NCBI GenBank assembly: GCA_022393335.1
Contig: JAJEKB010018398.1
Coordinates: 1 to 64,000, forward strand
Direction: 5' to 3'
DNA: 64,000 bases
Origin: Macrotrachela quadricornifera
Lineage: Eukaryota; Rotifera; Eurotatoria; Philodinida; Philodinidae
This document shows, piece after piece, positions 1 to 64,000 of the stretch; the stretch's first letter is position 1, and each line of letters begins with the position of its first letter. Made by a program: the position numbers and the translations under genes. The notes under the pieces are model-generated. The model had not been told where the DNA came from and searched no databases. It worked only from the letters and a program-made list of their open reading frames with translations.

Positions 1-786
1 GGTATGGCACCATTTAAAGATATTTTTTGGTCAAATGAAATTGAATCCGATGCACCTTATAAATCAACAGCAAGAGAAATATTACCTGATAGAGAAATTT
101 TAATTGCAACACTTTCAACTGGACCAGTTGCTGTTGGTGATGGAATTAATTATATTGATAAAATACGTATTATGAGATGTTGTCGTCAAGATGGTCTTAT
201 ATTAAAACCTTCACAACCATTAACAATGATTGATTTATTAATATCTGACTGGGCTATTTATAAAGGAATTTCACAAGGTGAACTTTATTCAACAAAAACA
301 ATTTTACAAAATGAAATATTTTCAATAATATTTGCCTCATCAATGAAACGTAATTATTCATTAATTCCATCAATGATTGGATCACCATCAGGGATTATTT
401 GGTCATTTGACAATCCATATGAAATATTTACTTTTAACCAAAATCATTCTCTTCAAATAACAAATGAAAAATGTAATGATACATCATTTTGTCTTTGGTA
501 TAGTTCACCATTATGGCAATTTAATGATTCTTTATTAACTAAATATGCTTTTATGGGTGAACTTAATAAATGGACATTTATTAGTCAACAAAGATTTTCT
601 TCTTTAACTATCAATTCTAATAATACTCAAATGACAATTATAGTTCAAGGTGTACCAAATGAAACAGTAGATATTCTAGTTTATCATTCAAAATTTCAAT
701 CTATTATTCATTTGATTTGTCATTTTTATACTGATAAATTACAAGCTCAGCTGATAATAAATGCTACAAATGTAGCTTGTTTATAA
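1..786 (+). CDS. 3' end of an uncharacterised glycoside-hydrolase-like protein (5' part outside window)
   Basis: The reading frame is open from base 1 (a Gly codon precedes the first ATG at 4), so this is probably the last exon of a gene that begins upstream. The 260 visible residues contain a block around residues 38-80 with LSTGPVAVGDG, IMRCCRQDGLILKP and a Pro-x-Thr-x-Ile-Asp stretch. Such a block occurs near the end of large, uncharacterised invertebrate proteins that resemble GH36/raffinose-synthase-type glycosidases; that resemblance is from memory and is weak. The remainder is beta-rich, with several N-glycosylation sequons (NYS, NHS, NDT, NDS, NET, NAT) fitting a secreted or lumenal protein. 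No transmembrane segment is visible. The frame ends with TAA at 784-786 and has no internal stop. Function is not assigned with confidence. Confidence 0.6.
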   Translation, partial: GMAPFKDIFWSNEIESDAPYKSTAREILPDREILIATLSTGPVAVGDGINYIDKIRIMRCCRQDGLILKPSQPLTMIDLLISDWAIYKGISQGELYSTKTILQNEIFSIIFASSMKRNYSLIPSMIGSPSGIIWSFDNPYEIFTFNQNHSLQITNEKCNDTSFCLWYSSPLWQFNDSLLTKYAFMGELNKWTFISQQRFSSLTINSNNTQMTIIVQGVPNETVDILVYHSKFQSIIHLICHFYTDKLQAQLIINATNVACL

Positions 787-3689
787 TATGTAAATCACTA
801 CATCTGTTTAAAAAAATTCTTTCAATATAATTGAAAGTTAGAACAGTTAAATTAAATATATCAGTTCAATATATTATAAAAATCAATTGACTATAAATAT
901 TCTATTGTATAACCTTTAGAATTGAAGCTATTTCTACAATAATCTGGAGAATTTTTTTTTGATATAATAGTGGTTAGATTGTGAAAATTGCATCATTCAA
1001 CAAAATGATATTTGAAAAATTTGTTTATGATTCTGTACTTCTAAAATTGAATTAGATAAACATATTCCTATATTGAACGATTATCAATTTCTCATAAGAT
1101 ATTGTTGCTAATTAAAATAATATTTTATTTAATGAATTTTTAAATATAAAAATGAAATTCTTTTAATATGTAACACTGAAACACTTTCGTTTTTATTTTA
1201 ATCGGAATATGGTGAAAAATAATTAAAAAACGATTTTTTATCTATTTAAAACGATTAATTAATGATTGAGCCAACTAAGGAATACAGTGAACCAAATCCA
1301 GATAGACGAGCTCTATCGGATAGTACATTCAGATTTTTTTATGAAACCTAATTGACATGAATAAAACCAAAAGCATTAGTTTTTTCCTATAGGAAAAAGT
1401 ATACAAAAAAGGCTTTTTTCATAACGATTCATTCTGCAATGTGAACCACTAGCGAGATTTAACTTAGTTCATTCAATGCAGCTTGACAAACATTATCAAA
1501 TGTTACATATTTGATCCAAACAACAAGCTATATTTCAGCGATCATCATCCATAATAGACTGAGAACCGAGCTTTCAGCCTGTATTTCATAAGATGATTCG
1601 ATCAGCGAGTTGAGCCACTTATGAAGTCTATTTCATTCGATATGGTTCGACCAGTTCTATTGAAATAGTATAGGTTTTTTTTGAAATAAAAGGAAATGGT
1701 AGTGACCAACATTCCTGGAAAACTGAATCTGTGTGTTAGATCTGCAGTATATCTCATAGTTTGTTCCATAAATTGAGTCACTCAAGCAAGCGCTCCTATT
1801 CGATGGAGTTGAGAAAACTCTACCGTCATATTTACGTCGCACTTAAATGAAAACAAAATCTCGATTGTTCGCATATGTGAAAGTTTTGCAAATACTTCAG
1901 TTTGTACTTTTCACAAAGATTCATTCAAATGCTGGACTACGCCCGAAGCTTACCTCATTAGATGAGATTTGCTGTGTTCTATCGAACGACAGATGTTGAG
2001 GAGGATGAAATTAAACCATATTTGTCTAAAATGTTCATCACTTTTACAGAGATGTAGATGTTCGCTCTCGAACAGTCAAAGTTACAAAAGAATCAACTTA
2101 TTGAATAAGTTACTCATATCTGATTTCTGAATCGATGCAAACTCCAACGTTTTATTGAACCAGATATAAGTCATGTCTGGAACGTTACTTCTCACTAGTT
2201 CCTTTTATATAATCCTCAAAAACCCATCGTTAAATTATATTATTTGAAATAATTTCCCTCACGAGAAATCGTATCCCAGTGTAACACTGCGATTCAGTTC
2301 ATTCAAACCTTACAAAAAGATTGGAGGATGTTATATCTCATGAAGGAAACGTTCTTTTGAGCTGAATTTTTTAAAACATTCTAGTTACAGATAGAAATAT
2401 CGATATTCAATTTTTTGTGAGATACCATGTCATAAGCTGAAACTTCTGTAAAATGACACTAACATCTCGAGAAAGACGTGTTGGATGATAATACTTTTAG
2501 CTTTTGACTGACTCACTATAATCTATCAAATGAGATGTGAACCGCCGTGTTATACTTGGATAAAGCATCTTGTCAGTCCGATCTATTTCTTCGAAGCATC
2601 TGTTCAAAATCTATTCGAATTGCTCAAAATGTTTGGAATTATTCGTTGACAGAATTTCCATCTCTATCATCAAGAAATCTACTTCCCATATTTAATAGTT
2701 ATGCACGATAGTTTTGCTTGGACTTATAATTTAAATACTGAAGCTGCTATTTTCAGAAATCTACTTATAGAGAATATACCAAAGCGAATTCTAGTTTTTA
2801 TTTACACGAAAATTGGGCAGAGCTGCTTACTTTACTTTGAAATTATGTTGAGATCTGTAGCTATTCCCGCAACTAAGTCTTAACAATATTTTTTAGCTCA
2901 TAAATGAGCTAGCAATCATAGGGAACTCCAATCTAATTTGGCTTATTTTATTACTAATATCATCTAGCTTTGAATATATTCTCGATATATGTGGCGTAAG
3001 ATTGTTTCTAATCAGACCAATGATAAATTGAAATAAAAATGTATCAATTTCACACTTCATACTTCGAACTGTATTTAAATGACAAGTGATACAAAAAAAA
3101 ACTAGGTGTTTATCAAAATGATTAGATGTATGTTTAAGACAATTGATTGAAACAAAGTCATTTCGTGTACCTAGATCAATGTAAAACAAATCATTGTATT
3201 AAAATATGACAAAGTAAATAAATTTTTCTTTCGCTGTTTCTATAATGTTTATAAATTTTCAAAATTTTTCACTTATATTCAAAATCGAACTAGGCAGCTA
3301 ATTCAGACTATAGCAATAAGTAATAAATGCTTGTGTGTATATTGTTTTCCAAAAATAATGAAAACAAGCGTTTTGCAAATAGTATATCTCGTTATAAAAC
3401 AGAGCTAACCGTGTTCTATCGATCTTGAAAAAGAGGTTATTATATTTATCTCTTTCTTCTTAGTTATAGTGTAGTTTCAATAAAGAATATACAATTTTAT
3501 TCAACTATTTTCTTTTATTGAAGCAATTTATAATAAAGGAAAATATTGATGAAAACTTTCTGAATTTCCGATCATTAAAATATCTGATTTTGTTCCTTTT
3601 GAATGATATAACTGAACTGTACAAATGTGCTGTTGAAAACCTAGAACTAGGAGAAAATCAGATATTCAATAAATTATTTCAATGAAGTG
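787..3689. other. Non-coding stretch, no gene recognised
   Basis: AT-rich sequence with no convincing coding frame on either strand; the short open frames at 1657-1842, 2701-2883 and 2893-3189 have no recognisable protein content. Around 2340-2400 there is a block (GAGCTGAA..., ACATTCTAGTTACAGATAGA) that resembles the inner arms of the palindrome at 56921-57553, so part of this stretch is probably old foldback-element debris. Confidence 0.5.
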
Positions 3690-4900
3690 AGAACTGTGGC
3701 AAGTCTATGAATGAATACCACAAGTATTGTTTAATGGAAATGAATCAAAAGTTGGTGATTTTCCTTTATCTCCTCTTTGATCTATTGGATTATTAAGATT
3801 TTGATACGATTCAAAGTGCAATAAAGATCTACTTGATATTCCTGTTTCTTGTGGAAGTAAAACTGAAATTTTTTCGGAAGAATATTATTTAAAATAGGTT
3901 TGGTTGTTAAATATTGAAAAGATAAATGATATTTTATTTGTTTTTGATTGAATTCTTGCTGTTGTTTTGTGTGATAATTGTTTTTTTTAATCAATGCTCA
4001 TTTGGATAATCTAGAATTTGATTTGAATGAATACATTTATCTCTTCTTATTTCAACAATTGAATGAAATTCATCAATATTTGGATGTAATGCATAAATGC
4101 ATACAATTCTTTATATTGATAACCATTGTCAATGCTTTTCATATAATAATCAAGCCATTGAATTATTTCTTGTAAAAATCCAATTTCAGGTCTAGGTTAA
4201 GCATCATCTCTATAATTATGTATTTTATTTTTGTTTAATTAATACTAAAGGAAAAAGCAAACAGCCATTGGTATCCCCATGGCCCTAAAATAGTTCATTT
4301 TGGACATTATAGTTAATTAATTAAATGAAGAACAGAACCACTGTAAAGATCAACAAATTCACCGATTAACATAACTGGAAATAAAATTTTTGAATGATCT
4401 TCACAAATAATTTCATTTCGCCAACATTTATCTCTAAAAGCAACAGAATTTTATTTTATTTATTTTTATTTAATACTGATTTTGCTGTTTAATCCAATAA
4501 TCATCTAATGGAATTATATTATTTAATCTTTCTTTTCAAACCTGAAATAGATTTGAATTTTGATCAATTCATCCTTGATATTCATGAGAATGAAGAGGAA
4601 GAGATAATTATATTATCATTTGACTTGACCATGATAATCCTAAATTAATAAAGATATTTTTATTGTAAAACAAACATTTTTCTTTATTAACCTTCTTATG
4701 TCGTTAAACATCCACCTATATAATGAATAATGAGTATCGTCAATATAACGATCACCTGTTGAATAAGCTGATATTACTTCACATAAATTCTATAGATATT
4801 CTTTTAAAATTATGTTTTAGTTTAAACCAAAAATATAACTTTAGGTTGAGGATAACGGAATTTGTAAAACATTCAATCTATTCTATGATTTTTCATAAGT
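3690..4900 (-). pseudogene. CocE/NonD-type serine hydrolase pseudogene (X-Pro dipeptidyl-peptidase S15 family)
   Basis: Read on the minus strand, conserved islands of the CocE/NonD family (alpha/beta hydrolase with a C-terminal jelly-roll domain) occur in the right order but in shifting frames and with stops. The islands are: STGDRYIDDTHYS (about 4740-4780; the family has DDRYADD-HY), a QRLNN...LDDYWIKQ block (about 4480-4530), PVMLIGEFVDLYSGSVLH (about 4330-4390), an ILGPWGYQW block (about 4270-4300; the family has IGPWGH), IGFLQEIIQWLDYYMKSIDNG (about 4130-4190), and finally DQRGDKGKSPTFDSFPL (about 3735-3790), which marks the jelly-roll domain. The region before the nucleophile elbow is too decayed to find the catalytic Ser. 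The family is mainly bacterial and fungal and cleaves esters or X-Pro peptides, so this may be a horizontally acquired gene now dead. An adjoining minus-strand piece at about 5240-5310 (LKDWSLYLQSEQERRYHLL) was not recognised. Confidence 0.75.
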
Positions 4901-5438
4901 AACAATCTAAATTATATTTATTTATAATATAAATAAACTAAATAAATCGAGATAATTTTTCCAATTAACCAAAAGAAATCTATGTCGAATGTTAATTTAT
5001 TTTTTTTAATCAATAGAGCAGATACAAAAAACAAATTTGTTTTTTCTTTAATGCTCCTTTTTCTTCTTTTTTAACATTATTTGTCCTTAGCAATTGCCGT
5101 ATTTAATGAATATTCTTTAATAGTTTTTACAAAACTAACAGTTTGCAAATATTATACTAAATTAAATAAGAGCTTTTCTTCCACAGATAAAATCTTTTCT
5201 TCGTTTTCATATTTCTATTTTTATGACCTTTTTGTAATGGACGAAGTAAATGATAACGACGTTCTTGTTCACTTTGTAAATACAAGCTCCAATCTTTTAA
5301 TGCCTCATTCTAAATATAAAAGTATTCAGCATAGTTAATATTGAAATATTTTTCTTTTACTTTAAAGTGAGATTCAAGAAGTGTGTTAATGAATGGTCTT
5401 GTATGTATTGTTGTTGTCATTAAACAACCGAAACAAAC

Positions 5439-5598
5439 CAGTGGCGAATTTAGGGAGGAGTGCAGGAGATGTGGATCGCTCTTCCCCCTTCGAGAAAAAT
5501 TTTTCGATTTTTTTCTATATACTATTTTTGACGAGCCTCAAAACGTGATTTTTCCTATAACTGTCCCCCTCCCTTCCACAAATCTAGATTCGCCACTG
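5439..5598. mobile_element. 160-bp hAT-type MITE
   Basis: The element begins CAGTGGCGAATTTAG and ends CTAGATTCGCCACTG, giving 15-bp terminal inverted repeats with one mismatch. It is flanked on both sides by the identical 8-bp duplication AAACAAAC (5431-5438 and 5599-5606). An 8-bp target duplication together with termini of the form CAGNG is the hAT superfamily signature. The interior has no coding potential, so it is non-autonomous. The open frame at 5383-5673 simply crosses it and is not a gene. Confidence 0.93.
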
Positions 5599-6599
5599 AA
5601 ACAAACGTATTTGTATTACTGTAATATATCATCTAAATTATTTAAACGAACTTATTTATGTACGATAAAATAGAAATAAAAGAAAAACAAATGTGCGTAT
5701 GTCTATACACGATGAAGAGAAAGAGAAAATAACAGTATGTGGAAGGGTTGAGAGAGAATGAATAATAACAGCTACTTTTTTCCTTGCTAACAGAAACTTA
5801 TCTTAAAAGAATTTAATTTAATTCTAATGCACTCGTTTGATTTGTATATTTTTAATTATTGTTTTCTTTTGATTTATATAAGCACAATGCTATAGTTAAC
5901 ATGATAATCTAGTTGCGGTTGGTATGCACGAAATAATTAGTTAAAACAAGAACGATAAAACAAAAGGTAATGAAAAGAAAACTTATAGAGAAGAAAAGTC
6001 TATTAGAGTTAAAAACAATTTAAAATATGGCTTATTATATATTTAAATAAATCGTAGAATAAAAATGTACTTTATGACATATACAAAATTTTTTTATTTT
6101 ATTTTTTGTATTTTAATTGAACAAAACAAATATATTTTTTTGGTTTATTTTCTTCTTATTTATGGATGGATCCATTATATTAGTCATAACATGACTAATG
6201 TTAGCTATTCACCTTCAACTTTAACAATATAATCGTACACTTAAAAACGATACCTAACTTTTTTTAAACATTTTTGATACTTTCCATACCAATAATGATT
6301 TTCCCAAGTCGAAAATACACGACTGACGCACACCACCACGTATACGATTTCATACGTTCGAATACGAGCACCGAATACGTTAACATAAACATCTGTCGTG
6401 TATGATGGTAGTATACGACTGTATACAGACGTAGATTACCCATAAACTGAAACCGATTTGCCGGTCATACTATACTGTCTATTGACTTCAACAAAGAATC
6501 CAATAGAGTATAGAACTTAAAATGCAAAATTTTAAGTTGTAGTTCATTACATTTTTTCGAACTACACATCGAACACTGTGTTTCTACCCTTAAAGAAAT

Positions 6600-7065
6600 T
6601 CTACCTTTTTATTTCAATAGTTTATTTTTATATTTATCTTTACACTGTTAATCAGAATAAAACAAGAAGTACGTATTATTTTATTTAAATTAATTTTGCT
6701 TTTATTTTAAGTCATAAATAACGATAAAATAAAAGAGAAGTATTTCTTTAACTTCAAGATTATTAAACACAATAAAACAAGGGGTAAAATATTATTCTAA
6801 ATTAAATAGCTTTTTCTTATTTTAGATTTATTTCAATGGTAAAATGAACAGTAAATATTTAATTAAAATTAATTATTTTTTATCTTAGAGATAGTTTAAT
6901 GATACAATGAATAGTGAATATTTATTTTAAATTAAATTTTCTTTTTATTCTTTATTATAGAATTGATTCAACAACGCAAACAAGAGTAAGCATTTATCTT
7001 TGAACAAATTAATTTTCTTTATTTGAGGTTTATCTGAACGTCTCGATGAACAGTAAGGATTCCTG
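6600..7065. repeat. Degenerate tandem repeat, period about 63-72 bp
   Basis: A motif of the form (T)GAACAGTAA(A/G)TATTTA followed by AAATTAA(A/T)TT and a T-rich tract ending in TTTTAG recurs at about 6663, 6734, 6779, 6846, 6909, 6981 and 7048; the last spacings are 63, 72 and 67 bp. Copies are strongly diverged. The same unit reappears far away at 61905-62045. It is probably an old minisatellite or the inner array of a transposon. It is not coding. Confidence 0.55.
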
Positions 7066-7339
7066 GCATTGAGAATAAGGATAGAGATAGGAGAAGCGAG
7101 CGAGGGGCAACAGGAAATTGTCCCCTTCTCTATAAGAAAATGCTTATCCAAGGCGGAAAAATCAAGATTCCTGTACTTCAAAAAATGTTGAAGTATCAGA
7201 GCCCCGCTTTTTCTCCTTTGTACTTATCTAAATACGAAGACAAACGACGTCCTATATACCTCTACATGCAATCGTTTAAGATGGTCTTATATACGTCGTA
7301 TTTCGTCGTATACAACACGACAAAGACACCACGGTATAT

Positions 7340-8580
7340 GAGGCGCTACAAATATTTTTTCGCCCGCTTCTTCTAAAAGGCTCAGTTTGATTTCAAGTAT
7401 TCCGTTATCCTGATGAGACATATTTAGGATTATGTGCAAAATTTCTGACTTCTAAGACTTGTACTTCTTTATGAGCCGTCGTTTCTTTCATTTGAGGTGC
7501 ATGCAACTTACTAACGGATGATCAGTATTGAATGAGAGAACTTCGCATTTCATATTTCGACCCTAAATAATATCCATTTAAAAAATAAAATATGACAAGA
7601 GATGCAGTGTGAAAAGCTCTACAATTTATTTAGGATAAATAACTTCATAGTTGCATCTCCAGTGTCCAAAAGTTGACAAAGTTCTGAACAATAAAAAATT
7701 GATGCTGCGAAATCAGTGTTTTTTTGATAAGTGACCAATTCATTTTTCTTCTGTCATCTTTGTTATGTCTGATGTTTTTTATTAGATAAAAAACAAAACA
7801 CTTCATCAAAGGCAGCATGAAAAACTCTACAATTTACATAAGACTGCGTATTTACAGTTGCATTTTTTGTTTTCGATATTGACAAAATCCTGAACGATAA
7901 AGTTTCGAAGCAGCAACAAAGCCGTACTTTTGGCATGTGGTGAACGTGTGGTTTTTCCATTTTATCACCTGTTATTTTCACTTATAAAAAAACAATGTGC
8001 ATCACGAAATGCAACGTCAAAAGGATTAAAAACTGTGAAGAACAGTCGGTATCATATATGTACCTTTTTCTTTTAAAAAAAAGTAAAATTCTTAGTAACC
8101 AATTTTCGACCCTAAAAACGATTCTACACGAGCCAGAACTTCCATTTTTTGTATTTCATCTTTTTATCAAACAATATACTTTCTTAGAAAAAAACAAAAT
8201 ATGAGGAAAAATGCAGCAGCGTCCAAACTTGATTATTTTGAAACAAGCAACACACAATTAAGATAAGCTTTTCATTGTAGATTGTCAAGTTTTTCACACT
8301 GCATCTTCTGGTAGTTTTATTTCTTTTTAATAAAATATTTATAAGGATCACAATATGAGATGCAAAGTTCTCTCATTTAGAATAAATCGTCCGTTATGTA
8401 ACGTTTAGAAAATGGCATGGTGCTAGCGTAAAAGAAATGATGGACAAGAGCAAAGGATAAGACATATAAATCTGAAATTTTGCTCATATTCCTAAATACG
8501 TCTAAGCATGATAATGGAATACTTGAAATTAAACTGAGCTTTTTAGAAGAAGTGGGCGAAAAAACTTTTGTAGTGTTCCA
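7340..8580. repeat. Old foldback element, about 1.24 kb
   Basis: The outer 200-250 bp at each end are inverted copies of each other. The left end reads TTTTTTCGCCCGCTTCTTCT then AAGGCTCAGTTTGATTTCAA; the right end, reverse-complemented, reads TTTTTTCGCCCACTTCTTCT then AAAGCTCAGTTTAATTTCAA. A second pair of matching blocks contains AATGAGAGAACTT(C/T)GCAT. Inside, a unit containing GAAAA(G/A)CTCTACAATTTA is repeated in tandem about 206 bp apart (about 7610 and 7816), with a more diverged inverted copy near 8290. The arms have many mismatches and no transposase reading frame is visible. Confidence 0.75.
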
Positions 8581-8589
8581 TGTATTTTG

Positions 8590-9500
8590 TTAAATAAAAA
8601 ATGATTGATGAATTAGTTTGTCTTATAATTTCCTTGTTTAATTACCCTTCGTCGTTTGTTGATTTTATTGTAGATCAATATAAAAATGTCTTTACTTCTA
8701 TAATATATAAATACATGTCTTCGAAAACGATTGGAATTTTAAGTGGTGTAAACCAAGGTGATTCACTTTCGAGTATAATATTCAATCTGGTAATGGATCC
8801 ATAATTTGATACTATTCAAGATTAATACGGCTACGGAATTCCGGGTATCGGACAAACGAATGCTCGTTACTTTGCAGATGATCTCGCTCTCATTTCATCC
8901 TCAAAAATAGGCATGGGCAAGTTACTGTCTAAAACAGCCACATTTCTGGAAGCACGAGGTCTTTCAATCAACCCAGCGAAATGCGTTTCTATCAGCTTAA
9001 TCAAAGCATATAAAGGAAAGAAAAGCAAAATAGAAACAGGACCGTCATTTTCTATAACTACAGTTCAAATTCTGGTTCTAGGGTATATTAATGATAACAC
9101 TAAATACCTTGGTATACAATTCACGTTCGTAAGTGCAATTGAATCAAGAGCTGTTATATCCCAAATTAAAGAAACTCTTGATAAATTAATGTCATTTGAA
9201 TTAAAAGCACAATGTAAAGTTGAACCTTTGAGAACAAATATAATTCCAAAATCTGTTCTAAGTGATAAATATGGAAATATATCCTTCGATGATTAAACGC
9301 ATTGACATTAGTATTCGTAAATTTCTACGTCAAATTTTACATATACGAAACTCGAGAACAGTCTCATATATGAAAAAAGTTCATGAACATGGGCGTAAAG
9401 TGTTATTGATGTGTCTCATAACTAATCAATGGTTATCTAGTGGACTGAAAACGATGAATAACCGAACATATATTAATGCAATTAAAATACCTACCAACTT
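8590..9500 (+). mobile_element. R2-clade non-LTR retrotransposon, copy A (reverse-transcriptase fragment)
   Basis: A translated fragment of a reverse transcriptase, truncated at both ends and interrupted by stops and frameshifts. Visible RT blocks: GVNQGDSLSSIIFNLV (8747-8795), the catalytic YFADDL box (8868-8885, both Asp intact), the GLSINPAKC block, and a TKYLGIQFT block near 9100-9125. The spacing and the NPAKC and KYLG blocks match R2-like elements, which carry a C-terminal restriction-like endonuclease, rather than APE-type LINEs. It continues without a clear gap into copy B. No 28S rDNA flanks it, although 28S is the usual R2 target. Confidence 0.8.
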
Positions 9501-10440
9501 TATTCCACATGATAGCATATTTCGAGCTCTAGCATGACATAAAGTACCTTCTTCTCTTATCCACTTAGTACGTAATCAATATATACACAGCTCAACCATC
9601 CTCGCATATAAAGACCTCAGCTCAAAAAAGATCAAAATCTTAGGAGGAGTGAAACAAGAGGATTCACTCTCGCCATTATTGTTTAATCTTGTCGCAGATG
9701 AACCATTCAATACTCTTGCTGACGAATATGGATACAAAATAGAGGGAATCGGTTCGATCAACATAAAATATTTTACAGATGACATTGAACTTGTATCAGG
9801 TACTAAAATTGGAATGGGATATATGATTGAAAAAATCGTGCAATTCCTTAATGAACGTGGTCTAAAAATTCATGCTCAAAAATTTATGTCTATTGCACTT
9901 GCGAAAGCTTACAGAGGAAAGAAAAGTACGATGTTAACAGAACCGATCTTTACTATAAAAGGTAAATCAAAACCGATACTTGGGCTTGTTAATAATTATA
10001 ACAATTATTTAGATATAAAATTTACATCAGTAGGTGCAATTAACGCAAATACAATTAAAAAACAAATACAGGACATCATGAACAAATTACAAAAGATACC
10101 TCTTAAAACTCAACAAATAGTCGACTTACTACGATCGCATGTGCTTCCTCTATTCTTATATCAATTAATTAACTTGGAACTTTATTCCAAGCTACTCAAA
10201 CACATAGATATATATATCAGATGAGTGCTTCGTACTATTCTGTATTTAACAAAAAAATTTAAGTAATGAATTTTTTACTTTCCAACAAAAGAAGATGGAT
10301 TACAGATTCCGATGTCAAAGGCTTTACTTAAGGAGATTAGAATACGAGAGGACGTTCGAAAATACACGTCAGCTGTAGATCGACGTTGCCCTGGAAGGAT
10401 GAAAAGTCTCGCTGTTTCTCGAATCGGTCAATGCTGAGAG
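9500..10440 (+). mobile_element. R2-clade retrotransposon, copy B (RT to thumb/linker fragment)
   Basis: Begins in the RT palm (HDSIFRALA, one stop, then VPSSLIHLVRNQY). It contains GVKQEDSLSPLLFNLVADE (9637-9695; the usual Gly-Asp is Glu-Asp), YFTDDI (catalytic Asp pair kept, about 9769-9786), GLKIHAQKF and LDIKFTSVGAI. Downstream is the post-RT thumb region around LLRSHVLPLFLYQLI. After one in-frame stop at 10222-10224 the block FPTKEDGLQIPMSKALLKEI (about 10280-10335) matches the Gly-Leu-x-Ile/Leu-Pro block after the R2 thumb. It is truncated before the CCHC finger and endonuclease. It lies in the same orientation as copies A, C and D. Confidence 0.8.
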
Positions 10441-10561
10441 TCACTGTGTTAAAAGCGACTAATGTTGACACGACGGTAAGCCTAATTGAGTCATTTTACT
10501 AACGCTCTCACCCTCAAGATGGACTCGCAGTTCATAATGTTGTAATTTGGTTGCACTACCT

Positions 10562-11083
10562 ATGAAAACACGAAAAATGGCTACTCATGGGTGTTTACAC
10601 GAGGGTGTGCAATCAAAATTGGATAAGACACAAAACTGTGCAAAAGATGTTATCAATAATAACTTATATGTAATTAATTGTCCTATAGAATCGTCATCCT
10701 GCTGCATATGTTCTGACGCTATTACGAATAAAAATTTAAAAATCAGAGAACACGTAATTAATATTCACAATATATTCGAATTTAGGTATGTTTGCAAATC
10801 ATGTAATAAACAATACAATAATATTAATAATATTAAATCACATAGTGTTGCATGTAAAAAGTTCTCGAATGATATTATTCAATCACCAAATATCATCATC
10901 AATCTGGTTGGCTCTAACCTTTCTAATGATGATACATCTCCAAATTCAAATACACAACATCAGCAAACTGCTCCATTCCAATGTATGGAATGTTTAGATG
11001 GGAATAATATCTATATAGGTAAAGATAATAAACAACTGGTTACTCATATGAGAACAAAACATCCTGAAGCTTATAAAAAATAA
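10562..11083 (+). pseudogene. Zinc-finger N-terminal region of R2-like ORF (copy C)
   Basis: About 170 residues, open from the ATG at 10562 to the TAA at 11081-11083. Three Cys2-His2-like fingers can be read: C-x2-C at CCICSDA with a later H-x4-H (HVINIHN); C-x2-C at CKSC with H-x4-C; and C-x2-C at CMECLDG with H-x4-H (HMRTKH). The segment between fingers 2 and 3 is rich in Asn, Ser and Gln and looks disordered. The frame stops about 40 bp before the hAT insertion, and the downstream part of the ORF resumes after the insertion. It is listed separately because it survives as an intact open frame. It might be mistaken for a host zinc-finger gene, but its position ahead of R2 coding blocks argues for the retroelement. 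Confidence 0.65.
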
Positions 11084-11124
11084 AAAATAGTAGCTTCAAA
11101 AAGAGTAACTTGGACCACTGATGA

Positions 11125-12100
11125 CAGAGACAGGACAAGTACAATACTTTGTACTAGCTCTTTTTTACTTTGTACTTTACTTAAGCACTTTTTATGTAAG
11201 TATTTTGTACTTAATATCAGTAAAAAATAGAAAATGTACTTAAGTCCAGTATTTTTAAGTACCCGTCCTAAGTACTTTTATTCTTGAGCAAATTTCGGCG
11301 TTAACGTAGTCTTAAATAATATTTAGGTTTAAGACATACTCTATGTTGCACTTCGGTGGCATCTTATTATAAATCAATCAATATATTGCAATTATAACTG
11401 AATGCGGCGGAATTTTTATAATCATATAAATCATCATTAAGAATATTCTTTTCATCTGGCAAAGTTATTATGTATAGCAATGCATCATCAAGAGGCAGAA
11501 AGTGTCTAATCAGCAGTCGTTCAGAAATAAGGTGTTTCTACGAATAAATCAAACTTGACTATGAATAAATAATACATCAATTTTTACAACAACTGCTCTC
11601 TCTTTTATCATATATTGTTAATCTAACTCTTTTTTATACTTATATTTATTTTGATTTTTTTATAAGAAAAAGTTGTTACACTGGTCGATTAATGATTTTT
11701 TTCTTTTACAATAAAATTTTTTACTATTCGTTTGAAATTACTTGCTATATGTACAAAGAGTAGTCAAAAAAAAATATCTACACACTTGCTGTAAGTCATA
11801 TTCACATAAAATAAATTTTTATAAATACAACAAGTAAGCAAACATCAATAAGGTTTGAGACAGATATATAATTCAAGAAAATTTATATAATTGAGTAACA
11901 GTGTAAAAGCTAGACGAACTGAAAACAAACACTAAAGAAATTTTCTAAATAATCAAAAGAAATCTTACACAAATAAATGTATCAGTAATGCAAGCGTAAC
12001 AATAAATATTTTGAAGAAACTGTTAAAAAGTACATTTTGTACTTATAGTACAATACTTAAGTGAGAAGTACCAAGTATTTTACTAAGTATCCTGTCTCTG
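11125..12100. mobile_element. 976-bp non-autonomous hAT element inside R2 copy C
   Basis: Starts CAGAGACAGGA and ends TCCTGTCTCTG, perfect 11-bp inverted termini. It is flanked on both sides by the identical 8-bp duplication ACTGATGA (11117-11124 and 12101-12108). CAGNG termini plus an 8-bp duplication indicate hAT. Both subterminal regions are crowded with AAGTAC/GTACTT hexamers in both orientations, the kind of array hAT transposases bind. There is no transposase frame inside. Removing the element and one duplication rejoins the two halves of the R2 frame region, so it inserted after the retrotransposon. Confidence 0.93.
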
Positions 12101-13207
12101 ACTGATGAAGATTATATTCTAGCTTAGTTAGAGTTGTCACTTAAATCTATTAAAAAAGGACAAATTCTCGAACGTCTCTATACTGAGTACAATGCAATTG
12201 AAAAGAAATCAAAAGCTCTTTGAAGATCTAAAGCAGTCATACGTGGTAGACGTCAACAATTCGAATATAAAAATTTGCTAGAATCACTTCAATCTTTTCA
12301 TAACGACCCAATGATCAGTATCGCGAACAACTTAAGTATAACAACTGCACAACCTAGTATTCAATTAACAACAGCTACTACAACAAGCACCATGGTAAAT
12401 CAGACAGATAGAATCGCTAAAATACGCAATCATCTTGAGTTAGATTTGAATAGTAACACAATGTTACTAACAAATAATATGCGTGCTTCTGTTAATGTGT
12501 TTATTATTAATGATAATTCTATAAATATACTGGACGTATCAATCCTTGGTGTCAATTAAGTTATAGATATCTATAGAAATCAGAATAATAATAACAAAAA
12601 TAATAATATTAATAACCACATATCAAGATCTTGTACTAATAATAATAAACCTATTAAAAATCTTAATCGACCGAGAAATCCATAGAATATGGTTATTATC
12701 AAAGCTTGTTATATAAAAACAAACAAAAATTAGTATGTGAAGTACTAGATGGAGAATCATCATATAGGAAACCTCCAGCAATGAACATTGCCGAAGAATT
12801 TTATAAAAATATTTAGTCAAAGACTACTAGTGACAATGCTCCATTTGAAACGAAACCAGTTGTCAATGATATCGTGCTATTTGCACCAATAACTAAACAA
12901 GAAATCAGTTTAGCTATTAAAAGTACAAAAACACATACTGCATCTGGACCTGACCATATTAAACTACAAGATATTAAAACAATGGCTAACACAGAGCTGT
13001 TAATTGCATATAATATTTGGTTGGGTATTCAAAAAATTCCAGATCAACTTAAGAAAAACAAAACCATACTCATTTCCAAAGGAAATTCCAATTTAACCTC
13101 AATAAAAAAATTGGAAACCAATTACTATTTCTTCATTAATGCTTCGCATATATAACAAAATAATTGCCCACAGAATGAACAATGTTTTTATAACTAATAG
13201 TAATCAG

Positions 13208-13382
13208 TTTGATATAACTGATAAATTTGATAGTAAGAATACTAGTTTTTATATAAACGAATAAAAATTGATATAGCCTATGTAACTATCATATATATTA
13301 ATAAAATTTGTAATTTCGTATATTTTTATTAATTTATATAAAAACTAGTATATTTACTATCAAATTTATCATTTACATCAAA
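13208..13382. mobile_element. 175-bp foldback MITE inside R2 copy C
   Basis: Begins TTTGATATAACTGATAAATT and, read from the other strand, begins TTTGATGTAAATGATAAATT. The two arms pair over about 65 bp with a handful of mismatches, both containing ACTAGTTTTTATATAAA, around a spacer of about 40 bp. It splits the RT coding blocks, NNVFITNSNQ before it and NQVGFKPVNG after it, which are close together in related copies. No clear target duplication is visible. Confidence 0.8.
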
Positions 13383-14219
13383 TTTATGAAAAAGACCTAT
13401 GATAATATTATTCATTCATCGTAATCAAGTTGGATTCAAACCAGTCAATGGCTGCGGAATCAATATAGCTTGGTTAAATTCCTTATTAAAGCATGCTAGA
13501 AAAAATAAAGAAAATATTTATACATGCCTTATTAATGTTTCCAAAGCATTTGATTCAGTATGCCATTAATCTGTAATAAGATCATTACTACGTAATGGTC
13601 CATGAAAACAATTTAATAACCTTATTATGGATCAGTATTCTAATATTTCTACTAGAATCATCTATGAAGATGCTGAATCAAATGAAATTAATTTAACAAG
13701 TGGAGTCAAACAAGGAGATCCTCTTTCTAGTCTTTTGTTTAACTTGGAAATCGACGAACTTTTCGACATACTACATGATAAATAAGGTTATATGATCCAA
13801 GGTATTGGCAACACTAATGCAAGATGTTTTGCAGACGGTCTGCGTTCAATATTCTCAACGAGAATAGGAATGAATGAGCTTCTATCAAAGACAACAAACT
13901 TTCTTGCTGCACGTGGTTTATCTGTTAATCAATGTAAATGCATCTCTATTGGCTTAGCAAAAGGTTACAAAGGTAAGAAATCAAAAATAGAATGTCATTC
14001 AATATTTTCAATAGATAATATTCCTATACCAACGTTAGGATATATTAATAATATCACCAAATATCTTGGTATTCGTTTTACATCCTTCGGTGCGATTAAT
14101 TATAAGCGAACAAAAATTCAAATTACAGAAGCTTTAGATAAAATAACCAAACTTAAACTGAAAGCTCAATGTAAACTTGAAGGGTTTAAATATTACGATG
14201 GCCAACTTTACTTTTAGAC

Positions 14220-16500
14220 TCTACGCCGACCCGACCGTGATTGCTTCAATATGAGTACGGCTATACAATAAAATATTGGCTAAGCGTACGCAGACTCTAT
14301 TTCACATTAATTCTGACAACAAACTGGTTTTAAAATGATGAATGCTGTCGATCACAATTTAGTTCTTTTTTATAATTTATTGAGACATGCATCTACCAGC
14401 AAAAATAATTCATCTGTATGTCTCTTAAATGTGAGCAAGGCCTTTGATTCAATTACTCATCAATCTATTCAACGTGCGTTACCAAACAGCGAATGTTCGA
14501 AAGAATTTGTCGATCTACTTCAAAATCAATATGAGAACTCGTATGCAGCATTATCGTAAACGAACAGGAGCTCACAACATATTCCTTTAAAGAGAGGAGT
14601 TAAACAAGGCGATTCAGTATCATCAATTCTACTCCACCTTACTATCGATGAATTATTTCATATTTTAGGCGATCGCTTTAGTGATGAACTTCCTAATATA
14701 GGCATTGTCACTGCTCGTGCCTTTGAAGATAGTATCGCAATAATGTCAGGAACCGAATTCGGTATGCAGCAGCTTCTTTCGAAAGCACAAGAGTTTCTGA
14801 GTGCCCGTAATCTTGATTTAAATGCAAAAAAAGTGTATTGTTATCAGTCTTAGAAAAGCTCGAAAAGAAAAGAAGTCTCAAACCGCTGACTCGACTGTGA
14901 AGAATCCACCTAAATTCACAGTTAAAAATAAATGTATACAGCTACTTGGCATCAATTTGCAATGTAAATATTTGGGAGTTCAATTTACACCATTCAAAGC
15001 AGTCGATCCATGAGCGTCAGTGTCTGCACTTAAAACAACACTACGATCTCTAGCTAAAACACCATTAAAACCACAACAAAAAGTGATAATACTTCGTTAA
15101 AATATCATTCTACGATTCATCTTTGCATTTACGCATACGGAATGTTATCTGAAGCTAATGAGTCAACGAGATGGATTCAAAAATTTAATTGGAACTGCTA
15201 AGTTGTATTTTCATAATTCAATCGGAAAATCAGATGACGTATACTTGAGATACTTAATGGAAACACAAGGATTAACCATACATGTACGCTGGTGTAACGC
15301 TATGATGCTTAGTAATCATCCCTCAACCGCTGACATAAAAGCAAGCAATGTTCTCATGATGAATGAAAGTGGGTTATGTTTTGGAGGAACAGTGCATGGC
15401 AGTGGAAGTATGGTATTTCGAGTTAGTCCAATGTCAAATACATGCTTATGTGGTTATACCCGAATAATGAAAGATAGTACGTATATAAGACCCATTCAAA
15501 CGCGTACTAGTACAATACCAGCTTGCCGTCACTGCGGTGCTGCGAATGAAATTTTATACCATATCCTACAAATACGTCCGATGGGACAAAGTATGCGGTG
15601 GCATCGTCATAACAATATTTATCAAAAGGTTGTTGAAAATCTAAAGGTTACACAACTTGTACAGAACAAGGGATACCATCACCCAGGTTGCAGACTAATA
15701 TCTCTCGGCCCGATATAATCGCAATCAAAAGTGATTCGGCCTATGTTCTCGATGTAACGTGCATCTATGAGAGAAATTCTTGTTCGTTGATGGATGCTTA
15801 TCAGGGAAAGGTTGACCGTTACATATCTTTAGATGAGCCCCACACGCAGAAATAAGGCGTGAACAATGTCACTTTTCACGATCTACGTATTGGAAGTGGA
15901 GATGCTTATGAGCCGCGATAGATGAATATATGGCACTTTATCGGTTTTTGAGACGCTAAACTGGGTGCGCTAGCAGCGAGTGTCATTGAAGATTCCCGAG
16001 GACGATCATATTGTTTAACAATGTCAATAGTTTACGTATTTAATATGTTAATTAAAGGTACTTAGTGAATGTCATTACGCGAGTTACGATCAGGCAAGAA
16101 GGGTGTGGTTTTATATTTGTGGACTTAGTAGTTGCGGTGGGTGATTACTACTTATGATCTTGTAATTGTGGCCTTAACACCTTTGATCCATACTTGCGGG
16201 AGAAAAAAATCGAAGATGTTACATATCGGCGTGACGAGAACTGTACATATTAATTGACAAAAGGTGGCAACGATACTACTATTAATGACCCGCACGGACT
16301 GATTAGATACGACCCCATTTTACTTTTACTATGTATATACTCTTTAGGTTTTGTTATGTTCTTAATGCTGTTATCAATTTTATTGTCATTCTTCTAATTT
16401 TTCATCTTCTTTATGTGTCTTCGTTTTTCTGTAGACGTCGATCTTACTTATCGACCTAATCAAAAATGCAATAGAGTTGTAATAAAGAGTTAGACTGACT
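14220..16500 (+). mobile_element. R2-clade retrotransposon, copy D (RT to endonuclease and 3' UTR)
   Basis: This copy carries the 3' half of the element. RT blocks: LYNKILAKRTQ, VCLLNVSKAFDSITHQSI (14416-14470), GVKQGDSVSSILLHLTIDE (about 14594-14655), a destroyed active site (FEDSI where FADD is expected, about 14725), and CKYLGVQFTPF. Downstream is the C-terminal CCHC-type finger CRHCGAANEILYHI with RWHRHN following; the third Cys is lost (QIRPMGQ). The restriction-like endonuclease block is PDIIAIKSDSAYVLDVTC (about 15708-15765), with the Pro-Asp and Asp of the nuclease core. There are several stops and shifts. The 3' UTR seems to run to about 16490, where AATAAAG occurs. The CCHC finger plus this endonuclease identify the whole family as R2-type rather than APE-type. 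Confidence 0.82.
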
Positions 16501-19343
16501 CATTTTTGTTGAATAGATCATCGGATGAAGGTATACAGTACTTAAATTGCGTGTACCACTCTGTTCGTAGATTGTCAAATTATTAGAATGAACTGTTGGT
16601 ATCAGGTGATATACTGTCAGCAGTGCAGTGTCAGTCTAACTTCCATGTATTCCTGGATAGATGAAAGCATTTTATTAGATGACTGAGACTAGTTTACAGC
16701 CATGATAATCTTTTATGTCTTGTTAACACTAATAGAGACGTTTTGCATTCATTTTTTCAATTTTAATAGAGAAATATTAGAGATAGAGTTAAATAATGGA
16801 ATTCTATAGCTAACACGGTGATACTGTTCTAATCTCTCGCACCTCTTATCTGAGGGCCCTTCATCTAACTATATAGAAGCCTTTATATTCGATCTTAGCA
16901 TATTTATTGGTTTCAATCCACTTAAATCCGACAATAATCTGATGCATATGTTTCAACTCTCAATACCTATTTCCATCTAGCTGCACTATATGTATCTTAT
17001 GTCTTTTTGTATTCCGATATTCATGAACGTCTCCTGATAAGAGAGCGACACGAAAGTAATTACATCAATAGTAGAAATTTATTTTATGAATAAACATTTT
17101 TCACACAACAGAGTTACTAATTTGTATCGTCAATGCTTTATTTAGAGTTGCTGTTTACTCTTTTTCTGATTTAAAAAATATTAAATTCAATAAATCCGTG
17201 ATTTAGTCACAACTTAGTAGCAATAAAACAAAATCGCGCTTAATCGTCCAAACCCACACGATTTTTATGACATGGGTACTTCAATGCAAACTGAAGCTTG
17301 TAGAAGAGCCGGTCGAATGTGTATTTTTTATTTCAAAACGCATCTCAAATGCGTCTTATTTGCGTACAAAACACTAAAAATGAACGCGTTTCACATAAAA
17401 CTAAAAATTTTGAAAAAGATATAATGATCCATTTTAGATTCGAACTGAGTCATCATTACCAATTTTTTTCGATGATTTTAGTCTACCCTGTCAAATGGAT
17501 CAAAATTTACTTTAAGCAATGACGATCAGATTTGAACAGCTGAATCAGTGATCACAAGTTGTTTATTAACACTACTGAGTTATATTAGCTCAAAATCTTT
17601 TCTCATTCAAAATAAAATATATTGTTTGAATAGAAACTTCATCGGTTAAATACTTTATTTTAATGCGATGTACGATTTTCGAAGTTAAAATATTTAACAC
17701 ATAACATGATTTTTCAGCTATTTTGTTAATAGTTTTATTATTTTTCAATGAAATAATATCTTTTTCTTGTCGTCTGCTACACATAATTAATCATACAAAC
17801 TGTAGAGAAATATGGATTATTTGATGTATGTTTAATTGAGGTTTTATCCATTTTAACGTCATCTGGATATTCTTTATTAGAAGTCTAATGAAATTTTACT
17901 GAATAAAATATATCTAAACTAATGATTTTAATCACATAGTCAATAAATTACATCCGATATACAAGAACTAAACGTTCACAAAGCTGCTTGGAAGTATAAT
18001 TGTGTTCCAGTGAAACTGAAAAATATTTGAAATATATTTGAACGCAGTTAGTAGACAAAATATACTTAAACATGTTAAATGTTTTACAGAAATACTTTGT
18101 ATAAAAAACCTACATCTCCACGTACTTGGAAATTTTTCTAATCGCATGTCAACGCGTTCCATATTAAAAATGCATTTGAATTCGCCGTGAAACCGTTTTT
18201 AATACTGTCTGAACACATTTTGTGCTTACATCGGCATACAGTTATGATTTGTGGCAAATGATAACCAATTTCAGTTTTACTATGTAAATCTCATAGGAAT
18301 AGTATTTGTCTTCAAAGAATGGTTCTGGTCACCAGATTTAACACATAATACAGTGACTCAGTATCTCTCTGTTAGGTCTGTTCCTGATTGAGGATTAATC
18401 TCTCTGTTAAAAGCTTCAAACTTTACTTCATTTCTGATCAGATAACGATACTACCAATATATAAGAAATAACTGATCACTTTCCGTACATCTCATATTAT
18501 CATCTGATGATCATTTTAAGTCCCGGAAAAATGAACTGATCTAAGTTCAATTTATTTTTTTGAAAGAATTAGTAATTTGCTCAGTGAAATTAGCAAAACT
18601 GTATTGATTACCATAAATTGCATGTAATATGTTTTATATATCGCTCACAATTTGTCTGAGTAAATTGGACAATACATAAATCGAGAATATGCGTTGTAGC
18701 TGTAAATTCGATAATGTGATATCAGAAAAGCACAAGTTCAGTCTGTGTATGTCGCTAGTCCGTTTGACAGTTATCGTTCAAATGAGCGGAATAAATGATA
18801 GTAAACAATATAAAAGTGAAAATTGTGATCAATAGAACGGCGATTAGTGACAGCATTTATTTTTATTTTTTAAAACTGAATATTTCTTATTTATTTAGCA
18901 TATGAATAGTCGCTATCAAAAGTTATACATCAAAAGATATAAGAACATTAAGTTTTAGTACGACGCGACTGATTGGATTGTTTGTACTATAATCAAAGGT
19001 TCTTATTCTAAGTGAAGAAATTCTATTTAATTTAAAAACCTAAACAGAGTTTTACACATTGTTGCGATGGAAACTGCAATAAAATTCTATCTAGCTAACA
19101 TCTATAAAATAATTAACAAATTTCTTTCATACGTCTCGATGGCTCAAGTGATTTTAGCATAAAAAAATGTATATAAATCAACTATCAATGCAACAATTCC
19201 TGTTAACAAACGTTAAAAAAAATGCTTCATTAGATCACCAGATATAATCAACATCTTCCTTAGTTCCCAAAATTAGTCGTTCTCAATTATGTATGATCAA
19301 CGAAGTAGAATGACATCATTATGAAACAAGTGTAATACTATGT
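16500..19343. other. Non-coding stretch, no gene recognised
   Basis: AT-rich, with no coding frame of recognisable content on either strand. The short open frames at 17319-17522, 17590-17784 and 17968-18162 show no motif or splice context. Confidence 0.45.
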
Positions 19344-20680
19344 AAGGTGCACGCACAGCAAAAATAAAGTAAAAAAAAATTTCTTTTGATTTTCATTCAC
19401 CATTTGATAGAGAATTTCACGGCGGTCAAGAATATGTGTGCCTTGCCTTTTTTAAAGCCCTTTTTCCGGTCAAAAAATTGAAAAAACTCGGAAGATGTGA
19501 AAAACAGATAATTTCGCAACTTTTCAAAGATTCCTCATTTTTTTAAATATGTTACGAGATAAAATCTTCTAACTTAGTTTTTCTGATAGATCATGCAAAG
19601 CTGAATAAGAAACTGGCTTCAAACCATTTCTAGACCAAAGCATTGGTTCACAAAATAGTTTCCAAAAACCGATACTTTAAAAGCTGGCACTTAATTTTGC
19701 AAGTCTATCAGAGGTTTTTCTGGATGAGTTAGAGCCAATATTTTTACATGGTTCGATGCGCTAGATTCGTAGCTTTAAATCTATGAAGAGCTTTTTCAAA
19801 AATTCCTTTTCCTCGCTGAGAAAAGTCATATTTTCTGAATGAGGGGCAAAAAGATACGAATTCTGCTCATAATTCTTAGTTTTCTCCAACCAAACTAAAG
19901 TTTATACAATAAAAAATATCATATTCGGAATCACCACGAAAAACTGAGTGTAATGATGCACTTTCTCAGTCCTTTTGATAACTTTCATTTTTTCGCGAAT
20001 TTTTGGGCTTTTTTCAGCTACAGATTTTTGAGAAAAATGAAAGTTATCAAAAGGACTGAGAAAGTGCATCATTACACTCAGTTTTTCGTGGTGATTCCGA
20101 ATATGATATTTTTTATTGTATAAACTTTAGTTTGGTTGGAGAAAACTAAGAATTATGAGCAGAATTCGTATCTTTTTGCCCCTCATTCAGAAAATATGAC
20201 TTTTCTCAGCGAGGAAAAGGAATTTTTGAAAAAGCTCTTCATAGATTTAAAGCTACGAATCTAGCGCATCGAACCATGTAAAAATATTGGCTCTAACTCA
20301 TCCAGAAAAACCTCTGATAGACTTGCAAAATTAAGTGCCAGCTTTTAAAGTATCGGTTTTTGGAAACTATTTTGTGAACCAATGCTTTGGTCTAGAAATG
20401 GTTTGAAGCCAGTTTCTTATTCAGCTTTGCATGATCTATCAGAAAAACTAAGTTAGAAGATTTTATCTCGTAACATATTTAAAAAAATGAGGAATCTTTG
20501 AAAAGTTGCGAAATTATCTGTTTTTCACATCTTCCGAGTTTTTTCAATTTTTTGACCGGAAAAAGGGCTTTAAAAAAGGCAAGGCACACATATTCTTGAC
20601 CGCCGTGAAATTCTCTACCGAATGGTGTATGAAAATCAAAGAAAAAAAAATTCACTTTAACTTTGATTTCCGTGCACCTT
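19344..20680. repeat. Near-perfect 1.34-kb palindrome (foldback element)
   Basis: The left arm is 19344-19992 (649 bp) and the right arm 20033-20680 (648 bp), separated by a 40-bp spacer (19993-20032). The ends are AAGGTGCACG and CGTGCACCTT. Over several hundred bases from the centre outward the arms appear identical by eye; differences concentrate in the outer 70 bp (for example CACCATTTGATAG against CACCATTCGGTAG). Single-stranded, it would form one huge hairpin. Open frames across it show no protein family and are mirror images of each other. The high arm identity suggests either recent formation or ongoing conversion between the arms. Confidence 0.93.
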
Positions 20681-21736
20681 ATTTCAGAAAAAAAATCCTT
20701 ATATAAAAATCTCTACTTAGTCACCAGTTTCTGTTTTGTGGACATAATTACCCAGAAATGTGGATTGAATTTAGGGATATATTTTGAGGTACCGCAACTT
20801 GTGGTAAATGATAATATATCGTTATTAGTGTGGTTACGGCTATGGTTTTCGTAAAATTTTCAGAATATGTTTGAAGAAATTCTCTCAAGATTAACTTGTT
20901 GTTAATGGTGTCAACGCAATACTTGAAGTTTATGTGCATTCTGTTATCGTTGTTGTGGCTAAACAAATCAATTTTATGAAGATAGTTGAAGGAAAAATAA
21001 ATCTTTTCAAATGAAAGGATATTTCATCGAAAATTAAATAATTAAATGAATGAATGTTTAACTCTTTGAGGTTGCGATTATTTTTTTATAGTCAATTTTT
21101 TTACTATATGAAAATAACTTTCCAATTAGAGAATTACGAGACAACCACAATCATCAGTAAGTATCGATGATCTTAGACGTACAGATATCCTAAACGTAAA
21201 CATTTATACAGTTTATATGATTAAACTATCTAAAGTCAATGTTTTTTTAAAGTTATTCAGAGCACTAAATTCCAGGATGAACATATTCTTCGCTCATGTC
21301 CAATGGGTTCATTATTTCTAATAGATAAAAATTTATTTTACAATGGAGATGTCTTTTGCGTTCTTAATTACAAAAAAAACAGAGAGAAAGTATAAGTGAA
21401 AGGTTAAAGCGTCTATGTGGAAAAAGTAACAGAATTTATTATTGAATTTTTTACTGCCGTTGAGTAAAAGAAAAAGAAAAGAGTTTATACTGATCACGTT
21501 TCTTTCCGTTTATTCTTGATTTGTAGCATAAAACGTGACCACATAGCTGATGGCACTCATTTTTCTCTCTTTCTTCTAGTAGCATATGCGCATCACAATT
21601 CTTTTCTATTATTAGTCTTTTTCTTGTTCGTGGAGTGCAATTTCTTATATAAAAAAAGAAAGAAAAAACGCATTTGTTCTCACTCTTATATCATTCTTCT
21701 TATCGTCGACACAAAAAATAATCATTACATTTATTA

Positions 21737-21787
21737 GTAAGCTACATGAATGTTTAAGAAAAGTAATTATTATCGATTTAATTTTAG
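21737..21787 (+). other. Probable 51-bp 5'-UTR intron of the small Lys/Ala-rich gene
   Basis: Starts GTAAGC and ends TTAATTTTAG, 7 bp before the ATG at 21795. The size matches the 50-58 bp introns seen in the other genes of the window. If correct, translation starts at 21795 and not at the in-frame ATG at 21750, which lies inside the intron. Confidence 0.6.
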
Positions 21788-21794
21788 TTATAAA

Positions 21795-21998
21795 ATGTCT
21801 GCAATCAAAGCTGGTATAGAAAAAGCTAAAGAAGCTGTTGAAAGTAAAAAAGCTGCGGATAACCTCGAAAAAGCCAGTGATCCAAATATTAAACCAAGCG
21901 AACGAATGGATGCTGAGTTTGAAGCAAATAAAGCAGCGGCCAAAGCTGCTGAACANNNNNNNNNNGAACAGCAAAAAACGAAACATGCCAACAGCTAA
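21795..21998 (+). CDS. Small hydrophilic Lys/Ala/Glu-rich protein, interrupted by an assembly gap
   Basis: Starts MSAIKAGIEKAKEAVESKKA and continues through a Pro-containing turn (SDPNIKPSERMDAEFEANKA) to a short Lys/Gln-rich tail ending at TAA 21996-21998. It is about 67 residues, but 10 N bases at 21956-21965 leave the exact length unknown. Composition is almost entirely Ala, Lys, Glu, Asp, Asn and Ser, with no Cys or Trp and no hydrophobic core. It should be very soluble, with two amphipathic helix-prone halves joined at DPNIKPSER. Such composition recalls small stress-type or LEA-like proteins of desiccation-tolerant animals, but I cannot name the family. A 51-bp intron just upstream and an AATAAAA at about 22064 support a real, expressed gene. 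The start at 21795 is preferred because the upstream ATG is intronic. Confidence 0.7.
   Translation: MSAIKAGIEKAKEAVESKKAADNLEKASDPNIKPSERMDAEFEANKAAAKAAEXXXXEQQKTKHANS
21956..21965. other. Assembly gap (10 N)
   Basis: Ten undetermined bases inside the coding sequence of the small Lys/Ala-rich gene. Such a round number is usually a placeholder, so the reading frame across the gap and the number of missing residues are uncertain. Confidence 0.98.
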
Positions 21999-22069
21999 AC
22001 TGTATATTCATTAACTCTTTACATGACTTTTTTTTATATTTTTTTTTGTATATTTTATTGTTAATAAAA

Positions 22070-24040
22070 TAATCAAGCTCAAGTATTAGAAAGATTTCAA
22101 TTTAACAAGTTATCATAAATGATGTTGTATTTTCCATCAATTTCACAAATATTAAAACTTCTTTTAATTTATCATTTGACCAATAATATATATTCTTAAA
22201 AAAATGAAAATAATAACAAAATAAAATTTTGACTAAGGAAGAAAATTACTTTTCAGTTAAAAAATAATATTTCGTTTTATTTTGATATAAATAACCGTTG
22301 TTGACAAGTGATATATGGCAAAAAAAGAAAATTTGAAAGTATACTTATTGTATAAGAATGAAGAATTTAACTTAATCAATAAGAGATATAAATATGAGCA
22401 TATCATTAACGGTTTAATACATATTTTCATGGTATTGCTTCACAAAATCAAGAATACAAAAAATATTGAAAAAAAATACCAGAAAGCGTTTGACAAAAGC
22501 AATGCTCAAGGAATGTTTTGTCTGTATATCAAACGGATTCATATTCTTTTGTATTAGGATGGAACAGCTGATTTAACAGGCGAAGATGAAAATCACATTG
22601 AAATGTACAGATATTTATTACCTGTCGAAGAAAGTGAAGAGATCATATTTTAGCAATAGAAAATCGTCTCAATATGTTGCAGAATCAGTTCAAATGCGGT
22701 AAAATCAATCAAATCGAATATTTCCAGGAATTTGTTTAGTCATGGCTGCCAAATATACGTAGTCATTCATCATTAATTAAATAGTAGGTAATTCTTGTTT
22801 CGATATTTTCTATTCGATATTATGAGATCAAATCCACCCATACTTTCTGGGAAATTTTTTTTTGAAATATAAGATGGATGTCAAAAACTGAATTTCTAAC
22901 CAAAACCTCGGAGTTTTGAGCATTCTGTCAAACAATCTAGGAAAGGTTTTATGGGTTTTCGATACTACCATACATAGAATACATGTATAGAGATATCTGA
23001 TAAAAATGCGCACTCGATCAGATCTTATTCCTTTATAATGTTCACACTATAGGGAACGGTACAACTTCAGATAGGTTTTAAAGTTCGAGGTCTTTTGTTG
23101 TCAACTCGACTTTAAATTCATTTTGGATCATTTATTTTCAATACAAAGCTCACTGATGAATCACATACATATGCATTTATTCAAATGATTAGATCTTGGA
23201 AAAGGATACTTCCGTATATGTCCGCCTAATATCCGACAGACAAAATTTTTTTTTTCTTAAATTATCGCAAGATGAGAGTGGCATGAATGAGATCGATGTT
23301 TACGTTTGAAATTCGTTGAAAATAAGATTCTTTGATTTTTGTGAAGTTTATGAACGTAACATGTTTACTGTATTAAATCAGACATATTAAAATCTTTCGA
23401 GTTGAAAATGTTACTATCGACGTATCTTAAGGAGTTCTACTTACAACCTAAGTTTCATTAAATTTGAAGAATTTTTTAAAAACCGACTCTGTTTTTATTG
23501 TTAATTAGAAATGTCTGTGTATAATGACGTACGAATATGACGCATTCTCTATTGTATGTTATATAGCGACAGAAAATACTGATCTAAATATCTTATTTAA
23601 ATAAATAGAAATTAACTTTAGACTCCTTATATGTGGTTACAATTTAATAGTAAATACTACATAAAATGGGACATGCTATACATAGAGACAAAAACATTAA
23701 TCCTTAATTTGTTTTTCAATTGATCTATAGTTCTGTTTACGTATATTACTTTCTTAAATGCGATTAAGATTACCTTTCACTTTTTCATTGAGCATTGTTG
23801 AAACAATTTTTAACAGAATATTAGTAGGCAATTCAACTGTTCCTGTTGGAGAGAATGCTTCACTTGGGATATTGACAAGATGACGTCGGATCAATTATTT
23901 TTTATCATGAAAGTGATTAGCATTCGGATGTTCCTACAAACAAACAGGTGGATCAGAAAAGAAGCTTTAGAGGAATTTATCTTTTATTTTGAATTGAATT
24001 GAATTACATGTAGTTGTATCAACGAAACTTTTCTTGCATT
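22070..24040. other. Mostly non-coding; a possible unrecognised gene remnant at 22315-22655
   Basis: A plus-strand open frame at 22315-22557 is followed in the same frame, after one stop, by a stretch with TADLTGEDENHIEMYRYLL (about 22561-22650), which looks protein-like. I cannot assign it to a family, and no splice signals frame it. The rest is AT-rich sequence in which I see nothing. Confidence 0.35.
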
Positions 24041-24044
24041 CTTA

Positions 24045-24592
24045 GCTAACAAATTTGAAGGTGGCATTGTTCTTTTGTCTCTACTCCCAATACTGGAAGT
24101 AAGTTAGAGAAGACTATTTTTGTTCTTTATTGTATTTGTGTCGATTTTTATATTTAAATCAAGCATGGTCTGACAAGAATTAGTAGTAGTGTACCGTGGC
24201 CAAATAGAATTGTTCCATACGAAATTTCATCCAAATATGGTCTGTTTGATCTTCAGTTTTATGATATTTTTTATTGAATTTAGTGTGAAGAAGCAGATGA
24301 TGTTACTTAGCTCTAGTATACATGACCATATAACTCGCAGCTATCAACAATGTACGTTGTGTACAATTTCGACCAAGAACATCATCTGATGTGTATTATA
24401 TTACTTTTAAAAATGGAACAGGTTATTCATCACCGGTAAATATCACGTGTTAGTTCATGCATTTTTCATACAGCCTTCTTGTCTTCTAGGTCGAACGAAA
24501 TACTGATGCCATTAGAACTCGAACTGTTACATTACAACATCCCGGCTGTATCGTCGATGGAATAATCATGTACGAACTATTGCATACATTAG
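24045..24592 (+). pseudogene. Astacin-family zinc metalloprotease pseudogene (M12A), truncated
   Basis: Pieces of an astacin lie in order on the plus strand. A propeptide-like exon 24045-24098 (ANKFEGGIVLL, followed by GTAAGT) comes first. The mature N-terminus follows with VPWPNRIVPYEISSKYG (24191-24241). Then come CVQFRPRTSSDVYYITFKNG (about 24359-24415) and GCIVDGIIMYELLHTLG (24544-24592, followed by GTAAGG). The astacin zinc site is HExxHxxGxxH; here the first His is Tyr (MYELLHTLG), which removes a zinc ligand. A stop (TAA, about 24332) breaks the part before CVQF, and no exon with the remaining GxxH and Met-turn is found downstream before 25700. The family is a secreted animal protease that digests matrix or food proteins. 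This copy is judged dead. Confidence 0.75.
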
Positions 24593-24599
24593 GTAAGGA

Positions 24600-25700
24600 T
24601 AGGACATATTGATCTCTTGAATATTTTACAATTCAAAAAACCAAATAAATACATCTGTCTAGGATGTGTTTTTTCTTTTTATAAAGCTCATATCTATAAT
24701 ATGAAGTAAAGTTTTGTAGAAAGAAAAGAAATTTTGTGTGTACATACAATCAGCCTTATTAAAATCTAACCGTCTTTGAAAAAGTTAAGTGTTATCAAAA
24801 TACTGATTTTTCTTAAAAGATTCTTTTCGTAGTATTTATTATCTAAAACATTTCCAATTCGATTCTAACAGATCAAGATAAAAAGTCAAATACTTAAGTA
24901 CAATAAATAGCAATGTATACTAGATAATTATTTGATTTTGCTTTAATGAAATAGGTTCGTATCGAAAGGAGATGGTAAATTACATGAAGTATAGTATGAT
25001 CTGATGCACTTTGTTTATTAACATAATCGTCGATGTCTGTGGAAGAGTGTATGATTTGCTAAAACAAACTGCCTTTATGATCAGTTCTTTTAGGAGAAGA
25101 AGAAAGTGGCTGAAATCAAAAAACAAATTTATACCAACTAATAATTGTTATCAGTTATAGCTATAGGTGGGTATAACAAATTTATTCTCACTGCCGCGTA
25201 CGAATGATAAATATTGTTCTCAGTATCGGAACACTGATGTTCTAAATAATTGTGACTAATACTCGATGGTAAGCAGGCCCACACATTGACATTAACCTTA
25301 TCTTTTACTATTGAATAGAACGAATGATTTTATAGAATACTGATAACTATAATTTTGCTATAATTCATACTTATGTTATCTGATATTAAACAGTAAATCC
25401 AAAGGAATAATTTGTTTGTAATTTATTATCATTAATTGAAATGATAAGCAAAATATATGTCGAATATGTATCATATTCTTTGAAGCAATCGTGAACATCA
25501 TTTTGTATGATATTGATTACTACTAAATCTTACTTAATGCGACAAATAATTAAAAAAAAAATTGTTCTCATCATCATTATATGAAAATTTCGTGGTGAGA
25601 AATTGAAACAGATGCTCGGTTTTGCATGAATATCATATAACGAAACAAGAGAAGAAAAGACGTCATTCCTTTTTTTCATATCACTGAAAGCAACAAGAAA
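24600..25700. other. Non-coding; no downstream astacin exons found
   Basis: Searched by eye for the astacin FxHEQxRxDRD and Met-turn exons; none is present. No other coding content is recognised. Confidence 0.4.
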
Positions 25701-25703
25701 AAA

Positions 25704-27044
25704 ATGACACTTTTATTGATCAGTACATTTCTTTTATTGGGATTTAATTCGATCGCTAGTGGATTTGTATGTATGACAGATGGTCTTTTTGCAAATCCCG
25801 ATGATAAATATTCATTCTATCATTGTTCATGGGGTACTCCATTTTTAATGCGATGTGGACCAGGAACGGCTTGGAGTCAAAATAAATACACTTGTGATTG
25901 GGATGTACCTACACGTAAATATACTTATCATTTTTTAAACATTTCACATCTAAAAAAGAAAATTCAGTCAGTTTATTGTTTCATTAGAAGAAAAGAATAG
26001 AAATAGAAATAGAAATCGATAAATAAACAATTATTTTATATTCTTTTAGCTTCCATTGTTTGCGATGATAGTAAAATCGTGAATTGTCGAGAAAAAAGCT
26101 CATGGTCACCTAATGGAATTGCTTTTGTTGGTCAAGATTTAAAAGCTGGTTCAGATCTTCAACATTTAATATCACCATTCGGTTTATTTGTTGACACTGA
26201 ACATGGTAATAATGTTTATGTTGCCGATACTGATAACCATCGTATTCAAAAATTTTTACATGGATCATTGAATAGTGGTGGTATAACTGTTGCTGGTGGA
26301 AATGGAAAAGGAAATGCTTCAAATCAATTGAGTATGCCTCGAGCTGTTTATGTTGACAAAAATGAAAATATTTATATTGCTGATGATGATAATAATCGTA
26401 TTCAATTGTGGCAGAAAGGAGCAAAAAGCGGAAATACTGTCGCTGGAGGCTATGGTAAAGGTAGAGCATTAAATCAAATTGGTGCTTGTCATGGTGTATT
26501 TGTTCATGAAAAAACCAAAACTCTTTATGTATCTGATTTTTATAATGATCGTGTTGTTAAATATACTGAAGGAAGCAATGAAGGACAGATTGTGGCTGGT
26601 ACAGGTATTGGAGGTAGCAAGCCAGATCAATTATCAATGCCACGTGGAATCTTTGTTGATCAATGTGAAACAATCTATGTGGCTGATCTGTGGAACAATC
26701 GTATACAAAAATGGAAAAAAGATGCAAAGGAAGGTATTACAGTAGCAGGAGGCAATGGAAAAGGATCGAATCTCAATCAATTAAATAGTCCATGGGATGT
26801 TAAAGTAGATCAATATAACAATATTTATATTGTTGACACAGACAATGAAAGAATAGTTAAATGGGCACCTAATGAACTTAGTGGAGTTGTCGCTGTAGGT
26901 GGTAATGGTTATGGTAATCAACCAAAGCAATTCCGAGCTGCTCATGGTATGGCATTAGATAAACAAGGAAATATTTTCGTTAGTGAACGATTAAATCATC
27001 GAATTCAAATGTTTCAAATTGATGACAAAACTAATACTTGTTAA
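25704..27044 (+). CDS. Secreted chitin-binding-like (CBM14) plus NHL-repeat protein
   Basis: Two exons, 25704-25914 and 26050-27044, joined across a 135-bp intron (GTAAAT...TTTTAG), give 401 residues. Residues 1-20 form a signal peptide (MTLLLISTFLLLGFNSIASG). Residues 21-75 are a peritrophin-A/CBM14-like cysteine module, CMTDGLFANPDD...YHCSWG...CGPGTAW...YTCDW, with Cys at 23, 41, 51, 64 and 75. The usual second Cys near residue 33 is missing, so one disulphide may differ. Residues about 100-400 contain five or six NHL blades built on G(I/V)FVD...IYVADxxNxRIQ(K/L)W followed by GxTVAGGNGxGxxxNQL, the typical beta-propeller motif. NHL propellers bind proteins or glycans, and CBM14 binds chitin, so an extracellular coat, gut-lining or adhesion role is plausible but inferred. 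AATAAATAAT follows the stop at about 27060. Confidence 0.92.
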
Positions 27045-27644
27045 TGTTTTTTTTCCGAAAAATAAATAATATCTAATTTTAGTAGCCTATCCTATATATA
27101 TATATAACGGGCAAATATGTTCTTCATTCATCATGATAATGATGTAAATACCCATAACTGTTACAATGACAACTATACGTTGGTAGTAATTCACTTGTTT
27201 AGTAGAAGCCATATTACAATTCTATATAAGTATATCGCGTACAACAAAATGCACATATTGTTTAGGGGTACACACATGCTGTAATACGATTGTAATTCAA
27301 CTAACACGACGGGATACATCAGAGTATTATATAATGCTAATATTTATATAATCGACCTGATACACACATAAATGAACCAAAACAGTAGCTATAAGTGAGA
27401 CCACATTTCTTTTCTCATAGAAAAACTTGCTAGCGCAGTCTCTTCCCAATTGGAACATGGCACTCATATATTTTTAGTTTTATCATACTAATAAGAGAAA
27501 GTATTTACAAAAAAACGATATTTTTCTCTTCGAAATACTTTCTTCACAATATATTATTTATCGATTTCTCTGTCTTCAATTTTGTTATTTTTGTCTTTTA
27601 CTATTCTTGTATGCGCAATTTCCATTATAAGAGTTTGTAGAGGT

Positions 27645-28690
27645 TGTTGAGCTGATTCTCTTGCTATTTTTCACGTTTCTCAACAGAGCTTTATTGATGC
27701 AAAATAGGACTCAAAATATCAGAATTTCAACATACAGAATGAGCCAAAAGTAACCGCACAAATAATTCTTTTCGATTTTTTTTATTCATCAGCAGTTACA
27801 TCTTATATTTATACAACATACACTATGTGATCCAAGTCAGAGATGTGACATATTGTGAAGATTATCCATTTATTGAAATGAATATGAATGAACAGAAAAG
27901 AAATGCCAAATTACAAAAAACATACGCATATCAAAGCATATATTTATTGGAAGGATCAAAGGGAAGCAAGAAGTTTTGATCGTATATGGATGACTCAAGA
28001 GAACGGATGAAAGACGATAGTGTATCATAAAACATGCAATGAAGAAGAATGTATATACAAAACAGAAGTAACAATGAAAGAAAGAAAGCGCGAGGTAGAA
28101 CAGAGAAATCATGGCTATGACTATGGACGTATGATCAACCTCTGAATGTAGTATTTTGTTTCAAAGCATATAAATATACCTTAATTGCTGCTATGTGATT
28201 ATATAAGAAATTCAATGATCTTCGTGTTATGCAAGATTTTCATATTTTTGTTTGCTTATCCCAATCTGAGAAACAAATTCCATTCAGTTACGTCTTATAT
28301 TCATTTACGAAAAAAGATCAAAATCTGACTGAACGAAATTTGTTTGTCAGATTGGGAAAAGCAAACAAAACTATGAGAATCGTGAGTAACATGAAAATCA
28401 TTGAATTTCTTATATAATCATATAACAGCAATTAAGGAATGTTTATATACTTTGAAATAAATTGCTACGTCAAGAAGTTGATCATATATCAAATACTGTA
28501 CGTGATATAAATATGAAATGTAACTGTTAATGAATAAAAAAATCGAAAAAATTATTTATTCGATTACTTTTGGCCCACTCTGTATAATGAAATTCTGATA
28601 TTTTGAGTCCTATTCTGTATTAATAAAGCTTTGTTGAGAAAAACGAAACATACTACGAGAATCAGCTCGTCGAGCTGTACAAATTGATGT
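27645..28690. repeat. Nested palindromes: an older foldback hosting a TA-flanked palindromic element
   Basis: The outer arms 27645-27734 and 28583-28690 are inverted copies (GAGCTGATTCTC, then TAGGACTCAAAATATCAGAA on both). Between them, 27735-28582 starts CAGAATGAGCCAAAAGTAAC and, on the other strand, CAGAGTGGGCCAAAAGTAAT, with TA on each side. That matches Tc1/mariner-type insertion at TA. The inner element is itself an inverted repeat almost to its centre near 28310, with matching TATATAATCATATAACAGCA-type blocks. No transposase is encoded. Confidence 0.82.
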
Positions 28691-28699
28691 ATATCCCAT

Positions 28700-30310
28700 T
28701 CAAAACTGAAATTCACACTTGAGAACCTTCCCTCGCTAGTGATCTTTGTGCCCATTTGCTAAGATTTATAATGAGAGAGAGCCACAAAATCTTGAATTAA
28801 AACTTACATTCCCTATTTTCAAAGAAAAATGTATGTGAGTTCCACAATATGTATCCTAATAACTATATTCTTATTTCTAATACTATCTACCTATAATCTA
28901 ATGATTGTATACTTATACATATAGCCGTATGACTTAATGTTATACGTGTATATATATATATCTTAATCCTTACACTTATACTCTCGTACATATACCCTTA
29001 TATATATATAAAGCCAGAGTACTTAGAGATATATCCTTACATCTGTATTGATCTCTTCAAATGATCTATTGCATTGACTACATACAAAGTTGAACTGTGT
29101 GTGTCAGGCACCAATTAAGTATGATGTGATTTTTATCAATTGATTATTTTTGACGTATACGATGGTTTATGATAGTATTCAAGTATAGTTTACCATCTCT
29201 GAATTATTACGATAGTTGTGAATGATAAATTTTTACAACCATTGTTTATGATGCTCGTAATATACTTTCAAGCATTGTTCACCATTATTATAAATGGCTG
29301 CTAGGGACGGCTACTGTTTCCAGTCGATTGTAATTACAATAAAGTCGTATGCGAGCAACAGTGATTGATGAGAAGTGCTTTTAATGTAAAACACATCTAA
29401 TATGATTAAGTTTAACTCATTGGTTGTATGTCATTCATTGCGACGTCATTGAACATTTATTCAACATATCTAAAGTACTACTTATAGGCAGGACAGAAAA
29501 CAATCAAAATATGAAGTTTCTTAAAATAGTATGAATAATAGATAAACTTATCTACATGAATCTTTCAGCATATCAATAGTGTGCAATCAAGCTATCGAAT
29601 AATACTGTTTACATTATGTAATTAATAACTGTTCATCATAATTCATCTATATAATATAATAATATTTTTAACCTATCAAAGTTTTCGATAAAACTAGTCA
29701 TCATGTTGTGATGGTAATTCTATAAAAAAGGTTATATTTGAACATTAATCATGATCAGAAGATCATTTAAAACCGCTCAATTTACTAGACAAAAATGCTG
29801 CTCTACTAACAAATTAAATTCAAGCAATAAAGTTAGAACACGAAAAAGTTTTTCTTTTAAATGAGAAAACTTTTCGAACTAGTTAATATACTTCAGCAAT
29901 GCATGCACACAACTTCATTACTAGTTCATTTATTTAAGTCTGAATGCGATCGCACAAGAAAGCTTCTCCAATCTATTCGCTAAAATAGATTTAAACGGTC
30001 ATGACGTGGTGTAAATCGCGGTCCACTTCGAATCTCAAATGGGTTGGGATGTAAATTTTTAATTTTAAATCACAGGTAAAACATATTTGAATGCTTTATG
30101 ATTTTAAAACAAGATTAATCAGCGTGAAATGATAATCCAATAAAATTCTTCATTGTATAGATTCAATTGACAAAGATATTTCATTATTGTATTTCTATAT
30201 ACATATCTATTAAGAAATCCATATTAATCCAATTGCATAACTGAAAAAAACTACATAAATAAATTTGATTTCTTCTCTAAGTAATTTTTATTTTTTTATT
30301 AAAAAAATAA
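28700..30310. other. Non-coding stretch
   Basis: AT-rich, with TA-rich low-complexity runs near 28950-29010. No coding frame, RNA gene or clear repeat is seen. Confidence 0.5.
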
Positions 30311-30314
30311 AAAA

Positions 30315-31442
30315 TTAAAATAATCCAGCATAATAAGGCCATGTAGCAATTCCACACATATTATCATTCCGTTTAATTTTAATATAACCATGATCACCCC
30401 ATGTTGCACCCCATGAATTTTTAACTTTCCAATAATCAACACCATTTTCAGTTCCATAACCAACAACAACAAGTGCATGATTCATATTTCTATGTGTTGG
30501 ACAACCTGGAACATCAAAAACACCAGATGCATAATGATCAAATTTATTTGATGCTTCTCTAAGAATAGTATCATTTCCTTCACGTTTTCCACAATTAAAA
30601 TAAACATAAATTGGACCTTTTGTATAAACAACTTTTTTCATATATTCTTCATTTTCAGTTGGTAATTGTTCATATTGAAGAGGATATTTTGTATCATATG
30701 AAAGAAGTACACCATCTGGACTTTGACATTTATCTTGTTTTTTACCATCTAATGTTGATGGATAATCTTTTTCTAAATTAAGTTTATCACCATTTCTTCT
30801 AATATAATTAAATGTTCCAACAAAGCTTCCACCTTCACAACCATTTTCATCTGAACAATCAATTAATTGTTGTGGACTTAATGGACCAGATTGATTATAA
30901 ATTTCTGCATATGTTTTTTCTAAAGCTCCAACCATAGCAAAAGCATAACATGAACCACAATGTCGTTGATTTTTAATAGGCGTAACAGCATTTAATAATC
31001 GCGTTTGATTTGTCCAGTCATATTCTGATGGAAGTATTACATCAGCACGTGATACAATTGGTTGATCATAATTAATTGGTTCAACATTTATTTTTGCACG
31101 TAATTTATCTCTTTCTTCATCAGTCCAATCGCTTAATTCATTTATTTTTAATTTAAATGTTGATGAAGGATTTTCATTATGTTGAACAACATATTTTAAA
31201 TTTTCTTTAAATATTCCAATACGTTTGGATTTTTTAAAATCAATAAATTTTGTTGAATGTTCACGAGGATATTGTTCTTGAAAAAATCGATAAATACGAT
31301 GAACTAATACTGGATTATTTTCAATAGCTTCAGTTTTTTTATCTATATTTGATAAGGTATGGTCAACATAATCTTGAACGGATAAATATGAACTAACATA
31401 ACCAATTAAACAAAAAGTCAGGGTGAATCTTAAATATTTCAT
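30315..31442 (-). CDS. Cathepsin L-like cysteine protease (papain family C1A), single exon
   Basis: 375 residues, intact. Residues 1-18 are a signal peptide. Residues about 45-115 form the I29 inhibitor propeptide (YRFFQEQYPRE...RIGIFKENLKYVVQHN...LKINELSDWTDEE), the ERFNIN/GNFD-type region that keeps the enzyme inactive. The mature domain starts near LPSEYDW (138-143). The full catalytic set is present: Gln159 (KNQRHCGSC), Cys165, His322 (NHALVVVGYG) and Asn342 (KNSWGATWG). The disulphide pattern Cys162/196/202 and the CEGG motif are typical of cathepsin L. It should be an acid-activated endopeptidase of lysosomes or gut secretion. The mature N-terminal insert NQTRLLNA after YDW is slightly longer than usual. 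It is the only clearly animal-type protease here with no intron, so a retrocopy is possible. The start ATG at 31442 leads directly into the signal peptide. Confidence 0.95.
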   Translation of the reverse strand: MKYLRFTLTFCLIGYVSSYLSVQDYVDHTLSNIDKKTEAIENNPVLVHRIYRFFQEQYPREHSTKFIDFKKSKRIGIFKENLKYVVQHNENPSSTFKLKINELSDWTDEERDKLRAKINVEPINYDQPIVSRADVILPSEYDWTNQTRLLNAVTPIKNQRHCGSCYAFAMVGALEKTYAEIYNQSGPLSPQQLIDCSDENGCEGGSFVGTFNYIRRNGDKLNLEKDYPSTLDGKKQDKCQSPDGVLLSYDTKYPLQYEQLPTENEEYMKKVVYTKGPIYVYFNCGKREGNDTILREASNKFDHYASGVFDVPGCPTHRNMNHALVVVGYGTENGVDYWKVKNSWGATWGDHGYIKIKRNDNMCGIATWPYYAGLF

Positions 31443-31796
31443 TATGATGTTATTTTTTTCTCAAAAAAGAGCATTGAATTTGAATATAATTGATGCTTTT
31501 ATAGATTTAAACACAATCTAAATTTCATGTGTTTTTATTCTCATCATTCAATGTCATTATTAATATTGATTTTTCTTCTTATCTAATTTATTTCAAAAAA
31601 GAAACAATCATTTGATATAAAAATAAAGTCATAATAAATTTTTACCTCGAATATTCGAGAAAGAACGTATATCCACAAGAAAAATATAGTCCTTGATTTT
31701 TCTTTATTCAATTTTATCATACTACAGTCACATGCGTAGATGGTTCTCACATAAAAATAACAGCAAAAACCATATCCAAATTATAATCGTAAAGAC

Positions 31797-33163
31797 CTGT
31801 CCGAATTCTATGAATTCTGAACTCATGAGGAATTCACGGAATTCAAAAACTATTCAAACTGATGCTTTACACACTCAAAGAAAATAGAGCAATCCATGGA
31901 GGTTACGGAGTCCAAGAGATTCAAAGAATTCGAGAAGGTGCAAGGATCCGAAGAAATCACAAAACTCAATGAATCGAAATAAACGAAAAAATTTAGTATA
32001 AGAGTAAATATTTTAGATTTTATTAAGGCTTCCTCTTCCACACCCTAACGTTCTACTCCGTATTTTATAGTTGTTTTCAACTTTGAATCATTCAATTCTG
32101 CTGAAAATTTCAGTGAGGGTATATTCTAATGTGGCCTTTTCACAGTAAAAGTTTCAACTCAATACATTGAGTCTCTGAAGAGTTAAATTAAGATTATGAG
32201 CATGTGATGGTTTCCCAAATTTTTCTGCCATTATAAAGGCTATAAAGTTTGAACTGGTTTTAAAATGTTGCGTGAATCCTATCCTACAACTTAATAGGAT
32301 TCGAATTTTTTTTGTTGAAGTTTTGTGTTTTTCTTCAATTTTATCTCATAATAGATGGCAAGAAAAGATATAGTTTCGTCATCTTTTAAAAGATAAAATT
32401 CAAAAAAAGAAATTCGGATCTTATTAAGTTGCAGGATCGGATTTAGATTACATTTTAAAACCTGTCCAAGCATTATAGCCTTTATAATGGCAGAGAAATT
32501 TTGGAACCATTACATGCTCATCATCTTAATTTAACTCTTCAAAGACTCAATGTATTGAGTTGAAACTATTCCTGTGGGCAACTCAAATGAGAATATACCT
32601 TCACTGACATTTTCAGCAGGACGGAATGATCCAAAGCTGAGAACAACTATAAGATGCGAAGTGGGACTTTAGGGTAGGAAAAATCCTTAAGCAGCGCAAT
32701 TCGTGTTATTTACAGCAGTACTGTAGCTTTCTTGAATGGTTCGCGCATTGAGATGTGTTTATCAGTGCTTGCGGGATATCGGACTAAAACCATCTACATT
32801 CGTCTGTATTGTTATTGAACATATCTGAAATATTCAAGGCATCTTAAAAGTGCCTTGCTAACTATCTGCCACCTGCTCGCTATGATGTGTCGTGTTAGGC
32901 ACTCACTTTCGCTTGCTACACCTCTTTGCTCTCAACGCGGTTTCTATATTTTAGCGAGTTACCCTCACTTCGCTATATTGTTTTGCATTCTTTGTCCATA
33001 CATAAACGACTTCACCCTCATCCTCAAGACTTCCTAGAATTCTCTGGCTACCTTGGGTTCTTTTCTTTTCTTGAAGTGTGTAAATCATCAATTTTAAAGC
33101 TGTTTGAATGCCATGGATTCCTCAGGAGTTCAGAATTCACGGAATTCAGGCACTACTGTTAAT
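31797..33163. mobile_element. Inverted-repeat element about 1.37 kb, hosting a second foldback
   Basis: The left end (31797-31960) contains GAATTCTGAACTCATGAGGA and the right end, reverse-complemented (33163 to about 33010), contains GAATTCTGAACTCCTGAGGA. Matching continues through ATTCAAA...GATG and TTTACACACT blocks for about 65 bp well and up to 150 bp poorly. The 15-mer GAATTCACGGAATTC occurs at 31830-31844 and 33133-33147. No transposase frame is visible. The foldback at 32040-32677 lies inside it. Confidence 0.6.
32040..32677. repeat. Foldback element, about 640 bp
   Basis: The arms are inverted copies around a centre near 32365. Shared blocks include CTGCTGAAAATTTCAGTGAG / CTGCTGAAAATGTCAGTGAA, AACTCAATACATTGAGTCT, TCTGCCATTATAAAGGCTAT and AGTTGTTTTCAACTTTG / AGTTGTTCTCAGCTTTG. 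Divergence is perhaps 10-15 percent by eye, so it is older than the palindrome at 19344-20680. It has no coding content. Confidence 0.85.
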
Positions 33164-33703
33164 GAATGTTCAAAATGTAGTCAATAAAGAATTCATCGTT
33201 ACTATATCGGATACTCCCCGACCATTGAAAAACCAATTTAACATATGTACCGAATATGAAGCTCGAGAGAATGTGTTTCAGATATTTCATTAGAAAAACA
33301 AAGAATACAATCAATGCCAGTGTACAAAAAAATATAGTTCGTATTTAACCGTACCATCAAATGTAGAGATATATATTGTATTTAATCCGCTTGAAATTGA
33401 TTTTTCATTTCAATCCTTTCGCCAATTGAACCGATATGAGCACGAGGAGAAAACTCATACGAACGTTCTATAATTGATTCTTCAATGTTATTGATTAGAC
33501 ATTCTTACACAATACCTAGTCTCAGATTTTTTTTAAAGAAATCATTTTGTATGACCTAAGTTGAACAAATTAAATATTTTTGTTTTTTTTTTAATAAAGT
33601 TTTTAATTAATATATGAAACCTGTATAATAAAGAAAATGTTTAAAGATATTTATTAATAAATATCATTGAATAGACTAGTTGAATGTTTAATTCCAATTA
33701 TTA

Positions 33704-35408
33704 TTAAGATTTAGTTTTTGGATTTAGTTTAGTTGATTTATTTTGATGATCTGATGTAGTACTTGATATTGGACGTTCTGATGTTTTTTTATCAATATAA
33801 GTAAAAGTAGTTCTATTTGGTTGGTTTGATGCACTGTTAATTCGATCATCATCTGAATCAGATAGAAATTGTTGTCCAGATAATTTAGATCCAACTTTTT
33901 CATGAATTGTTAAATTTATTTTTGTTTTTATTTCTGCTCCTAATTGTTGAATAGCTGATTCAGTTGTTATTGTATTTATTTCAGTAACAATTAAATCAAT
34001 TTTTTCTGATGCTTTTTTTTCTTCTTCAGACATAATTTGATTTTTAACAGAATTTGCTTGATCACTAACAGCACGAAGTTTAAGTTGCGATTCATTAAAT
34101 ATTTCTAAACGTTGTTCTTGAAGTTGCTCTTGTATTAATGCTAATTGTTTAGCACGTTTTTCATCTAATTCAGAAATAAATTCTTGTAATAAAATTCTAT
34201 ATTGTTCATCTTGTATAGTTTGTTCTTTTTTAGCATGAATTAATAATTGTTGCTGACTTTGTTGAGTTTCTTCAACAACTTGTGCAAGAATTGATTCTGT
34301 TTCTGATGTTATTTGTCCAATTCGACGTTTAAGTGATTCATCAAACTCTACATGAGTTTGTTTTAAATTTAACATTAATGTATCTAATCTTTCTGATGTT
34401 GATAAATTATGAATTGTTTCAATTTTACTTTTTAATATTGAATTAACTTGTGCTGAACCATATGTACTTGAATGTTTTGTTATTAATTCTTGCTTATTTG
34501 ATTCTTTTTGATCATGTTCTATTTTTGTTGACTCACTTCGAATTAATTGTTGAAATGTTGATGATAACTATAATTCAAAAAGGAAAAATGAAATGATTCT
34601 TTTTTAATGTTAAAAAGTGAAGTTCGGAATTTTTTGTTGTACATTTTTACCTGTACACATCACAATACTTCCTTTCGATAGCGTTTGACAAAAGTTCTAC
34701 AGTATAAAATTTGTTAATAAGCTTTTGAATTTCTTTTTCTTTTTTCTTTTTTTGTTGGCTATTCATAGATATACTCTGATAAATATTGATTACAGTTGCT
34801 CTAATATGTTCAGAAATTTTCTGTACAAGAATATTAGAGAGGATTCTATGAGGTTTTTAAGATGTTAGATAGACTAACGAAAATTTATAAACATGAAGAA
34901 TTTATATTAGATTACAGAACTCCAAAGTTTATCGTTTATTTTCATTAGAAATGTAAATTTTTCTTTTCTAATTAAACGTTAAGAATGATATTAAATCTTT
35001 TCCTGATCAATAAAAATGTCAAAGTTTTCTCTATCATCAGGAAAAAATGAACTCATTTAGTTAGAGTAATTCGTCGAATGTATTAAATATTTACATTAAA
35101 TAATGAATTCATTTTTCTGAGAAAATGTTTTGTTATATAAAATATATTTATTAATTATGAATAGATATAATACAAACCTTTCCATTATGTTCCCATATTG
35201 TTGCATAATTGGCTAAATTAGAAGTTGATTGTTGTTTTGACATACCCATATGTTTTAACCATGGTGATGGTTGAGATGAAAATGGTCTTCGAAAGTAGCT
35301 TTCATGCCTTGTTGCTACTGGAGGCGATGGAGTTCGTGTTCTTGATTTTGGTGCTGATGGAACTTGAATTTTTCTATCTATTTTCTTTCGACTTGAACCT
35401 GAACCCAT
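33704..35408 (-). CDS. Two-exon coiled-coil protein with N-myristoylation-type start, function unknown
   Basis: Exon 1 is 35408-35178 (77 codons) and exon 2 is 34567-33704, joined across a 610-bp intron (GTTTGT...AATTATAG); together 364 residues. The N-terminus MGSGSSRKK has Gly2 and Ser6, the classic N-myristoyl transferase pattern, followed by a basic Ser/Pro-rich disordered segment (TRTPSPP) that could help membrane attachment. Residues about 78-290 are a long coiled coil rich in Gln, Glu, Lys and Leu (for example ESILAQVVEETQQSQQQLL and QLALIQEQLQEQRLE). The tail is acidic (SDSDDD), then Ser/Thr/Lys-rich and disordered. It should be a membrane-tethered structural or scaffolding protein, perhaps ciliary or junctional, but that is only inference. 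I do not recognise the family. The intron is ten times longer than others here, so a small missed exon is possible. Confidence 0.75.
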
Positions 35409-35958
35409 TTTTTGATAATTATATTATTAACAATAAATGATTGCAAGATTTTTATTTAATAACTAATAAATAAAATATTAAAATAAATTTTAATTAAATT
35501 GAATTTTATTTAAAAAAAAACTATCAAAAGATATATATATTCTAAATAATAGATGTTTGTATTTGTTTTCTTTTGAAATAAATATTGAAATTGGTTACTA
35601 AAACAAATGAAAGAATGTATAAGTCAATAGAGGTATGTATCAATCGTTTTTTTTTTATGTCTTTAATAATATTTCAATCAATGAAAAGAGCAAATGACAT
35701 GAGTACGCCTAAGGGAATAAATCATTTTATTCAGACATGTTTTAACTATTATAATGAAATATATATGTTTCAATATTCTTTTTAGATCTATCCACATTCG
35801 ATCCAGTTTATATATGACTCTTATTAGTTTATCAATTAAGTTATTTAAAATGGTATCTACTAATAAAGTTAGAATTTTTTTCATTATATTTAACTTAAAT
35901 TTTGATTCTCTTATAATGTTGAAACTTCTGTCTATTCTTTAAATGACCAAAAATTCAT

Positions 35959-36590
35959 ATATATGGGCAAAATCGAACATACACCACTTCCATTTAACTT
36001 TAATTTTTTTATAAAGATGTTTGTTTTTGAATCACTGCGTTTAGCATAGATATATGTAGAAATGTTTGTTCTTTTAGATACTAATTAATTAAGAAGTAAT
36101 TTATGAATATCTCTCTAAGGATATGAGAAAAAACTCTGAAAATTTTAGGATAGACTGTAGGGTTTGAGCCCTATCTGTGGTAAAATTTTCAGCGAGATCA
36201 GACTCCAAAAATTTTCCTTATAAAAGCCGGTCTTCTAAAGATCTACTAAGTTTCCAAAAAAAATTTTTTTGTGTTATTAACATGTCAAGATTCTAAGAAA
36301 GAATTTGTTTTGAACTTTTTATTCAGTTATATGAACATTTTTTCGTTTATATATTCCTATTTCGTCATGTCGCTAACGAAAAGTACATCGAATTTCTTGA
36401 AAAATTTATGTGTTCCTCGAAAATAGTTAAAGTAAGGATATTAAAACCCTATAAATGGCCTAAAAAATGCACCATTTAGTTTTTAAAAATGCTGTCTTAA
36501 TTTGAAGTTTTTAAAAGTTAAAATGTATTAATTGGAAACCAATGCCCTTTATTTGAGTTACATCGCTATTAACTGATTTTGCCCATATAG
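35959..36590. mobile_element. Possible MITE with short inverted ends
   Basis: Left end TATATGGGCAAAATC (about 35959-35974) and right end GATTTTGCCCATATA (about 36575-36589) are inverted copies with TATA on both outer sides. The interior is non-coding and contains a block (GAAAATTTTAGGATAG...) resembling the foldback at 50731-50991. Only about 15 bp of terminal match supports the call. Confidence 0.45.
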
Positions 36591-36599
36591 ATATGATGA

Positions 36600-37810
36600 G
36601 GAACGATAGCGGATATTCGATAATAATATTCTTTCGTCGTCTTATTTGTATATAGAAGTTTATTTCAAATATTTCAACATTCAATTCAATAACAAACTGG
36701 TTCTTGAGAACATGTCACTCTGTCCCATACTAATGCGATTTGTCTTAATCAATAAACTAATAAGGTTTCTTTATAGAATGAAAGTATCTCTTCTTTATTG
36801 TATTATCAAATACAAACTAATCAATTTTTTTTCTTATGAACATATTCTGGGTTTTTAATACTCAATTATTAATTCACTATAAAAAATTTAAAAAAACAAT
36901 AAAATAAAATTAATTACCGTTAATAATAAAAATAAGATAAAACAAAGAAATAATATAAAAGAATAATTGTTCGTTTATTTTTGGTTTGTTATAAAATACA
37001 TTTGGATATGAAAATGAAAGTGATTGTTTTATGATCACTATGGAAGAATAATTGAATTTTATTTGTAAAGAAACAAAAAAGAATTATTTAACATGTAAAT
37101 GGAACTAAAGAGAACAATGAATTTCATTGTATAAATAAACATTTTTTTTTCTTCTATAATAAAATATGTATTATATACAAATAGTTAGTAAGGTTGATCA
37201 AAAAGTCTGTTATCGTTAAATACAAATATGAAGATATTTTTCAATTTTATTTTATTAAATTTTTACAATAGCTTTTATAATTATTTACAGTAAGTTCAAT
37301 CATTTTAAATAATTTATTAAAAGTTATTTTTGAACTCTTTTAACATATCATATTTCATTTGCCTAATAAATCTCTAAAATTTGACAAAAAATCCTACCAG
37401 TTGAGTTCTGATGAAGTATGAATTTATTTTAAACAGGTTGATGAACAAGATATCTGATGTTAGTTGGATTAATGAAGATGAATCAAGAAAGAATGTCGTT
37501 CATAAAGGCAGATTTGAATTAAGACTTTTTTTTGTATATTCTTTCAAATGAAATATTCCTGTTTCTTTTCCATAGTGCAGATAATAGCAAGTGCATAAGT
37601 CATAAGTAATATATTAAAGTTTTTCGTGAATAAAATATGGAAATAAAATGAGATATTATATGTTCAAAATGTATAAAATTGCTAATCGATCATCAATGAT
37701 TTCATATTCACTGAATCTAGTGCTACATAATCATTGATTAAATAATTTTATCGATCGAAGCTAAACTAATTAAATAAATTAAATATTTCTATTATCTATT
37801 GTTGAAAATA
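36600..37810. other. Non-coding stretch
   Basis: Very AT-rich with no recognisable gene. GGTTGATCAAAAAGTC at about 37193 recalls a mariner end, but no partner was found. Confidence 0.45.
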
Positions 37811-37813
37811 AGT

Positions 37814-38369
37814 TGCTTGGACAAAATTCTTGTAACTTTTGAAAGGAAAATGATAGAGCCCTGTGGTTTTCGTTGTTAGGTAAAGCATCATAGATTACGT
37901 ATTACTATAAAATAAGCAATGCGAACTTGGTGAGTTGATTTTCAAATAACCAAATGAATAGTCCGGATCGAGTTCTATAATTCTAGACCAACCCCAAGTC
38001 TGTATCTTTTATGGTTCAAAAGTTATATATATTCTTTATAGAAGTATCGACTTCTAGCCAGTTATTAAATATCACTCAAACTTTAGCTAAATACCACTAT
38101 GTAACTTAGTATATCTACAAGCTTTCATGTCAAATGTTTTATAAATTATTGTTTGTATCCAAGTAAGAGTAAATATCTTTGCAAAAAAAATTTATCACTT
38201 TCGAATTGTAAGCAATGTAAAGGTTACATTCAAAGATTTATCATGGAATACCTTAGGTGAAGGTTCTCTTAATTCATATTAATACGTGCCCTGCTGTGCT
38301 CTATCTAACAACGAAAACCATAGGTCTCTATCCTTTTCCTTTCGAAAGTTATAAGGATTTTGTCCAAGC
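37814..38369. mobile_element. 556-bp non-autonomous element with about 75-bp inverted ends
   Basis: The left end starts GCTTGGACAAAATTCTTGTA and the right end, reverse-complemented, starts GCTTGGACAAAATCCTTATA. Both continue through GAAAGGAAAA(A/T/G)GATAGAG and GTGGTTTTCGTTGTTAG / ATGGTTTTCGTTGTTAG. The interior is unique and non-coding. Confidence 0.8.
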
Positions 38370-38647
38370 GGCATATTTTTAAAAATAAATAACATTTAAT
38401 AAAATAAAATAAAAAATATTTCTTTAGTTTTCTATTTTTATTTAATGATAATAGAGCTTTTGGTTAGATCTAAGTATATTGCAGATAAATTCAAAGATAT
38501 TATAAGTATTTATTCTTAATTTTAATTCTTTATTTTAAAAAGAAATATTTATATGTATAATTTAAAAATGATTCAATTAATATTAACTTATGAATATTTA
38601 GAATAGAAGAAGAAGATGAAAAAAAAAGAGAGATTAATTGATAAATA

Positions 38648-40417
38648 TTATATTGATGTTTTTTTTGCAATAATTCTAATTCCACCAACATTATTTTCAT
38701 TAAAAAGTGTAACAATTGATGTATAAAAATATTCTAAACGATTATAAATATCTTCCCCATGAATTTCAATTAACTGATTATTATTTTGACGAAATTGTTC
38801 TAATCGATTTTTAGTAAATAATGCCCAATCTAATGATAAATCAACAACTTTAATTATTTGAAAACCATGTTGAATTAAATTTAATTTATATTCATCTAAT
38901 GTTGGTAAATATCTACAATAAACATCATGTTCTAATATTTGTGATTCTTCATTTGTAATATTTCCTGTACAAATAAAATCTTCACAATAAAAAAATCCAT
39001 TTTCTTTAAGTAAACGATATGATTGTTTAAATAAATCAATTCTTTCAGTTTTTGTAAAATGTAAAACAGTTATCCAACTAACAATAGCTGTATAAAGATT
39101 TTCTTGTAAATGTTGTGCAACATTTAAAAAATTTCCACCTATATGATGAATTTTATCAGATAAACCACAACGATCAGTTAATTCACTTGCAAATTGTGAT
39201 AAATCATTTTGTAATTCAATTGCTAAAACTTTTAAATTATATTTTCCACCTAAATAACGAGCACAACCACCTAAATTTGATCCTATTTGAATTATCCAAT
39301 TTGAATCATTATTATTAAGATTAAGTTCATTAACAGCTAAATCTATTACTTCTGTACCATGATAATGATTTTGATCAAATGGAAGTAAATCTGTATATGA
39401 TATAGGACCTTTAGAAAGTCCAGCAACACGTAAATTATTTCTTAATGCAATTAATAATTCAGGTTTATTATAAAGACGCATTGATTTAATATCAATAGTT
39501 AATTTAGCAATTCTAGTATCAATAAATTGAATTGGATCCAATTTTTTCTTTTGATTTGTAAGTATTTGTGCTGTCTTAAGTGCATCAAGTGTTGTTTCAA
39601 TAGTTGATACAGAAATATTATTTGTTGCAGTAATATTAACTTTATTAAACCAAGCTTGTGCATCTTCTTGTTTTAAATGAAAATTTTTTGAAATTCTTTC
39701 AATTGATTGAATTGAATTTATTTTAAATAATTCACAAGCATTTTGTAAAGCAATAAACATATTTTGAATATGTTTTAATTTTTCAGAAATAATATTTATT
39801 GTTGATGCAATCATAAAACAAGGCCATGGTGTAATTATTTCTCCTATTTGACGAATTTCACCTTTATCATAATATGGTTTTTGCATAAAATATTCCCACA
39901 TAAATGCTGCTGTTGTATTATCATTAACTGATTTTCTTAAATTATCAAAATTATTATTAACAATAAATTCAATATCTGATTCTTTCCAACCATATTGACT
40001 TGCAAGTACACAACTCATTAAATGTGAACCACTTTGATATCGACTTATACCAAATTTTTCACCTTTTAAATCTTCAATTGAATTATAAGTTGTATTAGCT
40101 CCTGTACTAACAGACCATAATAAAGATGATTCAACATAAGTTCCAAGTAGACGAATATCTGAACCATGAGCTATATCATTAATTAAACCTTCAGTTAATG
40201 CAACAATAATATCAACTTCATTTGTTTTTAATTTATTAATCATAGCACCAGTACCTTCTTTTATTGAATGCCATTCAATATGAATTCCTTGTTTTTCAAA
40301 TAATTTTTCTTCTAAACCAATTTTCCATGGTTCATTAAAATGTTCAGGTACACCACCAACACGAAGAATATTAGTTTTATCATTATCATTTACATTATTT
40401 ATCTCGTTTTTCTCCAT
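38648..40417 (-). CDS. Fusion of NMT1/THI5-type periplasmic-binding-like domain and SAM-dependent methyltransferase
   Basis: A single intact exon of 589 residues. Residues about 15-290 resemble type-2 periplasmic binding proteins of the NMT1/SsuA/Ca3427 kind: ILRVGGVPEHFNEPWKIGLE opens the fold, then GTGAMINKLKTNEVDIIVAL, SIEDLKGEKFGISRYQSGSH and the second lobe to about 290. There is no signal peptide, so it should be cytosolic. Residues about 345-589 are a Rossmann methyltransferase of the glycine/sarcosine-N-methyltransferase or cyclopropane-synthase type: PFDQNHYHGTEVIDLA, motif I at IQIGSNLGGCARYLG (376-390), motif II around AIELQND (399-405), IVSWITVLHF (445-454) and LLKENGFFYCEDF (469-481). 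Motif I has Ser-Asn-Leu-Gly-Gly instead of GxGxG but keeps the Gly-rich turn. The two halves are known mainly from bacteria and fungi, so fusion or acquisition is inferred. The substrate is unknown; the binding domain may supply or sense a small amine or pyrimidine. Confidence 0.9.
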   Translation of the reverse strand: MEKNEINNVNDNDKTNILRVGGVPEHFNEPWKIGLEEKLFEKQGIHIEWHSIKEGTGAMINKLKTNEVDIIVALTEGLINDIAHGSDIRLLGTYVESSLLWSVSTGANTTYNSIEDLKGEKFGISRYQSGSHLMSCVLASQYGWKESDIEFIVNNNFDNLRKSVNDNTTAAFMWEYFMQKPYYDKGEIRQIGEIITPWPCFMIASTINIISEKLKHIQNMFIALQNACELFKINSIQSIERISKNFHLKQEDAQAWFNKVNITATNNISVSTIETTLDALKTAQILTNQKKKLDPIQFIDTRIAKLTIDIKSMRLYNKPELLIALRNNLRVAGLSKGPISYTDLLPFDQNHYHGTEVIDLAVNELNLNNNDSNWIIQIGSNLGGCARYLGGKYNLKVLAIELQNDLSQFASELTDRCGLSDKIHHIGGNFLNVAQHLQENLYTAIVSWITVLHFTKTERIDLFKQSYRLLKENGFFYCEDFICTGNITNEESQILEHDVYCRYLPTLDEYKLNLIQHGFQIIKVVDLSLDWALFTKNRLEQFRQNNNQLIEIHGEDIYNRLEYFYTSIVTLFNENNVGGIRIIAKKTSI

Positions 40418-40429
40418 TATGATTTACCT

Positions 40430-41955
40430 TTGTCCGTATTTTTGTTCACTTAAGTGACAAATGAATGTTCTTTTCTCTTTTACATATATATATATATACA
40501 TATATAAAGCATATTATGTTACGCTTCAGTGCATCATTGTCGCCCATCACATTGATAAATACTATTCTATAGACATATATCTACCAATTTATGATACAGT
40601 AGCTTCTTATTTGTGAATATGAGCATAAATATTATTTTAAAATTCTATAATTTTATTTCAAAGTTTAAAATAGAGTTTGGTGCATATAAATCTTTTCAAT
40701 TTTTTACCATGAATTTATTGTAATTTATAGAGTTCGCTAAATTATAGAGAGAGATCATTTACTGTTAGCGCTCTTTATTAATCTTTGGTTCGAAATTCGA
40801 CCAATATATTTTATATCATTTACAACGTGGAATCTAATACTGAATAGAGAACAATTAACTAATCGAAATACTTCAACATTTATTTACAATAGATAACGGT
40901 ATCAGAAGCATAGTTTATTTCGATTTGGTGAATATTCATAACACTATTATCAATCAAACTAAACTTGTATCATCGTTGAAACCGATACATATAAGTATTA
41001 GACTACATGTAAATATCCAGATTATAAAAACTTTAAATCGCAATCGAAAGAATTTTTTTAGTAGAATAAATAAATATTGATTCGTTGAAATAAATCGAGA
41101 TATTCACATCATTTTTAAGATGTTATACTTCTTTCGCATATACCTGCTTTTACGATCCTTACTCATGCAATCGTCATATTATTACTTGAACAATACACAA
41201 ACATTTTATTCACTTAAAATCATTAGAATATATTGAACTCTTTCTTATAGTCATAAAAATACTTCATTTTATTTTTACATTCACCATTCTCACTCGATCT
41301 ATAGTAGTATTACTCTCCCAAAATTAGTCATATACTGAAATAAAATATGTCGCATAAGTCTTTCTTTGTGACACAGTACACGATACTTTAAAGTACGACA
41401 CGAGGTACGTAGTTTGAACCTATTATCCACCATATTTAATTATATTTTAAAGAAAAGAGAAGGATCATCAACTTGCAACATCTTTATAGACTAAAATCTT
41501 TTTTCAAAATGAATCTATTAAATTCATAATTATGTTTAAGAAATTAGTAAATTTAAATTTTTTTCAAATGAAATTTATAAAAGAATTCGTTTACAATGAT
41601 TGAACAAGTTTAATAGGGTGTAACTGATTTGTATTTATATATAAAACCATAGAACTATAGAACTACCATCTCTCGTATATCTTGTCCATTCAGAACTGTT
41701 CGCATGTTATGTCATTCATTTTTTTAAAACTCTTTTCAACCTTCTCTCTTTCTTTCTGTGGTCATGATGGAAGCTCCTGTCTCAAGAAAAAATATTTTAA
41801 CCGAAGAAAATTTTTAGAAATATATGGTTTCTTAATGTATCAGTGTCATAATTTCCTATTTCATCTTTCCAAAATAAAAGCTATTGCCTGCGATAAAAGC
41901 ATGCCATTACATATTTCCAATATTGATTGTCTTAATAGATGGAATTTAATTTAGA
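40430..41955. other. Non-coding stretch with a (TA)n run
   Basis: The upstream region of the minus-strand fusion gene; a TA/CATATA microsatellite lies at about 40482-40505. Nothing else is recognised. Confidence 0.5.
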
Positions 41956-41959
41956 AATA

Positions 41960-44845
41960 TATATGAGCTAAAAACTCCACCACAGAGACTGCAATCCAGC
42001 GGCTTCTGTGTCGTTCGCAAGTTCGGATAAAGGAGGAGCGTTTGACGGAAGAGGTGCAGATACCGCCGTTTGTAAAAGGAACAAGACGACAGAAACCAAC
42101 CATGAACGACTTCAACACGAAACCATACTGGCTCGAACGGCGCCCGGGAAAACAAGGTACACGTCCTCTGTCGAGTGACCAGGGCAGAGTCGAAAAATTG
42201 GCGACTGGAAAAAATTCATACGACATAATCGAAATTTCCGAAGTGCGATGGACAGGAAAAGATGAAACACCGAATGGAGATTTCATCTAGTCAGGAGAAG
42301 AATCCTCACATACGAGGGATGTGAGGTTCTTACTAAGTGCACAAGCTAAAAAGGCATTAGTAGGATATAATCCAACCAGTTCACAAATGATTTCGGCACG
42401 ATTCGATGCAGCATCATTCAAAATCTCAGCAATACACGTATATGCACCAATTTCATCATCCTCAGAAGCAGATATTGAAGCATTCTATAACGATATTGAG
42501 GAAGCATAACAAAGACAGATAAAAAAAGAATATACTTATCCTGACAGGAGATTGGAACGTTAGAATTTGTTGTGATAATACAGATTGGAAATCCATAATG
42601 GGAAAATGTGGGTATGGCGATAGAGACGAACGCACAGAACGCCTCCTAGAATTTATGACAGTGCATGATCTCTACATATGTAATGTAAAATTTCAACATA
42701 AACCACATCGAAAATGAACCTGGGCATCACCAGATGGCATTCGTAAGAATATGATTGACTTAATTCTCATCCAGCGAAGATGGAAGACCTAGGTCACCAA
42801 CTGCCGAACATTTCAGAGTGCAGACATAAGCTCAGATCACTCACTAGTGTTGTGTAATATCAACTTGAAACTTAAGAAACTGCACAACAAACCACAGAAA
42901 TGCTACAAAGCTAATGTAAATCGACTGAGAAATAAGAAAATAAAGCAATCATACAGTGCCACTCTAACGATACAAATGAAAGATATAGAGCCATCATGTA
43001 GTCTAGAAGAACATGCAATCAAAATTATAGTAGAGACAACTCTATCTGCAAAAAGAACAATAAAAAAACGATGGATTTCCGAGGAAACATTAAAACTAGC
43101 AGACGAAAAGCGCAGACTAAAACAATTAAAAAAAAAGTTTTCTTAGAATATATACAATAATATAAAGGCTTATGTAGGAAAGTTAAGAGATCAGCAAGAC
43201 AGGACAAAGAACATTGGATACAAGACCAATGTGAGCAAGCTGAAAAAGGTCTAAATATTGGAAATATAAGAGAAGCGTATGGCCTCATACAAGTGTTAAG
43301 AAAAGAATTTGTACCTCGATTAAATGTCATACGAAATCAAGAGGGAACAATATTACAGACAAATGAAGACATCAAACAAAGGTGGACACAATATTGCAGC
43401 AGTCTGTATAAAGACTCTGGAGGCGGAGACGGGATGGTAAAAGAACTTGAAGACATTGCACTTCCCGGAAACGAAGATCCTCAGGATATCTTGTACTCAG
43501 AGATACAAGAAACGATAAATTCATTGAAAAGAAATAAAAGTTCAGGATCAAACGGCGTAACAGCGGAAATGCTACAAGCTGGAGCGAACCGCTAGCACGG
43601 TAAATCTATAATAAAGTACTCATAATAGTACTGCTAAATATATTAAAAAATCATCTGAATCCGTACCTCGCAGAAGAGCAGGCAGGATTTAGAAAAGACA
43701 GGAATACCGTATATCAAATATTAACGCTTCAATTGTTGGCTGAAAAGACAAAAAGACAGGGCAAGAAAATAAACAACTGCTTTATAGATTTTCAAAAAGC
43801 ATTCGATACGATCAAACATAAAATTATCTGGTCTATGCTAAAATCCTATGATGTCGATACAAAGATGGTCACCTTGCTACAAAAGATCTATGAAAAGTCA
43901 CAGTCAGCTGTTGGCATTGGTAAAGATAATGGAGAGTGGTTTCGGACAGGTGTAGGAACTAGACAAGGCATCCCTCTGTCATTACTCCTGTTCATCGCAT
44001 ATCTCGAGCGAGTAATGGACCAGGTAAGACAGAACACCTGCGGAATCAATATTAGTGGAATATTAATAAATAACCTAAGATTCACCGACGATATTGACCT
44101 TACCGAAGAAGACGTTAGTTCACTTCAACGCCAAGTAGAGCTAATTAAAACAGCTTTTGAACAAGCTGGACTAATCTTAAATATAAAGAAAACCAAAACC
44201 ATGGTATTTGGAGACAGAAATATTGATAATAGCATCCAAGTAGCAGGAAATATCATGAAAAACGTGAAAAAATTTGAATATTTAGGGAGTCTCATGACAT
44301 GGGATAATAACTGTTCAGTGGAAATAAAGAGGGCAATAGAATAAGCGGCAGGTATAATAGCTTCTTTGAGACACATATGGAATAGCAAGAAACTGAAGCT
44401 ACAAAATAAACTTAGAATCCTAGCCACATGTGTGTTCAGTATCCTATTATACGCGTCAGAGACATGGATCCTAAAAGAAGCAGACAAGAAAAAATTATTG
44501 TCATTCGAAATGAAATATTACCGACGGGTTCTAAAAATTAATTGGCAAGATATGGTACAAAATGAAGATATCAGGAAAAAGATATCAAAGGAAAAGACCA
44601 TAATAGACATCATCAAGAAGAGGAAACTGAGGTTATTTGGCCACATCTGCATATTGGACGGAAAATCTCGAAGGAGACGTCCATGTAGAGAATGGCTAGA
44701 TGAAATAACAGAATAGTGTCAGCGCAGTTGTCATGACCTGTTCCACCTTGTGCAAGACCGGAGGGCATGAAAAAATCTTATCCCGTAAATGGTTGGCCCC
44801 AACGGGCGCTAAGCCTATGGGACATCATGATGATGATGATATGAA
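41960..44845 (+). mobile_element. APE-type non-LTR retrotransposon (LINE), dead
   Basis: Coding blocks run in order but in broken frames. The AP-like endonuclease shows IIEISEVRWTGKDETPNGDF (42228-42286), FKISAIHVYAPISSSSEADI (about 42417-42475), TWASPDGIRKNMIDLILI (about 42718-42770) and ADISSDHSLVL (42823-42850). The reverse transcriptase shows EEQAGFRKDRNTVYQ (about 43675-43715), FIDFQKAFDTIKHKIIW (43782-43833), GVGTRQGIPLSLLLF, the active site RFTDDIDL (about 44080-44100, Asp pair kept) and KKFEYLGSLMTW. The C-terminal RIL/YASETWIL and RRKL-like RLFGHI blocks follow to about 44716. About 250 bp of RT (blocks 0-1) is missing near 43590-43610. The 3' end carries a GATGATGATGAT tail at about 44827-44840, typical of CR1/RTE-like elements. 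No longer functional. Confidence 0.88.
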
Positions 44846-44849
44846 CTAA

Positions 44850-45950
44850 AGAATTGTCTTCATATTTTGATAGACGACAATCGTGTGTCTTTCAGAAACT
44901 AATCGGAAAAGTATATACTAGAGTGAAATTCATGCTAAATTTCCTGGTAAATACTACTGTTTTCCTTCAAGTAATAACTAAATCTTCAAAATGTAGTGGA
45001 TAAACAGTTTTGAAATTTCTTAAGAAACCTTTTTAATGATTTTTCATATGGCTAGGTAAGTTGCACATGTTCATTCTACATCTACTTCGTATTATTTCGT
45101 ACAATAAAAGTCTTCTACTATCAAGCAATCGATAATATATTGATTCTATAAATTTTTACATTGAATGTAGATTTTCTTCAGCTTACATATTACTCAAAAT
45201 GGCTTTTTTTGCTACTAATATGAAAATATTATCAACGTTTTTAAAACCTTTAATATATCAATCAATAGCTTTAATTGATCTTTATATGACGGAACAAGAT
45301 GCAAGTTGTAAAAAATATCTAATCATCAAGTTGCATCGTTGACCTTCTTTTGAAGATACTTTTCTAGTCATTGTATTTACCTCTTTATTCTAAGTCCAGA
45401 ACGAAGTATATGATACAGATAGATATTATATAACCTCTTACAATTAAAATTAATCAAACGAACACTAGTAAATCAGCAATACAAGCTTAGCTTATGAACT
45501 GATAATTCCTGCCACAAATCAAAATAGTTACAACTTGGAAACGGAATAAATATAGTGCGCTAACGGATACTTTATTAATGGATTGAAACGATCGTATTTA
45601 CACTATCTACAGGCCTAGATTACACTTTAAATAGACCTATTGTGATCAGATTAGAATGATTATTTATGTTACTTTCTGTGATAAATAATATTTTTGAAGA
45701 TTCTTCTCTCTTCTCCATTTTTGATCATGCAATTGATGAAGAGCTTCTTTTTCTTTTTGTTTCTGCTCACATTGTTTATATTTTGCATTGTCATAATTTA
45801 TCCATGCATAGTATATTTTTTTGCTTTGTCATGTATCCATTATGTGTATACTTCATGAGATTATTTTAATCGATTGATATACGTTGTAAATTCGCGAGAA
45901 GTTATTGTAGATTTCTACATAAAATCACTTAATTTTTCTTCATAAAGACA
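44850..45950. other. Non-coding stretch
   Basis: AT-rich sequence between the LINE tail and the aldo/keto reductase remnant; no gene seen. The open frame at 45666-45869 shows no recognisable content. Confidence 0.45.
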
Positions 45951-45955
45951 AAAAA

Positions 45956-47688
45956 ATGTGTGAAAAAATGCTTCAACGTCAATTGGGTAAAAACGGTCCA
46001 AAACTTTCAGCTATTGGATTTGGAGCCATGGGTTTATCAGCCTTTTATGGAGCACCTACACCTCATGAAGAACGTTTTAAACTTTTTGATCGTGCAATTG
46101 AACTTCGAAGTACTTACATTGATACTGCTGATATCTATGGTGATAATGAAGAATTACTTGGCAAATATTTTAAAAATATTCACATCAACGTCAAAAGGTT
46201 ATCTCATATATTTCAGGTTTTTTACTTATTATTTCTACGCTTTAATATCATTTGTTTTTCTTAAGCTAAAAATCAAAAAACATATTTTATTAGCTAATTG
46301 AAATAGAATTAGTTTTTTTTTATTGAGATTGATTCAGTGTTTAATTTGATTTTTTCTAGAATAAATACAATTTTCTCTATCAATAAAATCATTTTCAGTT
46401 TTTGATAGTCTTGAAGTCATTTTTTCTAGTCATGATGTGTGCTTGAAAAGTATCTGACATGAATAATTAGTACGCTCAATAAAATATTATCATTTATGAA
46501 AGTTAAAATATTTTTTGTTTACATCTATTAAGGTTATTGATATGATCAATATTAATCTCGAATAAAATTTTTGAAAGAAAGCCTTTGTTAAATAGAAGTA
46601 AAAATGTAAGAATAGGATAAGTTTAATAAAGAAAATCGTTTTGTTTTGATTAAATTTGTAAGTTAAAAAATTAGATGAAAATCATTTATTAATACTAGAT
46701 AACACTAAGAAAATCAAATTTTTGAAAAAAAGTTAATAACTTTTCTTTTATTATAATAGATTTTTAAATTTAAGACGGTATCGAATCGATTCTGCCAACA
46801 CATCTATAGTTATATATAAGACCAAAAGCCTTTTTCAAATTTCTTTCAGTGTTAATATCTATCATTTTATAGTTAAATTTATGAAAACTGCAAAAAATGG
46901 ATATATTTTTACTTGTTGAATAGGTATTTCTTGCAACAAAATTTGCTAGTATATTTCATCCCGATGGAACAGCTACAGTTCGTGGTGATGCTGATTATGT
47001 TCGTCAAGCTATTAAAAAAAGTCTTAGACATCTTCAACTTGATTATGTTGATCTTTATTATGTACATCGAATTGATCCAAATGTTTCAATTGAAGAAACA
47101 ATAACTGTATTAAAAGAATTTATTGAACAAGGAAAAATAAAATATATTGGTTTATCAGAATGTTCAAGTGATACAATTTGATGTGCATATGCAATTCATC
47201 CAATATCTGCTGTACAAATTGAATATTCACCATTTAGTTTAGATATTGAAAACATGTCGAGAACTTGGAATAGCAATTGTTTGTTATTCTCCATTAGGTC
47301 GTGGAATGCTTACTGGACAATATAAAAGTCCTGATGATGTAGAAGAAAATGATTTTCGAAGACATTTACCACGATTTTCCAAAGAAAATTTTGCAAAAAA
47401 TCTTGAATTAGTTGAAAAATTAAAAGAATTTGGCAAAGAAAAGATTGTACACCAGGTTAATTAACATTAGCTTGGATACTTGCACAAGGTGATGATTTTA
47501 TTGTTATTCCAGGTACAACTAAAATAAAAAATTTAGAAGAAAATATTCATATAGCTCAAATTAAATTAACTAAAGAAGAAATTAAACAAATTAGAAATGC
47601 TTGTCAAAATGCAGATACATATGGAGAACGTTATACAAAAGAACATAGCAAACATTTATATGGAGACTCAGCTCCTCTCATAAAATAA
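45956..47688 (+). pseudogene. Aldo/keto reductase pseudogene (bacterial/fungal AKR type)
   Basis: The first part, 45956-46197, encodes LGKNGPKLSAIGFGAMGLSA and YIDTADIYGDNEELLGKYF, with the catalytic Asp and Tyr of the AKR tetrad. After a 723-bp intron or insertion (acceptor TTGAATAG at 46913-46920) the frame resumes with VFLATKFASIF (catalytic Lys) and DLYYVHRIDP (catalytic His). Lesions follow. There is a frameshift just before the intron (NIHINVK, where the downstream frame needs HQRQK). A TGA stop lies at 47179-47181. Several residues are lost with a frameshift near 47249 (before [18 protein letters not shown]). A frameshift plus a TAA occur near 47450-47462, before [19 protein letters not shown]. 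The last codons reach TAA at 47686-47688. The GFGAMGLS start and [12 protein letters not shown] motifs are those of bacterial and fungal AKRs, so a horizontally acquired gene that has died is likely. Confidence 0.9.
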
Positions 47689-47699
47689 GTATTATTAAT

Positions 47700-48655
47700 G
47701 AATGAATTTTTTAAAACAGTATTTTATTATATTTTTACCTTTATTTTCTCTCGTTTATACATGATTCTAACATTTATATTTAAGCAGCATGATTAAATAA
47801 ACGATTATTTATAAAAAATTTCTTTAAAGACAAATTTTCTAAGTTTGTTCTCCATCGTCAACAATCTAGTCATGCCATACTCAGTAGATTCATCAGTGAT
47901 CAAATTTCGATCTGACTAAGATAGATATAGGATAGCAAGATTGTTTAAAATAGACAGACTACTTTGTACATTTATTTATATATTTTATTCATTCGTATCG
48001 TTATATCATTATCGTAATTTATAATCGGCTATTTTTATAATATAAGGTGAATCATTGGCTAATTCTCATTGTTTTGTCATGTATATTTATATTGTCATGC
48101 TATAGCAGGATTTGATATGTACTTCTCAATTATTTCATCAAATTAATATAAAAATTTCGTGTTCAAAAATATAGCCTTTTTTGAACGCTAATGCTTTCAT
48201 TTTTTTATATTTCGTAAAAGATCCATATTCTGTTAAATGAATAAATTTTTCTTACAATAAACCACCATCATTATATTAGTACGCAAAAAAAAGGTACACA
48301 AACTGCAACAAGCAGATCAGATTTGTTTCTTGTAGGACTGTTTTAACTTTTGGTTTTTACTATCATAGTATTGCTGTGCTGTATTTACCTTGCCGACGTT
48401 ACAATATATTCAAAAGTAATAACAATGAAAATATACTTATGGAATTTGTTAAATATGAGCAACTAATATAAAAGTCATGGAAGAAATTGAGGGAATGAAA
48501 ACTTCAACAATCGTGTGAATTTTCAAACTATATGAAACACTATGAATTGAAACCTTGTAAACAATATTGATTTGTTTGTTTTTCTGGTGATTCTATTCTA
48601 TTTTTGTTGAAATGAAATGTAGCGTTGATTGTTAAATGTAAAAGCTACGATATAT
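47700..48655. other. Non-coding stretch
   Basis: No gene or clear repeat recognised. Confidence 0.45.
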
Positions 48656-48659
48656 TTCG

Positions 48660-49353
48660 ATGAAATAAATAAAATTTGTTATATATCGAATAACCAAAAA
48701 ATCACATGGGGTCAAGTTTAGAGAATTTGGTGGTTGACGAATAATTTTGATACTTTCCAGTTCCAGATGGTTTGAAATATCTTTATGAATATGTGATTTG
48801 ACATCATCGAGAGAAGTTTTATGGCATGTGTACCAGACGTTAGTCTTTGCTTTCGGATTTCTTCAATGAATGATTCCAAGCAATTATCGACATAATATTG
48901 ATGATCAATTGTCTCACCTTGGTCAACATGATGAATTAATACAGAACCAGTTATTTTGAAAAAGATGCAAAATAGAGTTTTTGGAGCCAAATGATTGCGT
49001 CGAATCACAGTAGGTGGAGTTTCTCCAATTGGCACCCAGGCAGCATTCGATGATTTTCCACCAATTTGTTTATGGTAAAACCATGACTCGTTACCTGTCA
49101 CTAGATCACATAATCGTTACACTCCTTCCTGAAATTTCGCCAAATTTTCTTGACAAAGTCGGACCCATTCAGCCCGTTGAGTATCAATAAATAAGTAGGA
49201 CACCAAACGAGCATTAATTTTTTTCAGTTGTAGATGGTCAGAAATAATTCGTTCAATGGTGTCATGATTCATATCAGTCTCCATTTGTATTTCATCAATC
49301 GTAAGATATGGATCATCATCAATGAGACAACACGTTGGTGAAGTTAGCGGCAA
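48660..49353 (-). pseudogene. Mariner-family transposase remnant
   Basis: Minus-strand blocks of a DD34D mariner transposase. An N-terminal linker block has LTIDEIQMETDMNHDTIERI (about 49250-49310). The first catalytic block reads VTGNESWFYHKQ (about 49068-49105), where the family has TGDE; the catalytic Asp is Asn. The segment with APKTLFCIFFKITGSVLIHH follows. In a shifted frame LDDVKSHIHKDISNHLELE (about 48765-48815) retains the second Asp. LTPCDFWLFD (about 48685-48712) carries the third. A frameshift near 48820, a stop at about 49105-49117 and the Asp-to-Asn change make it inactive. Its 5' end runs into the palindrome at 49331-49670, so the element boundary is unclear. Confidence 0.85.
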
Positions 49354-49670
49354 ATTCGACTTTTTCCAGCGAATATTCGCACATTAACGTGTGTCAAAGC
49401 AGCTTGTTAGTGTGCCTTGTACAATTCGATGAGCTCTATCTAATGGTATACTCAAATCTTCGATAGCTCAAACTATGATTTTCAGATTTTTTCTAGCACC
49501 ATTGATCTATCAAAAATCATAGTTTGAGCTATCGAAGATTTGAGTATACCATTGGATAGAACTCGTCGAGTTGTACAAAGTACACTGATAAACTGCTTCG
49601 ACACACGTTAATGTGTGCATGTTCGCTGGAAAAACTCGAATCTGCCGCTAACTCCACCAATGTATTGATA
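49331..49670. repeat. 340-bp palindrome next to the mariner remnant
   Basis: Arms of about 155 bp pair around a spacer of about 30 bp centred near 49490. The innermost arm AAAATCATAGTTTGAGCTAT, continuing through CGAAGATTTGAGTATACCAT, is perfect. The outer blocks (CACACGTTAATGTG, TTCGCTGGAAAAA(G/C)TCGAAT, GCCGCTAACT) carry a few mismatches. The left arm overlaps the 5' end of the mariner remnant. The block CTC(G/A)(T/A)CGAGTTGTAC also occurs near 28670 and 53793. Confidence 0.85.
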
Positions 49671-49900
49671 TTATGGATAGAACAAGAAAAAAGGAGGAAA
49701 GAATATACGCTTTTCATAATGCTCTGGTTTTGGTAAATTACAAATGTTTTGCTGTTTTTTTTATGTATTTGTAGCGCTTGTTATAGTTAAGTTTTCTATT
49801 ATATTTATTAAAAAAGCAACAATAATGAGTTTGTGTAAGAACATTGCTGGACTACATTTAAGTATGACTGAACAGAATAAAACAAATAGTTTGTAAGTAT

Positions 49901-52900
49901 CTAGTGAGAACGACGTTTGATTTGAACTTGAATTTCGCTTGGTGATATTACACTACGCTCCTTGATTTTCAGTCGTTTTTCGATATCAGGTGCTGGTAAA
50001 ATTGAATAGAGACGAAGAAGTCGTATTAATGTAAGTTTAATGATAAGAAGCGCGAATCTTTGTCCCACACAGTTTTTAGGCCCGTTACCAAATGCAACAA
50101 AGGCTAACCGATGCCGTTTCTCTTTATGACGTTCTGGAAAGAATATATTTGGATCAACAGGACCCCAAAGTTCAGTTGAATAATGCAAGGAATACATATC
50201 CATCTGGACAATAGAATCTTGAAAGAAAAAGATAAATAAAGAAAATTTTCTAGTCTCCAAACAAACCTTTGTCGATTGGTATACCGCAAACTTCAGTTGA
50301 TTCAATACAATGCCGAGTACACGCCACATTACCGATGGGAAACATACGCAAAACTTCTTTAATAAACAAATCTAGATAGGGCAGTGAATTGTGAACAAAA
50401 TCATAAGTTAAAATATTGTCATCTGGCCATGTTTCGTCAATCTCTTGATGAAGTTTCTGTTGTTCGTCCATATTTGTTGCAAGTACATACGAACAGTAGG
50501 CTAGCGCAGAGCTTGCTAAAACATAAATGATTATCCTATGATTATTTACAGTTTGTCCCCTGTGAATTGGCATCTTGTATTTTAGACAATTAACATTTCA
50601 GATGCCTTAATCGAAGATTTTGATCCATCAAAACTGACCAGTTCAAAAAATAAGTTTCGATAAATTTATTCAAATATAGCTAAAAACTCATAGATTTCTG
50701 AATCTATGAGTAATTTTCTCTTAAACATGAAGGAATTTCGAGCAGAAATTTTTGCCATATGTAGAGCGCGTGGTTGTTAGAATATCCTAACAGTTTCAGC
50801 GCAAACGAATGTGTCTGTCTTAGTATAATCAATCTTCAAGGTAACGAGATTTTCTGATCATGCTGTGAAATACGAATATTTCTTGTAACCGGTTTATCTT
50901 CCGAAGAAAACATTCGTTTTTGCTGAAAATTTTAGGATATTTTAAAGGCCACAAGGCCTACATATGGCAAAACCTTTAGCTCGAAAATCCCAAATCTACT
51001 TTTTCTGCCCTTGACTCGAATTAGATCAGAGTTGACAGTAATAGAAAAAAAAACGAAAATTGGCTGCTACGTCAAGAGTATGTATGTCTTCGTATTTTTA
51101 AGGATAATATCATGAGAATGTATACTTAATCTACTTGTTCTAATCCTTCCTCGATTACAGGGTATCCTAAAAGTCATGTCCACTAAAAAGATGCATACAA
51201 CTTCATTACTAAACAAGCTCGACCCACTATCCATCTTCTGTTAGAAAAAATTATCATTTTTCTAATAGTAGAAAGATGTATATAGCGTTTTTCATGTGTT
51301 TGTTTCTATTTTTATCGTAATTACGAACTTTAAATGATTGGAATCTGTTAACAGATAAAAGTTAAAGCTTTGTTATCCTGTGAAATGAAAACCTCGAACA
51401 GTATCCTAATTGTTATCGTCATTATACATTACATTATTCCATTTTTTCTTTAAGAATAGATCCGAATGAATGTTAATAAAGTGTTTATAAGATATTTCAG
51501 TCCATTTAAATTTTATAATTAAGATAAAAATAGAAATAAACATATGAGAAAGGCTGTATACTGCTTTGTATCATTAGAAAAATAATACCTTTTTCTATCA
51601 TAACCAGAAATAATACATTTTCAAAAATATTTATGAACTTTGCATTAGACAAAAAAAAAACTTCATACGCTTGTCTTTTAAATAAAAACTGGATAATAGG
51701 TTAAGCTTGTTTAGTAATGGAATTGTGTGTATATCTTAAGTGGACATGAGTCTTGGGACATTCTGTATTATCTGACTATAATCTTTTAATAGTTCAACTT
51801 ATTGCTTGATTACTTCTAGTAGAGCTATCTATTATGTTATCTCAATTAATATCTATCGTTCTTAGTACTATTGAATTTAAATTTCATGAGATTTGATAAT
51901 TCTTCTCGATTAGAACAACAAATAATATCAAAGCTATGGCATAATGCATACTTGATTCGTATCCAGCAAGAAGAAAAATGACGCTATTAGCAATAATTTC
52001 ATTTATAGTTAATCTTGTCTGAGGATCTGTAGAATCCTGAGAACAAAAATAAAATCAATTTTTTTTAAGTATATTTCTTTTTCTTCTCCTTACTTCCGTT
52101 CTTGCATCGATTAAAAGCTGAAGAAGATCATATTGATTTTCACTGGTATTGTTCTCAACAAGACGATCTTGAACAATCGTCTGTATATTTTGAATAAGCC
52201 ACTCGACAGGTATCGGTTTAACCAGTTTCAGATTAGCAGTCCATCGATAGAGTCTCATGCAAAAGCTGAGCAAGTGATCGGCTAGACTAGGTATGAGTAC
52301 ACCTGCCTTAGCAAATATATTTAAACGAAGATCAATATCAAAGAAACCAGATGTAGCAACTATATAATGATTAGCTTGATTAGTTTGAACATCAGTTTTC
52401 ACTCCAAATTCACATTGTACTAAGTATAATAGGAAAAAAGTTGTTAGGAGAAATTAAACTTTTATACTTACATAAAATATCCAGTGATAATCTCTTATAT
52501 TTATCAAAAATATTAAAATAATTACTTTCTTCTTTTTGAATCAGCTCTAAAAATTGATCAATACACTTATTTATAGTAATACTCATTCCTTTTAGATTAA
52601 TAGCAGAAAAAGTTGGATTAATAATATGACGTTGATGTTTCCATGATATACCATTTGCTGAGACGAGATTAGTTAAATTTTCATCAACTTGCCGTTCAAA
52701 TGGTGTCTTCTTTCGTTCGACAAAATGCAAAAAAAACTGTTTGACAAAAACTTGATGAAGAAATTCAACATCTGACGAAACATAAACAGGTGTTTGTCCT
52801 TCGAAATAAACATAAGTTTTACCATACTTCTTTGTCCATAATTGTAGAAGACGAGAAAAATATGGTGTTGACCAAAGCTCATGAGTATTTCCGAAAAAAA

Positions 52901-53027
52901 ATGAAAAAGGAGGTCCAGATAAATGAATCGATTTTTTCAATCGTTGATGGCATAAAAATAAATTATGCAAATAAAGAATACCGAATAAAAAAAGGAGAAT
53001 ACAACATAAAAGGACGAGTATAATCAT
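49901..53027 (-). CDS. Cytochrome P450, clan 3 type (CYP3-like), five exons
   Basis: Exons on the minus strand: 53027-52472, 52419-52094, 52036-51952, 50515-50267 and 50217-49901; introns of 52, 57, 1436 and 49 bp with GT/AG ends. The phases fit, giving 510 residues without a stop. Residues 1-22 are the membrane anchor (MIILVLLCCILLFLFGILYL), placing it in the ER. WKHQRHIINPTFS is the C-helix, LLAGYEST the I-helix oxygen-activation site, IKEVLRMFP the ExxR K-helix, FFPERHKEKR the PERF-like region, and FGNGPKNCVGQRFAL the heme loop with the Cys ligand (FxxGxxxCxG; Lys replaces the usual Arg). The conserved Cys, Glu, Arg and Thr are all present, so the enzyme is probably active. It would oxidise xenobiotics or steroids like other clan-3 members; the substrate is unknown. 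The open frame continues upstream to 53096 but has no ATG there. Confidence 0.93.
50731..50991. repeat. Small foldback in P450 intron 3
   Basis: The left block TTTTGCCATATGTAG...AATATCCTAA...TTTCAGC...AACGAATGT pairs with the right block read in reverse (TTTTGCCATATGTAGGCC...AATATCCTAA...TTTTCAGC...AACGAATGT). The arms are about 85 bp with moderate divergence. It lies within the 1436-bp intron between exons 3 and 4. Confidence 0.7.
51158..51765. mobile_element. 608-bp Tc1/mariner-type non-autonomous element in P450 intron 3
   Basis: Starts CAGGGTATCCTAAAAGTCAT and, on the other strand, CAGAATGTCCCAAGACTCAT. TA dinucleotides on both sides (51156-51157, 51766-51767) fit TA target duplication. 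The inverted match extends about 65-70 bp through CATTACTAAACAAGCT. The interior has no transposase. Together with the foldback at 50731-50991 it accounts for most of the one long intron of this gene. Confidence 0.85.
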
Positions 53028-53099
53028 GATAAATGATGGATGTAAACAATACCACAAATGATTACATACAGCAACGTTAGCTAATATGCAATACACAAT

Positions 53100-54730
53100 A
53101 CATAATAACTATCTCTTTCTTTCAAATTGCATATCACACCTAATAATAATTTGCGTTCTCAAGGATGCCACATAGAAAAAATTTACCTTTCACAACATGT
53201 GTCTATATAGAAAAAAATGAAGAGAAACGCATGTTATTGAGGATAAGAAAGGTAGCTAAATCAAATATAAGTAAGAAGGATGAAGACATAACAACATTTT
53301 AATGAAAACAATCCTTAAATATTTAATGTAATTTTTTTATAAAATGAATAAATATACAGATAGCTGAATCCATGAGTCGAAAAAATAAATGAATAATATA
53401 ATAAAGCTGAAAACGAAAAAGAAAAGAATACTGATGAAGCTTTCTAATTATTGTCCTCTTAAATCGATCTTAGTCAGTATTGTTGAATGTTTATTATTAT
53501 TTCATATATTCGAAAAGATGTAAAAAAATCAATGCCGATGAATTTAAACGTTATTAATTGCTGACAATGAATTCAGATCAGACTAACCAAATCTCTTCTA
53601 CGTAATGTTGATCAAGCAAAGGTACATAGTAAGGAAAATTATATTGTAACTATTAAATTTTAATACAATGAGAGTGTAGAAAGTGCCACTATTTTTATTG
53701 AGGATAAAAGATATTACTGTATTCTATCTCAACTAAACAAATTCGACAGTTGTAAATCAAGTTGAAAAAATCTAATCGTACAATTAGATAACACTCATCG
53801 AGTTGTATTTAAAACAAGAATAGAAACTTTGGAACAGGTTTCTTGACAAATCCATGGTGATATTACTCAAATCAGATACTAACTTCATTTACATTATATT
53901 GATTAAATCAAATGAAATAATTCAGAAAAGATCTATCTCATATCTAATGTAACAACCATTTTATATGGAATAGAAGGTTATATAACACAAAATGAGAGAA
54001 AGAGAAATCAGAATGAAATTATTAGTAGAATAGTTTTCTTTAAATTCACATTAAATTAAATAATAGAAATAAATCTAAAATTAACTAATAATAAAACTTC
54101 ATTTAAATTTATAAATTTTTATTTTTGATCATTCTATTAAAGTAATTGGTAGTCTATACAAAAATTTACGCTTCTTTAATACAAATTATGCATGATCATG
54201 ATTCTTTTCTGACAAATATGCTCTTCAACACTATTCATGATTCACTATAATGATTGACATGACTTTTTGTCAAAAGAAAATCTGAATTTTTAACAAACAT
54301 TGTTCTCATTTTCAGTATGTATATATTTTCATTCTATGAATATTCTATTTAAAAAAAATGAAAGTTTATTGTTTTTTTTTTTAAATCAAATCCTTTTTTC
54401 TTATTCAATGATCCATAAAAGATAAGTGAAAATTCTACTTCAACATTTAGAAATTAGTTATTTTATATATAAAAATAAATAAATCAAAAAGAATGATATG
54501 ATTATTATTTTCTTTCAATGACCTAAACTTTTTTGTATTAAAATGAAGTACGTTTCCTTATGTTTTAATAGCTTGATAAAATACTAAGAACAAAAAAAAC
54601 AATGTAGGCGTTATATACGTATATTTGTATGTGAATAATAACCAACTGATGTTTTTCTTTCTAATATAGTATTTTATCGATTATTAAAAAAATAATTTCA
54701 ATAGACATTTTGTTTTAAGATTAAAAAAAT
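53100..54730. other. Non-coding, likely promoters of the flanking divergent genes
   Basis: Lies between the P450 gene (minus) and the phospholipase gene (plus), which diverge. No gene is recognised; no TATA or other element is assigned. Confidence 0.45.
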
Positions 54731-54734
54731 AATA

Positions 54735-56199
54735 ATGAAATTATTATTTATTTCTTTGTCATTAATTTTGTTGGTTATTAATAATATAAATTCATTGAAT
54801 ATAGATGAATATACATTATCAATAGGAGAATTAATTAAAGATGAAGAATTTCTTAAAGATTATATGAAATGGTCATTGAAATTATTTTCTCAACCAGATT
54901 ATGTATATGAAAAAAAACAAAAATTTTTCCCATGTGAAATTCCTATAAAACAAGTACGAAATGATCCAATAACAGTTCATAGTCTTCGTCCAAGTGATGT
55001 TCAATGTGTTGCAGCATTAGGTGATAGTTTAACAGCTGGTTTAGGTGCACATGCTTTAACACCAATTGGATTGTTTACTGAAAATAGAGGTAAAAAAATT
55101 TTATTTTATTTAAAATAAAAGAAAGAATAATTGAATTAAAAAGGATTATCATGGTCTATTGGTGGTGATCAATCATATGAAACATTAGTAACATTACCAA
55201 ATATTCTTCGTGAATATAATCCTAATTTAAAAGGTTATTCAACAAAAAGTTCAGTCATTTTTCTTAAAGGTCAAAATTCTTCACATAATGCTCTTAATGT
55301 TGGTAAGTTTTGATTCTTATTTTTATAATAAATCTTTTTGTTTTTTTTCTAAAGCTAAATCTGGAGATCGATCTTATAATGTGATTGATCAAACACACAT
55401 TCTTTATGAAAGATTTATGTCAAATAAATATTGTGATATGAAAAATGATTGGAAAGTCATAACATTTTTTATTGGAGTAAGATTTAATTTTAAAAAGAAA
55501 AAAAAAAATTTTATATTTTATTTTAGGGAAATGATTTATGTATATTTTGTGAAGATTTACATAAACATAGTCCAGCTAATTTTACACAATATGTTAAAGA
55601 AACTTTAGATTTTCTTCATGAAAATTTTCCTCGAACATTTGTTAATCTTGTGCTTGTTCTTGATGTTCGTAATGTTGAAAAATTAAATGCAGGTGGAAAT
55701 GTTTGTAAATTACTTCATAATAGAACATGTCCATGTGCTGCTTTTCCAACTGAGAATGATAGAGAAAAATTAGGCAAATATATACCAGCATATCATGAAC
55801 ATCTTATTAAATTAGTTAATAGTGGACAATATGATACACGTGATGATTTCACAGTTGTTATTCAACCTTTTATGGCTCATACAAAACTTCCAATAAAAGA
55901 CGATGAAATTGATTATAGTTTTTTTGCACCTGATTGTTTTCATTTTAGCGGTTAGTTTAGTTTTTAAAGGAATCACTTTTTTTTGTTATAATATTATATT
56001 AATTATAGGTAAAGGACATTCGCGAGCAGCACTTTCACTATGGAATAATATGCTTGAACCAGTTGGGAAGAAAAAATGGGAGTGGTATGAACATGAAAAA
56101 CTTGAATGTCCAACAAATGAACGACCTTATTTTGCTACACGATTAAATTCTCCTCAACAATTTGAAAAAATGCCACAAACAGATTCAATGATTATATAA
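54735..56199 (+). CDS. Phospholipase B1-like secreted GDSL lipase, five exons
   Basis: Exons 54735-55089, 55144-55302, 55355-55476, 55527-55950 and 56009-56199; introns of 54, 52, 50 and 58 bp. The phases fit, giving 416 residues. Residues 1-20 are a signal peptide. [12 protein letters not shown] (about 94-105) is the GDSL block I with the nucleophilic Ser. SWSIGGD (about 121-127) follows. IGGNDLC spans the exon 3-4 joint and is block III, with the Asn and Gly of the oxyanion hole. DCFHFSGKGH spans the exon 4-5 joint and carries the catalytic Asp-x-x-His. The spacing and CxxHFS..GH end match animal PLB1-type proteins. It hydrolyses acyl esters of phospholipids outside the cell, perhaps in the gut. 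Unlike vertebrate PLB1 it has one catalytic unit and no C-terminal membrane anchor, so it should be soluble. The acceptor of intron 1 (ATTAAAAAG) is weak but required by the frame. Confidence 0.94.
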
Positions 56200-56209
56200 A
56201 TTTATTTAT

Positions 56210-56920
56210 TAGTTAAATATTATGTCTATTTGTTATATTTTGTTTTTGTTTACAAAATATTTCATCCAAAGTTATTCTATCAACAAAAAAAAGGCAAAGA
56301 ACTAATAAAACATTATTATTAAATATATATGTTACACATGAAATATTGTTTGATTATTACAGAATTATTTATTATATCTGACATATCTGAAAATATTGTT
56401 TAGTGAAACTTCTAAGATGTTCTATAGAAATGAGATGCGTTTGATTTTACTTTAAAAAATAATACAATTTATGATTATATAAATTATTTAAAGGACTAAG
56501 AATATCACTTCTGTTTTATTCTTTAATGTTCTCAAAAATCGCTAGTAAATTATTGATTAATCGTGCACTTAAGGGCTCTCCTCTCAGAGAAATCGATTTT
56601 TTTGACAACATCTCGATATGAAGTTTTATACATATTCTGCTAGTCCTTGTAATGGACTATATACTAGCATAATTCTTTTTTTGCTCAAACATACAGATCA
56701 ATTGTTCGATAAGTGTATTTCTGGGTTCTCATAGGGGATAAATATGAATCAAAAATTTTGTTTTCCGATTTTCTCAAAACCAGTTTTGTTTTCGGGTATA
56801 TAGTTTACGTGGACAAGCTTTTCATCATAACGACTTGATACGAAATTGATATTTTTTTTTCTGTTATATAGAAGACTATTAGAATCAGATTTTTCGATTT
56901 CTCTTTTACGGAATAAAAAA
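56210..56920. other. Non-coding stretch downstream of the lipase
   Basis: Contains AATAAAACATT at about 56306, a possible polyadenylation signal for the lipase. No gene seen. Confidence 0.45.
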
Positions 56921-57553
56921 CTTACGAGAGAACCTTTCCAACTGTCAAATCGCTTTTTAGATAAAATCTAGTAGGTTCTAGGTTATTGACTATGCTGATT
57001 CCGAATATGGACATGAAAAATCTCCTTAGGCCTTCTTTTCAAAGTTAAAGTGCATTTTGTTGGAAATTTAGCCTATGGAATGGTATTTAGCAACAAATCC
57101 AATGAAAATATTTTGATTTAAGATTTTGCTCACAGAAAGGGTCTATTCATAAGTAGAATGTCCTGCAAATTTCCGCTCTGAAGAATGCATCTTTCTCGAG
57201 ATATTAAACTCTCAGAAAATATCCTATATAACCCAAAAGACGTTACAATTGTCTATTTTTCTGAGAGTTTAATATCTCGAGAAAGATACATTCTTTAGAG
57301 CTGAAATTTGCAGAACATTCTACTTATAAATAGACCTTTCTGTGGGCAAAATCTTAACTCAAAATATCTTCGTTGGATTTGTTGCTAAATATCATTCCAT
57401 AGGCTAAATTTCCAACAAAATGCCTTTAATTTCGAAAAGAAGGCCTAAGGGAATTTTCCATGTTCATATTCGGAATCAACATAGTCAATAACCTGGAACC
57501 CACCAGATTTTATCTAAAAAGCGGTTTGACAGTTGGAAAGGTTCCCTCGTAAG
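56921..57553. repeat. Palindromic foldback element, 633 bp
   Basis: Ends CTTACGAG(A/G)GAACC / GGTTCCCTCGTAAG. Arms of about 295 bp pair around a spacer of about 35 bp near 57237. The inner arm TTTCTCGAGATATTAAACTC is shared perfectly; further out are GGCCTTCTTTTC and GATTCCGAATATG blocks. Mismatches are about one in fifteen by eye. It has no coding content. Confidence 0.9.
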
Positions 57554-57559
57554 AAGAAA

Positions 57560-58160
57560 AAAGAAAAAGTGTTTATATTAAATAAAGACTTAGTATTTGA
57601 TTATCGTTTAAAATAATCTATAAAACACAAATTTAAAGTTATTTATTTAATGAATACAATTAATACTTACTTTTGAATTCATTCCTAAATTCAATAGACA
57701 AGAGTTGTATGGTCAATATATGCAACTCAACTTACGACCATATACAATCGTATACTAGTCTTATACAGTAATCGTTTACTCTCAACGTATCTGTTGATCA
57801 TATTTCACTGTGTGGTATCTTATACGTCTACCATTTTTAGAAGTATATTCGTCAGATACAACCATATAGGATGTATGTATTTTTTTCCTGGGTATGAAAA
57901 AAGAGAATTCAAATTTCAAAAATCTTGAAATATTTCTGATATTAATTCGTAACTTACAATTAATTTCTGCGAAATCGTTTTCTTGTACTATAAGTACAAT
58001 ATAATTGGATTTAATCATTATTTTTAGTTTCGATGAATATTTTTGTCGTAGCTTAATTGGTGCAATTTTAGTGGTTCTGAAATATTTTTGTTTTAGAATA
58101 AATTTCAAAAGAAAATATACATGAAATAATACGATAAAAAAAAGGAGTTAATTAAAATAA
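57560..58160. other. Non-coding stretch
   Basis: Contains an open frame (57782-58108, minus) without recognisable content. AT-rich 3' flank of the CRAL-TRIO gene. Confidence 0.4.
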
Positions 58161-58163
58161 AAT

Positions 58164-59335
58164 TTAAAAATGAACAACCGTTTGTTCGTTTGCTTGTTGA
58201 ATACGTTGATAAACAACTTCAAAAATCGGTTCATGAATATATCCAATTCTATGATAATGAGTTTTAGTACTTATATATGGTATAAGTTGTTCATATGCAT
58301 CTTTTAATTGATTCATAGCCTTTTCTCTTTCTTCTAATAAATGTTTATTATCATTTTCATTAGCCCATTTTAAAGTAATACGAAGATAATTTTTTGAAGC
58401 TTGTTGATAATTTTCATTTGCTTTTGTTTTTCCATGATAATCATCACGAATTTTTGATAACATTATTTGATCTTGTTCTGTTGGTGGAATATAAGTAAAA
58501 TCTGGATGATTTCCATTAAATCGTTTAGGTAAATTTGATATATCAATATATTTAGTTAAATCATCAAGATCTTTAATAAAATGTATTTTACTTTCAACAC
58601 CAGGATCTATCCATCGTTTAATTATATACCAACAGCCATTAAATATCCATGGAGCATTAATAATAAGTGCAAGACCAAGTGATTCTGGATAATAATTCTC
58701 AAGAAGATTAATAAGAAATTTTACATGTTGATAATCCATATTTTGCATAGAAAAATCAGTCATATCAAAAATAGCTGTTACAGATTCAATTGGATTACGT
58801 AAGAATTTTCTTCCTACTTCCATACAAAAAACAGTTAGTTTTTCTGTTGCTTCAGGTGGAAATTCACCTCTTATATGATCTTTTACAGATATATAATTTA
58901 CTGGACGACCAACTTTATCATGACCAATAAAATATGTTTTACCTGTTAATATTTCTTCATAACAAAGTTCAGATTCACCTTTTGCAACAAGTTGACTAAC
59001 ACCCCATTCAAGTCTCCATTTTAATGTATCCATAAATTGTCTTAATGCATCATCAACATTCCATTTTCTTGCACGAAGCCATCGTAGTAAAACAACATCT
59101 GGATTATCATAACCAAATGCATAAAATAATTCTTTTCCATAAATTGAATCAACAAGACTTTCAGAAGATAAATTAAATTCATTATTTATTGTATTGATAA
59201 CACTTATCCATAATACTTTAAGACTTTCTTTTTCATTCTTATTAAGATTATCTAATAGAAAAAATTGTCTAGAAAATATTTATTATTCAATAATTAAAAT
59301 CACTTACTAATATGTCCTGAATCATTAGCAGTCAT
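58164..59335 (-). CDS. CRAL-TRIO (SEC14-type) lipid-transfer protein, two exons
   Basis: Exon 1 is 59335-59308 (28 nt) and exon 2 is 59251-58164, across a 56-bp intron; 371 residues. Acceptor choice matters: the nearer CTAG would lead into a stop, while TATTAG at 59252-59257 keeps the frame. Residues about 35-80 are the CRAL-TRIO N-terminal helices with FGYDNPDVVLLRWLRARKWN. The CRAL-TRIO lipid pocket spans about 110-265: GHDKVGRPVNYISVKDH, FDMTDFSMQNMDYQHVKFLI, LLENYYPESLGLALIINAPW, then WIDPGVESKIHFI and LPKRFNG. A charged helical tail follows (KWANENDNKHLLEEREKAM). Such proteins move phosphatidylinositol or other lipids between membranes in the cytosol. The close match to the fungal style (NMDY, NAPWIF, K-WIDP) makes a fungal origin possible, though Sec14 is universal in eukaryotes. 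It is intact. Confidence 0.93.
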
Positions 59336-59399
59336 TTAAAGATTTTTTTTTATAAAATATTATTTTAATATCTACATGACATTTTATCTAAAAGAAAAT

Positions 59400-62300
59400 A
59401 TTTTTATCGTTGAAAAATATTCTATTTCAAATAAATTTTATCTATTAAAAAGAGGAAGTATCAATTTGGGCAAGGTCGTTATAATAATATCTTTCCTTGA
59501 TACTTACTATTTAATAATGAGTCAAATATATATATGTATATATATAATGCTGAAAAGAAAAAATGTGAATATTTGCTCTTTTTTTACCTATGTCCATGTG
59601 ATTACTTTTATTGATGAAATTTGGATAATGTTATATTCATGCAAAGAAACAAATTATTATTGTTTTCTCTTTCGTTCTTTCATTCAACATGTACAAAGCG
59701 CAAATAAAAATATTTTTCAACGTGAAAATACTTTTATAATTTGGTATTCACATGAAAACAATGAAGGTCAACAATATGATAGCAAGAATTTTGGGTTTTT
59801 TTAATCTTAAAATATAGTTTAATTGTAAATCACAAATTAAAAATAAGATTTAATCATTAATTCGAATTCTTATAATACGAATGAAAAAAAAAATTTTCTT
59901 TTTAATACATGTTTTTCACTATATTTTAACATTAAAAAACCAAGCTTATAGAGATTAACAAATTATACTGATAGTTAAAAAGAAAAGATCGATTTTAGGT
60001 ATCATTCTACTTTTGAAGAGATATTATGTACAAGTCTAGCATGTTCAATATATTAATTTTGCATGAATGAAATCAAATTTTCGTTCTATTATTTTTGTTT
60101 TTCAAGATATGGTATATGCGATCATATGTAATTTTTTTATTGATTTAATAGAAATTCTTCGCAAATCATTTTATTAGTTTACGATAAGCAGCATGGTGTC
60201 TCAAGCTTAGTTTAAAGTAAATACTTGAAAACAGATTCAATAATTCAATCAAATTGAATCTTTATCAATTGTCTCGTAATTAAGAATAAAACCTTAAGAC
60301 TATTTTTAAATTAAAAACAAAAGTGGATATTCTTCATATTTTGATCATTGCGAATGGAAATAATATTCTAAACATATGATTTGATAGGACGAACTTTGTT
60401 CTATAAAACCTATAAATTCATCAAATTGTAAAATTTACCTTAATAGATTTCGCATGCACTGGATTTCAGACAATACTATTTGCCATATATACAGAAGTAT
60501 TGCATGCAAATATTTACATAGATAAAAGTCCAACGTGATGTTATATATTTTACTTGACAACTGAAAGGAACTGTGCTTTCTTTTATATATATTGAAATGT
60601 ATTTCTTGGCATGTAAAATCCGAGTTGAGGATTTATTACATGAAATAAGTTTATATTTTAAGAAAACAGGTCATTGTGATCAATTCGTAAGAAGCATTTT
60701 CTGGGTAAAATAAATAATTATGAATTAAACCTCGTTATAAGATCAATTTCTTCGACTATTTTTTTTTTTGTATTCAATGATAATTTTATTCTCGTCACTT
60801 GTTTTACATGTTACACATAACAAGATATTTTCGTCATGCTCATTTGATAGAAAAAGTTCCGTCTTCATATTTAAAATTGTCAAGTTTCAACCATATTAAT
60901 GTAATGCACTACCGATACAATCAATTGATCAGGAAGTAAACATCTAAAATAGGATTATTACACCTGGTTTTTTACAAATTTTTCAATAGAAAATGTTAAA
61001 TTCATATAAAAAATTCCATTGGAAAGATTAAGCAATACCCTTGATTACTCCAGACAAACAGATTAACTGACCAATTGAGTAAATAATTTTTAGTTTTATG
61101 AAAAATTTACGATGTCTATTAAAACATCCTATTGAGTAGAAAGTACACACGAAAAGAACTACAGAAAAGATGATGAAGCAAAACAGTAATTTAAATTTTT
61201 TATTGTTTTCTATTCAATATGAAAAACTATTATATATCTATGAATTTTACATAAAATGCAATCAAATTGATACGATCTTCTAATTATCGAAAAGTTGATT
61301 ATACATAGACAAAAACAAATTCTTCTGAATAACGGATTGTTTAACTATTAAGATCGAATATACACGCTCATCAACAATCGTGTATAATTACCGTAGCTGT
61401 GATTTTAGAAATTTGTAATGAAGCGTACAAAGATGATTGAATTATTTGCAACATAATTTTTTTTTATAAATATCTGTTTCATCGTTGTATGTATTTTTAG
61501 CAGCTAGTCATGATACAAGTTTATACTAAAATAGATTTTTGATTGAAAATTCTCTTAGATATAAGTTGGATAAGATAAACTACAAAAGTATCAGATATTA
61601 TATAGGAATGATATTGGTAAGAGATCGAACATCGTAAACAAATTTATGTAGAAAAACCAAGTTTTCCATCTTCTTTGATTAGAAAATTTAAAAACTAGTC
61701 CATCATAATCAGCAACTCATGCTCTACCAAGCTATGTGTAAAAAATGACAAAAAAAATTCATTTGAAGTTGGCATTGACTGCACTTTAAATAAATGCATT
61801 TAATTATATTTTATTTATTTTAGATCATCTTATTGACATAGTGTCATTATTAAGTTTTTTTTATGTATTCACTTTTTTCAAATCGTGTAATGACATTAAT
61901 TTAATGAATAGTAAACAATTTTCATGGTTTTTAAATTATTTAATCGAACAGACTCAATGAACAATAAGCATTTTTATATATTCAGTTTAAATTTATATAT
62001 TTTAGATTACATATTTGATTAGATTCAGCAAGCAGTAAGTATATTTTATTATTTATTTAAAAATAATTGTCTACTATTCTATATGACAAAAGATCGTAGA
62101 AACGATCAATTATGATTTCTATTTTTCCCCGTATACCATGCCAAAAATATATAATAGTAATGCAGAGCCTCTAATTATCAACTTGGGTAGATATATCCTC
62201 CCGGAAAAAAATAGTTTTGCCTTATATTTGAAATTTATTATCACTATGAAGATACATTTTTTAAGAAACAATTACATATTCTGAAAGCTCGTGAAGTTTT

Positions 62301-64000
62301 CTATTACTTTGTATAAATAGGTTGTAGTTTCAACTTATTCATTAGCAAAATAAATTGAAGACAACGAAAGCACTCTCATGTTTAGATTCCCGCAGACATG
62401 ACTTAGTCTCCTACACTAGTTTTTAAACTTTTTGTTAGTATGGAATCGCCTTTTGAGAAATGTGATTACATATTTTGATAGAATTTGAAATTCTCTATGG
62501 CTGCATATATCTGGCATCGCACCGATGGTTCTTTGAAAAAAAGGGTTTTCGATAAAAAAAAATCGTTGATGTAGATTAAACACAGACTAAAAAAGTCAAA
62601 AATGAAAGCGATTGTTAGCTGTTGACATTTGCAATCATGCTTTTCCTACCCAGTTCAGAAAAAAGAAATATAAAAATATAACAAACAACAAAGGCAGGAA
62701 CTGACTAAAAGGCACCTGACTGTATTTTCATTTTGTGATATTGCGAGAGCAGGAAGACCTAGAAAAACAGAAGAAGACACAGTGGCTTCCACATATTTAT
62801 AAGGCAAGATAATATGATAAATTCAGTTTAGTTTAAAAGTTTCTTTCTCAAAACCATGACCAGTTCCTACCGTGAGCAGAAAAAGTCTTTTTTGAAAACA
62901 AAAAAGAATATCAGTTGTGATCAACTCTGCAAATTCGAAATGATCCAGTATTCAGTTTAAATGTACTGATATTCAAAAAATTCTACTTGAAAAAATTTCA
63001 ATTACTGAGTGCAATATGATTGAGTTTTGACAATTTTTCATAAAATTTTACTAAAGATGTGGAAAATCTTATGTTAGTAAGGTTACATGATGTAATGAGT
63101 TTTTATCAAAATCCATCAAAGCTTTATTAGCTGAAATCAAGTTGTCTATATTGTGCTAACTGGTTATCTTTTAGAAACAACGTCCTCACCCGAGCAAATA
63201 TAATCAATTCTAGACATATTATCCATACTAGAGTCGAAATTTTTGGATTTCAATCATGGAAATCATATTGAAGTTCAGATTGGAAGATGTCTTTGTGTTT
63301 CCTCACGCTTTATATACAACAGTTAGAAAAGACTTATCTCAGTGGTCCCAAGCATATATTTTAAAAGTTTTTCGGTTCGCACGTCAACAAGTCTATCGTA
63401 ATTTGCTTTCGTATTTTTAAATTTCAACTTTAATTAATATTTCTTTTAGCTAAACCGATAAATTTCATGACAAAAAGATTTACAAAAAAACACCTTCAAT
63501 TAAAATGACTGCCTTTTTGGTTCTTATGATATATTTCGGAGGATAATTTTGAACTTTTTTATCGTTCCCCTTGCTTGGAATCATATTGATTCATTCAAAT
63601 CGACTGATATTATCAACTATTATTCAAAGCAAACTAGGTTTTTCTCACAAAAAGAGGTGGAGTGGACAGTCAGCATGTATTTAACTATTACCTTACATTT
63701 ATTTGTTGGATAATAATTTGAGTACAATTAACGTACCCTCAATTAAGAAGTATCAAAGATCTACATTTTTTTTCTATTTTTTTAACGAGTGATGCAAACG
63801 TTTTTGCAAAACAAAAATGTCGTATGATACTTCGCCAGCTACAACATTTTCCCAAAGAATCAAAAACACCTATTTGGAACCTACGTTGAAAGGACTTTTT
63901 CCCTGTATGGTCGAGACAATTCTATAGTGTCTCATCTTTGGATACCAAGCATGTCTTCAAACAGTACTAAAGTTCGATCTGAAAAGGAAAAGACAGCTTC
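59400..64000. other. Non-coding stretch to the window edge; repeat copies at 61905-62045
   Basis: No convincing gene; the open frame at 59376-59804 lacks motifs. At 61905, 61959 and 62029 the unit (G)AA(C/T)A(G/A)TAA...TTTTTA recurs. It matches the tandem repeat at 6600-7065, embedded in the same AAATTTATATATTTTAG context. TA-rich runs lie near 59525-59545. Otherwise nothing is recognised. Confidence 0.5.

What the first reader, a model, noticed from the sequence alone, without database searches (positions are those of the whole stretch)
38648..40417. Single-exon fusion: periplasmic-binding-protein-like domain joined to a SAM methyltransferase
The sequence shows one uninterrupted 589-codon frame whose first half reads as an NMT1/SsuA/Ca3427-type binding fold and whose second half reads as a Rossmann methyltransferase with a recognisable motif I at residues 376-390. 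Binding proteins of this type normally belong to bacterial ABC importers or fungal thiamine-precursor enzymes and are not expected joined to a methyltransferase in an animal. There is no signal peptide or intron. A ligand-gated or substrate-channelling methyltransferase is a reasonable inference, as is horizontal acquisition.
Basis: partly seen in the sequence, partly recalled or inferred. Interest (0 to 1): 0.75.

Follow-up and report, generated by a model that had tools for sequence, protein, structure and literature searches.

The report
Binding-protein–methyltransferase fusion enzyme in rotifer
A rotifer gene joins a bacterial-style ligand-binding domain to a small-molecule methyltransferase; the same join occurs in other bdelloid rotifers, several protists and a few bacteria, so it belongs to an old, apparently unstudied enzyme family rather than being a one-off.

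The parts
38648..40417 (-). single-exon gene, 589 aa: Ca3427-type binding domain + SAM methyltransferase
39503..40375 (-). residues 15-305: PBP2_Ca3427-like domain; core pocket residues E25, H26, E76, W101, R126, S129, G130, W174, E175, W198, W256
38654..39496 (-). residues 308-588: class I SAM methyltransferase, PMT/CMAS-like
39248..39298 (-). SAM-binding motif I, residues 374-390 (IIQIGSNLGGCARYLGG)
   Evidence: translation; G379 96 of 96 and G384 94 of 96 in the fused set
39059..39061 (-). His453, aligned to the catalytic His132 of Plasmodium PMT, invariant in 96 of 96

Best explanation
The gene encodes a cytosolic two-domain enzyme. The N-terminal Venus-flytrap domain of the CA3427 subfamily binds one specific small metabolite, probably the same one that stand-alone relatives bind. 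The C-terminal domain is a working SAM-dependent small-molecule N- or O-methyltransferase, in which His453 (perhaps with Tyr316) does the job of the His/Tyr pair of phosphoethanolamine methyltransferases. The two domains sit in a fixed orientation, so ligand capture by the first either gates, or feeds substrate to, the second. Shown here: domain identity, conserved SAM and catalytic residues, conserved pocket core, confident joint fold, and conservation of the fusion across eukaryotes and some bacteria. Inferred: that both sites are active, that they communicate, and the cytosolic location. Unknown: ligand and methyl acceptor.
Against: No activity, ligand or acceptor is known for any family member in the papers found; CA3427's own paper could not assign a ligand (PMC3073944, section 13). 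The pocket is not fully conserved: Thr167 of CA3427, one of four polar residues that paper calls strictly conserved, is Met in the window and in 14 of 39 fused and 10 of 75 stand-alone bacterial rows; position 128 is Gly in 75 of 75 stand-alone bacterial loci but in only 11 of 39 fused rows, so ligand or coupling may differ. Stand-alone eukaryotic relatives such as Sphaeroforma's (P0181) suggest that the domain can work without the methyltransferase. Neighbouring genes in bacteria gave no consistent pathway.
Confidence: 0.5

Rival explanations
1. Bifunctional enzyme: the PBP-fold domain is itself catalytic, as in Thi5, MqnA/MqnD or DszB, and the methyltransferase carries out the next step on its product.
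Against: Thi5's CCCFC motif (recalled) is absent in 96 of 96. The two genomes with the kinase neighbour carry fusions 74% identical to each other, so this is close to one observation, and the kinases score below the ThiD cut-off (130 and 124 of 205 bits). The phosphorylase is near none of the 5 fused copies in the first set, near 15 of 39 loci of a second set, and near 0 of the 20 of those taken from the order of Phaeodactylibacter (several of these lie on short contigs). C200 is Ser in CA3427 and Ala in 2 of 12 bacterial fusions.
Confidence: 0.27
2. The methyltransferase half is a phosphoethanolamine or sarcosine/dimethylglycine type N-methyltransferase and the PBP half senses a methylated amine (choline or betaine).
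For: PMTs are the best structural and profile matches; NCBIfam sarcosine/dimethylglycine N-methyltransferase is among the weak hits; the pocket has several invariant Trp and Glu residues, which recalls cation-binding aromatic boxes (recalled).
Against: PfPMT Asp128 aligns to L/I/M in 96 of 96 and phosphate-binding Tyr160 to F/W/L/I/M in 96 of 96 (residue roles from PMC4357015 passages, and PDB titles). NCBIfam scores are far below cut-offs (28 of 550 bits).
Confidence: 0.15
3. Recent direct horizontal transfer from Bacteroidota into the rotifer.
For: The domain occurs in Bacteroidota (44 of 395 genomes) and fused copies exist there; bdelloids are known for foreign genes (recalled).
Against: The window groups with 12 rows that include Adineta and Rotaria (100*), then Didymodactylos and P0026 (98* each), apart from the bacterial fused clade; the same split appears with each half alone. 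Fused copies are rare in bacteria: 4 of 298 genomes of one order, one of them the centre.
Confidence: 0.04
4. Gene-model or assembly artefact.
For: One Rotaria protein with a further Sir2 domain (P0019) and the Monosiga protein P0061 suggest that merged gene models occur in this family.
Against: Single uninterrupted frame on both haplotypes; fused frames in transcriptome-derived proteins of other eukaryotes (P0028, P0033, P0037, P0040, P0053).
Confidence: 0.01

Closest known systems
CA3427 family (PF22384; Candida albicans CA3427, PDB 2x7p/2x7q, Santini et al. 2011, PMC3073944)
   Different: T167, K170, W190 and P85 of CA3427 are M178, P181, F201 and S98 here. CA3427 and most bacterial members are single-domain; the paper truncated the proteins, Monosiga and Trichoplax included, at the CA3427 boundaries and does not contain the word methyltransferase
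Phosphoethanolamine N-methyltransferases (Plasmodium PMT, plant and nematode PMTs)
   Different: D128 and Tyr160 equivalents missing; about 20% identity; fused to a PBP domain
Cyclopropane/mycolic acid synthase family (PF02353) and sarcosine/dimethylglycine N-methyltransferase
   Same: PF02353 hit above gathering score; weak NCBIfam hits to both
   Different: Far below NCBIfam equivalog cut-offs
Cytosolic C-terminal domains of NrtC/CmpC
   Different: Partner is an ABC ATPase (recalled); 11-13% identity
Thi5/NMT1 HMP-P synthase
   Different: CCCFC motif absent; Santini et al. state that no CA3427 binding-site residue is conserved in THI13

Membership tests
PBP2_Ca3427-like (PF22384) | Pfam score over curated cut-off | tested here: met
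   98.8 bits against 27
PBP2_Ca3427-like (PF22384) | Core pocket of CA3427 (E11, H12, W88, R112, W163, E164, W187, W245) | tested here: met
   E25, H26, W101, R126, W174, E175, W198, W256 present in the window; counts
PBP2_Ca3427-like (PF22384) | Thr167, fourth residue of the polar cluster that PMC3073944 calls strictly conserved | tested here: not met
   M178 in the window; but Met also in 10 of 75 stand-alone bacterial loci and 14 of 39 fused rows, so it is not defining for the wider family
PBP2_Ca3427-like (PF22384) | Fold of CA3427 | tested here: met
ABC importer substrate-binding protein (SsuA type) | NCBIfam SsuA_fam cut-off | tested here: not met
   49.1 bits against 163.5
ABC importer substrate-binding protein (SsuA type) | Export signal | tested here: not met
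   no hydrophobic N-terminus in the window protein; PEHF motif within 20 residues of the start in 72 of 75 stand-alone bacterial loci
ABC importer substrate-binding protein (SsuA type) | Linked ABC permease/ATPase genes in bacteria | tested here: inconclusive
   none among the 25 commonest of 69 families in 75 immediate neighbours; the other 44 families were not shown
Phosphoethanolamine N-methyltransferase | Catalytic His132 (PfPMT) | tested here: met
   H453, 96 of 96
Phosphoethanolamine N-methyltransferase | Catalytic Tyr19 (PfPMT) | tested here: inconclusive
   Y316 (95 of 96) lies near the right place in the structural alignment range (308..587 on 12..266), but no residue-level alignment was obtained
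Phosphoethanolamine N-methyltransferase | Asp128 (PfPMT) | tested here: not met
   I449; L/I/M in 96 of 96
Phosphoethanolamine N-methyltransferase | Phosphate-binding Tyr157 of PvPMT (PfPMT Tyr160) | tested here: not met
   F481; no Tyr among 96
Thi5 HMP-P synthase | CCCFC motif (recalled) | tested here: not met
   0 of 96; TPW[PS]CF in 94 of 96
CMAS (PF02353) | Pfam gathering score | tested here: met
   40.7 against 27
CMAS (PF02353) | NCBIfam cyclopropane synthase cut-offs | tested here: not met
   29.5 of 600 and 17 of 400 bits
CMAS (PF02353) | Bicarbonate-site residues of cyclopropane synthases (recalled) | not tested
   no call
NrtC/CmpC-type regulatory PBP domain | Ligand binding regulates the attached catalytic domain | not testable with these tools
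   needs an enzyme assay

The most novel reading that the evidence does not exclude
A widespread but unrecognised eukaryotic enzyme: a ligand-gated (or two-step) metabolite methyltransferase that arose by a single fusion in Bacteroidota, entered eukaryotes early, was kept by choanoflagellates, amoebae and bdelloid rotifers, and whose binding module, still carrying its bacterial pocket core, was re-used with DJ-1, DUF1569 and hydrolase partners. It would mark an unknown conserved metabolite pathway.
Probability: 0.3. Interest if true: 0.65.

Novelty: new variant of a known kind. Interest (0 to 1): 0.42.

Why it matters
CA3427 has had a crystal structure since 2011 but no assigned ligand or function in the paper that describes it, which also proposes it as an antifungal target. 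Fusion to a methyltransferase is the strongest functional hint seen here about what the domain's ligand is used for, and bdelloids, choanoflagellates and a few bacteria offer natural fused versions in which binding and methylation can be assayed together. If the domain gates the enzyme, it would be a metabolite-sensing design like that of CmpC/NrtC, moved onto a methyltransferase and kept in an animal.

Tried and rejected
Tried: (a) One exclusive clade of all 39 fused PBP halves: rejected (p-AU 3e-18), because stand-alone rows nest among the fused ones on the eukaryotic side. Some of those rows may be exon fragments from metagenome gene calls, but Sphaeroforma's (P0181) is an annotated single-domain gene. 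Holding the 27 bacterial stand-alone, DUF1569 and hydrolase rows together is not rejected (p-AU 0.82), so one fusion followed by losses remains possible. The opposite cut, all 39 bacterial rows against the rest, is also a branch of the same tree (support 92), so the root decides, and it was not inferred. (b) Gene neighbourhoods for a pathway: the flavobacterial 2OG-dioxygenase/SUI1/DUF1835/phosphorylase/PBP synteny is real but was seen at 0 of 20 loci from the order of Phaeodactylibacter; a ThiD-like kinase lies next to the fusion in two genomes with 74% identical fusions; a LysR-type gene follows it in L004, L005 and L118 (Pfam-scanned in L005 only, the others by eye); a carotenoid-oxygenase-type gene (RPE65) lies upstream in L007. 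No common theme. (c) Stand-alone methyltransferase relatives: the search with the methyltransferase half gave 11 hits; P0127, 275 aa, is the clearest single-domain relative, several others are listed fusions or look like fragments of fusions. (d) Monosiga protein P0061 with an extra nucleotidyltransferase was not pursued: the join runs through cysteine-rich low-complexity sequence, probably a gene-model merger. (e) One literature search on PMT residues found nothing; a second led to PMC4357015, of which I read passages. (g) Conservation of E25/H26 and S129/G130 in the loci is partly by construction, since that scan looked for GGVPEHF and SRxxSGSHLM patterns; W101, W174, E175, W198 and W256 were not part of the patterns.

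Full report
Observation. The plus strand there is closed by many stops. Under an independent-base model such a frame would arise by chance with a probability of about 1.6e-22. The genome has a second haplotype on contigs C946 and C947, identical to each other over 4,767 bases and 96.8% identical to the window over 4,544 aligned bases, in which the frame is also intact; 12 of 1,770 bases and 7 residues differ, dN 0.005 and dS 0.014. These three places were the only matches listed in the assembly (best candidates only).

Catalytic and binding residues. In the profile alignment PfPMT His132 pairs with H453, invariant in 96 of 96 sequences; PfPMT Asp128 pairs with I449 (L, I or M in 96 of 96) and Tyr160 with F481 (never Tyr). 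That these residues matter comes from PDB titles (H132A, D128A and Y19F mutants) and passages of PMC4357015 (putative dyad Y16/H129 and phosphate ligands Y24, Y157, Y178, R176 in PvPMT). Y316 (Tyr in 95 of 96) may be the Tyr19 counterpart, but no residue-level structural alignment was available. So the methyltransferase looks catalytic, but its acceptor should not be phosphoethanolamine. In the PBP half the core of the CA3427 pocket (residue list from PMC3073944, section 13; mapped through) is conserved: W101, R126, G130, W174, E175, W198 and W256 in 39 of 39 fused and 35 of 35 stand-alone rows and in 75 of 75 stand-alone bacterial loci. E76 is Glu in 38 of 39 fused rows and 74 of 75 bacterial loci. 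E25 is Glu in 33 of 39 fused rows (5 gapped, 1 Ala) and 75 of 75 loci. Against full conservation: Thr167 of CA3427 is Met in the window and in 14 of 39 fused rows (10 of 75 loci), and position 128 is Gly in 75 of 75 loci but in only 11 of 39 fused rows (T 11, Q 10, N 3, R 3, S 1). Fused and stand-alone proteins therefore probably bind the same or a similar ligand. The 35 stand-alone rows include unnamed metagenome proteins, some perhaps fragments; the 75 loci do not have that weakness, though they were found partly through the PEHF and SGSHLM patterns.

Distribution. The protein search found 169 relatives, 120 listed. Named full or near-full fusions are from Adineta steineri, A. ricciae, A. 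vaga, several Rotaria, Didymodactylos carnosus, Salpingoeca rosetta, Monosiga brevicollis, Arcella intermedia and Phaeodactylibacter. Several transcriptome-derived proteins (for example P0028, P0033, P0037, P0040, P0053) carry the fused frame, which speaks for one transcript in those organisms.

History. On the full-length tree of 67 rows the window lies in a clade of 13 rows that includes Adineta and Rotaria (100*), with Didymodactylos and then P0026 outside it (98* each), among eukaryotic and unnamed rows; the bacterial fusions and P0104 form the other side. With the methyltransferase half alone, all 40 family rows (39 sampled fusions and P0127) are separated from 27 other methyltransferases of bacterial genomes (98*), with bacterial and eukaryotic subgroups of moderate support (85, 90); no eukaryotic methyltransferases from outside the family were included. 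With the PBP half, rows of the eukaryotic side (fused, stand-alone and DJ-1 fusions, many unnamed) separate from bacterial rows (98*, P0104 on the bacterial side). An exclusive clade of fused PBPs is rejected, but a tree with all bacterial stand-alone rows on one side is not (p-AU 0.82), and neither is one with all bacterial rows on one side (support 92). A single fusion followed by losses of the methyltransferase in some eukaryotes fits both halves if the root lies among the bacterial stand-alone rows; the root was not inferred. A direct bacterial donor for the rotifer gene is disfavoured; a protist donor or old vertical descent are both open. Santini et al. (2011) already proposed transfer of the PBP family from Bacteroidetes to an early eukaryote and named Monosiga and Trichoplax homologues, with proteins truncated at the CA3427 boundaries for their tree (PMC3073944: abstract, passages and section 13).

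Mechanism. The family looks cytosolic: the window protein has no hydrophobic N-terminus, and in 72 of 75 stand-alone bacterial loci the PEHF motif begins within 20 residues of the start codon (74 of 80 with the five fused loci, three of which have over-long called frames). It is thus not an importer component that strayed into an animal. Two kinds of precedent exist for a PBP-fold domain outside the periplasm: a domain joined to the transporter ATPase in CmpC/NrtC, called regulatory in one entry, and enzymes such as Thi5, MqnA, MqnD and DszB. The domain is also joined to DJ-1/PfpI (4 unnamed proteins), to a C-terminal stretch that may be DUF1569 (4 bacterial proteins of 452-457 aa; a weak Pfam hit in one of two scanned) and to an alpha/beta hydrolase (1 protein). 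I favour a methyltransferase gated or fed by the binding domain, at 0.5, with a bifunctional enzyme as the main rival at 0.27. Gene neighbours in bacteria did not settle the ligand: a ThiD-like kinase is divergent to the fusion in two genomes whose fusions are 74% identical, a LysR-type gene follows it in L004, L005 and L118, and a nucleoside phosphorylase lies near 63 of 75 stand-alone copies in one set but near 0 of 5 fused ones and 0 of 20 loci of another order.

Literature. 'Ca3427' with 'methyltransferase' gave no paper; 'CA3427' gave 6, only one of them about the protein; PDB and Pfam names gave that same one; broader searches listed no title or abstract start about this fusion. I therefore found no description of the fusion in this library, which lacks most subscription journals.

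Verdict. Real and well supported as a fused protein, but a family shared by bdelloids, protists and a few bacteria rather than a singular animal curiosity. Its function is undescribed in the papers found; a testable enzyme hypothesis follows from the conserved residues.

Noticed in passing
41692-45747: About 4.06 kb present in the window but absent from the homologous stretch of contig C946, about 1.3 kb upstream of the gene's start codon; it contains a reverse-transcriptase fragment (43733-44344, RVT_1) and a DUF6451 hit (44366-44716), so it looks like a heterozygous retroelement insertion. Target-site duplication not examined.
   Followed up: partly
37792-37916 and 38268-38392: Inverted repeat of about 125 bases (77-79% identity) downstream of the gene's stop codon, also present on the other haplotype.
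   Followed up: no
G000 contigs C946 and C947: Identical over the 4,767 bases compared, which suggests a duplicated contig in the assembly.
   Followed up: no
L093, L094, L098, L100: Bacterial Ca3427-type domain followed by about 165 residues, with a weak DUF1569 hit in L098 and none in L093; three of the four lie beside a 114-aa frame that looks like a ribosomal protein (by eye).
   Followed up: partly
P0154, P0156, P0157, P0177: Ca3427-type domain preceded by a DJ-1/PfpI domain; one clade nested in the eukaryotic side of the PBP tree (100*).
   Followed up: partly
L119:4905-6620: Alpha/beta hydrolase fused to a Ca3427-type domain in a bacterial genome; hydrolase-fold genes are also 3 of 75 immediate neighbours of stand-alone copies.
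   Followed up: partly
P0019 (Rotaria sp. Silwood2): PBP and partial methyltransferase followed by a Sir2 domain; gene-model merger or true rearrangement not decided.
   Followed up: no
P0127: A 275-aa single-domain relative of the fused methyltransferase, the clearest candidate for an unfused version; source unnamed.
   Followed up: partly
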